The position numbers and the translations under genes were made by a program. The notes beneath the pieces are model-generated. The model did not search any database and was not told the origin of the DNA. It saw only the letters and a list, made by a program, of their open reading frames with translations. From assembly GCA_002803225.1 (NCBI GenBank), contig NXFV01001323.1, forward strand, positions 1 through 64,000: DNA of 64,000 nt, in the 5' to 3' direction. Source of the stretch: Gamarada debralockiae. Lineage: Eukaryota > Ascomycota > Leotiomycetes > Helotiales > Hyphodiscaceae. Positions 1-64,000 of the stretch are shown piece by piece (position 1 is the stretch's first letter; every line of letters starts with the position of its first letter).

Positions 1-83
1 CATCTCCTCTTTCAACTGCCATTCTCATCTGATTGCGTCCAAAAGCCATTGCATTCACCCCTCCAGACCTCAAGTCTGACTTC

Positions 84-1417
84 TCAAGGTAGTCCTACCA
101 TTTCCTTCGGCCAAGCCAGCAAGTCTTCATGCGTATCTCCCAAGGCCGACAAAATTGTCTCAACCAGCTGCTTTCCCCATCCTCGAAAGCACCAGAAGAA
201 GTCTAATTTATGCAACAATACTGCATAGTATGCTAGTACCACGATTGCGTATGGTTTCTGCTGTCTTAAAAGCAACAAATACTCCCGAGGAACTATGAAA
301 GGCCATATGAGCGCAATCGCTATAGGCGACTCAGAATTCTCGTCATGATTTGAGGCCTCAAAACGTGCGAACAATGCGTGGAGATCTTGAATGGCTCGTA
401 GATACGTGCAAGAGGTGTCTATACACGGTTCCTTGTTGCAACTCGCGTAGAGCTGGCAGAGGGGAAGGAGCTCCGGTACTGGCCTGCGCCCAACGACGGA
501 AATTGGTTCTGTCTGCCGGGCACGGCGCACGAGACCACCCAAATCAGCCTTCAAGATGGTATCCTGCCACGGTAAGAGCAGCGTAACCATACCACGGACA
601 AGGTTGGCACAGACTAAGAAGTCATTTATACCATCTCCCAGTGCATAGTTGTGGTTAAATCTCCCCTCGGCTCTAGGCGTGCCGAATGCACTCATAGACA
701 AAAAGCAAGAAAATAGGAAGAGCGGCTGAATATTCATAGGCGATATTTTCGTACTGAGCAAATGACGAAACTCGGCCAAGGCCGCTCTTTGATGGAGGGC
801 AGCTTCGATAATGTACTGATGAGACTTTTCGCCGTCGGTATGGGCGAGATGCAAGGCAGACAAAGCCAGAATTCCCCGAAGGAGGAACTCATGTTCAAAG
901 GCCATTTGTACCACAGATGTTTGCCATACCTCCTGCTGGGACGGAATCGTAGTGAGCGTATGGTATACAGCCGTAGAATAGTGGTGTAGAAGCTTGAAAA
1001 CCGCGATGTGGCAAGGTCGTAGCGAGATTCGAGCTGAATGACTTTCTAGGCCAGCAAAGTCTCTGCACTGGTGTCGGGCGTCAGCCCATATGCTTGAGGC
1101 GGTGTTAGTCTGCACCTCCTTGAGTGGGGTTGGTGACGGATAAGTCCATGGACTGCGTGTGCCGGCTCGAAAGCGACAGAGTTTTGCAGATGAATCGTTC
1201 TCCAACGCGTACTCGCAGCGATCTTTGTAATCGCGACAATTTGCGCATTCTGGTCGGTTTTCGTCACACTACGGATTGAAAGTTAGGTGTCATCCGATCT
1301 TCAGCTGAATCCGATCCTATACCAGAAGTAAGAAAATCATGAGCATACCTTGAGATGTCTCCGTTTACATGTTGCACAACCCCGCCGCGATTTGTTGTGA
1401 TGTCTTCTAGTACGCAT
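84..1417 (-). CDS. Zn2Cys6 transcription factor (Upc2-like C-terminal region)
   Basis: This is a predicted nuclear DNA-binding regulator of 417 residues in two exons (1417-1349 and 1268-84) joined across an 80-bp GT-AG intron. The join rebuilds a perfect binuclear zinc cluster, C14-x2-C17-x6-C24-x6-C31-x2-C34-x6-C41, preceded by a basic stretch (MRTRRHHNKSRRG). The intron splits the motif right after Lys23, a common place in this family. The start ATG at 1417 was chosen because it is close upstream of the zinc cluster and in frame with it. The C-terminal 370 residues contain the hydrophobic pattern of Upc2-type factors (MAFEHEFLLRGILALSALHL) and nothing else I recognise. A decayed copy of its C-terminal part lies at about 2470-2875 on the other strand, next to RTA1 sequences. 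Its targets are unknown; control of the RTA1 neighbour is only a guess from proximity. Confidence 0.88.
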
Positions 1418-1863
1418 AGGGACAGAGTACGAAGGGGGGGAACGTAGCCCGAATTGGCTGGAATTAGTTTACCGTGCGACAAAGGTGGCTGGCCAGAGTG
1501 GAGGATTTTCTGAATGTCTACGAGAAAAGAGTGCGTCAAGCGTGTTGCTCAGAAACGCCTAAATTTTGGCGAATATGGGCCCGGGAACCTTAAACTAACC
1601 CTATTCTAGTAAGCAACTGTGCCACTATGACGTTCCAAATCAGATTAGAATTGTTGCAGCGCATGGTGAAACGCTTCGTCTCAGCTTTAGAAGTCGCCAC
1701 ATTTAGATCAACAATTTTGTTAGGGTAATTATACGCTTGGTACTTGTTTACATTCATGTCCCATGAGCCAGTAGCATTAATGATTTAAGTTCTGCGTCTA
1801 GGTTCCCTTGAACTCGTTCTAATTTCTCGTTGCCGAGGGTATGAGAGTCTGCCAAAGGGCTAC
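1418..1863. other. Intergenic, no gene seen
   Basis: No coding signal or RNA gene was recognised. It is the upstream region of the zinc-cluster gene and lies downstream of the RTA1 relic. Confidence 0.6.
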
Positions 1864-2420
1864 TCAGAACTGCTCAAGCTCCTTGCGCAGCTCCCTCTCC
1901 ATACTGCCCTCCCGCTCCTCATGTCAACATGGCTAAAGTGTCCCAGGCTTTGGTTTTATAACATTTGGCAGGTAGAAGACATTTAGAAAAAAGACTATAG
2001 CCAAAACCATCAGAGTCGCATTAAAGACGTAAGAGACAGCTTCATATCTCAATAAGCAGCCGTCATTGCCCATCGCGTATTGGATTACTCGAACGGCGGA
2101 ACGGACCAAAATCAAAAGGCTGATTTCGTAAAGAGCCCATAGCACCGTCTCCCAGGTGCAACTCATGAATCTGGATCGAGAAGCGAGTCTTAAAGACGTT
2201 GATATCTTTGACTGAGAAAGCGGACGTGGAATGCCGTCGCCGTAAAGATGAAAAAGCTGAATGAGGCGAGTTGTGCGCAAAGACCAACTATCGTGATATA
2301 TTCTCCAGTCTGCAATACGCGTACTATTAATGCATCAGTGCCCATGCTTGGAAATATGATAACGTAACACATACCTGTTTCTTGGGAGAGAAAAGCTATC
2401 ACATCCCCACAGATGAACAT
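1864..2420 (-). pseudogene. RTA1-family relic (3' half only)
   Basis: This is a decayed partial copy of the RTA1-like gene at 3012-4003. It aligns with that protein from the segment FICGDVIAFLSQ to the end (for example WETVLWALYEISLLILVRSA against WETVLYILYATSALILVRSA in the intact gene). The N-terminal half is missing. A frameshift near 2270 separates TGEYITIVGLCAQL from the rest, and the block corresponding to GGGVMASGT is lost at the old splice junction. In-frame TAG and TGA codons follow KPKPGTL before a charged tail ending at 1864. It is not expected to encode a working transporter. It abuts the transcription-factor relic, which points to one rearranged duplication. Confidence 0.82.
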
Positions 2421-2469
2421 TCTAGTTCCGGAATCCAGAGCGAAACACTTCCCGTCATCAAAAGCCAGT

Positions 2470-2875
2470 CAGTGCCAGAACTGCTTGGTCTTCCGATCTC
2501 TCTCTATCTTAGTTGCAATGTAGAGCCCATGTCGGAAATATCCTTCACATATCTACAAGCTGTTCAAGTCCACCACGAGTAATTTATACGACTCGCAGCT
2601 TTACCTCGCCACAGAGACTCCTGATCACCGATTGTGTTTGCATTGACGTGGGCTCCGATTGTCTCTCGAGAATACTTGCTTCTTTTAGAGAAGCGGAAAT
2701 CGCATGCAATTTTGATTTTTGGCATATTACGGAGTTTTGCTACACCAGCTAGACTTTTCCTGGTGTTTTCGAGGTTGGGGAAGCATATGGTCAGAACAAG
2801 TATCTGCGATAGGGAAACGCATGCATAAGGAGTTGCTAGCTTGGCCAAAGGCAGTTGTTGGGATGGATCAATAGA
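2470..2875 (+). pseudogene. Zn2Cys6-factor C-terminal relic
   Basis: Fragments in shifted frames match the C-terminus of the factor at 84-1417. VPELLGLPISLYLSCNVEP corresponds to VPELLPLCQLYASCNKEP, ALTWAPIVSREYLLLLEKRK to ALIWPFIVPREYLLLLRQQK, and ELLAWPK near 2835 to DLLAWPK. Frameshifts and stops separate the blocks, and no zinc-cluster region is present. It is in inverted orientation relative to the intact gene and sits between two RTA1 sequences, so it is most simply the remains of a duplicated factor/RTA1 unit. Confidence 0.8.
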
Positions 2876-3011
2876 TAAGGCAATGCGAAAGATCTCAAAT
2901 ACGTTGAAATGCACACCTTTATGAATCTAATTTAATTTACAATCGCTGCACCCCCCACAAAAACAAACCAAAAAAAGGAGGTCTGACAGAGCCACAGAGT
3001 CCTCCAATACC

Positions 3012-4003
3012 CTATGCTGAATCCCGCTCTGATATTGGGGCCAGAGTCATTCCAATGGCTGAACCCGAGCCAACCTTTGCTCCCAGCACAGAAGATGGGT
3101 GGAATAGATTGAGCGTAACCATCGCAAGAAACATTAAGGTCGCATCAAAGATATATGCATAAGCCTCATGTGACAACAGCTCTCCATCATTACCCATAGC
3201 AAACTCGATAACACGGAAAGCCGAACGCACCAAGATCAAGGCGCTGGTGGCATACAGAATATACAGCACCGTTTCCCAGTTTCGGTTTCTGAACATGTAT
3301 TTTGTAGGCACCTTCATTGTCGCGGCGGCAGTGGACGCATTGAAACGGCGGTGGAAGACGGTCGCAACGAAAATGAATACGCTGAAGAAGAGGAGTTGAA
3401 CGCAGAGACCAGCGACTGTGATATGTTCTCCCGTCGACAAAGCACTGAGTGTTCCGCTGGCCATGACTCCTCCACCTACACAATTATTAGAGGCAATGTT
3501 CGATTGGGAATCGGGGATGACCTACCAACCGCTTGACCCAAAAATGCGACTACGTCACCGCAGACGAAGACCTTGGTCATCCATTTCACACGTATAGGAG
3601 ATAGGCGTTCCGCGCCCAGAGCAACGATAAGCCGCCCTAAAACGATGTAAATCGAGGCCGCGAAGAGGGCGGGAGCGAGGAGGATTAGGATTGTCTGGAT
3701 ACTGTAAATAGGTACGGATTTGGTGTTGGAATGGGCTTTGATCCGGGCGATGTAGCCGATGATTTCAACTGGATAAAGTTCATTAGATATTGCACTCGCA
3801 AGGTCGGAGTTGGAGGCCGGAAAACACTGACAGATACCTCCAACAACGAAGGGAGTGAAGTACCACGCTTTAGTCTTCACTAATTGGTAAATATGGACAA
3901 TTGTCGTTCCAGCGAAGAGGGCTGCGAAAAGAGCGGCTGCCTCGAGACTGGGGGTGTAGCGGTAAAGCTCATATGCCTGCTTAGGGTCCGTTGGGGTTGA
4001 CAT
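3012..4003 (-). CDS. RTA1-family lipid-translocating membrane protein
   Basis: The gene encodes a 290-residue integral membrane protein in three exons: 4003-3838, 3768-3526 and 3475-3012. The introns are 69 and 50 bp, and the joins give the family segments VVGVEIIGYIARI and FLGQAVGGGVMASG. Several hydrophobic helices are visible, in line with the seven-helix RTA1 topology. RTA1 proteins are fungal plasma-membrane or ER proteins linked to resistance to 7-aminocholesterol, to sphingoid-base export and to stress; the substrate here cannot be told. The start is the ATG at 4003 (MSTPTDPKQAYELYRYTPS). A further ATG upstream in the same frame would add 13 residues and is less typical. A truncated copy lies just downstream. 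Confidence 0.9.
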
Positions 4004-5255
4004 AATGAGGGGATGACTGGGAAGGGGAATAAGGAGAAGCAAATGCGAGTGGAATAGGAGGGGAAAGAGCTAATAGTTGGAAGATTTGCGTTTGGTAGAG
4101 CCCTTAGAGAGACTCACGGGGAGACTCACTATAAATAAAGGATCTCTCGTATGCAATCTCAATAGCAACCGACAAATACGGAGTATACGGCTGGAAATGG
4201 GAAGACGTGATACAAGCGCGATAGGAAGGAAGGCTGTGTTAGATATTGCACTGGGCATGGGAAAAATGGGGACTGCGCGGTGAATTGGAAAAAATCGAGA
4301 TCATATTCGGCGATTTGGTTGGGCATGTAGACATTCCTCGTTCAGGGACATTTCGTTGATTTTTGGATGGCTGCAGGGAAGTTAGTATTTTCGAATACGG
4401 TCAGAAGAGGAATAGTCGAATTCGCTTGTTAGTGCTTCGCAAAGCAGAGCACAGCCCCCTTCTCTAGAAGTAGACAACTCGGCACTCATCATAGCTTGTC
4501 TTATATCCGATTTGATGTTCGGGAAGATTCTGAAATTCAATTTTTAGTTCCCTTAATTGCAAATCTAAGGAGGCTCCAGGTTTCAAAGTGAAAATATCTC
4601 CAGGATGCATTCTCACCTAGCACTAGCAGTGTAATATGGTAATGTTCGTTCTAACCACTTTTTTCCCGCGTTCTCCACAATCTCCCCATATTTGGAGACT
4701 TCCAAATTTCCGGCAGTTCGTTCCCCTGTTAGCCTTCATCCTAAGTGTACAGAAAACGGCTTCAGAAAAGCGTCGACGCTCCCGCCAGTCTTGACCTTAC
4801 AGCTAAATTAGGGGATAATTCATAGCTGCTTCATACTGTCTTTCAAAGAACCAACTATATTGAAGGATATTTCCAATTTGTAGAACCTCGTCTAATCGCA
4901 CAGCAAGAGATTTGTCTTACAACAAGCACATCACCAACAGTGGCGCAAAATAGTCCCCTTATGAAAGTTGGATGAAGTCACAGCCCTACGTCTCCTCATT
5001 CCTTTACTTCCGTATCTGAAGCTTTGTTCACAAATTTAATGCGTATCTCCCAATTTGAGGCCCCTGAATCTGTGAGAACGTCTGCAGTGCTTATATACAA
5101 CTGCCGGGGCAAAGGAGAAGCCCCAAGTATCCATGGCTATTATAGTTCGACAAAAGGATGCATTTTAGCCTATTATATACCATTCGTAGGTAATTTGTTC
5201 TACTAAACGTTAAGAGTAGCTCTCTACATCCCTCAATTGTACATAGAGAGAACAG
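4004..5255. other. Intergenic, no gene seen
   Basis: About 1.25 kb between the RTA1 gene and the GMC pseudogene. Only short, unconvincing open frames are present and no RNA gene was recognised. Confidence 0.6.
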
Positions 5256-7260
5256 TTGCCCTCTTTCCTCGATTTTTTACCCAACACTCTATTTATTTCG
5301 TCTGCATCTCGGTCCTCTTTCCGAGATGCATTGCTTCAAGTATTCACCAAGCTTCCGTTTGTAGTAGCTGTTCAAGCTAGTCCTGTCAAAGAGCTCGTTG
5401 TTTCAGGTGCTAGTCTGTTTTCCTCCTATGACTACATTTTAGTTGGCGGCGGCGTAGGTGGGATGACTGTGGCGAACCGTTTGCCTGACACTAGTTCAGG
5501 CACTAAGAATCGCTTTTCTGCTCCGCTTCAACACTAACAAATGTGCCAGCAAGTGTATTTGTAATGCGCTGTAAGTTCGCATGGCAATACCCTCGTGCTA
5601 CTCTTACATTACCTTTCAACGATGACTATGACAATTATGTCATGATCCCCCGGTTCTATGACGGCAGTGCTCAGCGCCAGTACAGCCGGAATGTCAGTAC
5701 CACACCACAAGAAGCTTCGAGCGGTCGTGTTGTGCAGTATACTCAGGGGAAGGCCGTTGGTGGTGGAAGTATTGTGAACGCCATAGCTTTTGACAGAGGT
5801 GCCCCGGCCGACTACGACGCATGGCCATCTCTAGGGAATCCAGGATGGGGATGGAATGTTCTGCTCTCTCTTACTTTAAGAAAGTGTGTTTGTGAATCAA
5901 TGCGTTTCCACGTAACGCTAGCTTAACTCTCATCTAGAGCGAGCCTTTACACAAACGAAGAATGAGCAAGCTCTTGAATTCGGCATCACACGACAATAGC
6001 TGTCATGGGATTGATGGCCCTATCCAAGCTGCATACCCTAATTTTCAATATCCAGCTTCAGATACTTTCTATTATTTTGGAATTGAGTTCGTATCAGAAA
6101 AGGTCTGACTTGTCAGAGCCGATTCCTCGAATCAATGGCTTCCTTCGGCATTAACCGTCCAGTTGATCAAGCCTGCAATCCGCTGGGTGCCTACGTTACT
6201 ACAAACATGCTGCATCCCACGAACCAATCAAGGTCATCTGCACGTATTGGATACTACAACCTAATTGCATGGCGCCCCAATCTTCATCTTCTCTTGAATA
6301 CCCAGGCTACTAAGCTAATCACGAACGGTACAAACCTGACCGTCACAAGTGTGGAAGTACGCGCATATCTATCAAAAATATACACCACTTTTATGGCTAA
6401 TTGGAATTTAGTTTGCAACATCTGCTAGCGCTCCGAGACAAGTTGCGAAGGCTTCAAAGGAGGTCATCGTCTCAGCTGGCTCCGTTCATGGCCCTCAACT
6501 ATTACAGCTCTCTGGTATTGGGGATGAATCGTATTTGAGGGCTCTCGGAATAGAATCGGTGGTTGATTTGCCGGGCGTGGGTGCGAATCTTCAAGACCAT
6601 GTTCTTTCGGCTACTTCATTACAAGGTACCGTCTTTATCTGATTTTAGTTCGCATTACCTAATATATACTCTAGTTAAAAATGTTTCCCTTCAAGTATCT
6701 GCTCTGAACAACGCTCCCTTTGATGCTGAGAAAGAGATCTATATTATAAAACAGAACAGGTATTTTCTTTCTTTGAGTTACGGAAGGGCCAAGCTAATAA
6801 TTTTCAATCCCAGGTTTGCGGACCAACGGTGGGCCTTCCGGACTTCCTACTACCTTGGTCTTTATCCCCTTAAACAACTTTACCTCGAAAGGAAGTTCAA
6901 TTCTAGCGCTGATCAGCCCACCAACCCGGGTTTTATCTGGCAAATAACACTAATGCGAATGTGTCCAATGGCTACCTCGAACAGGTTAAGGTCTTGAAGC
7001 AGCTTCTCAATTCCAGTAGCACAGCTGCTCAAGAGATTATGTACATTGAAGGGGGGACTCTAATCACCATCATTCTTCTGGACCCATTCTCTCGAGTCTC
7101 TGTCTTAATCAACTCCACAGATCCATTCACTAGCCCGCTGATAGATCCTCGATACCTTTCGAACCCGACAGATCTCAGCATCCTAGTGTAAACACTGAAA
7201 TGGCCAAGGCAGATTGCTAAGGCGAGCCAGATGGATAGATTGGAATCATGATCCAAAGTC
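5256..7260 (+). pseudogene. GMC oxidoreductase (FAD-dependent) pseudogene
   Basis: Successive blocks match a glucose-methanol-choline oxidoreductase in order. The FAD-binding Rossmann start is YDYILVGGGVGGMTVANRL near 5430. The second family block GKAVGGGSIVNAIAFDRGAP is near 5750, and the signature [17 protein letters not shown] is near 6475. PFTSPLIDPRYLSN, typical of the substrate domain, is near 7125. The frame is lost repeatedly: the stretch after VANRL is scrambled, several stops separate the blocks, and a TAA at 7189 interrupts SILV-TLKWPRQIAKAS, where intact relatives read through. The final domain with the catalytic histidines is absent. Some breaks coincide with plausible introns (for example a GTGTGT donor near 5884), but these alone do not rescue the gene. 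Confidence 0.85.
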
Positions 7261-8383
7261 CGAATACAAACAGCACCGGTGAATCAAATTCCTCAATGTT
7301 ACTATTCCTGCCTTCTTAATTGCTGTCTTAGGTAATTTCCTTGCTAATTCGCATGGAGGATTTCAGACTTGGAGAATCATATATCTTCTATCACTAGTGA
7401 ATCAATCACAGTAATCGCTTGACCATAAACGCAGCTTTTGAAAGTTTCGTCAGCCACGAAGGTAGGGCGAGGATGATTTCACGAGCATGTCACGTGAACA
7501 TTCATCACGTGCCATGAAACAAACACAGATTCTTAAAACTATCATTCGCAATCCCTTCCACAGAGAGCAACTCGGCAAAAGAGTTCAGAGATCTCTTTAG
7601 AACTTACTTGAGTTCATCCCAAATCATACTGGATTATTGATGAGGATCGAAGACGAAACCTCTGACCACGACGACGAAAACAGATCTTCCGACTATCAAA
7701 CGGATGATGACCAGTGAGACTTGGTGTTCTCATGATAAACATAGAACATTATCTTTTAGGAAGAATGGCCGAAAAGGGTAGCTGAAAACAAGTATATGTG
7801 CGATGCTCGACGTCATTCGACCAGGAACTGTTTCCAAAAACTTGACAATCTGTTTGGAACCCTTGGCTCTTTATCCGAGGCATTGGATAAGCCCTTGATG
7901 GACCGAATACCCACCACTTCTCTGTATCATACTCCGTAGAAATACATCAGGTGCCGGTGTAGTGGTCGGTAGATCCGGATGTTGAGTGACTTCAGGTCAG
8001 TGTGAGGTTTCGTATTCAAGAATAGAGTTCTGATTCGTAGGCCATGATTGGCTGCAGATGGCTGCAGAGAATGTTCGGGACTCGTACACGAAGCACAAGT
8101 GCCATGGTCCATCACAAGCAGAACTGTAGTTTTTCAGCTGCGAGGCAGATTTTTACATGTCTCCATAGGTTTGCGCATTCTAGACTCGCCAAAGTTGGTT
8201 TCCTCGCTCATTGCAAATTTTTCGGTGTCAGATGCTTCGCGCCTGTAAATTCAGGGCCAAAATAGTCTAAATGCTTCTGGAATGAATCTAAATTGGGCAT
8301 ATAGACCCTGTAAGTGCGTGAAATCCTCCACTAAAATACGCCAGATGCAGAAATAGCCCCACTATTTTCAGGGCCACTTTCTA
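7261..8383. other. Intergenic, no gene seen
   Basis: No supported coding or RNA gene was found. The short open frames around 8040-8260 overlap in several phases and show no family signature. Confidence 0.55.
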
Positions 8384-8465
8384 CTCTCCCCCCCCCGGAA
8401 TGAAGGTTAAATTTTTGGCTGTGCCACCCGCCAAAAATTTAACATTCATTTAGGGGGGGGGAGAG
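8384..8465. repeat. 82-bp near-perfect palindrome flanked by TA
   Basis: Two arms of about 35 bp pair with three mismatches around a 12-base loop. The left arm begins CTCTCCCCCCCCC and ends TTAAATTTTTGG; the right arm begins CCAAAAATTTAA and ends GGGGGGGGGAGAG. TA lies on both sides (8382-8383 and 8466-8467), as for a TA-target-site element. It could be a foldback MITE or a very strong hairpin in a transcript. Confidence 0.75.
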
Positions 8466-8846
8466 TACCGTACTGTACAGTGCTGTCATCCCCTGCATAG
8501 CCCCACTGGCTGGTGATATTTTCGTTACGTCCGCCGAAGCATCCCTTCGATCCTTTGTTTGGTCAATCATTCAACTCTCCACAGTTCATCAACAAGAGAC
8601 CTCATCTTCGAAACCCTCTTTCGTTCCTTTCTCCATTTCTCACATTCGTTTCGAAACAACAATCAACAAAACCCTACTCATCTCCACAGTCGTTCACGAA
8701 CGCTCCTTCCGAAAGCAATAAACTCGGCAAACCCGACTGACAAACAGACGAATCTTGAATACGAAGGGGCGAACAGCAACCCACTTACTCGCCATTTCCT
8801 CTTCGCATTTCCATCTTATTTCTCCATCAACACACATACCATCATC
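8466..8846. promoter_or_regulatory. Upstream region of the surface-protein gene
   Basis: This C/T-rich region holds many TTCG and CTC tracts and is open in one frame with the downstream gene, but the encoded stretch has no family features. I read it as promoter and 5' untranslated sequence. Confidence 0.45.
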
Positions 8847-9686
8847 ATGATGTTTTCACGTCCCCAAATACGCCTGCTATCTATACTAGCAGTATTATTC
8901 GCTCTCACACAAGCAAACTGGCTCGACGCGAACGTCCTCAACAAGCGACAAGGAAACGTCAACTCTGTTATCTCGGGAGCATTGTCCAACGTGGGACTTG
9001 GAGGTGATTCGAGTTCATCAACATCTGCCAGCAGCGCGGCTACAAGTTCGACGACGCCTGCCAGCACATCCGCGACACAGACAAGCGCTTCTTCATCTTC
9101 TTCGAACACGCCTACCTCCACATCACCCTCGTCTACTTCCGTCAGCTCGACACCTTCTCAGACAAGGTCATCTGTTTCCTCGACCCCGACATCCGACTCT
9201 TCATCTCAGCAAACGAGCTCGAACAAAGATACGTCTACATCCACACAAGATGTCTCCACCTCACTCAGCGAGAGCGTTCACGTTACCACACAAGTAACCG
9301 TCGTGACCACCAGCGGAAGCACCTACTCCTCGACCATGACATCAAGCAGCACTTCCACCTCGACCGCCACAGTCGCCGCATCGCTCAACAAGGACAGTAG
9401 CAGCGGATCCAGCGGCATGTCAACTAGTACGAAGAATACCATCATCGGTGTCTGCGTTGGAGTTGGTGGTGCTATTATCCTAGGAGGCTTGGCTTTTGTA
9501 TTCTTCAAACTTCGCCGCAACAGAAGCAACGCAGATGAGAGCGATGGATTAATGGGTTTCCGATCTGGTGTCGATTCAGCACACGAGAAGACCAGCTCAT
9601 CGGGAGCAGCGCCGAATCAGTTCCAGAGCACATTGGAGAGTTACCACGCACCTCCTCGGAACGCGAATGTTTCTTCGAACTTCTAA
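8847..9686 (+). CDS. Ser/Thr-rich single-pass surface protein (Mid2/WSC-sensor-like)
   Basis: The product is 279 residues from a single exon. Reading from the ATG at 8847 gives MMFSRPQIRLLSILAVLFAL, a clear signal peptide, followed by a Lys-Arg processing-type site (NVLNKRQGN). A long Ser/Thr-rich segment, probably O-mannosylated, covers roughly residues 50-185. A transmembrane helix (NTIIGVCVGVGGAIILGGLA) follows at about 200-225, then a basic stop-transfer RRNRSN and a cytoplasmic tail of about 50 residues. This layout is that of fungal cell-wall integrity sensors of the Mid2/Mtl1 kind and of many uncharacterised surface proteins. There is no WSC cysteine domain. The frame is open 96 codons further upstream, but only the chosen start puts the signal peptide at the N-terminus. 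Confidence 0.82.
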   Translation: MMFSRPQIRLLSILAVLFALTQANWLDANVLNKRQGNVNSVISGALSNVGLGGDSSSSTSASSAATSSTTPASTSATQTSASSSSSNTPTSTSPSSTSVSSTPSQTRSSVSSTPTSDSSSQQTSSNKDTSTSTQDVSTSLSESVHVTTQVTVVTTSGSTYSSTMTSSSTSTSTATVAASLNKDSSSGSSGMSTSTKNTIIGVCVGVGGAIILGGLAFVFFKLRRNRSNADESDGLMGFRSGVDSAHEKTSSSGAAPNQFQSTLESYHAPPRNANVSSNF

Positions 9687-10508
9687 TTAAGTCAACAAGG
9701 GAAGGGAAGGGGTGAGGAGTTTATATTGGAGGCATGGAACGTGTCGGATTATTATGTGGTTATTCAGCGGTCCTCTACATATCACGACAGACTCTTTCTT
9801 TTTCTCTGGCTGGATTGCATTAGATGGGAAAGGGCCTTGTTCCTGTACGGCGTCTTTCCTTCTGTTCATACTCTCGCAAGATACCCTTCGAGCGAGCACC
9901 ATACAGTACTGTAATTAGAATGCTCGTCCTTCTCCTGCGGAGTGGGACACTGCATCAATGAAGTTAATATTTCAATCAACAACTCGCTTCTCTCGCTCTT
10001 CAGGATTGATCCAACCTCCCTTCTCTCACATCTCAACTCTTTAAATTTGGCCATGACATCTGCAGTCCATCCTCAAAAAAAAACCCCCCATATCAATATC
10101 AAACCCCTCACCAAGCCTCCCGCGATCCCCAAATCTATCCTTCCCTTCCATTCCTCCAATGAGCACTCCTCCAAAGCGCCACCGAAGGGAACACCACATC
10201 AAAACCACAACATCGAGAAGTCCTCATGCAATAACCAGCGCCACATAAAGATTTCAGCTACATTTCTGGAGATGCGGCACTCAATCCTCCGCCATGACGC
10301 CCCGATCCGTCTTCCTGTGTCGCGGAAGCGTTTCAGATTACCCTTTTTGAAACCCCGCAGTCGACCACCAATTCCACCAGCTCTTGAGCTCTTCGGATGA
10401 ACAAAAGTTGATTTCTTTTGCAGTCGTCGTTATCTTGAGATAGTGACTTATTGGACTATATTGATTTAATTCAGTGACCCTAGACTTGGAATTGGAAAGG
10501 CCGGGACG
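9687..10508. other. Intergenic, no confident gene
   Basis: An open frame of 152 codons (9942-10400, plus strand) is Pro/His/Lys/Ser-rich with no recognisable domain. I do not call it a gene. The rest is probably the 3' region of the surface-protein gene and the promoter of the next gene. Confidence 0.5.
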
Positions 10509-11296
10509 ATGAGAGGACGAATACTGTTCACGATAGCGGGGCTGGTCGCGGGGACGCTGGGAGGCATGGGAGAGATGGATTTCGCGATGGAGTTTGGATT
10601 GATGCCGAGGGCGACGAGTACGGCGAGTGGAGCAAATCTGCAGGTATGTTTTTGTTGCAACGAGCCTTGACTGAAGTCCAGAGGAGCACCAGCTGACGAT
10701 TAACGAGTAGACATTCACAGGTGCATTGGGCGGCGCGGTTGCTGATCCTGTATGCCATCTTCTCCTCTCCTCCCCTCCATACGACATCAAAACCGAGGAC
10801 CGGAAGGACAGAAGCTGACTGAAGTGGGAGAAATAGATCCTAAGCACAGGCAACTCCCAGCGCCCCTTCAGCGTCGACGGCAATACCTTTACGGATTTCC
10901 CCTCCGCGCTGGAACGAAGCTGTGCCAATCAGCATAATGCGTGTGCGAATATCGCGAATGCGAATAAGAGCTCAGGTATTACGACGGGGGAGTGTGATAC
11001 GCAGCAGAGTAGGTTCTTTCCTCTTTTCTTGGTTGTGGGTTGGCTTGCGAAAGCGGTGGCTAGGTGATGATTGATGGACAGGTATGGGAAGGGGGAATGG
11101 GGAATGGGGGTTGATTCTGCGGGGAGGGAGGAGGGTGGGATGGGGAGAGGGAGAAGCTGTGAAAGCTAACGAAGTCGCAGCATCTTGTAATCAGGCCACG
11201 CAAGGGAGTGGGACAGCCGCCTCGTCGACTACGACTAGTGCGCAGCAGACGTTGATCAGCCAGGATGCGAACTATTTGTATATTTGTGATGTTTGA
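10509..11296 (+). CDS. Small secreted protein, conserved in fungi, function unknown
   Basis: The gene has four exons (10509-10643, 10711-10749, 10837-11008, 11181-11296) and encodes 153 residues. All joins keep the frame. It starts MRGRILFTIAGLVAGTLGGM, a plausible signal peptide. The joined core reads LQTFTGALGGAVADPI, then RPFSVDGNTFTDFPSALERS, CANQHNACANIANANK and CDTQQTSCNQA, so four or more cysteines probably form disulphides. I recall this pattern from a widespread family of short fungal secreted proteins, some of them mis-annotated in databases as a ribosomal protein; I know of no assigned function. The very short second exon (39 nt) means simple gene finders may miss it. Confidence 0.8.
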
Positions 11297-11608
11297 GGAA
11301 CTCGGATAGCTTTAGGTGGTGAAAACACTGATGTAAAATAAAAGGATAGGAGCAGGGAAAGGACACGAGATTGGTCTCGAAAGGAGGCAATGGTACCTCC
11401 GTACAGAGAGCGAGGGACGAAATGGTGAGAATAGGTTGGATGACATGGGCAATCTGGCGTTTTGAGGCGTAGTTAAGAACTTCACTGGATATTTGTATGG
11501 ATTCATGGAATATATCGGGAAGGAGTAATTTAGGATAATGTTTCCTAATCAGGAGTCCATATCGAGTGACTTGAGACGATGTCCACTCTGGCATTGAAGA
11601 CATACCTC
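11297..11608. other. Convergent 3' intergenic region
   Basis: This lies between the stop of the small secreted protein and the stop of the GH27 gene, which converge. No gene was seen; an AT-rich stretch near 11335 (ATGTAAAATAAAAGG) may carry 3'-end signals. Confidence 0.5.
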
Positions 11609-13780
11609 CTACCAATAAACACCCAACCCCACAAAATCAGCCCCATAATTAACCAACCCCTCCGCTCCATCCACATTGCCCACAACAACCTTATTAACAC
11701 CCTCCACCCACCCATTAATCAAAACTCCAAAAGTCCCGGTATCCTCCCATCCCAACCCCGGACTAAAAAGCTCACTACTGCGTCCACTCAATGGCACTTC
11801 AATCCTCGTTACCTCTCCATTGACACTGATCGTCATATTCCGCGTATTCGTGCCCGTTGTCCAGGACGTCGAAAATGCGATGTCGTTGTTGCAGAAGTAC
11901 ATTTCGACGAATTTGGAGCCAGAGGCAGAGGAAGCGGGAGATGTGATGTCGAGAGACGCGGACCCGGTAGGTGTAAGGTAGCCGATTTTGGATCCGACGG
12001 GTGTGCAGAGGCCTGTGGAGCAGGTTGTTCGGGTTGAGGTCCCGACGAGGGCGAAGGAGGTTGAGGGGTAGAAGGATTGGGGTGGGGTAGTTATGGTGAT
12101 GGATGTAGGAAGTGGGGTGGAGGTTATGGTTAGGGTGTTGTCGTTGGCGGCCAGTAGGGAGACGGTAGTGGTTAGGCTAGTTGTTTTAGCGGCGAGTGTA
12201 TGAGGAGTGTTGTTGATCGTGACTGTGGTTGCGGATGATGAAGCTTGAGCGAATGTGAGGAGTAGTGTGTAGTTGGAGCTGGTAGTCTCGGCATAGATCT
12301 TGGAGAACGTTGCCGTATTCCTGTGTTCGTCAGCGAATTCTCATGAAATGGAAGAAGATGAAATACCCTGAAACTGTGGCATCGCTTATAGCATATTGGC
12401 CTGCTGCTGTTGTCTGGCTTAGTTCCAACAACAAAGTGCCATGTGCTGCAACGGCGCCTGTGTATGAGGTTACCACATTAGAGGCGGTAACGCCATTCCA
12501 GATATCTTTGATAGTCCCAGCCGTTTGAAATCCAACATCTGGAAGATCCAAAGTCAATGATCTCGCAACATCATTCAAATTGATGACCGCCACAACAGTC
12601 CTCCCTCCACTTAGAGGTCCAGCCCAGACTTCATAGCCTTCATCAGTCCATCTCCTTCGGAAGCTAGCAGCCACGCCTAGGCTATCCTGATTATAGCCAA
12701 TGACATTCGCATTCTTCAAAATTGCGAGAGAAGCTGCACTGATACTGGTATAAGTATCTTTCAACGCTGCACCAATCACCAATGGGCTCTTAATGATAGC
12801 CCACAACGAGAAATGGGTTTGTTCTTCCGCTGTTGTAAAAACATTATTCCCAACTTCCAACATGTCTAGATCCAACCAGTGTTCCGGACCCGCGAACGAG
12901 GTTTGTGGGACGACTTGATTCAAGATTCGAGGAATCGTTCTGTACGCAGGAATGATATCATTGGATATGCGCCATGAGTTTCCAAGAGCAGGTGCCCACG
13001 CGGAAGGAAAGTCTACACCCCAATCGCAGATTTGGAAGAGTATTGGACGGCCGGTTGCCAAGACAGCGTTTGTCATGTTGGCGTATCGAGCTTTGGGCGA
13101 GACATCAGGAGTGTAGTCTGCATCCGGGTAGCCTGCTGCTGCATCGGAGTAGCAGTTGTCATCTGCGAGTGTTAGATGTTTCAAGAATAATTGGAATTAG
13201 GTTCATACATTTGAGAAGATCAGCACCCCAAGACGCGAATGTATTGGCATCAGTGGTCTCATGGACTGGAGCTATGTCAGCATTTGCCACCTACATATCC
13301 CTCAAAACATACATAAGCTTCCAGCTTGTGCGGGTGTTCCAGTCATGCACATTTGTATTCCTCCATCCGAATAGACTCCAAATCCCAATCCGAGACCATG
13401 TATAAAACTTCCCAACGCAGGATAACCACTGGGGAATAGAGCAGGATTCCATGTAAGGGTCCCAGCTGCAGTTCTATCCGGCAGAGTCCATCCACAGTCC
13501 ACAGTCACATAATGATACCCGCTGGTCATCAGACCCAAATCAACCAAAGCCTGTGCGTTCGAGTGTATGATGGATTCGTTCGGGGAGCAAGAATAATGGT
13601 TATAAGAGTTCCACCTGCACGCAAGTTAGCTTGGTTCATACAAGAGGAGATGATAGCTTACCCCATAGGAGGCGTGATGGCAAGGCCATTGTTCAGACGT
13701 GGATGCAAAGCTTCGGAGTTGGCAGATACGACAGACAGCAAACCCCAAAGAGTCTGGAGAAGAAGATATAATGAAGCCAT
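11609..13780 (-). CDS. Secreted alpha-galactosidase, GH27, with C-terminal carbohydrate-binding-like region
   Basis: This enzyme is predicted to remove terminal alpha-1,6-galactose from galactomannan and raffinose sugars outside the cell. Five exons (13780-13662, 13614-13313, 13271-13209, 13162-12367, 12320-11609) with introns of 41-48 bp give 663 residues. A signal peptide (MASLYLLLQTLWGLLSVVSA) precedes LAITPPMGWNSYNHYSC, the GH27 start. Catalytic landmarks are the nucleophile Asp163 in LLKYDNCYSD and the acid/base Asp261 in WLDLDMLEVGN. The C-terminal 240 residues, after the beta-sandwich, are Thr/Ser-rich and include a second sandwich-like region (SKIYAETTSSNYTLLL onward) that resembles CBM35-type modules; that part is inference. 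It is divergently arranged with the GH5 gene, so co-regulation during plant-wall breakdown is plausible. Confidence 0.93.
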
Positions 13781-15165
13781 GGCAAGTACGAATGCGAGGA
13801 GAGAGATTCAGAAAAGCATCGACCTACCGTGATCTTTACTTACTGCTTTTATACCATTCTTTCCCCAGTTCATCTTTAGGCCTTGGAGCTAGCCTAGGCA
13901 ATGGATTATCGCATCGCCCCTATTTCTCCACGATCATGATGCGAATGCGTTGATCGGGGCAATGACGATACGAGGCAAAGTTCCTAGGAGCAAGAAGCTT
14001 GTGGCCGCATCCCTACAGTACCTAAAGTCTGCGGCGAAAGTCCCGTTTTAGTAGGTCTCCGGTCCCCGCGTCCCCGCGTTTTGTTGCGCACCAATCGAAA
14101 GCGGATATGAACATGGGGAAGGCATCGGTACCTGTTCGGTCTACCAACCTTAAGGATATGTCATGCTGGCCATTGGAGCGGAAGAAGGAGTGTGAGCTTG
14201 TCCTGACGATGAGATGAAATGGAAGCAGTTTCTCGGCCGGTGCTCGGCAGAAAGATTTTCGGCTGCTGTGGAGTCACGTGGCTGTCAAACTTTCACTTCG
14301 ATGCGACCACGTTCATCAACTTTTGCCCAAGCAAATATCGGTAAACGTGGAGGAGCCCCAGCGAGTATGAAATGACCACGAATGAAATGACATGTCCCTT
14401 TATCTTTCGGCCATCCATGCCCCAGTGGAAATGAAGCCGCCAGAGGGAGTAGTCCAAGGTTTTCCTTCAACGAAATCTCAAAAGTTTACGAGCTACTTCG
14501 GTGCCAGAGGAGTTGCTACCATAACATTGCATGGTTTCACGAATGATCTTCGAGTATTCGCATGGAAAATTCATTGGAAGGGTTTATGCCCGCCTTATAG
14601 CTTAGTAGAGCTACAGTACTCAAATCGTTATCTACCTTCATTCGTTCTTCAGCTCCAGTGAGCAGCAGTGCAGCACCTCAGCTTCATAACCTTCCCAATC
14701 TGCTCAAAACATCCCTCGGCGGACCGAATGACCGAAATCTATACAGCCTCTTTACTTGAGGCAGAATGATTTAATCTTCCTACGGGCCGGCAAAAGATCC
14801 GGTGGGGTAGACCCCCGAAATTCGGCAGTTTTCCCCAATCGTCGTCAACCACTTGCAGCCACACTTAAACTTTGTTCCTTGCTCATCTCCCCACGCTTTT
14901 GCTTCCATGCTAAGTGTTTTTATTCTGTTTTATGTTGATGTCGGAGATCATCTAGGGGATCAGACGGAGAAATCAACGCCTATTTTGCGGGGATAGTCTA
15001 AATGGCGAAATCTGATTTGATGTGTGTGGTATGCAAACGGGAAAGGATGAAAGAGCCAGATTGTTGAATTTAGCTACAACTTTTGTTAACTGCTCATAAG
15101 TTCGATGCTCCTGCTTGTTCCTGTTTGAATTGTTCGTCCCCTCTCATCTCATCCAATCTTCCATC
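13781..15165. promoter_or_regulatory. Shared divergent promoter region between GH27 and GH5 genes
   Basis: 1385 bp separate the two start codons, with no gene between them. The region should hold both promoters. I did not recognise a specific operator with confidence. Confidence 0.5.
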
Positions 15166-17300
15166 ATGTGGTCCAGCGCATTGTTAAGTCTGCTCGCTCT
15201 CGGGGTCGAAGTGGCTTATGGCCAAGTTGCGGGATATGGCCAATGTAAGAGCGCATTGTATTTTTTGTAGGCGTGCTTTCTGACTCGAATGAGGTGGTGG
15301 ACAGGGTTACACTGGAGCGACGACCTGTGCCTCGGGATACTATTGCTTGTACAGCAACGCTTGTGAGTCTCCCCCTCATTTTCTATGACGAGATGCTAAA
15401 CCCATTAGATTATTCCCAATGTGTTCCAGGTACGGCAAGTTCGAGTGCCATAAGCAAAGCAACTTCAATTGCAACCACGCTATCCACCAAAACTAGCAGC
15501 ACGTTACAATCTTCCTCGACATCAAAGACCTCGTCAAGCTCAGCCTCCGCGTCTGCATCTTCTTGTCCTGGTTATTTCACTCCAGTCACCGCGTCCGCTG
15601 CATTCGCCGCTCTGAATCCAGGATGGAATTTAGGAAACACACTTGATGCCACTCCAACGGAAGGATCATGGAATAATGCTCCAGTAGTACCTGCCACATT
15701 TGCAGAAATTCAAGCAAGAGGTTTTAAGAGCGTCAGAATCCCAGGTGTGTTGTATCCCAAGCTCTGAGAGCGTCCTTTAATGAATTGCAGTGACATGGGC
15801 GTACCATTTCATCAATGCATCTCCAACCTGGAATGTCAATACAACGTGGATGGATCGCGTTGAGACAGTTGTTGACGAGGCGCTGGCCCTTGGATTGTGG
15901 GTCGTTGTGAATGTTCATCATGATTCCTGGATCTGGGCTGATCCAACTGCTTCCGGAGCCAACCTCACCATGATCAACGAGAAATTCGGTCGTCTTTGGG
16001 CTCAGATTGGAACCCGATTTGCGTGCAAGTCTTCCAAATTGATATTTGAACCCCTCAATGAACCCGTGGGATCAACGCAATCGGATGCGCAGTTTCTCAA
16101 CAATCTTACCGCGATTTTCTTGCAAGAGATCAATCAAGCTGGCGGATACAACCCCCAAAGAGTTGTTTCACTCAGTGGACTCGGTATGGACAGTATCAAG
16201 ACGAGTGAATGGTTTGTACGACCGACTGTCTACCCTAATCAACCTTGGGGGATGCAATTCCACTATTACTCTCCATACGACTTCATCTTTGACGCATGGG
16301 GAAAGACGATCTGGGGATCTGACGCTGATAAAGCTTCCCTTTTGAACGACTTCACTCTTTTTAACGGCAACTTCACGGACGTTCCAGCTTTTGTAGGAGA
16401 ATGGGACTCGTCTACAACAAACAATGAGAAAGCAGCGCGATGGAAGTACATCGACTATTTCATTCGTACAGCAAACTCGTTCGAATACTCAACAATCATG
16501 TGGGATAATGGCCTTGACCAATTCAATCGAACGTCAGATACCTGGTACGATCCGATCGACGAGGATATCCTATTTGCAGCAGTAGCCGGAACCACCAACT
16601 CCTTGGCAGACAGCACCACCGACCCCCTCGCTACAAGCCAAAACTCCAGCGCATATATCTTCCACAAAGTCGGAGATCCAGTCGTCGCACAATCAGTGCC
16701 ATACCTCTTGAATGGCAATACCCTGAAATCAATCAAGAACTCCGCCGGACAAACCCTCACCAACTCTCAATACAGCATGTCTAACGGCTCCCTGACACTC
16801 TCCGCCGCCTACCTCAGCACGCTCTACACCTCCACGTCCGCAGCAGGAATCAAAGACACGCTCACATTAACCTTCAGCGCCGGCACACCCTTGACGCTAA
16901 CAATCGTGCAATACACCACGCCCATCATACCCACCACATCCTACGTCGTAGATCCCAGCGCCGACCTCTACATCCCCGTGACGTATCAAGGCATCCCGGA
17001 GATTGCGGCTGTGACGGCGTATAATGCTGATGGAACGTATTTTATTGATTCTTGGACAGAGTATTTGGGTCCACTCCAGCAGGCGAGATGGACATACGGG
17101 GATTGGGGGTGGGATGATGAACATTTTATTGTTTATGAGTCCGGGTTGACGCTAATTCAGGCTGCGGCTCAGACTGTTACGTTGACCGTTGAGGTTAGTG
17201 ATCTTTCTAGCGATGGAGGAGGAGTGTGCTAATGGTGTGATAATAGTTCTTCCCGAGAAGTGTTGGGCAGAATTCTGTCAATGTTACGTTCACGCAGTAA
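15166..17300 (+). CDS. CBM1-GH5 endoglucanase with X2/Ig-like and CBM46-like C-terminus
   Basis: This is a secreted beta-glucanase (cellulose or mixed-linkage glucan/xyloglucan). Five exons (15166-15244, 15294-15362, 15409-15744, 15791-17193, 17247-17300) encode 646 residues. After the signal peptide the first two introns interrupt a cellulose-binding CBM1: YGQCGGQGYTGATTCASG, then YYCLYSNAYYSQCVPG. A Ser/Thr linker leads to the GH5 barrel (NPGWNLGNTLD, VRIPVTWAYHF, NVHHDSWIW). The acid/base is Glu252 in FEPLNEP and the nucleophile is Glu365 in FVGEWDSS. After residue 450 an X2-type Ig-like module (YLLNGNTLKSIKNSAGQTLT) and a module resembling CBM46 follow. X2 plus CBM46 after the barrel suggests subfamily GH5_4; this needs a profile search. 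The last exon supplies VEFFPRSVGQNSVNVTFTQ. Confidence 0.93.
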
Positions 17301-18142
17301 CAAGGGTTAGTTGCAGCAGAAGGCTGAAGGTTCAGTTGTACATATTTCGACTCGCTGTATCCATTTTCCGTGACAAACCGTGAGTGCACATTCAATTCCA
17401 GTGATTGATCCACTTATCGTCGGGGTTGTGATGGTAAGAAATCAATCGCTCAGTTGGATAGGATGTTTGGGATCTTTCTGATATAGGTGGCTCTTGATAA
17501 AACCTGGATTCCTGGACATGAAAGGACTTATGAATAATGTCACAAACATGCAACATTAATCCTCCAGGACTTCCGCGGTGGGACTTCACGGGAATTAATC
17601 TTGCACGGTTTCCTAGGCTGGGTGATCTGAAGAGTTGTACTTGTGCGATTCATTATGTCTACAGCCGCTGAAAGAAACCCTGGAAGTACACCAACCATTC
17701 GTCAGGCTCATATCATCAAGAACATCCCAAGCGCCCCAAGTCGTATCAGAAGCATCCTTTATCATCGAGTCATTTGTGGAATGATGGGTTCTCGATGGCT
17801 TTAGCGTCCTTGTGGATGGCTCTTCTTTTGTCAACAAACCAATCGAACATGCCAATGAGTTCAGGAGCCTTGATTGTCTTTTTCTTTACTGGGGGTTTTT
17901 GTTGAGGGGTTGGAGGGGATTTCTCGGTCGATTGTCTCTCTCCATCGAAGCTGTGCGGTTGACCACTTCAGATCCAGGCAGCGGCTTGAGCGGCGGCTTC
18001 TCGACACAGCGGGAGTCACCAATGACCAGAAAAACTGTGCATGTCAGGTGATGACCAAAGCGAGAAGGTGACGATTTGTTATCATGGTGATCCTGAGGCC
18101 CAAGTTTGAGGCTACCGCAAGGTCAGGATAATTTTCTGTAGG
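17301..18142. other. Gene-poor, no feature recognised
   Basis: Short open frames only, in both strands. It may contain further decayed parts of the helicase-like relic that follows, but I could not align them. Confidence 0.45.
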
Positions 18143-18510
18143 CTAAACCTTCACGAAGAGGAATTCGTCTTGTTCGCACAAGTCAAGAAGTCTTTTCAGG
18201 AAATCAGAGGTGGCGAACGGGGAGTCCACAACAAGAACTCTTTTCTTGGCGAGAAGCTGAAGTACAGTAAAACCTCGTTATAAGGATACCCTACTAAAAT
18301 CCTTGGTAATAAGGATCGATCCTCTGGTCCCGCAGGGATTATTTTTGGTGAAGCCTACCAAAAAGCTAAGGATATCCTCTTGATATCCTTAATTTTTCCC
18401 GGTCCCAAGGGTATCCTTATATCGAGTTTTTACTGTAATACGATCCGCATTGTGAAAGTGTTCTTGCCGGTACCAGAAGGTCCTTGGATAAGCAAAACAC
18501 CTTAGGGTAC
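18143..18510 (-). pseudogene. UPF1-like SF1 helicase fragment, split by a MITE
   Basis: On the minus strand, GVLLIQGPSGTGKNTFTMRI (18510-18440) is a Walker A segment as in superfamily 1 helicases. The reading frame is cut by the 171-bp element at 18265-18435. It resumes on the other side as LLAKKRVLVVDSPFATSDF followed by LKRLLDLCEQDEFLFVKV and a stop at 18143. The second part looks like helicase motif Ia, where relatives read VLVVAPSN. Removing the element with one copy of its TA target duplication makes the two halves one continuous frame. Upstream of the Walker A segment stop codons appear quickly, so this is an old fragment and not a gene broken only by the insertion. Confidence 0.7.
18265..18435. 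mobile_element. pogo/Fot1-type MITE, 171 bp
   Basis: The terminal inverted repeats read CAGTAAAACCTCGTTATAAG at the left and the complement of CAGTAAAAACTCGATATAAG at the right. A TA duplication lies on each side (18263-18264 and 18436-18437), as made by Tc1/mariner-pogo transposases. There is no coding capacity. The same terminus type is found at 30337-30522, so both were probably moved by one family of transposase not present in this window. Confidence 0.88.
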
Positions 18511-19199
18511 ACGGTGGAGATAGTCCTTGGGATCTGCTTGCTACTTTGGTGTGCATCCGCTCAACACTCTGTCTTGATCTCGTTGACTAGTTGGGGCGAA
18601 GAAATTATGCTTCGATGCTTCCAGTTCTGTCCTACCACAAGCGCTTTTTGATTTCAAGTGACTGGCTTGGGATCTTCGTCGAACGAATACATCGAATCAT
18701 CGCAGTCTGATTCTTCCTGGTCACTCATCATGGCTGAACCTTCTGAAATTCCAGAACACTTTTGGGATGGAGATGAATCCTGTTGGATGATGTTAAACCC
18801 AGTGGATTCGATAATATGAGCCATGGCTTACCTTCAGAGCCGAGTCTGAGCCTAGAGCTCTGGCTTCTTTGTCGCCCGTCGTGGTCAAGTCTTTGCCAGT
18901 CTGGTAATGTCGTTATCCCGAAGTCCATTAAGCTTTGATCGCGAGTTTAAAAATCTTACCTTCGAAATTGACTTTGTTGAGTCTTCTGCAATTGAAATCA
19001 AATCATTATTTCATTCGTCTGAGACTTCATGTGAAGCCAATGGAAGATAGTTTTCTGCCATGTTTTCGGTTTAGGATCGTTGTTATAGAAATCATCAATA
19101 AGGTCGAAGGGAAAGAGGTCGATGGAAAGTCGACGAGGCTGAGAAGCGAGGCAAAACAACCCTTCGCGATTTGGCGCTAGCGCGAACGAAATTTCCCAT
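18511..19199. other. Gene-poor, no feature recognised
   Basis: No coding or RNA gene is supported. Continuation of the helicase-like relic upstream on the minus strand was looked for and quickly meets stops. Confidence 0.45.
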
Positions 19200-19535
19200 T
19201 CACTCCTCAAAGGTGAGCCCCTTGCGCAGAATATTTTCGCCTAGCTGGGCAAGCAAAGAACTTTCTTCTCGCCGCTGAGGCAAGAAGTCATTCCTAGCAA
19301 AGGCATTCACAATACCTCTTAGACTTCCCAACACCTCTGCCGACCACTACATCTCCAACGAGATCGTCACAATTCTTTCCATCAAAGGCAAAAATCCTTT
19401 GACATCTTCCAACATGTTCTCTATGCCGATTTTTATGAGATGATCAAAGGTATTTGAGGCCTGTACACGCAGGTCAGGCACGTTGAGGACCCTCGAGCTT
19501 CGAAATTCCCTTCCCTTCGCGATATTAAACCCCAC
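19200..19535 (-). pseudogene. Unrecognised coding relic with one internal stop
   Basis: One minus-strand frame stays open from 19535 to 19200 except for a single TAG after IVTISLEM. The two parts (RVLNVPDLRVQASNTFDHL onward, and SAEVLGSLRGIVNAFARND onward to LRKGLTFEE) have protein-like composition. The second part faintly resembles the P450-side region of fungal fatty-acid dioxygenases, which I cannot confirm by eye. No introns that would extend it were found. Confidence 0.35.
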
Positions 19536-22500
19536 TAATCACGCTAACCATATCATCAGGAATGATTGGCATTTGATTTCAACCCTCCCTCCTCCCCTAT
19601 TGAAGTTGCCCGCTTCATCAGCCGGTTAAGCTATCGATCTCGTCATTATGTCGCGGGGAGAATATGTTCAGTGGGAACAGGAACAAGAACAAAAGGCATC
19701 CTAAGAGCAAAGAATCACCAAAGAGCAATGGAAACAAGAACTTTCGGTTACTGTCACCACTGAACTTTAAGAGCTCTCGTCTCAGCCATACAGAAGCGCT
19801 TTCGGCCAGCAACGACAATTTGAGCGAACGAATTGAGACGGGTCGGAGCAGCGAAGACCGACGCATCATAACCGCTGCCATTACGGAGGCAATGCAACCA
19901 TTCATGACGCGTCTGACACAGATCGAGTCCCAATTGGAGACGCGGTGACAGCTCCATAGACCGGCCGAGTGCAGACAGCCACAACTCCTTGGGCAGAGTC
20001 CCCATTCGAAGGAGCCCGAGGCATTCCGAGTACCCGTCAAACGAGCGCAAGTACTTCACAAAAGCATCCACGATCGTCCTCAGATGAGATTCCTTCTGCC
20101 AAACAAGTCACACTAGACGTACCTTCTAACAGCAGCGTAGCCAACTCCCGTCGCTAAAGCGGGCAGCCTCAGCAACGTCAATCCTATCAGCAATTCCAAT
20201 CCCAATTCATTGCAAAGCAAGTGGACCAACATTTTCCCCTCCGCGGCCAGGTACAGGGGAAAAAACTTGTTTCCACCAAGTCTCAAGCCTGCGGACTTCC
20301 TTTTGAGATCCAAACCGCTATCGATGCCAGAGACGTTTTACTCCACCACCCATCGCGTGATCGACTCGAGGATAAACGCTGAAGTTTGCCCGAAGGTTCC
20401 ATCCCTTTGTTGGATGTTGCAATGCAAGCCCTGCAAAGATTGGCTGGCGGGACAATGTGGTAACTATCCCAGGTCCTATGATGAACTAGGGTTGAGAAAG
20501 TGGTGGCGGTTACGCTGGAGCGATCTGACGGAGGAGTGTCCATAATGCAAGTTTTGCCGGGTGGCGGTGAGGATATTGGTTGCTTTATATTCGTTGATAA
20601 AGAGAACATAATGCTTCATGGAGGTTGAGGAGAGGTGTGAATACTGAAGTTTCATGTTGCTTTGCTTGCATTGGAAGATGCAGAGACTGCTCTTGAATTT
20701 CTTTCAGTCTTGGCATCGTATTGAGTGGAGGAGAGCTTGTGGATCTGCTTTGTATTCGAAAGGAGACATATACTGTCTACTTAAGTGGCTAGAAGAATGA
20801 CAACGTAATTGCTCATGGCGATTAACTGACCCAATTGGAGAGCCGAGTGCTCTTCTGCCATATCCCAGGGTCTTTCGAGGGCTTGCAAGAAGGTGCGATC
20901 TCACTGAAATTAATTCTGTAACAAGATTTCGAGAGCTGGTGAAGGGTATGCGTCGCTGAGGAAGTGAAATCGATCCAAAGTCGTCCGCTAAGTTGCATTC
21001 CAAAACCGTGAGAGCTGCGACTCATAGATGGAAGTTTTGCCGTCTTGATGTACCAGTACTTCAACAGAATTCTAACAGCAACCATACAACTTTCTCTCGA
21101 GTCGAGGTCTCAGGGAGGATAGACAGCCTCCCAAACCAAGCAACAGATTCGTCGTATTCTGCGCAACACTCGCAGGTCATTTCTGGCTTTGAATTATCCT
21201 ATCTGCGATGTTCGGATTTCTTGAATTGTATCTCTGTCGCCAGATTAAACTTCAAGGGGGGTCTGGACGGTGATCCGCTGATCCGCTAGCCGCTTCAGGC
21301 TCCTTCCTGGCTTTTGGCATTAAAGGCCTGAATCTCGCCAACCTCAGGCTGTCGACTTTCACAATCGTCACATTCCAAAAATTCTCCTGCCTACAACGTC
21401 GCCAATTCCTCCTGATATACCCACCTACAATATTCCATATAAGGGTCGCATGATGCTCAAAGATAGTATCCACATATTCTTATTTTGCTAACGAGCACTC
21501 CGCGCGGAGGTATCAACGAGTGTGCACTCTCTGGGACGGCGGCGCGAGCGAGTCGAGCCGCGCAAATACGAGTCTGCAAAGCCTCATTTTCACACCCTCG
21601 CATTATGCTGAAGGGGCTTAATTGGATTATCCCGAGGCAAAGAACCTCCAGAATTGTGCCGTGATGTTGATAGTCGAGCTTCATTGATATCAGAACGCTC
21701 GCGCAAATCGCCGTCAATCGCTGTCCGATTTGAACAAGTGTTGGTTGCGGCGCGTAGATTGAATCCTCACAATGCCTCGTCTCTTGGCCGAAGTTGGAGG
21801 TTTTGTCGCACTTCGTTATGTCACCTCGGAGCTCACGCATCATCTACAGAATCTAATGTCGATACTAGAAGCTCCTGGAGCTGTTGAGATTCGCGTTTAC
21901 TGATCACAGCTGGACAAAGCCCTCGCGAGAAATGCCCGCTTGAAGTCTAATGCCGGCGCTTGCATTCTATCTCTTGAGGTACCATACTAAAGAGGGGCTC
22001 GTAAAAAAGCTATTTTTCGTCCACCGAGTACATAGCCTCAAGCCACTTCTGCTCACTTTGGGAACGCGCTTAGAAGCGCTGTGGATACTTGCAATTCTTG
22101 CTACCTAATATTGACCCCTCCAGGTGCACATGAGTAAGGGAAAGTTCTAAAATACCAAACTCAGCGACCTGGTTCAACAAACGCAAAGATACAAGCGAAG
22201 TACTTCGGAAAGGCAAGGCTAAGAAAGAAATCTCTGTCGTCCAACGCTCGAGGAGGCTCAACCCATGCTTCGCCGAGTGCCGATACGACATGGATCTTAG
22301 CAGTTGCTTTTCTCAGGTGCCCTGCGTGATTTCTTCTGAGGCTAAAACATACCTAAAATCCTTTCTATGCAAAGGGAAAGCCTGGAACCTTCAGCGCCGA
22401 CCTCATTTACGCCACATGTCTCAGAACCTGTGATTCAGCCTTGCGTACGTAGCAACTGAAAAGCACACATGGTTCCTCCTTCGGGTTCAGTCGCTTCTCA

Positions 22501-22888
22501 TAGACAGTACTCCTCAAAATGCTAGCTCATTGTCGTACCCTTCAATTATGATCCTTCAGATCGAAATCAGCATCCAGTGATGCCAGGCTCTCCTTCCGCA
22601 TTAGGCGAAGCCCCTTCGGTTTTCTGAACCCGTTTTGGACTAGCTCCAAATGTCACACGTCCTTGCTGGAGTAGTGGAGTAACTTCTTGGCTTAACGCAA
22701 TTGACGAGAGACGGCATAAACTAACTATTGAATATGCATGACCCATCGATTTCAGCTGCGGCTGTAGATGTCCTGGAAGCTCATTATAAGGTTCTTGGGT
22801 ACGAAACTATGGACGGTGAGGAAGTACCAATCTGATCTCACCCTTAATCGCTTTATCCTCCCCCACAGGCCAATAGTGCCTTGATAAG
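19536..22888. other. Gene-poor region with a possible gag-like relic
   Basis: About 3.3 kb without a supported gene. Near 19650-20160 on the plus strand a frame beginning EYVQWEQEQEQ continues, with stops, into a Gln/Ser/Arg-rich segment and AITEAMQPFMTRLTQIESQL. This is the kind of coiled, polar sequence found in gag-like proteins of fungal retroelements. No reverse transcriptase, integrase or long terminal repeat was found, so the identification is weak. The remainder (20600-22888) shows nothing recognisable. Confidence 0.35.
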
Positions 22889-25273
22889 ATGGCATTCTCA
22901 ACTTTTGCCCTGATTGCGTTTCTTTTCTATAGCCTTTCGTCGTCTTTTCTACTCCCACGCCGCAATGTAACCACAGGCTTGCCAGCGTTGACACAGACCC
23001 ACAAACAGGGATCTGGAGTTTTGAAAGTGCCGTTAACGAGAGCTACTCCCGGAACCCTGAGCAGGAGGCAGGATAACAACCCACTGGTTAACGTGAACAA
23101 TGGATATCTCATCACATGTATGTACGATTTGAACTCTTCTGTCGCCGTTAAACTAAGATATGTCAGGTTCTATTGGGACTCCCCCGCAACTTGTATATAC
23201 ACAAATTGATACAGGCTCATCTGACCTCTGGGTTGATCCCACCTGTGCAAATGCGAACAATCCAGCCTATTGCGCTCAGTTTCCGGTATATTATCCAGGA
23301 AACTCATCGACGGAATCTGATGCGGGAGAGGCGCTTTCCATATCTTATGGCACAGGCTCAGTTTCAGGAGAATATTTGATTGACAATGTCGTTCTTGGAA
23401 GTAAGCTGACCTTGCACTACAGGTAATGTGGTTTAATAATGCACCTGCTAATATTTTCTGAAGGTGCCAAAATCTCACAGCAACAGTTCGGATGGGCTGA
23501 GACTAGCACTTTCCCGAATAACGGCATCATGGGCATTGGTTTAGGTTATGGCTGGACCTTGGATTACTACAACATAGTTGATCAACTCTACGTACAAGGT
23601 TTCACCAACAGTCGAGCATTCAGTCTTGATCTGGCAAGCATTGACGTAGCTGATGGTACGTTATCTGGGCAATTGTCGGGATACTACTGACATTACCCAG
23701 GTTCTGTCATTTTTGGTGGTATTGACACCATGAAATACATCGGTTCTCTATACAAGAGCCCAATGATTCCCTATTCTGATGCTCCCGATGGCTTTCCGCG
23801 GTATTGCACATCTTTCACTTCCACTGGCCACAACTAACCTTTATAGATATTGGTTTTACATGACATCCGTCGGGATCACTCAGCCAGGAGCTACAAGTTC
23901 TACTATTCTTACCACCCCGACATACAACCAAGCCATGTTTCCCGATAGTGGAGCGACTCTCTCACAACTGCCACCCAACTTGTTCAACGCACTCATCTCC
24001 TACTTTCCGACTGCTGTGAATAATGGAAACGGTGCATACACAATTGATTGCTCTATCAGAAATCAAGCAGGGACCATCGACTTCGGCTTTGGTACAACAA
24101 TCGTCCATGTATCATACCATGAATGGTTTTGGCAAGCTGGATCGACCTGTTATTTTGGTGGAGTTTCGAATGCAGATACTTGGAGTCTTGGAGGTTGGAA
24201 TTCTACGCACATGAGGTTCAGCATTGAAGCTAATGATTGGTAGATACATTTATTAGATCTGCATACAGTAAGTTGGTAAGCCCTTATTTGAACCACTTGA
24301 CTAATTTTGGAATCTAGTCGTTTATGATCAAGACAATTTCAACATTCTTATCGCTCAAGCAGCCAACTGCGGAACCAACGTTGTGCCGATTGGTTCTGGC
24401 ACTAATGCCGTTCCCTCGATAGTTGGGGCTTGTACCTCGACGTCCTCAGCTGCGAGTAGCAGCTCTACTTTCAAAGTTTCAACTTCAACTAGCAAATCTA
24501 GCAGTTTAACGACATCTTCAACATCTCCAAAAATCACCCAAAGCAGCACGATTTCGAGCACCAAAGTCAGCACAACTGGTTCTACCTCATCCTCGAAATC
24601 TTCGAGTTCTTTAACGACGAGTAAATCTACTACGTCGTCTACTAGTACAAGTACTTCGAAGACTTCAAGCTCTCTGACGACAAGTACTTCCTCGTCTACC
24701 CACACCAGCACATCCACTTGTATGTATTTCTACATCGCTCTCTATAGAAATCTGCGACTTGCTGACAGCAATAACTTTTTAGCCTCTTTAACCTCCTCAA
24801 AGTCTTCTAGCTCCCAAATATCGAGCAAAACCAGTACCTCTTCTACGACTAGCAAAACCGTCTCGTCCTCAACAAGCTCATCATCGAAAGCTTCCGTCTC
24901 GTCAACGACGAGCAAAACGATCTCATCCTCAAGCAGCTCGTCATTCAAATCTTCCGTCTTGTCAACAGCAAGTCAAACCACTACATCTTCTAAATCAAGC
25001 TCATCAAGCTCAACGGTTCGTGTTCTGTGTTCCATTTCCCCCTGTGGCAGAATATTTCAGGAGTCGCAAACTACCCTCGCCTCTCCTGAGTCGGATCCTG
25101 GAAATTTCCATCATTTCCATAAGTAATGCTGACAAGGAGATCCTGACTAGTCAAAGACGCCATCCTCGACTTTCTCGACATCAGCGTCAAAAACGACGAC
25201 TGGTGCAACGACTACTGTGTATATTACTGTGATGCCTACTGGAACCTGTACAGCTGTTGGACAGGTTTACTAA
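22889..25273 (+). CDS. Secreted pepsin-like aspartic protease (A1) with Ser/Thr-rich tail
   Basis: Nine exons are inferred: 22889-23117, 23167-23400, 23464-23655, 23701-23800, 23847-24193, 24244-24267, 24318-24719, 24783-25015 and 25151-25273, giving 627 residues. The signal peptide is MAFSTFALIAFLFYSLSSSF. A propeptide ends near TLSRRQDN. Catalytic aspartates are Asp91 in IDTGSSDLWV and Asp285 in FPDSGATLSQLP. The pepsin C-terminal block SLGDTFIRSAYIVYDQDNF appears only when the 24-nt sixth exon is used, which supports that model. The last 200 residues are Ser/Thr/Lys-rich, probably glycosylated and cell-wall associated, and end in TVYITVMPTGTCTAVGQVY. The 135-bp last intron may hide another small exon. 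The second exon's acceptor has an alternative 7 bp upstream. Confidence 0.9.
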
Positions 25274-25954
25274 AATGGGTGATGCATGAAATGAGACTTG
25301 TGGCGGAAAGTTTCGACTTGGAAGACAGCTCGCGAGGTATTGATACCAGAATGAGACGAGGCGAGGCGAGATGAGGTGAGATGATTTTGCATGATTCATT
25401 AATGCTTCTCCTTTAGATTTTTGTTGTCATATAGACTATCGTCAGACATGGACGTGCAAGCGGCCGATGTCCAAGCTGTGTTGCTGTAGATTTCGAGAAA
25501 GTTGCTGAAGTGGCGTCAGAACCTCTTCGCCAATCGACCATCTAATGATCCTGACACTTTCTTCTGCGCTTAGAAGTCATCTCCTTGCCCACGAAGAAAT
25601 AATTAGTTCACTTTTTCTACTCCATCCTTCGCTCCTGTGTTACCTACCTGCTCTGTGATCTTCGCATAATTTGTTCGTCCCTCTAGATGCAGTGTTATCG
25701 TTTGGTTACCACTGCTATGATAGGTTGCAACATGAGATTTTATTGAGATTTCACATCTGAATGAAACAGTTGTAATGTTCATCACGTAAATCTTTGCAAC
25801 AGGAGAGCAGGTTCATAGATGTGAACAGCGTAAAATAGTGTTTGAAATTAGGTAACGTGTGGACTCAGGCCGACAATTTAGACCCCTTCGGCACATGACC
25901 TTCGCAAGCGCATGCTCAGCAACAGCAATAATTAAGTCGAACACAACGCCTCTT
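25274..25954. other. Convergent intergenic region
   Basis: Lies between the protease stop and the stop of the molybdenum enzyme. It includes a short GAGGC/GAGAT-rich tract near 25350-25380. No gene was seen. Confidence 0.5.
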
Positions 25955-27717
25955 TCAGCTCTCTACATCCCTTGGATCATGCTCTTCCCAAAACTTAGTA
26001 TATTCCTCCTCCCCTTGGATGCGAAATTCCTCCGTGGGCTTTGTGATAGGCACAAATGGCACTCCATGCTTCTCAAATAACTCCAACCTCTCTCTAGTGT
26101 CCTTCCTGCTTTTGTTAACACTATATATTTTGACCCTGTGGCAGCTGCTCGTCACGTGGAGACCCCAATTCCAAGCGCTCCGAACGAACGTAGGCTGAGT
26201 GTTGAGCGAGTTGTCCCAGCACCGTACCGCTAGTTCAAGCCAGCCCTCTGCATCGACGGGAAGATCAATGTGCCAAGTGCGCCATGCAAATTTGCGTTTC
26301 GGGGAGAGATTCGATAGAGGCACTTCGTACCACACAAAGCCGCCGTCAGGGCTCACTTCCACGCGCTCGGGCCAGCGTCCCCCGCCGCTGTATGCCCAGC
26401 CTTTGACCCTGATCGTGCCGTTGTGCACGATAACTTCTTTAGCAAGTGGCTCCATGATAGCAGAACTCACGGGCATTTCTTGGATTTGGATCCCCTTCGT
26501 GTATAGTTGGTTGTGCTTGCCAACTTGTCCATTGAAATAGAGATATTCTTTGGCTTGCACAGGGGCCCGAGAAGGGTTGGTGATGGCTTTAATCCTGTAG
26601 AGCCACTTTACCGACCGAGCTCCAATGTACCCAAACACAACAACACGAAGTGGGTAGCCATGGATCTTGGGGAGTGGTTCGCCGTTCATTTCCCAAGCGA
26701 GAAGGACTTCGTTGAGTTTAACTTTAGACCAGGGGACTGAAACAACGTAGTTCTGAACTTCAAGCTATTTCCCCGTATCAGCAGCCTTAAGTGAGCAGTA
26801 GCCTTTGAGTATGGTAGAAATGGGAGGGAATGACGAACATGCTTGAAATAGGTTTCTGCCCCATACAACTCCAGGTGCTGGGCGCCATCGACAAGCCCTC
26901 CACAATACTTTATCACCTTTTTCAAACTTACGCCCGTCCATTGGGCGGTCCCAATGGCGCCTTCGGCCCAAGGTGCGTTAATCATTTCGTCGCCTTCGCC
27001 CGCGTATTCGTTGATTTGTTCGATACGTCGAGTGCCGCTGCATTGAATCGTCACTAAGTTCGATTGCCGAGGAAACAGCTCCTCATTCTGCAAGTCAGCG
27101 AAGGAGATGTTCTTGGGTTCCTTCACCAGTCCGTCAAGTTTGAGAAAGAATTTTGATGGATCGATATCTGGAATTCCCCCATGATTCCGCACGAAATGAA
27201 GCGAGTTCGGGGTTATGGGTTGGGCTGTGACAAGACGCTGTTGTGAATGTCAGTAGGCTGCAAAGACTAAGCTATGCTCCAAGGCACCTACCTTTGGCGG
27301 CTCCCCGTTGTATGGAAATTGCAACAAATGCAACATGTCAGGATGCTTCTCCTGAATCACTCTAAGCCAGCTTTCCTCTGGCACACTCTTTAATGGTCCA
27401 CCTAGCGCCTTATGCCACATCTTCCACCGAACTCCTTCTAGAACAGGATTTGTGTCAGGAACAGGCCCAAGCTGGAACTCGGGAGGCGGGGGGAAAGTTG
27501 AGGCTACTTTCGCTAGCATAGCTGCAGCAACAGCGCGCTTTTCAGGGTAGTCCTCCCATTCCACATATCCTCTCCAGCCGGGGATTTCCTCTGCAAATAC
27601 TTTGTCTACATCAATTCTATTATTCTGATCGGAGTCATGGCCGTTTGAGCCATTGGGAGTTGATTGGGTCTGATCATTGAGTGTTTGGTCGCGGAGTGGA
27701 AGCTCTGAGGGGTGCAT
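25955..27717 (-). CDS. Sulfite oxidase/nitrate reductase-like molybdopterin oxidoreductase
   Basis: Three exons (27717-27292, 27237-26839, 26764-25955; introns of 54 and 74 bp) encode 544 residues. After a variable N-terminus of about 120 residues comes a molybdopterin-binding domain with RNHGGIPDIDPSKFFLKLDG, the molybdenum-ligand Cys208 in LVTIQCSGTRR, and EGAIGTAQWTGVSL. The join at the second intron rebuilds VQNYVVSVPWSKVKLNEVLL. A Mo-cofactor dimerisation domain follows (IRVKGWAYSGGG, VRCWDNSLNTQP, SAWNWGLHV). There is no cytochrome b5 or FAD/NADH domain, so it is not a complete assimilatory nitrate reductase. It could be a sulfite oxidase or one of the uncharacterised fungal relatives. 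No mitochondrial targeting sequence is evident. Confidence 0.9.
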
Positions 27718-28860
27718 GCCCTGCTCAAGCTTCCATTCGTCTGGACGCTATTCTGCGTCAATACATCACGTATGAGGACGAGAATCGCTCTTTACCTGAG
27801 TTCCTTCCTGAATTAATGTATCCATATTTTAGAGGAAACTCTCCTTGTTTATTGTGCTAGAAGTTCGAGGAGATTGTTGCTCGTGAAGATCTATTGAAGT
27901 GCAGGTCAACCGCAGCTTTTTTGTTGCTGCAGCAGTGGGATGATACAACAAGAGGCAGGCTGTTCTTTTTTTCGGGCCTCGGAAGGAAGTCCTTTCGTGC
28001 GACATGAGCTATCCATTTCCAAACAGCCACTGTGGGTCAGTTCAACCCACGCAGAAGATCTTGTCAGGTTCGTGGTTGGAGCGTTTCTCTATCTCCTCAA
28101 CTGCGAATTCAAGTAAGTTCTGCTTGCATCATCAAAACCCTGTCAGTAGCTCTCCTTGGGCAGGTCTGATTTGCTCGAGTATCAAGTCCCTTGGTTTACC
28201 CATCCAATTCAGGGATAGCTTTCGGCAAGGCGATGACAAAAGTCTGCACACGTAAGCCATTTTAGCGCAATCCATTTGGATATTCCGCAGATGTGGAAAC
28301 GTTCACTTTATGGACGGGTAACAACAAACAATGGTGCATAAGCAAATTCAGAGAGAAGCTATGCCCACCCGATCGTTCCAAGGCCGCTAGGGAAACTTTT
28401 GCCTGATATACTAGGACACAAATAAACGTTGCCAACGCCCAACGGGCATTCAATGCACCTTCATCCTAGCTAGAATAGAAGTGCTGAAAGAATGAGTGGA
28501 ACGAGCTTACCAAACCCAATTGTGATCAATAATTTTGACCAATATCTTCTTTTCATTACTGGCTCAAGCAAAGAAAAGTCAGTTGTGCGGTGCAGTAAAA
28601 AAGCGCCTCCCACAGTCCTCAAATTCAGGGATGAAATTACCAAGCCTTCCAGAGCAGTGTTCTTACAAAGCATTATTTTTGAAGATATCTTTTCGATTTT
28701 TTATAACAAATCATAATGCCTGCCAGTAGAACAGGATTCAATTGCGTTTAAAACATCCACATTTTATACTCATCCAGACCCATATCAGCATCCCCTTTCA
28801 ATCTTTGGTATACATCCTCAATACGGACGTGCCCACATTTAAAAAGCCAATGATCCTGTA
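27718..28860. other. Intergenic, no gene seen
   Basis: About 1.1 kb. Only short overlapping frames are present, none with a domain. Confidence 0.5.
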
Positions 28861-29477
28861 TCAGATTCCAAGTCTCTTTGACTTCCATGAATTCTTTGTC
28901 GTGCCGCTTTGCACTCGATTGGACGAGACGACAGCACTTGAGGCTGGCGAAACGCTTGAACGAGCGGTGGGGTCTTTCGTCAGCGGATCTTGGACTGTAG
29001 TCAATTGCGACAGTAGAAGCTTTAGTCGTTCATTTTCCTCGATGAGAACAGAAGCATGCCGTTGAAGAAATTTGTTTCTCCGCTTAAGCTCTTCTATATG
29101 CCTGTCTCTTCCGCTCTCAATATGCACGTTGCCTAGTGAACTGAGAATTATGCTTCGAGCACCATAGGTGGTGATTGAGCTTACGTGGCTCTGTTCTGCT
29201 CCCTGCGTTTCCTTGCCGATTCCTCAGCCGTCGGCTTCCCTTTCAAATCGCGTTCCAGGCCCACCTGAGATTTTTGAGCCCCAATAGCCTTGAGCCGAAG
29301 ATTGGGGTCAAGTTTGGAATAGGTGGGGGACACGTCGACCTGATGTCTAGGTTGTGGACCTGAAGTAGGAATGAGCCCGCTCTTGGTAGAGGAGGTTCCC
29401 CAGTCTATTGGGAGCTGATAATACGAGTCCTTCAACTTTGGTCTTAGCAATTGACTTTTACGCCGTTCTCCGTTCAT
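28861..29477 (-). CDS. bZIP protein with disrupted or spliced-out basic region
   Basis: The start at 29477 (MNGERRKSQLLRP) leads to the first half of a bZIP basic region, ESARKRREQNRAT, at the end of exon 1 (29185). The obvious acceptor (exon from 29132) continues QRAY, then meets a TGA at 29119-29117 where relatives have Arg, and needs a frame change to reach the zipper. A second acceptor (exon from 29101) keeps the frame and gives 177 residues. It joins RAT directly to HIEELKRRNKFL, skipping about ten basic-region positions. The zipper has Leu at four successive heptad positions (RNKFL, HASVL, ENERL, LLSQL). The gene is either a bZIP without DNA binding or a recent pseudogene. Coordinates follow the in-frame model. 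Confidence 0.6.
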
Positions 29478-30336
29478 CTCTCTGAATCCCTCAATAACGA
29501 ATCGTCCAGGAAATACTCACGACATGATCGTCAAATATTACAGTGTCCGTGAGTGAGTATGGCTCAGGCTTAAATGGGTAGGTGAAGATAGAAGGTCTTG
29601 AACATGAAAATTCCGCTGAAGGAAAGTCCATCGCCATGCTTTGGTTTTTGACCTTGCTGAGTTTTGCTCGTTGAGTTTGGAGACAGCTTTATCTTAAATG
29701 GCATCTCAACGGCAGGTCATAAGTACTTAGCAAATGGTGATCAAATACACACAGAATGGATTCTGAACGCGGCCCCCCGTCTCTCACACCACCTTGTCAG
29801 AGGTGGTATCGAAAACATTGACAAAAGACAGCCACCAAGAGCTTGAGGCCAAACTAGCGTGTAGGAATTTTTACCCGTTAAGCGATGTCAATCAGGGCCA
29901 GACAGATGATTCAGCCGCAGTCAAAAACAACAGACTCATCCGACCCTGAGCGTCATTGGCCGAACCTCGCACGAGCTCGTGCGAGTAAGACTGTACGGAT
30001 CTTGTAGGGGATGGATCTTCTAAACGTCGTTACCAAGCCAATTATTACCCCTGCCGAAGCGATTGCAACTTGCAACTATCAATTAAAGTGCACGATAGCG
30101 GCTCTCTACAATGTTGGTTGTGAATTGGCCGAAGTAATTTGCGAAAAACAAAAATCAACGGGCTGTCGACAGAGAAGCACACTTGGCCTCGATTCGGAAC
30201 TCAAATCAAATACATGTGAAGATCTCACTAATTCTATGTTGCCTCCTCATCGACCCCTCTTCCCAGTCGCTGGAGCCGATCTGTCGATAACATTGGTTGC
30301 TACAGGGCTCCAATCCATGACGTTCGGATATCTTTA
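29478..30336. other. Intergenic, no gene seen
   Basis: A plus-strand frame (30011-30355) of 114 codons has no domain and runs into the MITE. It is not called. Confidence 0.5.
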
Positions 30337-30522
30337 CAGTAGAACCCCGCTATAAGAATACCCTTGGGACTGGCGATTTATAAGAATATTATGGGGTTAT
30401 TCTTATATTTTTGGTGAGCCTCACCAAAAATTATCCCTGCAGGACCAAGAATCTTATTCTTATAGACGGGGTTTTTTATAGGGTATTCTTATATCGGGGA
30501 TTCTTATAGCGGGGTTCTACTG
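30337..30522. mobile_element. pogo/Fot1-type MITE, 186 bp
   Basis: Perfectly matching terminal repeats begin CAGTAGAACCCCGCTATAAG at each end (the right copy inverted), with TA duplications at 30335-30336 and 30523-30524. Internal sequence is AT-rich and non-coding, and contains ACCAAAAATTATCCCTGCAG, shared in inverted form with the element at 18265 (CTGCAG versus CCGCAGGGATTATTTTTGGT). The intact repeats suggest younger age than the 18-kb copy. Confidence 0.9.
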
Positions 30523-32352
30523 TAGTACTTTTTGTTGGTATCCCTCAATGGCCAATAATCAAGCAATTGCTAGCCGCCTCTGGTAGCCAGTGCATGTCAT
30601 TTCAGATCGTGGTAGGCTTTCGACCGTTACAACCATCGTTGTCAATGGCCGAATTCGACAGAAAACTGTGCAGACAAGGGAGCAGATTGAGTCGACTGGA
30701 TATAGCCCCTGGAAGTTGTTCCCAACGAGAGCTTCTTGATTATCTACAAGAGCGAATGGCAATCTGAATGCCACGGTCGAGTGTCGTCTCCCCGGAAGTG
30801 GTTTTGTCGCCTGGGGCAGCCTACTCATCGAATGTTTCAGCCAAAACTTCAAGGCAATATAAGACTTAGGATAGCGTTCGACAAACCACTCGACAGCCTG
30901 CGCTTTGCAAAATCCTTCAAGTAAATTGGGATCAGGGCTACAACTGGCCCTCGGATATTGAAGTTCGAATGCCGCAGTATTCCTTGCACGGGAGTTGATC
31001 CTGGTATTTGCATTAGGAGCAGCTTAACGTAGTCCTACACGGAAAATGTCATCAACTGGCGATGATCAAATTGGCCGCAATAGCACAAACAAATACGAAA
31101 TCTCAACGACGTATTTCGGCGCTGTGTTTTGTAGCCAGAGGTTGCCCATTTACGAAAAGGAGAGGCAAGACAAGCTTTCTGTAAATGCAAAAACTGATTC
31201 CCGTGCTGAAAATACAATCTGACAAAGATCCTCCTGCGTGCACAGTCGCCTTCCTTTACCGATTTGAGTTTGTGGTAGCAATACATTACAGCTATATTCT
31301 GTAGATCATATCACTCTCCGAGAATACTGTTTTAACAATTAATCATCTATCTTTGATCTCACTTGATCGAGACTCATCCTTGAGAAGATTATGCGGACTC
31401 TCCTCCATTATCCTGACTCTTCTTCCAGTTAGTCTTCTGTCGCATATGAAGTCCATACCCCTCCTTCCCGCCCCACCATGACGTCACAGCTCACAGAACG
31501 TCGCTGGAGGCTGCACGCTAGCATATTCAGGGGTTCTCGGCAAGGGTGCCCAGCAAGGATGTTCAGTTAGTTTAACGCCACATAAAGGACGAATTTTCTC
31601 CAATTGCCAATCATCAAGCCAATCTGTCTTTGGGCCCGCGATACCCGTGCTCCTGTTTCTGTGGTGGCTTTCAAATACAAGGGACAATTGTGGACCTTCC
31701 CAGCTCCGGTGAGTTCTACAGCGGCTCACTGAAATCTGGTTGCGATTGTGAACAAGTGGGAAACACCTGTCCCATTTTCATAGGACATTCATCCATGAAC
31801 GAAGACTGCGACCAGCTACAGAGTTATGAGATGTTACGACTAAGTTTATCCGCTGACCTCTGAAAACTTGTTGTCTAATGAGGGTTCATCGACATTTCTT
31901 TCCGAGTTCTGCAGCCTGCGGTCAGCCACAATGCCAAGACGCTAGTCCCCACACTAGGCCTTTTATAGCTAGCCGGCTCGCAAAGGTCACATTTCATCAG
32001 TATCACGTGCAAGAACAGCACATGCCGCAGGAGATTGATCTCCCGGCACCCTATCTTGCATTCCTCCCTGTCTTCTCCATATGCTAGCTTTATTAGAGTT
32101 TAACTAAGTTGCGGCTACTATAAACTACGAGCCCTCGGAGGTAACCTCTAAAGCGTGCAAGGTTGCTAATGCAAATGTCGTGCTACTTATTGCATAGACA
32201 GTGCATGACTATGCTAGAAGATTCTAAGAAACTGAGTCGCAGTTATTAAGGCATAGACTCCCCTTAACTCTCTAGATAATAGAGATAGAAAAAAAAGATA
32301 CTATATTCAAAGCTATTATAATCTTAATAACAATCACAAGAACTAGTCTGTA
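30523..32352. other. Gene-poor, AT-rich toward the NLR 3' end
   Basis: About 1.8 kb. Several short frames were examined; none shows a family signature. From 32200 the sequence becomes strongly AT-rich, consistent with the 3' region of the NLR gene. Confidence 0.5.
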
Positions 32353-35300
32353 TTATATAAGCTTTAAACCTTCCTTAAATTTAAGAATAGAAATTCTCCC
32401 TGATAAGTGTCCTAGAATAATAACTCTATTCCAAACAGCTATACAACTTGGTCGATAATTAAGAGGCAACCAGAGAATATTTATACCCCCTTCTACTATC
32501 CAGTTATTTGACACAAGCAGAGTATGCAAAAGCTTGCCATCTGCCGAGAAGGCCGTTGAAGTAACGTGGTTCGAGTAGCCTTCAAGCGTCTGCAGCGCTA
32601 CTCCTGTGACGGCGTCCAACAGCTGCACTGTGCCGTCTAACGACCCGGACACGACCTGCTTGCCGTCCGGCGAGAAGGCTACTGAGTTGACCCCGCTCGA
32701 GTGGCCCTTGAGCATCTGCAGCTCCGCTCCCGTTACGGCGTCCCAGAGCCGGACCCTCCAGTCTGACCCGGACACGACCCGCTTGCCGTCCGACGAGAAG
32801 GCTACTGAGGTAACCCAACCCGAGCGGCCCTTAAGCGTCTGTAGCTCTGCTCCTGTGGCAATGTCCCAGAGCCGCACCGTCCTATCATTAGAACCGGACA
32901 CGACCTGCTTGCCATCCGGCGAGAACGCTACTGAGTTGACTCTGCTCAAGTGGCCCTTAAGCGTTTGTAGCACTGCTCCCGTAGCAATGTCCCAGAGCTG
33001 TACTATACTCTCTTCGGAACCAGACACGACCTGCGTACTGTCTGGTGAGAAGGCCACTGAGGTAATCCTGCTTGACTGGCCCTGAAGTGTCTGTAGCTCT
33101 GCTCCCATGGCAATGTCCCAGAGCCGTACAGTGCTGTCTCTAGAACAGGACACGACCTGCTTGCCATCCGGCGAGAAGGCTAGTGAGGTAACCCCGCTCC
33201 ACGGGCCCTCAAGTGTCTGTAGCGGCGCTCCTATAGCAACGTCCCAGAGCTGTACCGTGCTATCATCAGAACCGGACACGACCTGCTTGCCATTTGGCGA
33301 GAAGGCTACTGATCTAACCCCGCTCGAGTGGCCTTCGAGCGTTTGTAGCTCTGCTCCCGTTACGGCGTCCCAGAGCCGGACCCACCAGTCCGACCCGGCC
33401 ACGACCTGCTTGCCGTCCGGCGAGAAGGCTACTGAGTTGGCCCCGCTCGAGTGGCCGTTGAGCATCTGCAGCTCCGCTCCCGTTACAGCGTCCCAGAGCT
33501 GGACCCTCCAGTCTGACCCGGACACGACCCGCTTGCCGTCCGGCGAGAAGGCTACTGAGGTAACCCAACCCGAGCGGCCCTTAAGCGTCTGCAGCTCCGC
33601 TCCCGTAGCAACGTCCCAGAGCCGCACTATGTCGAAAGAACCGGACACGACCTGCTTGCCGTCCGGCGAAAAGGCTAGTGAGGTGACGTCGTCTGAGTGG
33701 CCCTTGAGTATCTGTAGTGGCGCTCCCGTAGCAACGTCCCAGAGCTGTACTGTGCTATCTCTGGAACCGGACACGACCTGCTTGCCATCCGGCGAGAAGG
33801 CTACTGAGTTGGCCCTACTCGAGTGGCCCTGAAGCGTTTGTAGCGGCGCTCCCGTAGCAACGTCCCAGAGCCGTACAGTGCTATCTCTGGAACCGGACAC
33901 GACCTGCTTGCCATCCGGCGAGAAAGCTACTGAGTTGACCCTACTCGAGTGGCCCTTAAGCGTTTGTAGCGGTACTCCTGTGGCAGCGTCCCAGAGCCGC
34001 ACTGTCGTATCATTAGAACAGGACACGACCTGCTTGCAGTCCGGCGAGAAGGCTACTAAGTTAACCTTACTCGAATGGCCCTCGAGTATCTGTAGCGGCG
34101 CTCCTGTGATGGCATCCCAGAGCCGTACGGTGCTATCGCTAGAACCGGAAACGACCTGCTTACTGTCTGGCGAGAAGGCCACTGAGCTGACCAAGGCCGA
34201 GTGGCCCTCAAGCGACTGCAGCGCACTATTCCAGTTTGCTTGTACTTTCGGTTTCGTATAAATCCAAGGTGGGATACACTTCTCAAACTGCTTCCGAATA
34301 ATACTCGTCTTTGGCGTAAAGACAAGGGCGGAACAGTATAGTTGTAAGGGCGCCTGTTCAACTATTGACCGATTGGATAGGGCGAATCGCTTCGCATCAT
34401 AGATAAGCGCGTTAAGATTAGGACTTTTCCCGGCCTTAGTATAGATTAGTCAATGTTACTTCGTATAAATATCCCCCTAAAAGAGCTTACGAGACATAGA
34501 GCCTCTACAGAGAGGATTGCAAGAATCCCTTCTGAAATCTTCCCCATCCAGCTAAGAGCCTCAAGCCAGTGAAGGAGATGTACTTGAAGGAACCGATGGG
34601 TTTGGCCGTTGTCATAAAGCTGAGTATCACTCTTCTGGAGATGATGAATCCAGTAGAGACATGCGTATTCAACCTCTGGAGGAAGACATTGCTCTATTCG
34701 ACTTCTCTCTACATTAGCCACAACAGTACCAGGAGCCTCTTGTCTGCAAACGTCTTGCTTAAGAGAGTTCGACATAAGCCGGATGCAGTCATCGGCTAAT
34801 GTTCGATGGGCTTGCCTCTCGTCCACCCAGAAGTGTAAATCGCTGCATCTATTTTTGTCGAGAAGAAAGTCGCGGAATGAAGGGTGGTATAGACGGAGGC
34901 GGCGGGCTTGATCCTTTGGGATATCTAAGATAGAATGAAGATCTTCTAGCGTTTGGATAACGTCCTGTTTAGGTGTATGCAGTAGGGTGGCAAGAGCGTT
35001 AACAGAAAGGGGAGAGGACAAGATGATAATACTTCCAAGAATCTCTCTTAGTGTATTATACAAATCTTCCTTCTCTTGTTCAGTATAGTAGTGGTGAATA
35101 GAGTTCTCGAGGACAGTAAGATAGATCTTATTAAGGTGATTTTCCGGTGCAGCAACAGACTTGTCGCCTTGCAGCATCATATCTAGTCGTCTTAGAACAA
35201 ATCGTCTGCCTTCGCGAATAAAGCGACATGCAGTTGCGGCCCATAGAAATAGGCCACTAGCCTTCTGGACTAATAGGCTGATGACCAGCTCATCCGGCCA

Positions 35301-36217
35301 GCCAGCTCCAAGACTCCGTTCCCGTCCAATCGATCTCAATTCATACTCTAGGAAAATAAAAATATCATGGTCCACAATGGCCGCATCTATGTCATGGAGG
35401 ATGAAGTCGCGGTGGTCAGTATTAGGAATCTGGCAGAAACCGTTTCGGATTGGAACCTCTGGTCTGCTTGTGATCAGCACTCGCAGCCGGACCTCCTTGA
35501 GCGATCGAGCTTCAGCCAACAGTTGTAGAATGATCCCTATGTCGTTTTCACCTTCGCATTCATCCAAGGCATCTATAATCACAATGTATGATGGGTATGT
35601 GTCTTTCCCCTCCAGCTTTAAAAGCGGCCGAACCACGAGCTGGTGCCACTGATCTATAAGGGTCTGGCTTGCGATGATGCTATGCTCCGTGATAGCGTTA
35701 CAAATATACTGCTGAACTGGCGGAACGTACACCGCTAGTTGTAAAGCAATAGTAGTGACAAACTTGCGAGCATTGCCGGCATCACCACCGCCTCGCGAGA
35801 AGAAGAAGCTGGCTGCAAGCCGGCCTTGCTCGAAGTAGGCGCGCGCGACCGTGTGTGCAATCGTCGACTTCCCTGTGCCGGCCATACCGCTCAACCAGAA
35901 AAGGTATTGCTGATCTTCGCTATCCGCCCATTGTGATATCTTTTGTAGGACGTCGACTCGTGTATTAGGGAGGCAAGTAGGTTCGTGTTGGCGAGCGTAC
36001 GAATTAAAGGGCGCATTTGGTGCGACCGGTAGAAGGCTAAGCGGGTTTTCTCGACCTATAGACTATTTAGTCTTTCGTGATATTCCTCTCGAGCATTTAG
36101 AGGGAACTGACTGAAGTTGTATGTATCTCCAAGGTGGGCTTTTCCGCTGACTTGAACGTGCTGGTATTGATGGCCGGTGGAGGATAAACGCCGGCCTGGC
36201 TGCATCGGATCTGACAT
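32353..36217 (-). CDS. NLR: amyloid-like motif, NACHT, WD40 repeats (NWD2/HET-E type)
   Basis: This is a STAND sensor of fungal innate/incompatibility type. Three exons (36217-36112, 36055-34491, 34434-32353) with two 56-bp introns encode 1250 residues. Exon 1 (MSDPMQPGRRLSST...) ends with a HET-s-like motif, GHQYQHVQVSGKAHLGDTYN, at residues 15-34. Exon 2 begins ENPLSLLPVAPNAPFNSYAR and carries the NACHT domain: CLPNTRVDVLQ, Walker A GMAGTGKST (Lys98), Walker B YIVIIDALDECE (196-201) and LITSRPE. Exon 3 gives SPNLNALIYDAKRF and then 13 near-identical 42-residue WD40 repeats plus a degenerate fourteenth (from about 634). Such proteins oligomerise on ligand binding and template amyloid folding of a HeLo partner to trigger cell death. 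The decayed HeLo gene lies 249 bp away, head to head. The first intron is inferred (donor GTCAGT); without it the motif is out of frame. Confidence 0.87.
32560..34200 (-). repeat. Array of 13 near-identical 126-bp WD40-coding units
   Basis: Each unit encodes 41-42 residues of the form VNSVAFSPDGKQVVSGS, STVRLWD, ATGAPLQTLKGHSS. Units differ mainly at a few positions around the GS-D-STV and WD-ATGA-LQ segments, and units 5-7 and 11-12 share shorter variants (GSDWRVRLWD). High identity at DNA level is typical of repeats shuffled by concerted evolution. The open frame on the opposite strand across the array is a by-product of the repetition. Confidence 0.92.
36113..36175 (-). other. HET-s-related amyloid motif (HRAM-like) in NLR exon 1
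   Basis: Residues 15-35 of the NLR. The core VSGKAHLGDTYN has the alternating small/polar pattern and the G-K-A-x-x-G-D-x-Y spacing known for HET-s amyloid motifs, placed at the N-terminus of the NLR exactly as in the NWD2 sensor. Identified by eye; needs a profile match. Confidence 0.7.
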
Positions 36218-36466
36218 TGGCAAACGCGCTTGCTAGCGGTGCCGCAGGGGTGGAGAGATACACAGACTGGAACCGCGATCAAGTGGAGTGCTATGTTTCG
36301 TCAGGATAGTGCTGGTACGATCTACAGTAGGGGGTTGATGATTCTGCGGGGTGGGAGTACTGATTCTGCCTAGACCGTGCACGGTGTTTCGTTTGGCAGT
36401 ATCGACTGCTTCCCCCATAGTGTTCCACTACCTCTATCCTATCTCGCACAATTCATTACCCTGAAA
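36218..36466. promoter_or_regulatory. Head-to-head intergenic region, NLR / HeLo
   Basis: 249 bp separate the two start codons, so a shared bidirectional promoter is likely. No specific sites were recognised. Confidence 0.5.
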
Positions 36467-36990
36467 ATGGCAGAGCCTTTTGGAATTGCTGCCGGTGCTA
36501 TTGGCATCGCTGCAGCATTCACCGCTTATGTCGATTGCTTCGAGTATATCAATTTGGCCGCCACTTCGGTTGAGATTTCCAAACTGATCAGCTGGCTTAG
36601 GGCTGCGTGAGACTCCGTCTTAATGATCCGAGACTCAGCAGACCCGATGCTACTGCAACTGAGATCTAAGTTGCAAATGATACATTGCTCCAAATCCTAG
36701 TGCTATTCGCCAACACTGAATGCATCTCGAAAAAGTATAGATTCGCTACGAAAGCTGACGAGGATCTCTCTACGTTTTCGACGGGCAACATGGCTCCAAC
36801 GCTGATTGCGCTTGATAATAAGATAAAAGCCCTAGCTATCCACCGTCAAAAGGTTCGCCGGTTCTTAAAGCTTACTAGCTGGGCTCTTTACCATAGGTCG
36901 GAGTTCAAAATTCGCGCTGTTCTTGCTGTTCCTTCTAATTTTTCTACTGTAATGAGGCTCTATCTACCTGTGCCGCTCGCTATTGTGGCT
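36467..36990 (+). pseudogene. HeLo-domain gene, decayed
   Basis: The start MAEPFGIAAGAIGIAAAF followed by YVDCFEYINL is a clear HeLo N-terminus, the pore-forming domain of HET-S-type effectors. After INL a one-base frameshift moves the match (GRHFG-DFQTD, RLRL, DPRLSRPDATATEI, VANDTLLQILVLFANTECIS, KKYRF, KALAIHRQKV, FLKLTSWALYHRSEFK) to another frame. That match is interrupted by TGA, TAG and TAA where relatives would carry CGA, CAG and CAA. These are C-to-T type changes. The match fades after SEFK, and I found no amyloid motif downstream. No functional pore-forming protein is expected from this copy. Confidence 0.82.
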
Positions 36991-37322
36991 TAGCCAGCAC
37001 GTGATAAATTATGAGCTGGAGTATGCAGGGATAGTAAGCTAGCGTCTTGGCAGTGTGGCTTGGTTTAAATTTCTCGAAGTGTTCAAGGCGGAAGCCGATT
37101 TCGCTAGCGACTGTACTGGGAAACCGATCCGCAAGTTTCGTCCAATGGCTGGGTTTGTGTTCTAGCCAGATGCAGCAATTCCGGCCTGCGGTGTCCCGAC
37201 TAGTCCGAATGTTCTTGAGCTTACGAATCCATCTTGCAGTCAAATCGGTTTTACAGCAACTATCAACTTGGAGTTTTTTATTTTTACCCCTGCTTGATTT
37301 CAAGCTTCACTCAACGAATCTG
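36991..37322. other. Intergenic, possible tail of the HeLo relic
   Basis: No recognisable coding sequence. A HET-s-type motif was looked for here and not found. Confidence 0.4.
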
Positions 37323-37813
37323 ATGAAGCGAATGAGACCTGTTCACAGCTGTTTGCCATGCCGCAAACGTAGATTACGTTGTGACAAGGTACATGTTCCC
37401 GGGGTGTTCTCGTTCAAATGGCTGGTCCTCTGCTGATAGGAACACCCAAGGTGTGGTCGTTGTGTCACAGGGCGGGCACAATGCCAGTATGAGAGTACTT
37501 TGACCAACCCGTCGGAAGGAGTGGAGATACGGCAAAGCTCGGATCGTCAAAGCACTCCGCGAAGTAGTATGTCGGGATTGCTTATACGCAATCTGCAATT
37601 GCATGAACAATGACACTGACAGCTGTGTCTATAGACGCCCAGGCCGGGCGGAGCGGTATTGAGAAGGGCCGTCTATCAGTGTCACGTAGTGGACGATCGT
37701 CGTACAAGGGAGCGACCTTCTGGGCTAACGCCATACCCTCTAAGGTAACATTCAAGAAGGGCAATACGTCTGTTCTGGTCGGTCTGACAATAGCAGTTCC
37801 TACAGGACGATGA
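37323..37813 (+). CDS. Short Zn2Cys6 protein, DNA-binding domain only (probably truncated)
   Basis: Three exons (37323-37388, 37440-37563, 37635-37813) with 51- and 71-bp introns give 122 residues. The joined cluster is canonical: C10-x2-C13-x6-C20-x6-C27-x2-C30-x6-C37 (CLPCRKRRLRCDK|EHPRCGRCV). After a linker comes GRLSVSRSGRSSYKGATFWA, which in full-length fungal factors lies just before the large regulatory domain. Here the frame closes at VGLTIAVPTGR. The regulatory domain is absent from the window, so this is either a 5' fragment left by a rearrangement or a small competitor-type protein. It neighbours the HeLo relic and a likewise 5'-shortened membrane-protein gene. Confidence 0.7.
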
Positions 37814-38077
37814 GTACATTTGCGATACGCCTCCACACGTCACGATTCCATTTAGCAAGTGGCCTGCTGGAAGGAACAACCCACACCTTTTTCGATCTCC
37901 AAGGCTTGACAATATCCCGCTCCTTGAAATATCATCAAGGCAATGCCGTTATTGTGGACGTGCATATCGTCTTTCCTGTATTCAGTCTTTGCTCCCCAAT
38001 CCGATGGTCTGTGAAAAGTTGTGTGATATATTTTTTGCGACGGCCTTCCCATTCTACATGTTGGGGACTTTGTTCCA

Positions 38078-39236
38078 ATGTCGAGACATGGACACACACA
38101 GAATAGTGAGCCGGGAAATCCATTCAGCTCCAATACTTCAGTCGGGCCTGCAGGTGTTGGTTGTGATACCTTTACACCGTTTAATCTCATATGGTATCAA
38201 GCTGTCAATTCATCTGGAAATACCTGCCAGGGTTGCAACAGCGAAGCTTGGATGGATGGGAAACTATGGGTTGAGTACCAATACTTGCTGCCAGAGTACT
38301 GCACACAAACAGGAAACCCGCCGGCATATTCTACTCCAATCCCAGATTCAGCATTCGAGAAACACCAGTTTGTTTGCCAATCCTACAATGCTTCTTATAC
38401 GCTCCAACGTACCTATAATAATTTCCAGCAGGCAATACAAGGCACACAAAACGTAAGCCAGAAGCCCACGACTGACACTGCAAGATGGTTGACCTTAATT
38501 TCAGATACTTGAACATCCTGACCTTAGCGTCGACGCTTTTTCGCATCTCAACGGGTCTGCTTACTCTGGCTATGCTATTCCACCAACTCTATACCCCACC
38601 CCCTCCGGTGCAATAACTGTTAATGGACAAAATGTACCAATCGACACGACCGATCTTGGCGGTACCCAACTTGTAGAAGCACAGCCATTCCCTCTACTCC
38701 AGTCCACGAATATAACTTATGAAGACACCCAAGCCAATATTGGAATCCAGAAGCCTCTTCGCGATCTTAACGCCGCAATTGAGCAGCTCTACTTTAATAT
38801 CACCGTCGGCATGCTCGCAATCCCCAATTTGCTCTACTTACAGAATACTACGGTAGCTGCTTCGACGGCTAATTCCGAGAATCGTTGGACGTACAATCGT
38901 ATACCCTTACTGGCGTCCTATGGTAGCTGTGCTGCTGTGAATCTTTTCGCAATCCTAGTAGGCGCCGCGGCTATTTTCCATAACGATGGAATAGTGATTA
39001 GTAGGAGCGGGTTTCTGAGGGTGGTGATGTCGACACGGAATCACACCTTGGATATGTTGGTAGGGGATCACGGCAGAGGGGATGACGATATGCAGGAGGA
39101 AGTGGAAAAGGAGAGAGTTAGGTTTGAGGAGTTTACAAGGATTGGAAGAGATGGGGTTCAGGTCGAGGCTGGACTTGTTGGCTTTGGAGTTGAGCAGGAG
39201 ATCGTTGGGCTGAAGGGAGGAGTCGTCCTTAGTTGA
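38078..39236 (+). CDS. Fungal membrane/secreted protein of unknown function, probably 5'-truncated
   Basis: Two exons (38078-38452, 38505-39236; 52-bp intron) give 368 residues. Family-like segments include GVGCDTFTPFNLIWYQAVNS, NTCQGCNSEAW, LWVEYQYLLPEYCTQTG and SAFEKHQFVCQSYNASYTL, with conserved cysteines and N-glycosylation sites. A single transmembrane helix follows near residue 285 (CAAVNLFAILVGAAAIF), then an acidic cytoplasmic tail. I recall relatives as large membrane proteins with further N-terminal helices (often carrying misleading names). None of those helices is found upstream here, so the true gene is probably truncated and the ATG at 38078 may be fortuitous. Confidence 0.65.
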
Positions 39237-40460
39237 ATCTCTATATCTCACAAGGTTCTTGTATCATAGATATAGCCTGCATTGTCCTTATACTATAGGT
39301 ACTCTATTCCTGAATTTGGGTGGTGGAACACGTGTCTGTCCTCTGTCTCTTATCCTTGTTGGATTTGCAGGCCTGAAGTAGCAACAAAGGCGCATAGTGC
39401 TTTGCTTGCCTTGAATCAATTGCTATTCTACGGTGGTATGTAGCCTGTACTTATATGGAGTGATGCTCTGTAGGCAGTGACCTTGGAGGCTGTCGCTGGG
39501 CACCCTTTAAGTTCTATCCACTGTAGCCTATAGGCTACATGCCGCATTTAGGGCTCTAATAACTACTCGCAGGATTAGACAACAAAATAGAAAATATGTA
39601 ATGTAACTCTGAACTTCGCATTAAATAAAGTTCCAAAAAACATGAGGTCATTGGCATGGCAACAATATGGCATTCTTATCCAGCCTTGGCGTTCGTAAAT
39701 TAAATGCTCATCGCAGAGGTGAGGATCTAAATGATGAGCATCGTTTTCATCTTCTGAGGCTTGGGGAGGAGCAATAGTTTTACCCTGGAGGACGAATCAT
39801 CAGCCTTCCAAGTGATGAAGCACAATTTGTCATTTCCTCCAGGTGGGATGGGTACATTATATTGATTGTTTCAAGGGGGATGAACTTTCACAGATGTATG
39901 TTTTCTCGATCTTATGTTCCGAAGGGCTTTATTTAATAATGGTTTTCATCTTATGATCGCTTCGTAAAACACAGCTGGGCTCAGAAGCAAAATCCACACT
40001 ACACTTTGCTACTCTGTTTGTGCAATGTCATAGAAGTCCTAGACCATAAACCTAGGTACTACACACATCGTGTCACATCATACTACCCACCCGCACGATC
40101 TAGAGCTAGTCACTTCAAAAGACCTCGTCACCTGGGAAGCTAGGGGCCCATGAGTTGTAGGGAGGATTCCTGTCTATAAGTACAGACTGCTGCACTTGGT
40201 TTGTTCATTAGAATCTCCAGCATCTTCAGTATCTTTAGTATCTTCACAGTCCTTACAATCCAATCACATTCTCTAACCCTTTTTCGTTTATCACGTGACC
40301 ATATTGCTCCCCGATCACCCTTTGTTCGAAGCTTGAAATCTCTGCAACAGGATCAATAATCAACTAAACAGTCACTGTGCCCACGTCATCAATCGTTAGA
40401 ATTAAATGAGGAACTGATTTCCACTGAGTCATAAAAGTTATTTCCATAGATCTCTCGCAT
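39237..40460. other. Intergenic, no gene seen
   Basis: About 1.2 kb of mostly AT-rich sequence without a supported gene. Confidence 0.55.
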
Positions 40461-42872
40461 TCAATCCTCCATATCCTCATCCTCATCTTCCCCATCGTCG
40501 TCACTAAAGCTCTCGTCGTCGTCATCGCTATCATCATAAGCACGTTCCCTACTTCCTTCCTTCTACGCACAAAAAAAAATCAGATGGGGGAATTGAAGCC
40601 TGATGGGAAGCGAGGAAAGCCAGGAGGAGGTGCAAACCCAGGGGGAGCTCGAGGGAAACTTACAGGTCCATTCCCACCATCCGTGTTCTGTAATTCTGGC
40701 AAATCGTAAATTGCTGCAGGCAACTCAACCTGATTTGGCGCAGTTATGATACCAAATTCGTTGATCCCATTGAATCCTCGTCCCCAATCGCTTCGTCCAT
40801 AGAAACCGATGATTTTCTGGTCTGCGGCTGGTTCAAGAACTCGAGCACTCTTTGGGTTGTACAGATGGCCGCCGGAAGTACCATTTGACAAGTGGAATCG
40901 GAGCCCGTTCAACTCGTGGTCGCCTGTCAGCTCCACTTTGGTGACATCGACGCCTTCAGAAATGATGATCTTCTGAGAGGCGTGACCACCGAAGTTGTGA
41001 TCTTGACCATCTGGTCTCCAGCGAGGCCCGCAAGGTGTAGTATGTCCGTCTTCGAAGTAAACAACGCCACCGTCGAGAAGGCAGCCGACACGAGAATCGA
41101 TTGTGGTTGCGCGTGTCAATTTGCCATCCTCGCCCTTTTCATTCAGCAAAACTGCCCAGTCCCAGTTATTCTTGTTTACATCTCCATCTTTGGCCTCCTG
41201 CAGCCTCTTGCACATCACAGATTTCTTTTGCAGAACGATTGAAGAGCCAGGAATCCTGATGAAGGAAACGTTGGAGAACAGCCTCCACACGTTGCCCACA
41301 ACACGTGACTTTCCATTCATTCCCAGCACATCGAGTGTCAGTGGTTTGTTGCGATCGAAACGTGCCTCAAGCTCATCCATGGTAAACTGCAATTTCATAG
41401 TCGGCTCCGCAACGGTGGGCTGAATTTCTGCGGTACCATCGAACTTGACACGGGCAATGCCAGCGGGGCAGCTAATGGCAAGTCTGAGGAACTCCTCGTT
41501 CTGCTCTTCAAAGACAATTTGGATGCTGGGCTCGGCGGCAAGAATCTCGGGTCGCTGCGCATCATCGGTTGGCAGCCAGAAGTGGCGTAAGGTCTTGAAA
41601 GATAACGCATCACTGAGATCCCATCGAGCATCGTTCTCAGTCTCGCCATCAACGACCATGATACCCTCCGTTTTGGTTTGTGCACAGTATGCTGTTCGAG
41701 ACAGAAAGTTCTTTGGCCAATGCTGAGAGTATCCTCGAGCCATGATTCCTGTAGTATGTGGTGCACCGAATGCATGGCCGACTTCATGCAAGAACGCGCC
41801 CTGGCCTACAGAACAAGCTTCCCATGCAGTCTCGCATTCTCCATTGTCATTCCCAACGGTATCTCCAGGGACTGACGTGTCGAGAAGTGTAGAGGCAACC
41901 TCTTCGAGGAATCGTGGCCAGCTGTAGGTCAAATGGCTGCCGAATATACCCAATGAAATCCCATTTGGATTGGAACAACCGAGAGCAGCATGGCCAAGGA
42001 TCATATTTTGCTCAGGGGAGAACGTCGAGTCGAGAATGAGACCAGCGACCACTGGGTGGGCAGAGGAAGCGAAAGGACCACCATGAGCCTTCAGAGAAGA
42101 GTTGAAGTAATTGAAGATGGCGTCCTTTCTGCGAGCCTGTGGATTTTGTTGGGCCACCTGAGCGTCACGAAGCTCGGCAACAGTGTTTTCCGAGCGGATG
42201 AGATGTACCTTGGCAGTAGATCGCATGTGACTACCAGATGATTCAAATGAGGCTTGAAGGAACTCTCGGCTCAATGTCTCTGTCGTCCATTCCTCTTCCA
42301 GGCGGAAAGAGCGGCGGCCAAGCCCTTTGGCGCGCATGTCCTCTGCCGTAAGGGCCTGCCACATGTAGGCGGTCATCCTGAACTTTCTGATAGCCGCATC
42401 CAAGTCCGAGTGTGCGGAAGAGATAGCTCCTCGCTTAAAAGGGGGGCAATCGATGAGGAGAGGGGAGTCCTTGGCGATCATGATGGCGAGGTGGAGTGGC
42501 GGGGTTTGTAAAAGAGGGATGTAGGTTAGAGTCAAGGACGTGGTCGCAGTGGCAAGGTCATTATGTCGAAAAAGTATGGCATTGGTACCAGGAGAGAGGA
42601 TCACCAGTGCTTTGAATCGTCCACCTGAGATTGGCCAATTTTGAGCGGGAAAAGACGTCAGGTTGGCGGCATCTGCGGTGTGAACGGCAACAAAATCTTC
42701 GGGATTTGTGGACGGGCATTGACCAATCAAGAGTACGCCGCGCTATAAGACATGTTAGCAACTGAATTGAATTTATGAAGGGGGAGAGGGAACGTACCTG
42801 ATAAACAGTCTCTCCGTCTGAGATGTTTTCCAATGTCACGGTGGACGACTTTGCCGGCTGAGCAGGGAACAT
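40461..42872 (-). CDS. Zinc metalloprotease with jacalin-like lectin domain and acidic tail (YIL108W-like)
   Basis: Three exons (42872-42798, 42742-40664, 40562-40461) encode 751 residues. The zinc site is HEVGHAFGAPH (His344 onward), the HExxHxxGxxH pattern of metzincin-like proteases. N-terminal sandwich sequence (FPAQNWPISGGRFKALVILS) and a C-terminal jacalin-like region (DHNFGGHASQKIIISEGVDV, YGRSDWGRGFNGINEFGII) match the fungal family of putative zinc metalloproteases that includes yeast YIL108W. No signal peptide is present, so it is probably cytosolic. The last intron (GTAAGT to TAG) attaches a very acidic tail (YDDSDDDDESFSDDDGEDED). If the intron is retained, translation ends instead at 40580 with a Pro/Gly/Phe-rich tail. 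Substrate unknown. Confidence 0.88.
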
Positions 42873-44899
42873 ATTGAATTGTTCGGGAACTTAAATTGGA
42901 ATAGAGTTTTGAAGATGTTGCAAAAGAGAATGCAACCTTGATGATGGAGCAATTTTAGAGAAATCAACTTCATTTTATTTACATACAGTTGCTAGAGCGA
43001 TGTGACCGACTGAGTCACGTTACGGCGTAGCAATTAGGCAACGTACAGGCCTGGAAACACCGAAGTTAGGCAGAGCGGCGCTAAGTAAGTACGAGAGTAC
43101 GGGAATAGAAAAGCTTATCAGAAATGCAATTTGAACGGCAAGGCAGCACGGAGACTAAAGCAAAATGGATGAATGGTATCTTTTGAGGACCGTGAAAATG
43201 GGTGTAGGATGGGATTCCGATGTCAATTGCCAGACCCTGAAAGATTGCGATGTCGAGCAGTCTGGGCCTGATCGATAGCTCGCTTGGAATTAAATTAATA
43301 CCCGCCGTTGACACAGTAATTTGCCGCAAAAGTTGCCAGTGGGCTACCGGCGCCTTTCGCTTCGTACGGAGGGGTATGTCCATGATAGGTCGCTCGTCGC
43401 TCTTTGGTGGAGTGGAGTTTAGGCTGAGTAAATCCTGTGAGATTGCGATTTGGGTTCGTCTGTTGCGGAGGAAATAATAGCAATTGGCGGCAGTATATAA
43501 GAGAGGATGTGTAGAGAGTTCAATGCTCAGAAAGAAGGGGTAGAAAATGCAGAGTCTCAATTCAAGGTTTGGTGGGTCCATATGCGCGATGACGTTGCTT
43601 CATCATTCAGGTAGTCGAGCTTTGCCAACCAGACTATGTGGATTAACTCAGGCAACAACTTCCGAGGAACTCAATGGCAAACTAGCGGTGGAGAAACATG
43701 CATACCATTATCGGATGCTCGAAGCTGTGCGAGGTGAATAGTCGTGTGTTTAAAAGCTGGTACAGATGCCTCCAACGAAGTAGAAGGAGCGACACAAGCA
43801 AAGGTCCATCACGGAGACCCAAAGAGCGTGCCTCTTGCTGAAGGATCAACAGCATAATCCAAAGATTCTTCAGTGATCAGCAGGGCCTTGAGATCCCCCT
43901 ACAGTAAGTATCACCTGCAGTCCCAGATATCAGTCCGTGCTCCAGAGCCCCGAGACCTGCACCAAACTAGAGATACATTCTTGGCGCATAACGTCAATGT
44001 TAAGCGCGCGGTCCATCAATTACCGCAGGCATAACATCGATTCCACATTTTCAGTTCGAAAGTCAACGCCACAACAGGAATAGCCATACAAAGAAACCGT
44101 TTCCTGCCACCGAGACCGGGGCTTTGGCGTGTGGACGAAATGTCATGGCCCCATATTCAATATCCGAAGCTGTGACAGACCTGTTGCCGGGCGTGTGGAC
44201 TTCTCGGCCACAACGATAATTTCTAGGCAACTAAATGTGATGGTTCTGACAGTGTTTTGGAGGAAGCAGGAAGTCTTCCTCGGGTGAAGACAAGAGTCAT
44301 GTGGCTTACTCATCTGAGCTTAACGCATATGTGACTTTCCCTAGACCTCGTTGAAAGTGAGCCGCAATTTCCACAGCCACACAGCATCCCCACAAAATAC
44401 TGCCACATTGGCATTTTTATAACGTCCAAGAAACTCTTCGTCGCAATGCTGCTTTTACTTAATTGGTGGAGTTTATTCGTATTCTCTCTCCTTCGCGTAA
44501 CCTTAGAGTTCTGATCACTTCGGTCGTGTTTCGGTCAGTATCCGAGCGCACAACAGCCTGCTAGACCGTTTCATACAATCGCTTCGGTTTCAACATCATC
44601 TCATCTAGAATGATTTCTTAAGCGGTCATTGTATGTTGATCTTAATACTCATCTGATGTAGTTTCAGGGGTTTCGAATAAATCAATGCTGGGAAAGTCAA
44701 TTTTATGAAAAATTACAAAACTCGCGATCCGTCCTTATTTTTGTCTCGACTCGTCATCATTTCGCTCTTTATCAAATTCTGATCTGTTCTTTTCTGGCTA
44801 CTGGTTGGCTGTCCGTTGATAATCTTCCTCTTCAGTCCTTCCCTGTCGTTACTCCATCGAAAGTTAGACCCTTTTTACACCGATCATAAACTAGTCAAA
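42873..44899. other. Long intergenic region with repeat A
   Basis: About 2 kb with no supported gene. It contains the sequence related to 46610-46765 (see repeat entries). The last 400 bp look like promoter sequence for the secreted-protein gene. Confidence 0.5.
43360..43605. repeat. Diverged repeat, copy A
   Basis: Shares TGTCCATGATAGGTCGCT and TTCAAGGTTTGGTGGGTCCA followed by TATGCGCGATGACGTTGCTT with copy B at 46615-46765. Copy A has about 100 bp more between the two blocks. Non-coding as far as can be seen. Confidence 0.55.
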
Positions 44900-45584
44900 A
44901 TGAGAGGCATCACATACTTCGTTGCTACTTGTGCAATTGCATCAGGCGTCATGGCATTTCCACAGAAGCATCATCACGGAGCGAGTACTGCTGCTAGCGA
45001 AACCGTTGCCAGTACTGGAGCAGGTGCTGTTGCGGCTACATCTGCGGTTCCAGTAGCCTCTACGGCCGTTTCACCAGCTGCCACGGCTGTAGCAGCTGCC
45101 TCTGGCGCTGTCACAAGAGGACCTCAAACGGAGGTACTCTTCGAAGTTGGTGGCGTCCCTGGAAATGAATGCCTCACCTTCCGCAACAACGGTAAGGACC
45201 CCGTCTCCACTCTAAGCTGGTTTCTTACAGATTTTATTAGGCGAAATAGTGGATGCAGCATGTGTCGACACATCCGCTGACCGCCAAATAACGCCCTCTA
45301 CAATCGGCACACAATCTGTCCTGCTCGTCCAGCGGTCCTTCGATGCTAGCTTTCGCCCCGATCTGGTTGGCGTAGATGCCTGCGTTGGCTTCAATGGGAC
45401 GGACTTCAAGGCTGAGCCATGCGGTGCAGCGGGTATCACGCCAGTCTCGTTCGTCGGTGGAGAATTACAGGCTGGGACGGCATGTGCGAGTGGCCATGAT
45501 GGGGCAGCGCAGTTGACCGTTGATACTACTGGCAAGACTTGTGCGCAGTATACGGTTACTGACGTTGCGGCAGCTGCTCCTTAA
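44900..45584 (+). CDS. Small secreted Ala-rich, six-cysteine protein, function unknown
   Basis: Two exons (44900-45191, 45241-45584; 49-bp intron) encode 211 residues. The start MRGITYFVATCAIASGVMAF is a good signal peptide and is preceded by AAA at the start codon. An Ala/Ser/Thr/Val-rich spacer covers about residues 25-75. A folded-looking domain follows (EVLFEVGGVPGNECLTFRNN, then GEIVDAACVDTSADRQ, VLLVQRSFDASFRPDLVGVD, ACVGFNGTDFKAEPCG) with six cysteines, likely forming disulphides. I do not recognise a named family. Such proteins are common in fungal secretomes, either cell-wall associated or effector-like. Sequences of one diverged repeat lie on both sides of the gene. Confidence 0.82.
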
Positions 45585-47262
45585 CTTCTCGACGCGGCAA
45601 TTTATAGTATCTAGACAATGTACATTAGCTTAGGCAGCAACTTCCCGGGAATTCAATAGCAAATAGTCCCAACTGCTAAGAGTAAGAATACAGACATCGC
45701 TAGTAGCCAACCTCGCCTCTACTCTTCAAATAACAATCTCTACTTCAGATCCTCCTAGTTTTTTGGAGACTATAACTTTCTTTGTAAAGAAATCTGATCA
45801 GGATACAGCCCTGTTTCTTAATAACCTCTTTCAAACATCCAACCTGCTCAAACCCGCATTCTATGAACATATGGCGATATGCAACTAGGGACGGTTGATC
45901 TTCCGTAAAATGGCAAGTTCATCACGCAACTCTTATATCGGTCGCGCTGTTCTCCGGGCCTTGAGCACGCTTCTTCGACAACAGCTTTTTGACCAAACAG
46001 GAAAGAAGAAAGAGAAATCATTCCAGTGGGGGTTTAGAACTTCTCAAAGGCATTCTCTGAGAACTACATTACTTCGAGAATCACTTACTCAGTGCAGCAT
46101 TAATAGCCCTCCACAAGTCGGCCCCTAGCTCGCTCTCGCTGACGGTATTAAGTAACAGGCTTGTAGTTCTATTATAGCAACCTCTCTGGGAACCGACTGA
46201 CCCGCTAGCGACGAAGGCGTGTAGTTCTATAAAACCTAGAACCTCAGATTTAGACGAGGAGCTTGCTTTCTCGACCGTGTGTGAGATGAGCTGGTGGATA
46301 AGAGATGAAACAGCCGATTATTTGGTGGAGTTGTAGTGGAGACCGTTAACTAGTTGGATCAAGTCTGGTATTGGTGGACTAGCTATCGCCATCTTTTATT
46401 TCAAGCAGAGGAACTACAAAGTAACTGGTAATATAAAGGAACCGTGGATGCTGGGAGTTAGTGTTGCTCTTTACTAATTTGGAAAAATCATGCAATAGTC
46501 GATTGTCCACTTCCTTGCGTCCTCGTTGACGGGCACTATACAGGGAGCATCACTGGGTGATGCTTGCCGATGTGGAAAGAGGGTATAGGTGCGGAAGTTG
46601 AGGCGAGTGGCTGCTTTTCCGCGGGCGGCAGTAAGGAGGGGTCGTCCATGATAAGTAGCTAGTTCTTTAGGGTAGAGCAACGCTGAGTGGCGAGTTGGCG
46701 GGGAGGAAGGAGGCTCAATTTAAAGTTTGGTGGTTCATATGCACGATGATGTCGCTTCTTAAGAACTACCACTTCGTCACTGAACTTATACTTTAACTGT
46801 CAAGGATCTTCAGTCCTAACCAATTTATTCTCACAACCTACTTTGCTCTAGCCTAGGCAGCAGTTCCGTTCAGCCTCACCGCGGTTCGAGCCTCAGTGCA
46901 CTGTACGTAGAATTGACACAGCTTATTATAAAGGCGCAGGTAAATCTCATAACTAGAAGCCTCTCTCAAATTTGACATGCTATCCCACTGAAGCAGTAGC
47001 CATGCATTCTGACCTGTATCTAATTTAAATAATTAACCAAAACACTTCTACCACTGTCACGGAGAACTTTCTCGCATCCAAACAAACCATTTTCATTGAT
47101 CTCTAGTATGCCTGGCAGTTGAAGCCATCGTTCCATATCTATTGTAACGCCCGTTAAATGAGCAAAAGTACCACCAACTCCGCGCTTGCCTTCTGTATGT
47201 GTTGAATCATCTCTCCATCCTTCTATGTTACGTGTCTCGTATATGTACACACAGTCGTACAA
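45585..47262. other. Intergenic region with repeat B, no gene seen
   Basis: About 1.7 kb. Near 45625-45675 a short stretch (AGGCAGCAACTTCCCGGGAA) resembles 43652-43680 (AGGCAACAACTTCCGAGGAA). No gene is supported. Confidence 0.5.
46615..46765. repeat. Diverged repeat, copy B
   Basis: Matches copy A near 43360-43605. Differences are largely C/T and G/A (for example TTTAAAGTTTGGTGG for TTCAAGGTTTGGTGG, and GCACGATGATG for GCGCGATGACG), as expected of RIP-type mutation. Confidence 0.5.
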
Positions 47263-50200
47263 TTATGTAGGTGTTGGAGCTGAGGCTCCAGTAATTCCGC
47301 TTTGACCTTCAGCTTCGTCGACGGGATCGACGGGGCCGCAGGTGCAGAAGAGGTTCATGTCTCCGTAGGCTAGAAAGGTAATTAGTATGCGATATGAAGG
47401 GAAGTAGGGAAGGTGTAAGGAATGGGATACACACCATCATCCAATCTCGTAACACTCGGCCAGAACTTCTTCTCCTTCAACCAGGCCAACGGATACGCAG
47501 CCTTCTCTCTCGAATAACTTCTATCCCACTCACCCACCAACAAATCCTTCATCGAATGCGGCGCCATCTTCAAGACGTTGTCGTCTCTAGGCTCCTTCCC
47601 GTCCTCAACAGCCTTAATCTCCTTCCGAATCTCAATCAAAGCATCGATAAATCGATCCAGCTCCTCCTTACTCTCCGACTCCGTGGGTTCAATCATCAGA
47701 GTATTGGCGACCGGCCAAGACATGGTTGGGGCATGGAACCCGTAGTCTTGGAGACGCTTCGCAACGTCAATGGCTTCGATGCCGGCGGTCTCTTTGAATC
47801 CACGCACGTCGAGGATGAATTCGTGTGCACAGCGGGATGCGGAGTTGGTGTAGAGGATGGGGTAGTGGGGACGCAGACGCGACATGATGTAGTTAGCGTT
47901 CAGAAGAGTTATTTTTGTGGCGTGAGTAAGACCGCGGCCGCCCATCATCTTGATGTAAGCCCAAGAAATGGGAAGGATACTTGCGCTTCCCCAGGGAGCA
48001 CCGCTGACGGGTGCAATGCCCTTCTCGCCACCGGTCGCGATCAAGGGATGACCAGGGAGGAAAGGAGCGAGGTGAGACTTGACACCGATAGGACCCACAC
48101 CTGGTCCACCGCCACCATGAGGGATGCAGAAGGTCTTATGGAGGTTAAGATGGCATACATCAGCACCAATCTCGCCAGGCGAGCACAGTCCGATTTGAGC
48201 ATTCATGTTAGCGCCATCCATGTAAACTTGTCCACCATGTTGATGGACGACATCACAAACGGCCTTGATCTCAGGCTCAAAGACACCGAAAGTGCTGGGG
48301 TAGGTGATCATGATCGCGCCAAGCTCCTCGCTGTATTTCTCACACTTTTGCTTCAGATCCGCCATGTCGAGATTGCCAGTCTTGGTGTCGCACTTAACAG
48401 TAACGACACGCATACCGGCCATCGCAGCAGAAGCTGGATTGGTTCCATGAGCAGACACCGGAATTAAGCAGATGTCGCGCTTTTTGCCTGGCTGTTGCTC
48501 CTGGTACTTTCGAATGACGCGAAGACCCGTAAATTCGCCTTGAGCTCCCGAGTTCGGTTGCAGAGAAACTGCGTCGAATCCGGTAATCTTAGCCAGATCC
48601 GCCTCCAACTCATCGATCATAACCTTGTAGCCAGTTGCTTGGTCCACAGGTGCGAATGGATGAATGGACGAAAACTCTGGCCATGTGACTGGAGCCATTT
48701 CAGTGGTAGCGTTGAGCTTCATAGTACAAGATCCCAGGGGAATCATGGAATGGGTGAGAGAGAGATCCTTCGATTGAAGGTGGTGAATATAACGGAGGAG
48801 TTCAGTCTCCGAGTGATGGGAATTGAAGACCGGGTGAGTGAGGTACTCGGAGGTTCTCTTGAATGGCGTTGGAACGGGGATTGTACCATCGGTATGAAGG
48901 GATTGAATAATGTCATTAAGTTCGATATCTTTCTTGGACCCAGAGAAGTCCTTGAATATTGAGAGAATTTCTTCAAGGTCTTTCGCGTCAACAGTCTCAT
49001 CGATTGTTATTCCAAGTCTGCTCTCGTCGAATCGTCTCAAATTGATCTTGTAGGTCTTCATTGCGTGGGCGAGAATCTCGTCAGATTTTCCTTGTCCAAC
49101 GTTGACCACAACGGTATCGAAGAGAACTCTGCCATCCGCGCCCTTACCTCGAGTCCCAGTTTCGAATCCGAGGGTCTTGAGACCTTGCTCGAGAATTCTG
49201 GCGCCGCGAATAGCTCGTTCTGCAATATTCTTGAGTCCTTGTGGGCCGTGGTAAATCGCATAGAAAGCACTCATATTCGCCAAAAGAGCTTGAGCTGTGC
49301 AGACATTGCTGGTAGCCTTCTCGCGTCGAATGTGTTGTTCTCTGGTCTGCAATGCCAATCTCATCGCTCTGTCTCCCAATCTGTCCTTCGAAACTCCGAT
49401 CAAACGTCCTGGAATTTTGCGCTTGTATTTGTCGCTAACAGCGAAGAAAGCAGCATGAGGTCCTCCATATCCAAATGGTACTCCAAATCGTTGAGCATTT
49501 CCAAAAGCAATATCGGCACCAAATTCGCCAGGTGGTGTGAGAACAGTCAAAGCCAAGAGATCCGTAGCCACGCTGAAAGTTGCACCTTGCTCATGGATAA
49601 TGTCCGCCAGGCCTTTGAAATCCTCGATTCCTCCCTCTGTATCAGGATATTGAACCAGGACTCCAATCAAATCCTTGTTAAGGTCTTTGACGCGCTTTCC
49701 TCCATCCGCCATGACATCTCCAACTTCAATCTTGATATTGAATCCATCTGCTCGACTTTGGAGAACCGCTTGGGTTTGTGGGTGGACGAGGTGACTGACG
49801 AAGAACGTCTTGTTCTTGCTCTTCTGTCTAGAAGCAGGGAGAACATTCATAGACAAAGTCATAGCTTCAGCAGCAGCCGTAGATTCATCAAGCAGCGAAG
49901 CATTGGAAATTGGCAAAGACGTTAAGTCACTGACTAAAGTCTGGAAGTTTAACAGCGATTCCAATCGCCCTTGGCTGATCTCCGGTTGGTATGGGGTATA
50001 ACTGGTGTACCATCCTGGTCCTTCCAATACATTTCTTTTAATGACCTCTGGCACACGTGTCCCAGCATATCCACACCCAATATAACTTCGCATAATGGTG
50101 TTCTTCGAGGCAATGGTCTTGAGTCTGGCCAACAATTGTGATTCTGTGTATCCCTCCCCTCCAGGTCTGGCTTCGATCTCGAGATCCTTGGATGATAGGA

Positions 50201-50558
50201 TGTCGCTCGGCAGAACTTGCTCGACGAATTCGTCCAGACTCTTGACAGGAGGATCCAATGCCTTGAGCATTTGCTCTGTGGAATCTGCTGAGAGGCCAAC
50301 GTGGCGACGTGCGAAGGTATCGAGAGGGAGGTATGTGCCCCGTGAGTCTGCGGTGGTAGGTGAACTGTCCAATTCATCTTTGGCAGAGCTATAGTAGAAT
50401 GTTCTTCGTGAAATTGCCTGGAAACCCAAACCCGAGCGCGTACATTGGCGGCAGGTCCATGGTCGCGTGAGATGGGAAGCTCCGTTTGTTGCAGAAGGTC
50501 TCGATTGACTAGCTAGTCTTCCTAATTGTGCGCGAAGCACAAGGCTTGAAGTCGCCAT
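47263..50558 (-). CDS. GCV2: Glycine dehydrogenase (decarboxylating), mitochondrial P-protein
   Basis: P-protein of the mitochondrial glycine cleavage system: it decarboxylates glycine with pyridoxal phosphate and passes the aminomethyl group to lipoyl H-protein. Two exons (50558-47435, 47369-47263; 65-bp intron) encode 1076 residues, the expected size. The N-terminus is Arg/Ser-rich without acids, a mitochondrial presequence (MATSSLVLRAQLGRLASQSR). Landmarks are YIGCGYAGTRVPEVIKRNVL, SMIPLGSCTMKLNATTEM, GSASILPISW and the cofactor lysine Lys808 in NLHKTFCIPHGGGGPGVGP. The short last exon restores the conserved end AYGDMNLFCTCGPVD. It is conserved and intact. A long antisense open frame (47394-48467) is a shadow. 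Confidence 0.97.
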
Positions 50559-51037
50559 TGTGTTGGGTAGAAAGAGCTTGAAGCTCGAAGCTCGAAGCTC
50601 GAGGTAAAAGTCGGTGAGGCGAGAGTATAAAGGAGTCAGGAGAGCTTGGATAGAGGGGTCGGGAGGTTTAGGAATAAACGTAAACTCATTTGCCCCTCAT
50701 CCTTGGCCGGGTAAGATAGATGTGAATATGGACGTATTTTGTCAATCCAGAGCTCAATTCGTATGTAGAGTCTGGGCTTAATATTGTCTCAAAATTTCCA
50801 ATTGTACTCGTCTTTGTTGATTGCGAAATGGGCTTATCAAAAAAGTTCGATGATTGCTCTCTCGTTGATTTCAAGAAAAATACGCGCTAACGGACCGAAA
50901 ATAGCCGGTAGCGTGACAGGGGTCGGTTATCATCGCTCTATTAAAATTTCCAGTATGGGTGTCACAAGCAAACCAAACCACATCCTGCACTCGAATCCGA
51001 TCTCAACTTCTCCCTCTCACAACTTCACGTCGCAAAC
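50559..51037. promoter_or_regulatory. Divergent promoter region, GCV2 / TOM5
   Basis: 479 bp between the starts of two divergently transcribed genes for mitochondrial proteins. A direct repeat of AGCTCGAAGCTCGA lies at about 50578-50600, in the GCV2 leader. Confidence 0.55.
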
Positions 51038-51306
51038 ATGTTCGGAGGACGTAAGTTACTTACTTGTATTGAACTCTGCGGGAACGCCATTTTAATGAAG
51101 TCACAGCACCACCAACTCTCACCGCCGCCGAGCTCAAGGCGCAAGAGCAGGAAGCTACCTTGACTGTTCAGAAGCTCATAGTTGGAGCTGTTCTATTGTA
51201 CTTGTGTACGTTCCAGAGCTACTCTTCATCGGAAATATCATGGGGTATGCTAACAGGATTGTCGATAGCCCCGTTTGCGATCGATGCCGTGAAGAAGCTT
51301 GTTTAA
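51038..51306 (+). CDS. TOM5: Mitochondrial import receptor subunit Tom5
   Basis: A tiny three-exon gene (51038-51050, 51107-51205, 51269-51306) of 49 residues. Its first exon has only 13 nt. The product starts MFGGPPPTLTAAELKAQEQE, then has a single transmembrane anchor (KLIVGAVLLYLSPFAIDAV) and ends AVKKLV. This matches fungal Tom5 in length, the acidic N-terminal helix with AEEL-like start, and the tail anchor LYLSPFAIDAV. Tom5 is part of the outer-membrane TOM complex and passes precursors to the Tom40 pore. All joins keep the frame and use GTAAGT/GTACGT donors. Confidence 0.9.
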
Positions 51307-53181
51307 GGAGTCAGAAGATACCCGCACCGAACATACGACACTGCTAGAGGACATAGAGCCGACGTGTATATTACGATGGGCATACGGGGATAATGGACTG
51401 GACGACGTGTATACAAGAATTCTTGGAGTTGGGGTAGATGAACGGAGGGCTGTACGATACACCATAGATCCGGAGAAAGAGAATGGACATACCCACCTCA
51501 GAAACTCGAACTCATCCTCCTGACATTTCGTTGGTTGTTTCACGGCTTTCAATCACTCATCAGATTTTAGCAACTGCCATGGGGACGACTGCCCACCGAT
51601 CCTATCCTTCAAACCTGCAATCGCTCAAAAGGTCTGGTGCATCGAAACCTCGGATTCCAATAATCCAGCAAAGGGTTGAATGTCGTTAATTGGTTGACCT
51701 TTTGACCCTCTGTTAACTTAATCCTGCAAGAGACCGAAGTGCTATAAGAACTTCATTTACACAGCTGCAGATCTGAGCTTCAAGTCAGCGCCGCGCATTC
51801 CCCGTTTGTCAAGACTGGAGACTCGAAGCTCAAACAGAAAGACTTTGATTGAAATTACCACAGCTACCTCGGCATCAGAAAGTTTGGTGATCTGAAGATG
51901 GCTGGCCAGTGCTTCCATATCCAGATATTGAAAGGGCCTGGGACACTTACGATTGACAGAGCAATTATTCCGCGAAGCTATGTTGCGTTTGCCACTCTCT
52001 CTTGGCTGTTTCTAATTTCATCCTCATTCCATTTGTCGTTGTCGTCTATATTCTCCTTGTCATTGCAACTTCGTTGATCATGCATGAAATACGACGCGTT
52101 GCTGTAAGCTTCGCAAGGCTCAAACGACCCGCAGCATGCTACATACAATGATATCAGACACAGCCTTTGTGTCGAATTGCTCAAAGTACTACTTCTAATT
52201 TCTGCGAATTTATTTAATTTGGATATGATATCAATCATTCATTTTTGGGTTCAGCAATTCGCAGTTTCCAAAGAGCTCACCAGATCCGGAGAACCCTAAC
52301 GCTCATTACAACTCAACAATTGAACTCATGGACTCAAAGTTAACTATCAGATGTCTAAAATATGTTTTAATCACTCCAAAGCGATTGATATCCTGTATTT
52401 CAATTCATGCGGCACTTCTGTTGATTTTCCTTTGCTTAAATTTTAAATTACCGTATTAATTGGTTTCTAAAGACCCTGTCTCGCTATAATACCCCCGTTT
52501 ATAAGAGCTGATTTTGCCAAGTCAAGTGTAGGCAAAATTTATAAGGCCCCAAGAAAAGGGGTAGAATATATAGTAAGTGTCCCTCCTTTATTACTAATTT
52601 CAACTAAAAATCGAACTTAAAAGTGCAACTTACAAAGTCCTAATTCTATTATAAGACCAGTCAACAAAGTGGTAGCATTTGATGTCCAAGACATGGTCTT
52701 ATAAACCAATTAATACCGTACATCTAGAACGGTCTCCGGACGTCTCGAGCCGCTGTATGGCAACTGTGCCCATTCCGAATCCGTATTGTCTGCTCTGAAA
52801 TAGCAGCGAGGCTTCGGAAACAATCTTAATTTGTGATTAGGCGGTCAGCATTGATGTGCTGCTGGGATTTACCCGCAGTTGAATTAAGCCTTTCGTTGTG
52901 TAACGTGGGGAACCGACAGCTGAAATAACCCCCTGTCGGACCCGCCCAGGCACGCTTCGAGTCATTTTTCAATACGCCACATTACCAGAGCACGGCCACA
53001 TCTCTGTTTACGTCCATGATGGCGCCTCTCATACAACGCCGTCACGGAGCTGTGGAAATATAGGTATGAAATGAGCCGAGCTGAGTATTTCACTTTCCGT
53101 CTTAAGCTTCCCAATTTCTCATCCTGGTGACCATCATCCGCTCGTCTTTACTATTTTCCTATCGCATATCTGTCGCTCACC
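51307..53181. other. Intergenic, AT-rich; no gene seen
   Basis: About 1.9 kb. The segment 52300-52720 is AT-rich and at 52476-52510 contains CTCGCTATAATACCCCCGTT, which resembles the terminus of the MITE at 30337. No matching right end was found, so at most a decayed element is present. Confidence 0.45.
52476..52735. mobile_element. Possible decayed MITE relic
   Basis: The left part resembles the pogo/Fot1-type termini of the other two elements (CCTGTCTCGCTATAA against GAACCCCGCTATAAG), and ATAAG motifs recur inside. No clear inverted right terminus or TA duplication was found. Confidence 0.25.
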
Positions 53182-55827
53182 ATGCAGCTAACATCGGTCC
53201 AAAAGACTTTCGTTTTGTCCCTTGCATTTTCCTTGGTGAGAATCTCCAGTCCAAGCTGCCACGAGCGACGCTGATCTTGGAAGTTCAACCTTTCGGAGGG
53301 TGTCACTATTCACAATAGACAAGACCTTCCTCAACCATTGAATCCTCCTGACTTCGATGGCTGGGGTTATATGGGCTGCTGGTCGTAAGTTATTCAAACT
53401 CGGCAGTAAACAATGCTAACGATTATGAAATAGAGACAGCCAGTCCTCACGCACCCTTGCAGTTGCCGCTCATTTTGGAGAACATGTCGACGATGACAAT
53501 TGCGTCTATCAGTGCATCCAGCTTGGATATATTTTTGCTGGTGTTGAATATAGCGGACAATGGTTTGCTCTAATCCTTCACCTCTTTTGAACAATTGCTG
53601 ACTTCGGAATTTTTCACAGCTGTGAGTTATCAGATCAATGCTGTTCACATCGGTGCTGACACTTACCAACAGACTGCGGAGACTACGTTAATCCCATTGC
53701 CACGCAGGAGCCTGAAACCGACTGTTATATGCCTTGCACCAAGACACCCACGGAAGCATGCGGTGGTCCCAATAGGATGAACCTCTATTATCTCAAGGGT
53801 GCAACTCCTGGAACTCCCCCTGTCACTGTTTCCACTAACCCTGGACCCGATGGCTGGGTCTCTGAGGGCTGCTATTCTGATTCTGTCGGTGCTCGTACTC
53901 TTGCCAATGAAGTGGCCACAACGGGTGGCGGTTCTGCTATGACCGTTGCGCTTTGCGTCGAGGCTTGCCAGGCTGCAGGATATTCCCTTGCCGGAGTGGA
54001 GTACGCAGATCAATGCTGTAAGTCATCTCACAGCTCTTGTCCATGCCTATATTGATATTTCCCAGACTGTGACAACACCTATGTCAACGGTGGCCCGTAT
54101 CCAGACCTGTCCCATTGCAATATGGCCTGCAGTGGCAACGCATCCGAATACTGCGGTGGACCAGGTGCTTTAAACCTCTACTCCTACCATGGGGCTACAC
54201 CTGTGTCTTCGGTAATCGTTACCAGTACCCCAACACCTGTGACGAACATCCCGCTGCCGTCGGCTTGGGCTACACTCGGCTGCTATACTGACAACGTTGG
54301 CGCTCGCGGCCTATCAAATAAACTCAACATCCCTTCTCTGACCATAGAGAAATGCATCAGCGGCTGTGCCAATGCGGGTTACACAATTGCAGGCGTCGAA
54401 TATGGAGATGAATGGGAAGTAATTCTCAGAGCAATCTATTTCATAGTCTATCTGAATCGTTGAATTTTAGTCAGAGATTCTACTTAGAAGATGTTGTAGT
54501 TCAACTCTTATGCCATTCGCCTTATTCTTCTTCCACCTCTATTGAGCCTTTACTAACTCTAATATTCTTACAGCTACTGTGATGACGCCATACGGAATAA
54601 CCAAGGTCAAGCACCAGACGGATCTACAGAGTGCAATATGGGCTGTAGTGGAAACGAAGGCGAGACCTGTGGCGGACCAAATAGATTGGATGTTTATGCT
54701 GCTGGTCCCGCGTGGGTCTATCTCGGCTGTTACACTGACCAGCCGTATGAACGTACTTTGACTACTGTAGGCACCTACAGCGGCTTACTGACCGTCGAGA
54801 GCTGCCTTGCCAGCTGCCAGGCTGCTGGCTTTGTGTATGCGGGCATGGAGTATCATGATGAGTGCCATTGCGGTAATGCCTTTTCGAACGGCGGTGGTCC
54901 AGCTCCAGATGGAAATGTGGGGTGCACGTGGACCTGCGATGGCAACACTACTGAGATCTGTGGCGGCAGCTCGAGGCTCTCGGTGTACGAGTATATCAAT
55001 GCCGCTGGCGTTGTAGCTTCATCTCCGTCCTCGTCTTCTAGTTCTCCTTCCAGCACCACTACTTCACCGCCGTCTTCCAGCACTACGACATCGACCTCCA
55101 CGCCAACTTCCTCTTCACCAGCTCCGGCTGACCTCCCTTCAGGCTGGTCCTACAGTGGTTGTTGGGTTGACAATACTGCCGGTCGAATTCTAGCCAACAA
55201 GCAACCCGACTCCGCAACAAACACAATTGAAGGGTGCATTGCGACCTGCGCTGGAATGAACATGTCTATCGCCGGCCTCGAGTACAGTTCTCAATGCTTC
55301 TGCGACAATTTCATCGAGAACGGCGGCGTGCTCTCCTCGGCTGACTCAAACTGCGCCATGAAATGTTCTGGCAACTCTGCTGAAATTTGTGGTGGCCCTG
55401 GCCTGCTGAGCGTGTACTCTTCGTCACCTCCGCAAGCCGCACCGGTTGCGACGATCAAGAAGACTGGGCTGCCTGACACTTGGGCCTACAAGGGTTGTTA
55501 CTCTGATGAAATTGGGAATCGGGATACTGGCGCCAATGGCGTCGAGATCGATTCAGCCACTCTTATGACGGCTGAATACTGTCTTGGGCAGTGCTCTTCT
55601 TTAGGATTTGATGCAGGAGGAACTGAGTATAGCAGTCAATGCTGTGAGTGAACTCCCACCCCGATACTGTATGGAAACTGATTTTCATAGTCTGTGGGAG
55701 CAGCACCGACTTCGCGGCGGCTGATCCAACGCTTCTCAGTGATTCGCAGTGCAATATGGTCTGCACTGGTGATGACACAGAGCTTTGTGGAGGGGCTGGG
55801 GCTATGGCATATTATACACTTCAGTGA
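53182..55827 (+). CDS. Secreted protein with six WSC domains
   Basis: Exons 53182-53235, 53299-53384, 53434-53562, 53620-53621, 53673-54017, 54066-54414, 54574-55643 and 55691-55827 give 723 residues. After the signal peptide (MQLTSVQKTFVLSLAFSLG) come six WSC (cysteine-rich, putative carbohydrate-binding) domains. They begin at WGYMGCWS, WVSEGCYS, WATLGCYT, WVYLGCYT, WSYSGCWV and WAYKGCYS, and each has a CGGP/CGGS-NRL-type end. A Ser/Thr/Pro linker separates domains 4 and 5. No transmembrane segment or anchor follows, so it is a free cell-wall or extracellular lectin-like protein, not a Wsc stress sensor. Two oddities: a 2-nt exon completes domain 1 (EYSGQ|C|YCGDYV), and the intron after domain 3's first half has GG instead of GT at its donor (54415). 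If that intron fails, translation stops after domain 3 has begun. Confidence 0.85.
53563..53672 (+). other. Two introns separated by a 2-nt micro-exon
   Basis: Intron a (53563-53619, GTTTGC to CACAG) and intron b (53622-53672, GTGAGT to AACAG) each have a CTGAC branch site. The exon between them is just CT. Using it gives GGA CAA TG-C-T-AC TGC, the conserved QCYC of the WSC domain. Skipping it gives TGA immediately. Confidence 0.75.
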
Positions 55828-56207
55828 GAATGATGATGCAGTTTCTTTTTTTAGAGGAAGACTAGAAGGCTACATGATGCTTTAACACAAATACAATCTT
55901 GGAGAGTTTTCGTCCGCCTATTGATCTGAGAGAAATTCGCTTGTCCTCTCTGTCACCAGAAAGAGGAGAGGAACCTCGCTGGGTGATCCATTCTCCACTA
56001 TCCTATCATGCGAAATAATGTAAGAATTTGGGTCGTTAATGCTTTGAGCCATTCAAGACGGAGCATGGCTGCGTTGTAACATTGAGAGAAAAACAGAGCG
56101 GAAGCAGAGAATTTTTCAGCCACTGATGCTCCAGCTCATTTTCAAAGTTAAAGCCACTAAATCCCCGTTCTATTTTTTTGATCTGTACAAAAGACCTCTT
56201 CCAACTC
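55828..56207. other. Convergent intergenic region
   Basis: Between the stops of the WSC gene and the acetyltransferase gene; no gene seen. Confidence 0.5.
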
Positions 56208-56996
56208 TCAGCTCTCCTTCGCCGCCTTCTTCGCTAACCCCTCCCTAACCTCCTCCAACTTCCTCACCTGCTTCCCACTCGCATCAAAATTGCTCTTCTC
56301 CAACCACTTCTCCAGCGCCTCCTTAACACCGCCCTCCCACTCATCATCCGTAACACTATACCAAGCCGTATCCCTGTTCCTTCCTCTCACAACCATATGC
56401 TTCCTAAAAACCCCCTCAAACACAAACCCCAATCTCAGCGCCGCTCTCTTGCTCGGCTCATTCAAATCATTAGCCTTCCACTCCACCCTCCTATAACCCA
56501 GATCCTCAAAACAATGTTTCATGAGTAGGTAGATGGATTCCGTAGCTGCAGTCGTGCGTTGGAGGAGAGGCGAGAAGAGCACGTGACCGATTTCGATGGT
56601 GCGGTGAGAAGGGACGATATTCAAGAGGCAGATGATGCCCATAGCTTCACCGGGTTGGTCTTTGGATGGTATTTGGTTTGAAGTGTGCTTAAATATTGTG
56701 AAAGGGAAGAAGGCCCCGCCTTCGATCAGGAATTTCACGTGCGCAGCGAAGGATTCGAGATCGTTGAAGGGACCGCCGATCATGTATTGGTAAAGGTTCG
56801 CATTTTGAGCACCACCGAGATTGGTATAGAGGTCTTTGGCGTGGGATTCGGAGAGGGGGATGAGAGTTACGCTTTGGACGCAGGTGGATGGGAGGCTGTT
56901 GCCGAGGGTTGACGTTGGGGATGTGGCGGATGGGGAGAGCGCGGGGGTCGTAGAGACAGGAGCGCCTTCAGGCTCCCAGAGCTTTGAAACACTCAT
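56208..56996 (-). CDS. GNAT-family N-acetyltransferase (RimJ/RimL type)
   Basis: A single exon of 262 residues starting MSVSKLWEPEGAPVSTT. An alternative ATG 63 bp upstream would add a Ser/Lys-rich stretch and is less likely. Family pattern: VTLIPLSESHAKDLYTNLGG at the N-terminus, GIICLLNIVPSHRTIEIGHV in the core sheet, LLQRTTAATESIYLLMKHCF (acetyl-CoA binding region) and the typical YRRVEWKANDLNEPSKRAAL RLGF end. RimL-like proteins transfer acetyl from acetyl-CoA to an amino group, either on a protein N-terminus or a small molecule. Fungal members of this shape are mostly uncharacterised. The C-terminal 40 residues are charged and helical. Confidence 0.88.
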   Translation of the reverse strand: MSVSKLWEPEGAPVSTTPALSPSATSPTSTLGNSLPSTCVQSVTLIPLSESHAKDLYTNLGGAQNANLYQYMIGGPFNDLESFAAHVKFLIEGGAFFPFTIFKHTSNQIPSKDQPGEAMGIICLLNIVPSHRTIEIGHVLFSPLLQRTTAATESIYLLMKHCFEDLGYRRVEWKANDLNEPSKRAALRLGFVFEGVFRKHMVVRGRNRDTAWYSVTDDEWEGGVKEALEKWLEKSNFDASGKQVRKLEEVREGLAKKAAKES

Positions 56997-57338
56997 CTTG
57001 AGAAGTGCGAAGATTATGGTTTTAGAAGGATGGCAGGACGAAGAAGATTTTATATTCACGTGAGATTTGAAGATGCGCGTTAGTGAGTCATGGAAATCGC
57101 GCAGGAACGAAACTTGGCAATAGAGTCAGAGATAATTTTCGTGTTCGTTTCCGTTCCAATCTGAGATCGCAAAGTATTTCCATTGCTTCTTTGCTGTGGA
57201 TCATCATGATGGTTCTATCCAGTCAAGTGATGGACGCCGCCAATGGCGCCCTAGATCTGCCATCTGTATTGTACAGTACATTTCATGTCTAGGAGACAGA
57301 ATCACAACTCCTGCAGTCCGTGGCTCCGTCCGGGTATC
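56997..57338. other. Intergenic
   Basis: Promoter side of the acetyltransferase and 3' side of the nucleoporin gene; nothing else seen. Confidence 0.5.
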
Positions 57339-58661
57339 TCATCGGCCGTGGGCCATGGGTGCTTGATCCTTCTCCCACTCAACATAATCCTTCTGTATCG
57401 AATCGAGCTCCTTCTTCAAGTGAACCAATTGCGTTTGGTAATCCTCCAGTATCTGTCACAGGTCAGCATTATCCGAGAAACATACGAAGTTCATCATACC
57501 TTCTGCGCCCACTTGTTCGTCTGCTCGTCCAATACCTGCCCAGCTGGCTGGCCGTTCTTCTCGATTTCGTTCCTCAGCAATCGTGCCCGCTCTTGAACGG
57601 TGACCATTCTCGCCCAGATCTCTTCCTGTCTTGCATCCAATCCCGGATCATTGACACTCTTTTCCAGCGCTACCAACTTCGCCTTCAGATCTTCCTCATC
57701 ACCACCCATTGCATATCCACGATTTCTCAGAATTTGCACCTTCGTTGCCAACACCAGACATCTCCGCTTGAGCACAACGTGCTTTCTCTTTGCATCCATT
57801 GTCCTGATACTGGTGATGGTCTCGTGACGCTGTAAGAGTTCCTCCAGCTGCTTGTTTATCCTATGGAGTTCGCTGTTGAAGACCGACAGGTTCTGGGCTT
57901 GGACAGTCAATCTTTCTGCCAGTTGTGAAAATCCGGTGCAGAGCACTGGGACGTATCCAGGACCAGGTTTCAATTTGAGAGCATCCTCCCATTTCTTTGG
58001 GTCTTCATTGGGGCCAGGTCGGAAGAATTCTTGAGTATGCGGAGGGACTTTGTTGTAGAAGTAGTGTTGAAAGGCGCAATTCGGGCTGCCGGTATCCCAT
58101 TGATCGAGGACGGTTTTGATTTGATCAGGAATGCTCTTCTCACCTTTGAAATGTTAGCACAGCCCGGGAAGAGGCTTGGAGGAACTTACGGGGATTAATA
58201 CCGCTGTTAGGTTGCCATAATGAGTTGTTAAATTGACTCTGCTGTGATTGTGCAAGGCCTTGGTTTTGCGTGTTGAAAAGGCTGCCAGTCTGTTGCGGTT
58301 GTGGCTGGTTGCTCTGACCAAGTCCACCAAACAGACCTGTATTCTGCTGTGGTTGATTTTGCTGCTGCATGCTGCCGCCAAATATTCCTCCCGGCTGCTG
58401 CTGGTTTTGTTGATTGTTTTGTCCGCCGAAAATGGACCCCGTCTGCTGTTGGTTTTGGTTATTCTGACCCAGGCCTCCAAACAACCCAGTACTCTGCGGT
58501 TGGTTTTGCTGAGTGTTTTGCCCGAGTGAACCAAAAATATTGCTACCAGTCTGCTGATTCTGTCCAGTCGTCGGAGCGCCAAATATGCCTCCGCCTGTCT
58601 GTTGCCCAGTTGCACCAGATCCCAATATGCCACCGCCCGTCTGCTGAGTTGAAGAGAACAT
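57339..58661 (-). CDS. NUP57: FG nucleoporin Nup57/Nup54
   Basis: Three exons (58661-58190, 58143-57500, 57452-57339; introns 46 and 47 bp) encode 409 residues. The N-terminal 150 residues are a Gln/Asn/Gly-rich domain with GLFGGLGQ, SIFGGQ and GIFGGS repeats, the FG barrier of the central channel. The C-terminal part is the alpha-helical Nup54 domain (PDQIKTVLDQWDTGSPNCAF, YVPVLCTGFSQLAERL, then coiled coil) that assembles with Nsp1 and Nup49. The short last exon (ILEDYQTQLVHLKKELDSIQ) completes the final helix. The start is the ATG at 58661; the frame is open further upstream, but that part has no FG character. Confidence 0.93.
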
Positions 58662-59120
58662 GGTGGAGGTTGCCGAGGAAGGAAGAATGTAGCGATGTGC
58701 GATCGTATGTAGAATGACCACGAAGGTTACGGTTCTTTGTTGGAAGATGGTGCGAAGCAGAACATGGAGCTCTTGGACGTGAAGCGCGTCGAATCTCGAA
58801 GATCGATGTTGCACGGTACGGAGGATGGTGCAAAGGTTGGATTGCAGGTCGCAAAGAGCGTGGAGTGATATCAAGCTCCTGGTATTTTCGAAATCATCTT
58901 GTGAAGAATTGAAGGAGAAAATGGGCAATACGAAGAATTATTGCTGTCGCGATGTTGAAGCTGAAGCTCTGCTCTCCCAAATTTTGGATCGCGGTTGTCG
59001 CTTCTCGCACCAATCAGATGTGACGTGTTCCTGATCTCACTCGAGCTTCCTTGAGCTCCGAATTCTGCAACAATTAATTGCGTCTCCCACAAACATTCCA
59101 CCTCCGCGAATAACTTCAAG
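58662..59120. promoter_or_regulatory. Divergent promoter region, NUP57 / complex I subunit
   Basis: 459 bp between divergent start codons. No other gene was seen. Confidence 0.5.
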
Positions 59121-59907
59121 ATGTCTGGGCGACAGGCAAGGTAAGTTGCTGCTATGCCCACGTTCCGCAGTTGCGGAACCCGAACTGATCAATTTCAATT
59201 GCAGATTCAATCAAACCACCCTCATTGACACAACACCCCTCCCACCCGAGATCCCACCTGTCCAGGAAATCGGAAGCAGCTCAGCGCCACTGCTGTCTGC
59301 TAGTTTCTTCATTGGAGCGAGATGCAAGCCCTACAACGATGATTTCATGCAATGCAAGAACGAGAACCCGGGAAAGGGAGAGATGGAATGTTTGAAGGAG
59401 GGCCGAAGAGTTACAAGATGTGCGAAGAGCGTGTGAGTAGCCTATATGACGGCGAAGACCGGACTTATCTTTGCTTGGATTCCGGAGACATTGAATATGG
59501 GTTGACATGCGAGTGTCTTGCAGGATCGAAGATGTCAACAAGCACTGCCTCGAGGAATTCCGCAAACACTGGACCTGCCTTGACAACAACAACCAACAAT
59601 TATGGCAATGCAGACCGGCAGAGTGGAAGCTCAACAAATGTGTATTCGATAACCTGGTAAGTTCGCGGCGGTTTTGCCTTGTGCTCTCGGAATCGGTGTT
59701 GACAATATGCGTTCCTCAGAAACTCGAGAAAGTCATCCCAGATACGCCCAAGGGCGAGACACCAGTCCATCTCCGAACCAGACAAGTAAGAGATAACTTC
59801 CTTCCAATGAACTTTATCAAGGCTCCTGATACTGTCCCTCCATGTCTCCTCGAAGCCGTACCAGCAGACACTGACTGTCTCAGACCTACTCGCACAACGG
59901 GCCATAA
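59121..59907 (+). CDS. NADH:ubiquinone oxidoreductase (complex I) CHCH subunit, NDUFA8/20.8-kDa type
   Basis: Five exons (59121-59140, 59205-59432, 59524-59656, 59720-59785, 59884-59907) encode 156 residues. Four CX9C pairs are seen: C-KPYNDDFMQ-C, C-LKEGRRVTR-C, C-LEEFRKHWT-C and C-RPAEWKLNK-C. This is the double CHCH arrangement of NDUFA8 and its fungal homologue. The N-terminus (MSGRQARFNQTTLIDTTPLP) lacks a presequence, as expected for a Mia40 substrate of the intermembrane space. The last exon (TYSHNGP) is short. It was chosen because its acceptor follows CTGAC and TGTCTCAG and because family members end a few residues after HLRxRQ. Reading through that intron would instead add about 85 unrelated residues. 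Confidence 0.9.
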
Positions 59908-62900
59908 CGGATGGCGATATGCAGCAGTGGATAGTCGGAATTGTATGTATATAACATTGCGGAATGGAATTTCAATCACCAAATCCCGGGCTACAGTATT
60001 GCACGCGGGATGTCCAACCTTTTCGCTTGACTCTATTTAATCTGTCTCTCTCAACACAGCGTTTTGCTTCTCCGATATTGACAACATTTCCTTCGCACAA
60101 TCTACGCACATATATATGAAAGTTCTTGATCACGTGGACTTTATGCTCTGTTCTTTCTACCGTCAGCCATGTGAGGGCCAAATGAGGCTTCTGCGGGCAT
60201 TCTTCTCAAGTTTCGACAATACGATTTATGAACGGAAGTTTTAGTCTCTTTCAATGGGGAATGTGCTTGTGATTCAACAGGTTTTGGATTGTGGAATTGA
60301 TTCAAAGTCCGAAAGCCAGATATTCCTGGCCGTGCTGAACTGGTTATGAAGACGCCGCTTATCAGCCATACATTCTCAATTCATACGTTGGGTTATTTCT
60401 AAAGGGATGCTGTTGGGATGATTCCAAGGTCCCACTCAAGACTCTACTCCTTCGTTCTGTCACAATTCTTTGCATTCTTGATTAGCTCTCTCCACTCATA
60501 ACTCTCTTACGAGTCACGTGTCCCCGCCTTGATCCTTCTTCCCAAGGCTTCGTGGGTTGCCCCTATATCTTCAACGCAACTCAAGACATTCTTGCAAGCT
60601 CACCTTGAGTTACAGATTCACTCAACCTTGGTCGTCGTCGACTACAAGCTCCACTAATCGACCTGTCGTTGTCGCTGTCGACGTCACGCAAAAAGTACAG
60701 GTTCAGGCATGAACCTCCTCCCCCTGAGATTTTTATAAAAGACCCCCCTCACTGTTCTCCATCTCACTCAACCTTCGCTCCTCAACAGCCTTTCGATCTC
60801 CAACCACAACTCAGCATACATTCAACTTTATCTTCTTTGAAGCTCATCACTTCAATACAGAGAACTACTCAGGTAAGTCACTCAACTTTCTTCAATAACA
60901 AATCTCGCTCTATCAACTCTCATACTACCTCAACTTCTTCTCTGTTCGAGACTTGCATCCCAGCTCTCTCTTTCAGCTTTGCTTGTCATGATTCACATCC
61001 ACCATCTACTATTCCTCATTCACCTCATACCCCTTTCGGCCCTTCAGATCCATCAACTCACTCTCCTCCCAGGTTGCTAACAACTTGGCCTTTGGTCTTT
61101 CAGATACCTAACATATTCAAACACAATATTCATCAAACTCGATCACCTCCATCACCCACGCAGAAATACTGCCTCGCATCACTCTCCAATCATAGCTGAA
61201 GATTAGTTCAAGGACAACGTAGAGGATAAGCCCACGTTGTTCATCAACGCCAACCTACCAGAATCCCTTGCTTCTCAAACTGCCTTTACAGCCTCGAGTG
61301 CGGCTTAAGTACTCCGTTCTAAGGCAAAGTGCAAGAAAGTGTGTTCAATCAGATTCCGAACAAGCGCAGGCCCTTCATAAGACTACCCCAGTGGTTTTCA
61401 ATGCGTTGCCGTTTTGCGAGGTGATCATAGACAAAGTTTGTCAACGATCAGCGGGTCAAACTCACTTAGAACCGGTATGTCATTCCCCAAGGTCAGCTTG
61501 TTCTCTAATTTCATCACCAATCAATATTGGTACGAGGTTCATTTGCTGACTCTTATCACAGAGCCAATCTTAAGCGGAACCGAGCAGTACAAGACTTTGT
61601 GCTGGGCTCATTAGTAGCACATTTGGAGGAAACTCAACTCCGAGCAGCGCCATCTTGAAATTTCCCGGCCTGTTGCCACCCCATTCTCTCAGAGCTTGCA
61701 CCACAATTATCGTTCAGTCATCCTGCAACGGCGACGATAACCCAGAAGCTGCCTTTCGAACCGCGGTTGAGTTTCTTTGCCCAAAGAATGGAAGACGAGA
61801 CTTGAAGTCCTTTTCCAGGATGTGTAAGGCCACTTCTCAAATTCTGCCGGTGTCGATGACCAGGACGACATCAAATGCCTAAGGCGAATCGCAGATACCT
61901 AGCAAAGCTCAAGCTCGACTATCCTCTTTGGAAGTCGACTGACGTTCTGAGATCGACTTCGCAATTAAAGCTCATAAAAGACAAAAATGTTCTGAGTGTT
62001 GTGGACTGGACTGGACTGGACTGGAGTCCTCAAAATTGCCAACTGGATCTCCCTTGCCGCAGAAATCGGAGCATTCACATCATTGCCACTAGCGACTCGG
62101 AGTCATTTAGAACAGGTTTTCCTTGGTCTCGTCCTACATTCCCTCTAAAAGCCATCATCTCCGCAACAAATACTTTTCCAGCAAGTTTTCCTTGGTGCCG
62201 TCTCACATCCCCCTAACAGTCCTGACATCCACGACCAAATATCTACTTCGTAAGTTTTCCTTGATCTCATTTCACAACACATGCATTCACTAGCACTCTC
62301 AGCGTCAAATGAATAACTCCTCACGACACAACAGCCTGGCATTTGAGAGGGAGGGCAATCATCGCATATTTCTGTACATAGTCAGTCTTCCAATAAAAGT
62401 GAAAGTTCCCAAATTCTTTGATGTGTGCTCATGTGAGATGCTCAAGTGAATTGAACGACTTCAAGTTGCCTAATCCGACTAGAGCCTGAGAGGTAGGGCC
62501 TTGGCTAGATACCACGTTGCTCAATCAAAGCTAATTCATAGTCGCTTCAAATCTAATAGAAATGAGATCCTTCAAATATTCTTGCCTCATTAATCTTTGC
62601 TCATGCGAATTGAACAACTAGAAGCTGCCGTGACAGGCGAGAGCCTGAGTACTCACGAAGGTTCTCGTCAAATACCCAATTGTTCAGTCGAAATGAAACG
62701 TCATCTGTGGCTCCTGCGAGACGAGACCCAGGATGTCCATGAATGAAGCAACTTCATCGCACGTGCATTTCCATCTCCTCAAAAGACCAACTCACCTCAA
62801 CAACTCCTCTCAACAACTCCTTCAAACCCACTCCCGCCTCAAGCACCCTGAAGTCCTCTTTTACCATTAACAGGCCCAAACAGAGCGAAGGAATCTTTTG

Positions 62901-63032
62901 AATTATACTTATCAGAATCTCATGTCTCAATGCAGTGTATGTCTGTCTATGAACATCTGCAGTCTAATGCATCAAACGCCCCGCAGCATCGTCACTCCTC
63001 TCAGAAAACAGAACTAAGGCTAAAGCCCTCAT
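59908..63032. other. 3.1-kb stretch without a confident gene
   Basis: A pyrimidine-rich open frame at 60669-61199 (176 codons) is low complexity (Ser/Pro/Thr/His) and not convincing as protein. It includes a good splice donor, CAGGTAAGT, near 60870, so the area could be a spliced untranslated leader or a non-coding RNA. A (TGGAC) microsatellite lies at 62002-62024 and a 69-bp tandem repeat at 62111-62290. Two related stretches occur near 62440-62495 and 62600-62655 (GAATTGAACGACTTCAAG versus GAATTGAACAACTAGAAG, then AGAGCCTGAG). Confidence 0.45.
62111..62290. repeat. 69-bp tandem repeat, about 2.6 copies
   Basis: GTTTTCCTTGG recurs at exactly 69-bp spacing (62116, 62185, 62254; the third copy reads GTTTTCCTTGA). 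Flanking text is related in copies 1 and 2 (CTCGTCCTACATTCCCTCTAA against CCGTCTCACATCCCCCTAAC) and weakens in copy 3. Confidence 0.65.
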
Positions 63033-64000
63033 CTAAGCAAGAGTCTTAGCCTCTCCCTCCTTCAGCTTACCCGCGCCAACAAGTCTCTTAACCTCCTCAG
63101 CCCAAACACTCTTAATTTCATCCGCAACCTTCAAGCCCTGCAACTTGCCTGCCAAAGCCGCAACCTCATCCGGATCGACCTTGCCCTGTATAAGCTCCAC
63201 ATCATTAAGCACAGCATCAATCGTAGCAGCCGATGGTTCGCCGTCAACGAAGTAATTCGCATCCTTGACGGAACCCTTCAGCACACGACGATTCTTCTTG
63301 ACAGCAGTCTTCGCAGCCTCCTTAGCCTTCTTGCCCTGCTCCTTCTCCGCCTTAGCTTTCTCCTCGGCTTCCTTCGCCTCTCTCTCCTTTTTCTCCTTCT
63401 CGGCCTTCGCGTCATCAGCGGCCTTCTTATCGGCAGCCTCCTTCTCTAGACGCTTCTTGTTCTTCGCAGCGTTGGCCTGTTGGCGGAAAAGCTTGATGCG
63501 CTCATCACCAGCCATAGCATCATCGACAAGCTTGCGGAGACGAGCAGAATCTTCGGTCTTCTTCTTCTTGCGCGCATTATTATTCTTACGCTCCATATGA
63601 CGCTTCTGATCACGGTTTTCATTGTCATCAGGAACATCCTCATCCTGGTACTCAAACGAGCGCCAGGAGTCGAAGTTGTAGAAGAAGTTGTAGAACTCGT
63701 CAACCTCCTCCTTTGTGCTGTTCTTGTCACCGAACTTGGGGACGGGTTGAATTCGGGAGAATCGTCCTTCAGACTTCATGACCTTGCCCCACAGAGAGTA
63801 GAACTTGTCGCCCTTGGCTTCTTTCTTGGAGGGAGGCTCGATATCGGCATGCTCGTCGACGGAGTCAAATTGACGACGCTTGACTGGGTCAAGGAGGATT
63901 TCGGTGGCTTTTTGGATACATTTGAAGAAGCTGTCATCTTCGGTGCTACCGGCGGCTGCTTTCTTATCAGGGTGGTGACGGAGAACTTTCTTTCGGTGGG
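63033..64000 (-). CDS. ZUO1: Zuotin (ribosome-associated J-protein), 3' part
   Basis: The window edge cuts the gene; the visible 3' part encodes about 322 residues. It opens inside the J-domain with RKKVLRHHPDKK, containing the HPD signature that stimulates Hsp70 ATPase. Next come LDPVKRRQFDSVDEHADI, FYSLWGKVMKSEGRFSRIQP and FGDKNSTKEEVDEFYNFFYN, the zuotin homology domain. A Lys/Glu/Ala-rich charged region that contacts ribosomal RNA follows, then a helical C-terminus ending GEAKTLA. Zuotin pairs with Ssz1 in the ribosome-associated complex at the nascent-chain exit. No intron is seen in this part. Confidence 0.95.
   Translation of the reverse strand, partial: HRKKVLRHHPDKKAAAGSTEDDSFFKCIQKATEILLDPVKRRQFDSVDEHADIEPPSKKEAKGDKFYSLWGKVMKSEGRFSRIQPVPKFGDKNSTKEEVDEFYNFFYNFDSWRSFEYQDEDVPDDNENRDQKRHMERKNNNARKKKKTEDSARLRKLVDDAMAGDERIKLFRQQANAAKNKKRLEKEAADKKAADDAKAEKEKKEREAKEAEEKAKAEKEQGKKAKEAAKTAVKKNRRVLKGSVKDANYFVDGEPSAATIDAVLNDVELIQGKVDPDEVAALAGKLQGLKVADEIKSVWAEEVKRLVGAGKLKEGEAKTLA

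Follow-up and report, generated by a model that had tools for sequence, protein, structure and literature searches.

In most descriptions, amyloid-signalling NLRs act as one half of a two-gene pair, and the locus considered here raises the question of what such a receptor might signal to when the executor gene beside it is broken. The window (i.e., the whole stretch of DNA that was analysed, 64,000 nucleotides of contig NXFV01001323.1 from Gamarada debralockiae, assembly GCA_002803225.1) carries an NLR gene on the minus strand that faces a HeLo gene on the plus strand, an arrangement that an earlier note on this DNA had likened to the NWD2/HET-S system.

The receptor gene and its N-terminal motif

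Splicing three minus-strand exons across two 56-bp introns reproduced the single frame of 1250 residues plus stop that the earlier note had proposed. Exon 1 (36112..36217; 35 codons and 1 nt) encodes an N-terminal extension bearing the amyloid motif and is followed by intron 1 (36056..36111; GTCAGT..ATAG), exon 2 (34491..36055), which encodes the NACHT domain and the following region with zero stops, intron 2 (34435..34490; GTAAGC..TGACTAAT..CTAAG), and exon 3 (32353..34434), which encodes the WD40 part and the C-terminus. The NACHT core (35463..35942, residues 74-233) matched Pfam NPHP3_N (PF24883) with an E-value of 1.6e-30, and the Pfam NACHT model gave 26.0 bits, slightly below its cut-off of 26.7; as read off the sequence, GMAGTGKST and IVIIDALDE are the Walker A and Walker B motifs of this domain. 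The WD40 array (32470..34221) comprises 14 repeats of 41-42 residues each, the last one degenerate, and its DNA forms a 126-bp tandem array of 12.6 copies with 79% matches. The NACHT-then-WD40 architecture that had been read after the first exon is thus present at full length.

The HET-s-like motif VSGKAHLGDTYN lies at residues 23-34, where it had been placed, but its extent had to be enlarged: the complete pattern, GHQY..V.V.G.A.LGD.Y, occupies residues 15-33 (36119..36175, minus strand). This single HET-s-related motif, termed r0 here, has a short-arch form like that of the HeLo repeat r1. On an r1 profile built from 101 distinct HeLo-protein repeats, with no NLR motifs included, r0 scored 28.1 bits, far above random, as the top of 20,000 shuffles reached 13.2 bits (0/20,000 as high) and the second-best segment of the window 6.6 bits. 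Its likeness to r2 was weak (8.0 bits on the r2 profile, with 4/20,000 shuffles as high).

If exon 1 were untranscribed, or its motif a chance likeness, the protein would be a NACHT-WD40 receptor without amyloid signalling. The GTCAGT donor of intron 1 is a weaker form than GTAAGT, and among the 120 NLR relatives listed, most have other N-termini or are shortened. A chance likeness was nevertheless rejected on the r1 profile score compared to shuffles, and the exon-1/exon-2 junction (36112^36055) is supported by homology with annotated relatives that join the same exon (e.g., P0002 and P0021, in which the same motif continues directly into the same (S)xE(N/D)PLSLLP that starts exon 2 of the NLR). 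Moreover, 9 of the 11 r0 exons checked in the genome (the window's own included) have their GT at this codon position, and overall we regard this explanation as very improbable.

By position 3 and the overall pattern, compared by eye with the text of PMC4518210 and with a two-residue gap needed in the second arch, r0 can be assigned to the HRAM3 subfamily, with which it shares H at position 3, the conserved G19, hydrophobic residues at positions 5, 8, 10, 16, and 18, and the arrangement of two repeats in the HeLo C-terminus and one in the NLR. It departs from that subfamily in that the r0 of the window is r1-like, while some paralogs (C235, C979, and C101) score higher on r2. Compared to NWD2/HET-S of Podospora anserina (HRAM1), the motif has H rather than N at position 3, and its second arch lacks two residues relative to the 21-residue form.

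The adjoining HeLo relic

The HeLo gene begins with an ATG at 36467, head-to-head with the NLR, and the two divergent start codons are separated by a shared intergenic region of 249 bp (36218..36466), the distance that had been given earlier. The suspicion that the executor is a pseudogene (36467..~36909, plus strand) was borne out by a frameshifting 1-bp deletion near 36549, a 30-bp in-frame deletion, three in-frame stops, and homology that ends after ~36909. Its placement in the HET-S HeLo family also held, as Pfam HeLo (PF14479) was found in both pieces of the relic (E 2e-4, just below the curated cut-off, and E 3.5e-7, above it) and positions 36550-36981 showed 60% identity to an intact HeLo paralog. 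No amyloid repeats were found downstream of the relic by profile scans and tblastn; the C-terminal region where they would sit is wholly lost, and what adjoins the NLR is not an intact HeLo gene ending in two such repeats. A dispersed repeat fragment with 37 further genome matches lies at 37017..37129, just past the point where HeLo homology stops.

The relic carries 23 changes of its own among 307 sites at which three relatives are identical. RIP was not supported as the cause of the relic: of these 23 changes, 12 are of the C>T or G>A type, and the dinucleotide indices resemble those of intact genes; paralog C87 differs, with 55 of 61 changes being C>T or G>A. A rescuing intron was rejected by inspection, on the grounds that core helices would be spliced out, that the corresponding stretch is a single open frame in the intact paralogs, and that the repeats are missing. 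By DNA, the nearest copy to the relic is C41 (371/443), followed by C345 (343/443) and C45 (339/443), and a tree did not firmly place it next to C345 or C45 (supports of 0.19, 0.53, and 0.14 at the surrounding nodes).

For the fold of the family we turned to the intact paralog H10 (on C45). H10 matched the HET-S HeLo structure 2wvo (E 5e-52), and its predicted structure matched the same entry in Foldseek (E 7e-15; TM 0.89 by target length). The H10 family profile matched the HET-s amyloid core 2kj3 (E 0.0049) across r2 and the tail. AlphaFold2 predicted three short strands in r1 and three in r2, with the repeats modelled weakly (block means 42-71) and the five models spanning mean pLDDT 78 to 54; no amyloid core was among the best 50 of 346 Foldseek matches for H10.

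Receptor intactness and HeLo genes elsewhere

The locus shares with NWD2/HET-S its divergent adjoining genes, a partner of the HeLo family, and an NLR that combines a single HET-s-type motif at its N-terminus with NACHT and WD40. Similarly, seven pairs of HeLo and NLR relatives with consecutive locus tags were found in six other genomes (e.g., VE00_11147/VE00_11146, B7494_g7218/g7219, MMC25_003189/003188, and M1840_007144/007143), with r0 visible in the annotated N-terminus of six of the seven paired NLRs. The window differs from Podospora in which partner is broken, as the executor is broken and the sensor intact here, whereas het-s strains carry an nwd2 pseudogene according to PMC4344463.

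The view that the sensor looks intact was upheld by an open frame with 0 disabling changes in 3753 bp. Neutral decay of the NLR simulated at the divergence of the relic gave a mean of 12.8 stops and a minimum of 2 (1000 runs), a simulation that takes all relic-specific changes as later than the inactivation, although some may be earlier. Against the NACHT exon of paralog C644, dN was 0.25 compared to a dS of 1.3.

These results also bear on the idea that the locus is polymorphic and that this strain carries a HeLo-null haplotype, in which the NLR stayed intact through a recent HeLo break and is functionless here. Such polymorphism exists in Podospora, where PMC4344463 describes het-s strains with the nwd2 pseudogene, and our comparison covers one genome. 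A recent break sits uneasily with several lesions and 23 relic-specific changes, and with 0 stops in the NLR where ~13 would be expected under neutrality at this divergence, part of which may predate the break. We consider this haplotype explanation unlikely.

A search of the genome for a HeLo protein with the same motif, as the earlier note had suggested, found two intact HeLo genes, on C45 (H10) and C345 (H9), each carrying two motif-matching repeats. Further copies are frameshifted (C41) or decayed (C87 and C244). In comparison, r0 exons were detected at 12 or more loci, of which 4 of the 12 adjoin a HeLo gene or relic, and r0 loci thus outnumber intact HeLo executors.

Probable signalling to an unlinked executor

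We think it probable, on balance, that the locus is a head-to-head pair of the NWD2/HET-S type in which the executor decayed and the sensor persisted, most likely with a HeLo protein encoded elsewhere as its signalling partner. Of the two options raised in the earlier note, an unlinked HeLo partner or an inactivated incompatibility allele, the former is favored by the intactness of the NLR and by the greater number of r0 loci than of intact executors, and, as the adjacent HeLo gene is no longer functional, the likeliest executor would be an unlinked HeLo with matching repeats, namely that of C345 (H9) or C45 (H10). If the sensor works as NWD2 does, the binding of a ligand to its WD40 part would lead to NACHT oligomerisation, which would gather the r0 motifs into a beta-solenoid seed; this seed would template the C-terminal r1-r2 repeats of the HeLo protein, and the templated protein would then open the membrane and cause cell death.

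Several points count against pairing in trans. The likeness between r0 and r2 is weak (8.0 bits), and seeding between amyloid-motif subfamilies can fail, as reported in PMC7889193. Further, the C45 HeLo is already paired with an NLR of its own, and the C345 HeLo lies ~1.3 kb from a contig end and may therefore have its own NLR out of view.

Alternatively, r0 may signal to a target other than HeLo, for instance another NLR or an effector of a different domain type whose C-terminus carries a matching motif. In other fungi, single HRAM-like motifs occur at the end of PNP_UDP effectors (PMC9815663). However, two r0 queries run against the genome (E up to 10) each gave 10 matches, and every match was either an r0-like exon or a HeLo C-terminus; no non-HeLo effector carrying an r0-like motif was among them, and we hold a non-HeLo target to be quite improbable.

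Trans signalling to an unlinked HeLo is the reading that we prefer, and signalling between non-adjacent NLR and effector genes was already suspected in PMC9815663 and PMC7889193. The systems described there resemble ours in that NLR-side motifs outnumber effector-side motifs in one genome and the partners are unlinked, and the claims made there, as we read them, rest on motif co-occurrence. The window differs in that an intact sensor next to a cis partner that has decayed provides an independent evolutionary argument.

More tentatively, the NLR and HeLo genes of this genome may have split into a network, in which at least 12 r0 NLR loci share two surviving HeLo executors. As the r0 of the window is of r1 type and those of some other sensors are of r2 type, individual sensors may bind to distinct rungs of a shared executor. 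No HeLo neighbour was found at most of these r0 loci. If such a network is real, an intact sensor would keep its function after its own executor decays, and the window would represent the step by which the network arises. In Podospora, the sensor without a working executor decayed, as PMC4344463 indicates. The combination of an intact sensor, a dead executor, and matching executors elsewhere in the genome offers a natural test of whether unlinked genes share such amyloid signals, and the named r0, r1, and r2 sequences make unlinked signalling amenable to seeding assays.

The NLR gene and its amyloid-motif exon

The earlier note on this DNA had described a 1250-residue NLR with two 56-bp introns and with a NACHT domain followed by WD40 repeats, and both descriptions held. 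The minus-strand exons (36217-36112, 36055-34491, and 34434-32353) splice over two 56-bp GT-AG introns into a single 1250-residue frame closed by a stop codon. Pfam NPHP3_N matches residues 74-233 (E 1.6e-30), with the NACHT model slightly below its cut-off, and the C-terminal half carries 14 WD40 repeats (the last one degenerate) encoded in a 126-bp tandem array; excerpts of a previous study describe such within-gene likeness of WD repeats as typical of fungal NLRs (PMC4986451).

Exon 1 holds r0, the single HET-s-related motif at the NLR N-terminus, which we scored, as the earlier note had proposed, against HRAM profiles built from HeLo proteins only, i.e., from 101 distinct first repeats (r1) and 99 distinct second repeats (r2). 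A pattern search detected r1 in 121 of 122 HeLo proteins and r2 in 110 of 122, with a longer, r2-like length in 5 of the 121 r1 repeats. Exon 1 reached 28.1 bits on the r1 profile, where shuffled versions reached at most 13.2 bits (20,000 shuffles, score returned for 17,062) and the second-best window segment 6.6 bits, and 8.0 bits on the r2 profile, a value equalled by 4 of 20,000 shuffles. Given this gap between the two profiles and the ceiling of the shuffles, the window r0 reads clearly as an HRAM of the r1 kind. Its arch lacks two residues that most paralogs have, and its H at position 3, the mark of HRAM3 in excerpts of PMC4518210, likens it to that class, an assignment from pattern alone. 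Elsewhere in the genome, the r0 exons at C235, C979, C101, and C264 score higher on r2 than on r1, those at C786 and C24 higher on r1, and that at C45 roughly equally on both.

The NLR protein search returned 3082 relatives, and 18 N-termini were chosen for likeness to the window's from the best 120 of these and aligned. In these 18, the motif (degenerate in P0033) passes straight into the same exon-2 start as in the window NLR (e.g., P0002 and P0021). A GT donor stands at the same codon position in 9 of the 11 r0 exons checked in the genome, the window's included; the exceptions are C101, with GC at the donor position, and C469, which is out of register. By comparison, exon 1 appears genuine. 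Because most of the remaining relatives among the 120 listed carry other N-termini (e.g., HET-domain-like) or are shortened, the amyloid motif is one among several alternative N-termini on this NACHT. One relative, P0001, has a NACHT 72% identical to that of the window NLR and a long N-terminus with a zinc-finger-like segment at its beginning and ankyrin Pfam hits, i.e., the same NOD with other ends.

A broken HeLo gene beside an intact sensor

The earlier note had also placed a HeLo gene 249 bp away on the other strand and regarded it as a pseudogene, which our searches bore out. A plus-strand stretch that starts 249 bp from the NLR start codon yields two hits, in separate frames, to Pfam HeLo (PF14479; E 2e-4, below the cut-off, and 3.5e-7, above it), and a whole-genome search with the HeLo family also retrieves this relic (E 5.5e-8, three stops). 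Its family is indicated by these matches together with 60% identity across 36550-36981 to H9, an intact HeLo protein of the same genome, and its lesions comprise three stops, a frameshifting 1-bp deletion, and a second, in-frame deletion of 30 bp; the NLR neighbour is thus a dead HET-S-type HeLo gene. HeLo similarity stops near 36909, and neither profile scans nor a similarity search found an r1- or r2-like repeat downstream. A dispersed-repeat fragment (37017-37129; 37 other matches in the genome) lies behind the relic, whose end may therefore have been lost through an insertion or a deletion. Contigs sharing this repeat include C422, C801, C544, C41, and C101, which bear other NLR or HeLo loci.

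At C87 (L017), a RIP-mutated NLR/HeLo pair related to that at C45, C>T or G>A accounts for 55 of 61 scored changes in the HeLo part, a sign that a RIP-like process has acted in this genome. As the cause of the relic, RIP is not supported, RIP-type changes making up only 12 of 23 relic-specific changes against that share in the C87 paralog.

That the sensor looks intact was likewise upheld: the NLR carries no disabling change in 3753 bp, whereas random changes applied to it at the relic's level of divergence (23 changes in 307 sites) gave a mean of 12.8 stops and a minimum of 2 (1000 runs), a test that is weaker if part of this divergence is, as it may be, older than the relic's inactivation. 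Four lesions distributed randomly by length over relic and NLR would all fall in the relic with P = 1.2e-4, and comparison of the NLR with the paralogous C644 NACHT exon gave dN 0.25 and dS 1.3.

Directly behind the relic, a possible Zn(II)2Cys6 transcription factor gene starts at 37322 on the plus strand (Pfam Zn_clus E 0.03, below the cut-off; an intron apparently within the cluster). Other neighbours are ordinary: a GH5 cellulase with CBM_X2 (15784-17229, plus), a putative metallopeptidase (40583-42742, minus), a conserved glycine dehydrogenase (47385-50696, minus), and a WSC-domain protein (54563-55648, plus). The glycine dehydrogenase shares up to 96% identity with sequences that carry no species name and, of the named species listed, is most like that of Amorphotheca resinae (88%); judged from this one gene, the source is probably a Leotiomycete.

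HeLo partners and sensors across the genome

A search of the genome (54.3 Mb, 1112 contigs) gave 18 HeLo matches, and a motif scan covered the sequence around each match outside the window. HeLo proteins carrying the motif, which the earlier note had suggested seeking, were found intact with double repeats at C45 (H10) and C345 (H9). The H10 repeat region matches five loci. At C45, the intact HeLo gene and an NLR with r0 are oriented divergently, and the contig ends within the WD part of this NLR. In the protein of the C345 (L009) gene (minus strand, 295 aa), the loop separating the two amyloid repeats contains a tandem duplication of 15 residues, and no NLR was found within 9.4 kb, the contig ending ~1.3 kb upstream of the HeLo ATG. 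C41 holds a HeLo with one frameshift and no NLR found within 9.5 kb, and the remaining two are the C87 pair and a decayed HeLo at C244.

H10 matches the HET-S HeLo structure 2wvo by sequence (E 5e-52), and Foldseek gives a fold match to the HET-S HeLo (E 7e-15; TM 0.89 relative to target length). A profile built from 42 relatives hits the HET-s amyloid core 2kj3 across r2 and the tail (E 0.0049). The top-ranked AlphaFold2 model predicts three short strands in each of r1 and r2; its mean pLDDT is 78 (other four models 70 to 54), with lower values across the repeats. No amyloid core structure was among the best 50 of 346 Foldseek matches.

Exons encoding r0 were located at 12 loci (window, C45, C87, C235, C979, C101, C977, C24, C469, C786, C264, and, weakly, C644), counts that are lower bounds because only the best candidates were scored; r0 searches spanned the whole genome, and the upstream inspection took in 5 of a set of 13 NACHT loci. 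Four of the 12 (window, C45, C87, and C235) have a HeLo gene or relic in head-to-head orientation with r0. At the other eight, upstream searches over 1.4-2.9 kb found no HeLo, and their contigs hold none of the 18 HeLo matches. Several NLRs at these loci contain stops, and C101 and C469 have no NACHT match among those listed. At C644 (L033), the remnant of a second NLR start with r0 precedes an NLR whose NACHT exon is open.

Comparison with NWD2/HET-S

The window locus shares the organisation of NWD2/HET-S as described in excerpts of PMC3321046 and PMC4344463, as the earlier note had claimed, the sole testable feature of the two-gene system missing here being an intact cis partner. Because consecutive locus tags reveal seven HeLo-relative/NLR-relative pairs in six other genomes, with r0 in 6 of the 7 NLRs, the pair is widespread. 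According to excerpts of PMC4344463, nwd2 is a pseudogene in Podospora het-s strains, and the authors' argument is that loss of the executor leaves the sensor with no use. The window presents the opposite case: in Podospora the sensor decayed, whereas here an intact sensor stands beside a dead executor, which points to another executor for this NLR. Signalling to unlinked partners has already been proposed from motif counts (excerpts of PMC9815663 and PMC7889193), and we found no publication on the window locus in the open-licence literature. Overall, the observation is confirmed and its interpretation supported: by analogy, the NLR would be a member working like NWD2, with putative amyloid formation, and the likeliest reading, though unproved, is that it signals to an unlinked HeLo executor.
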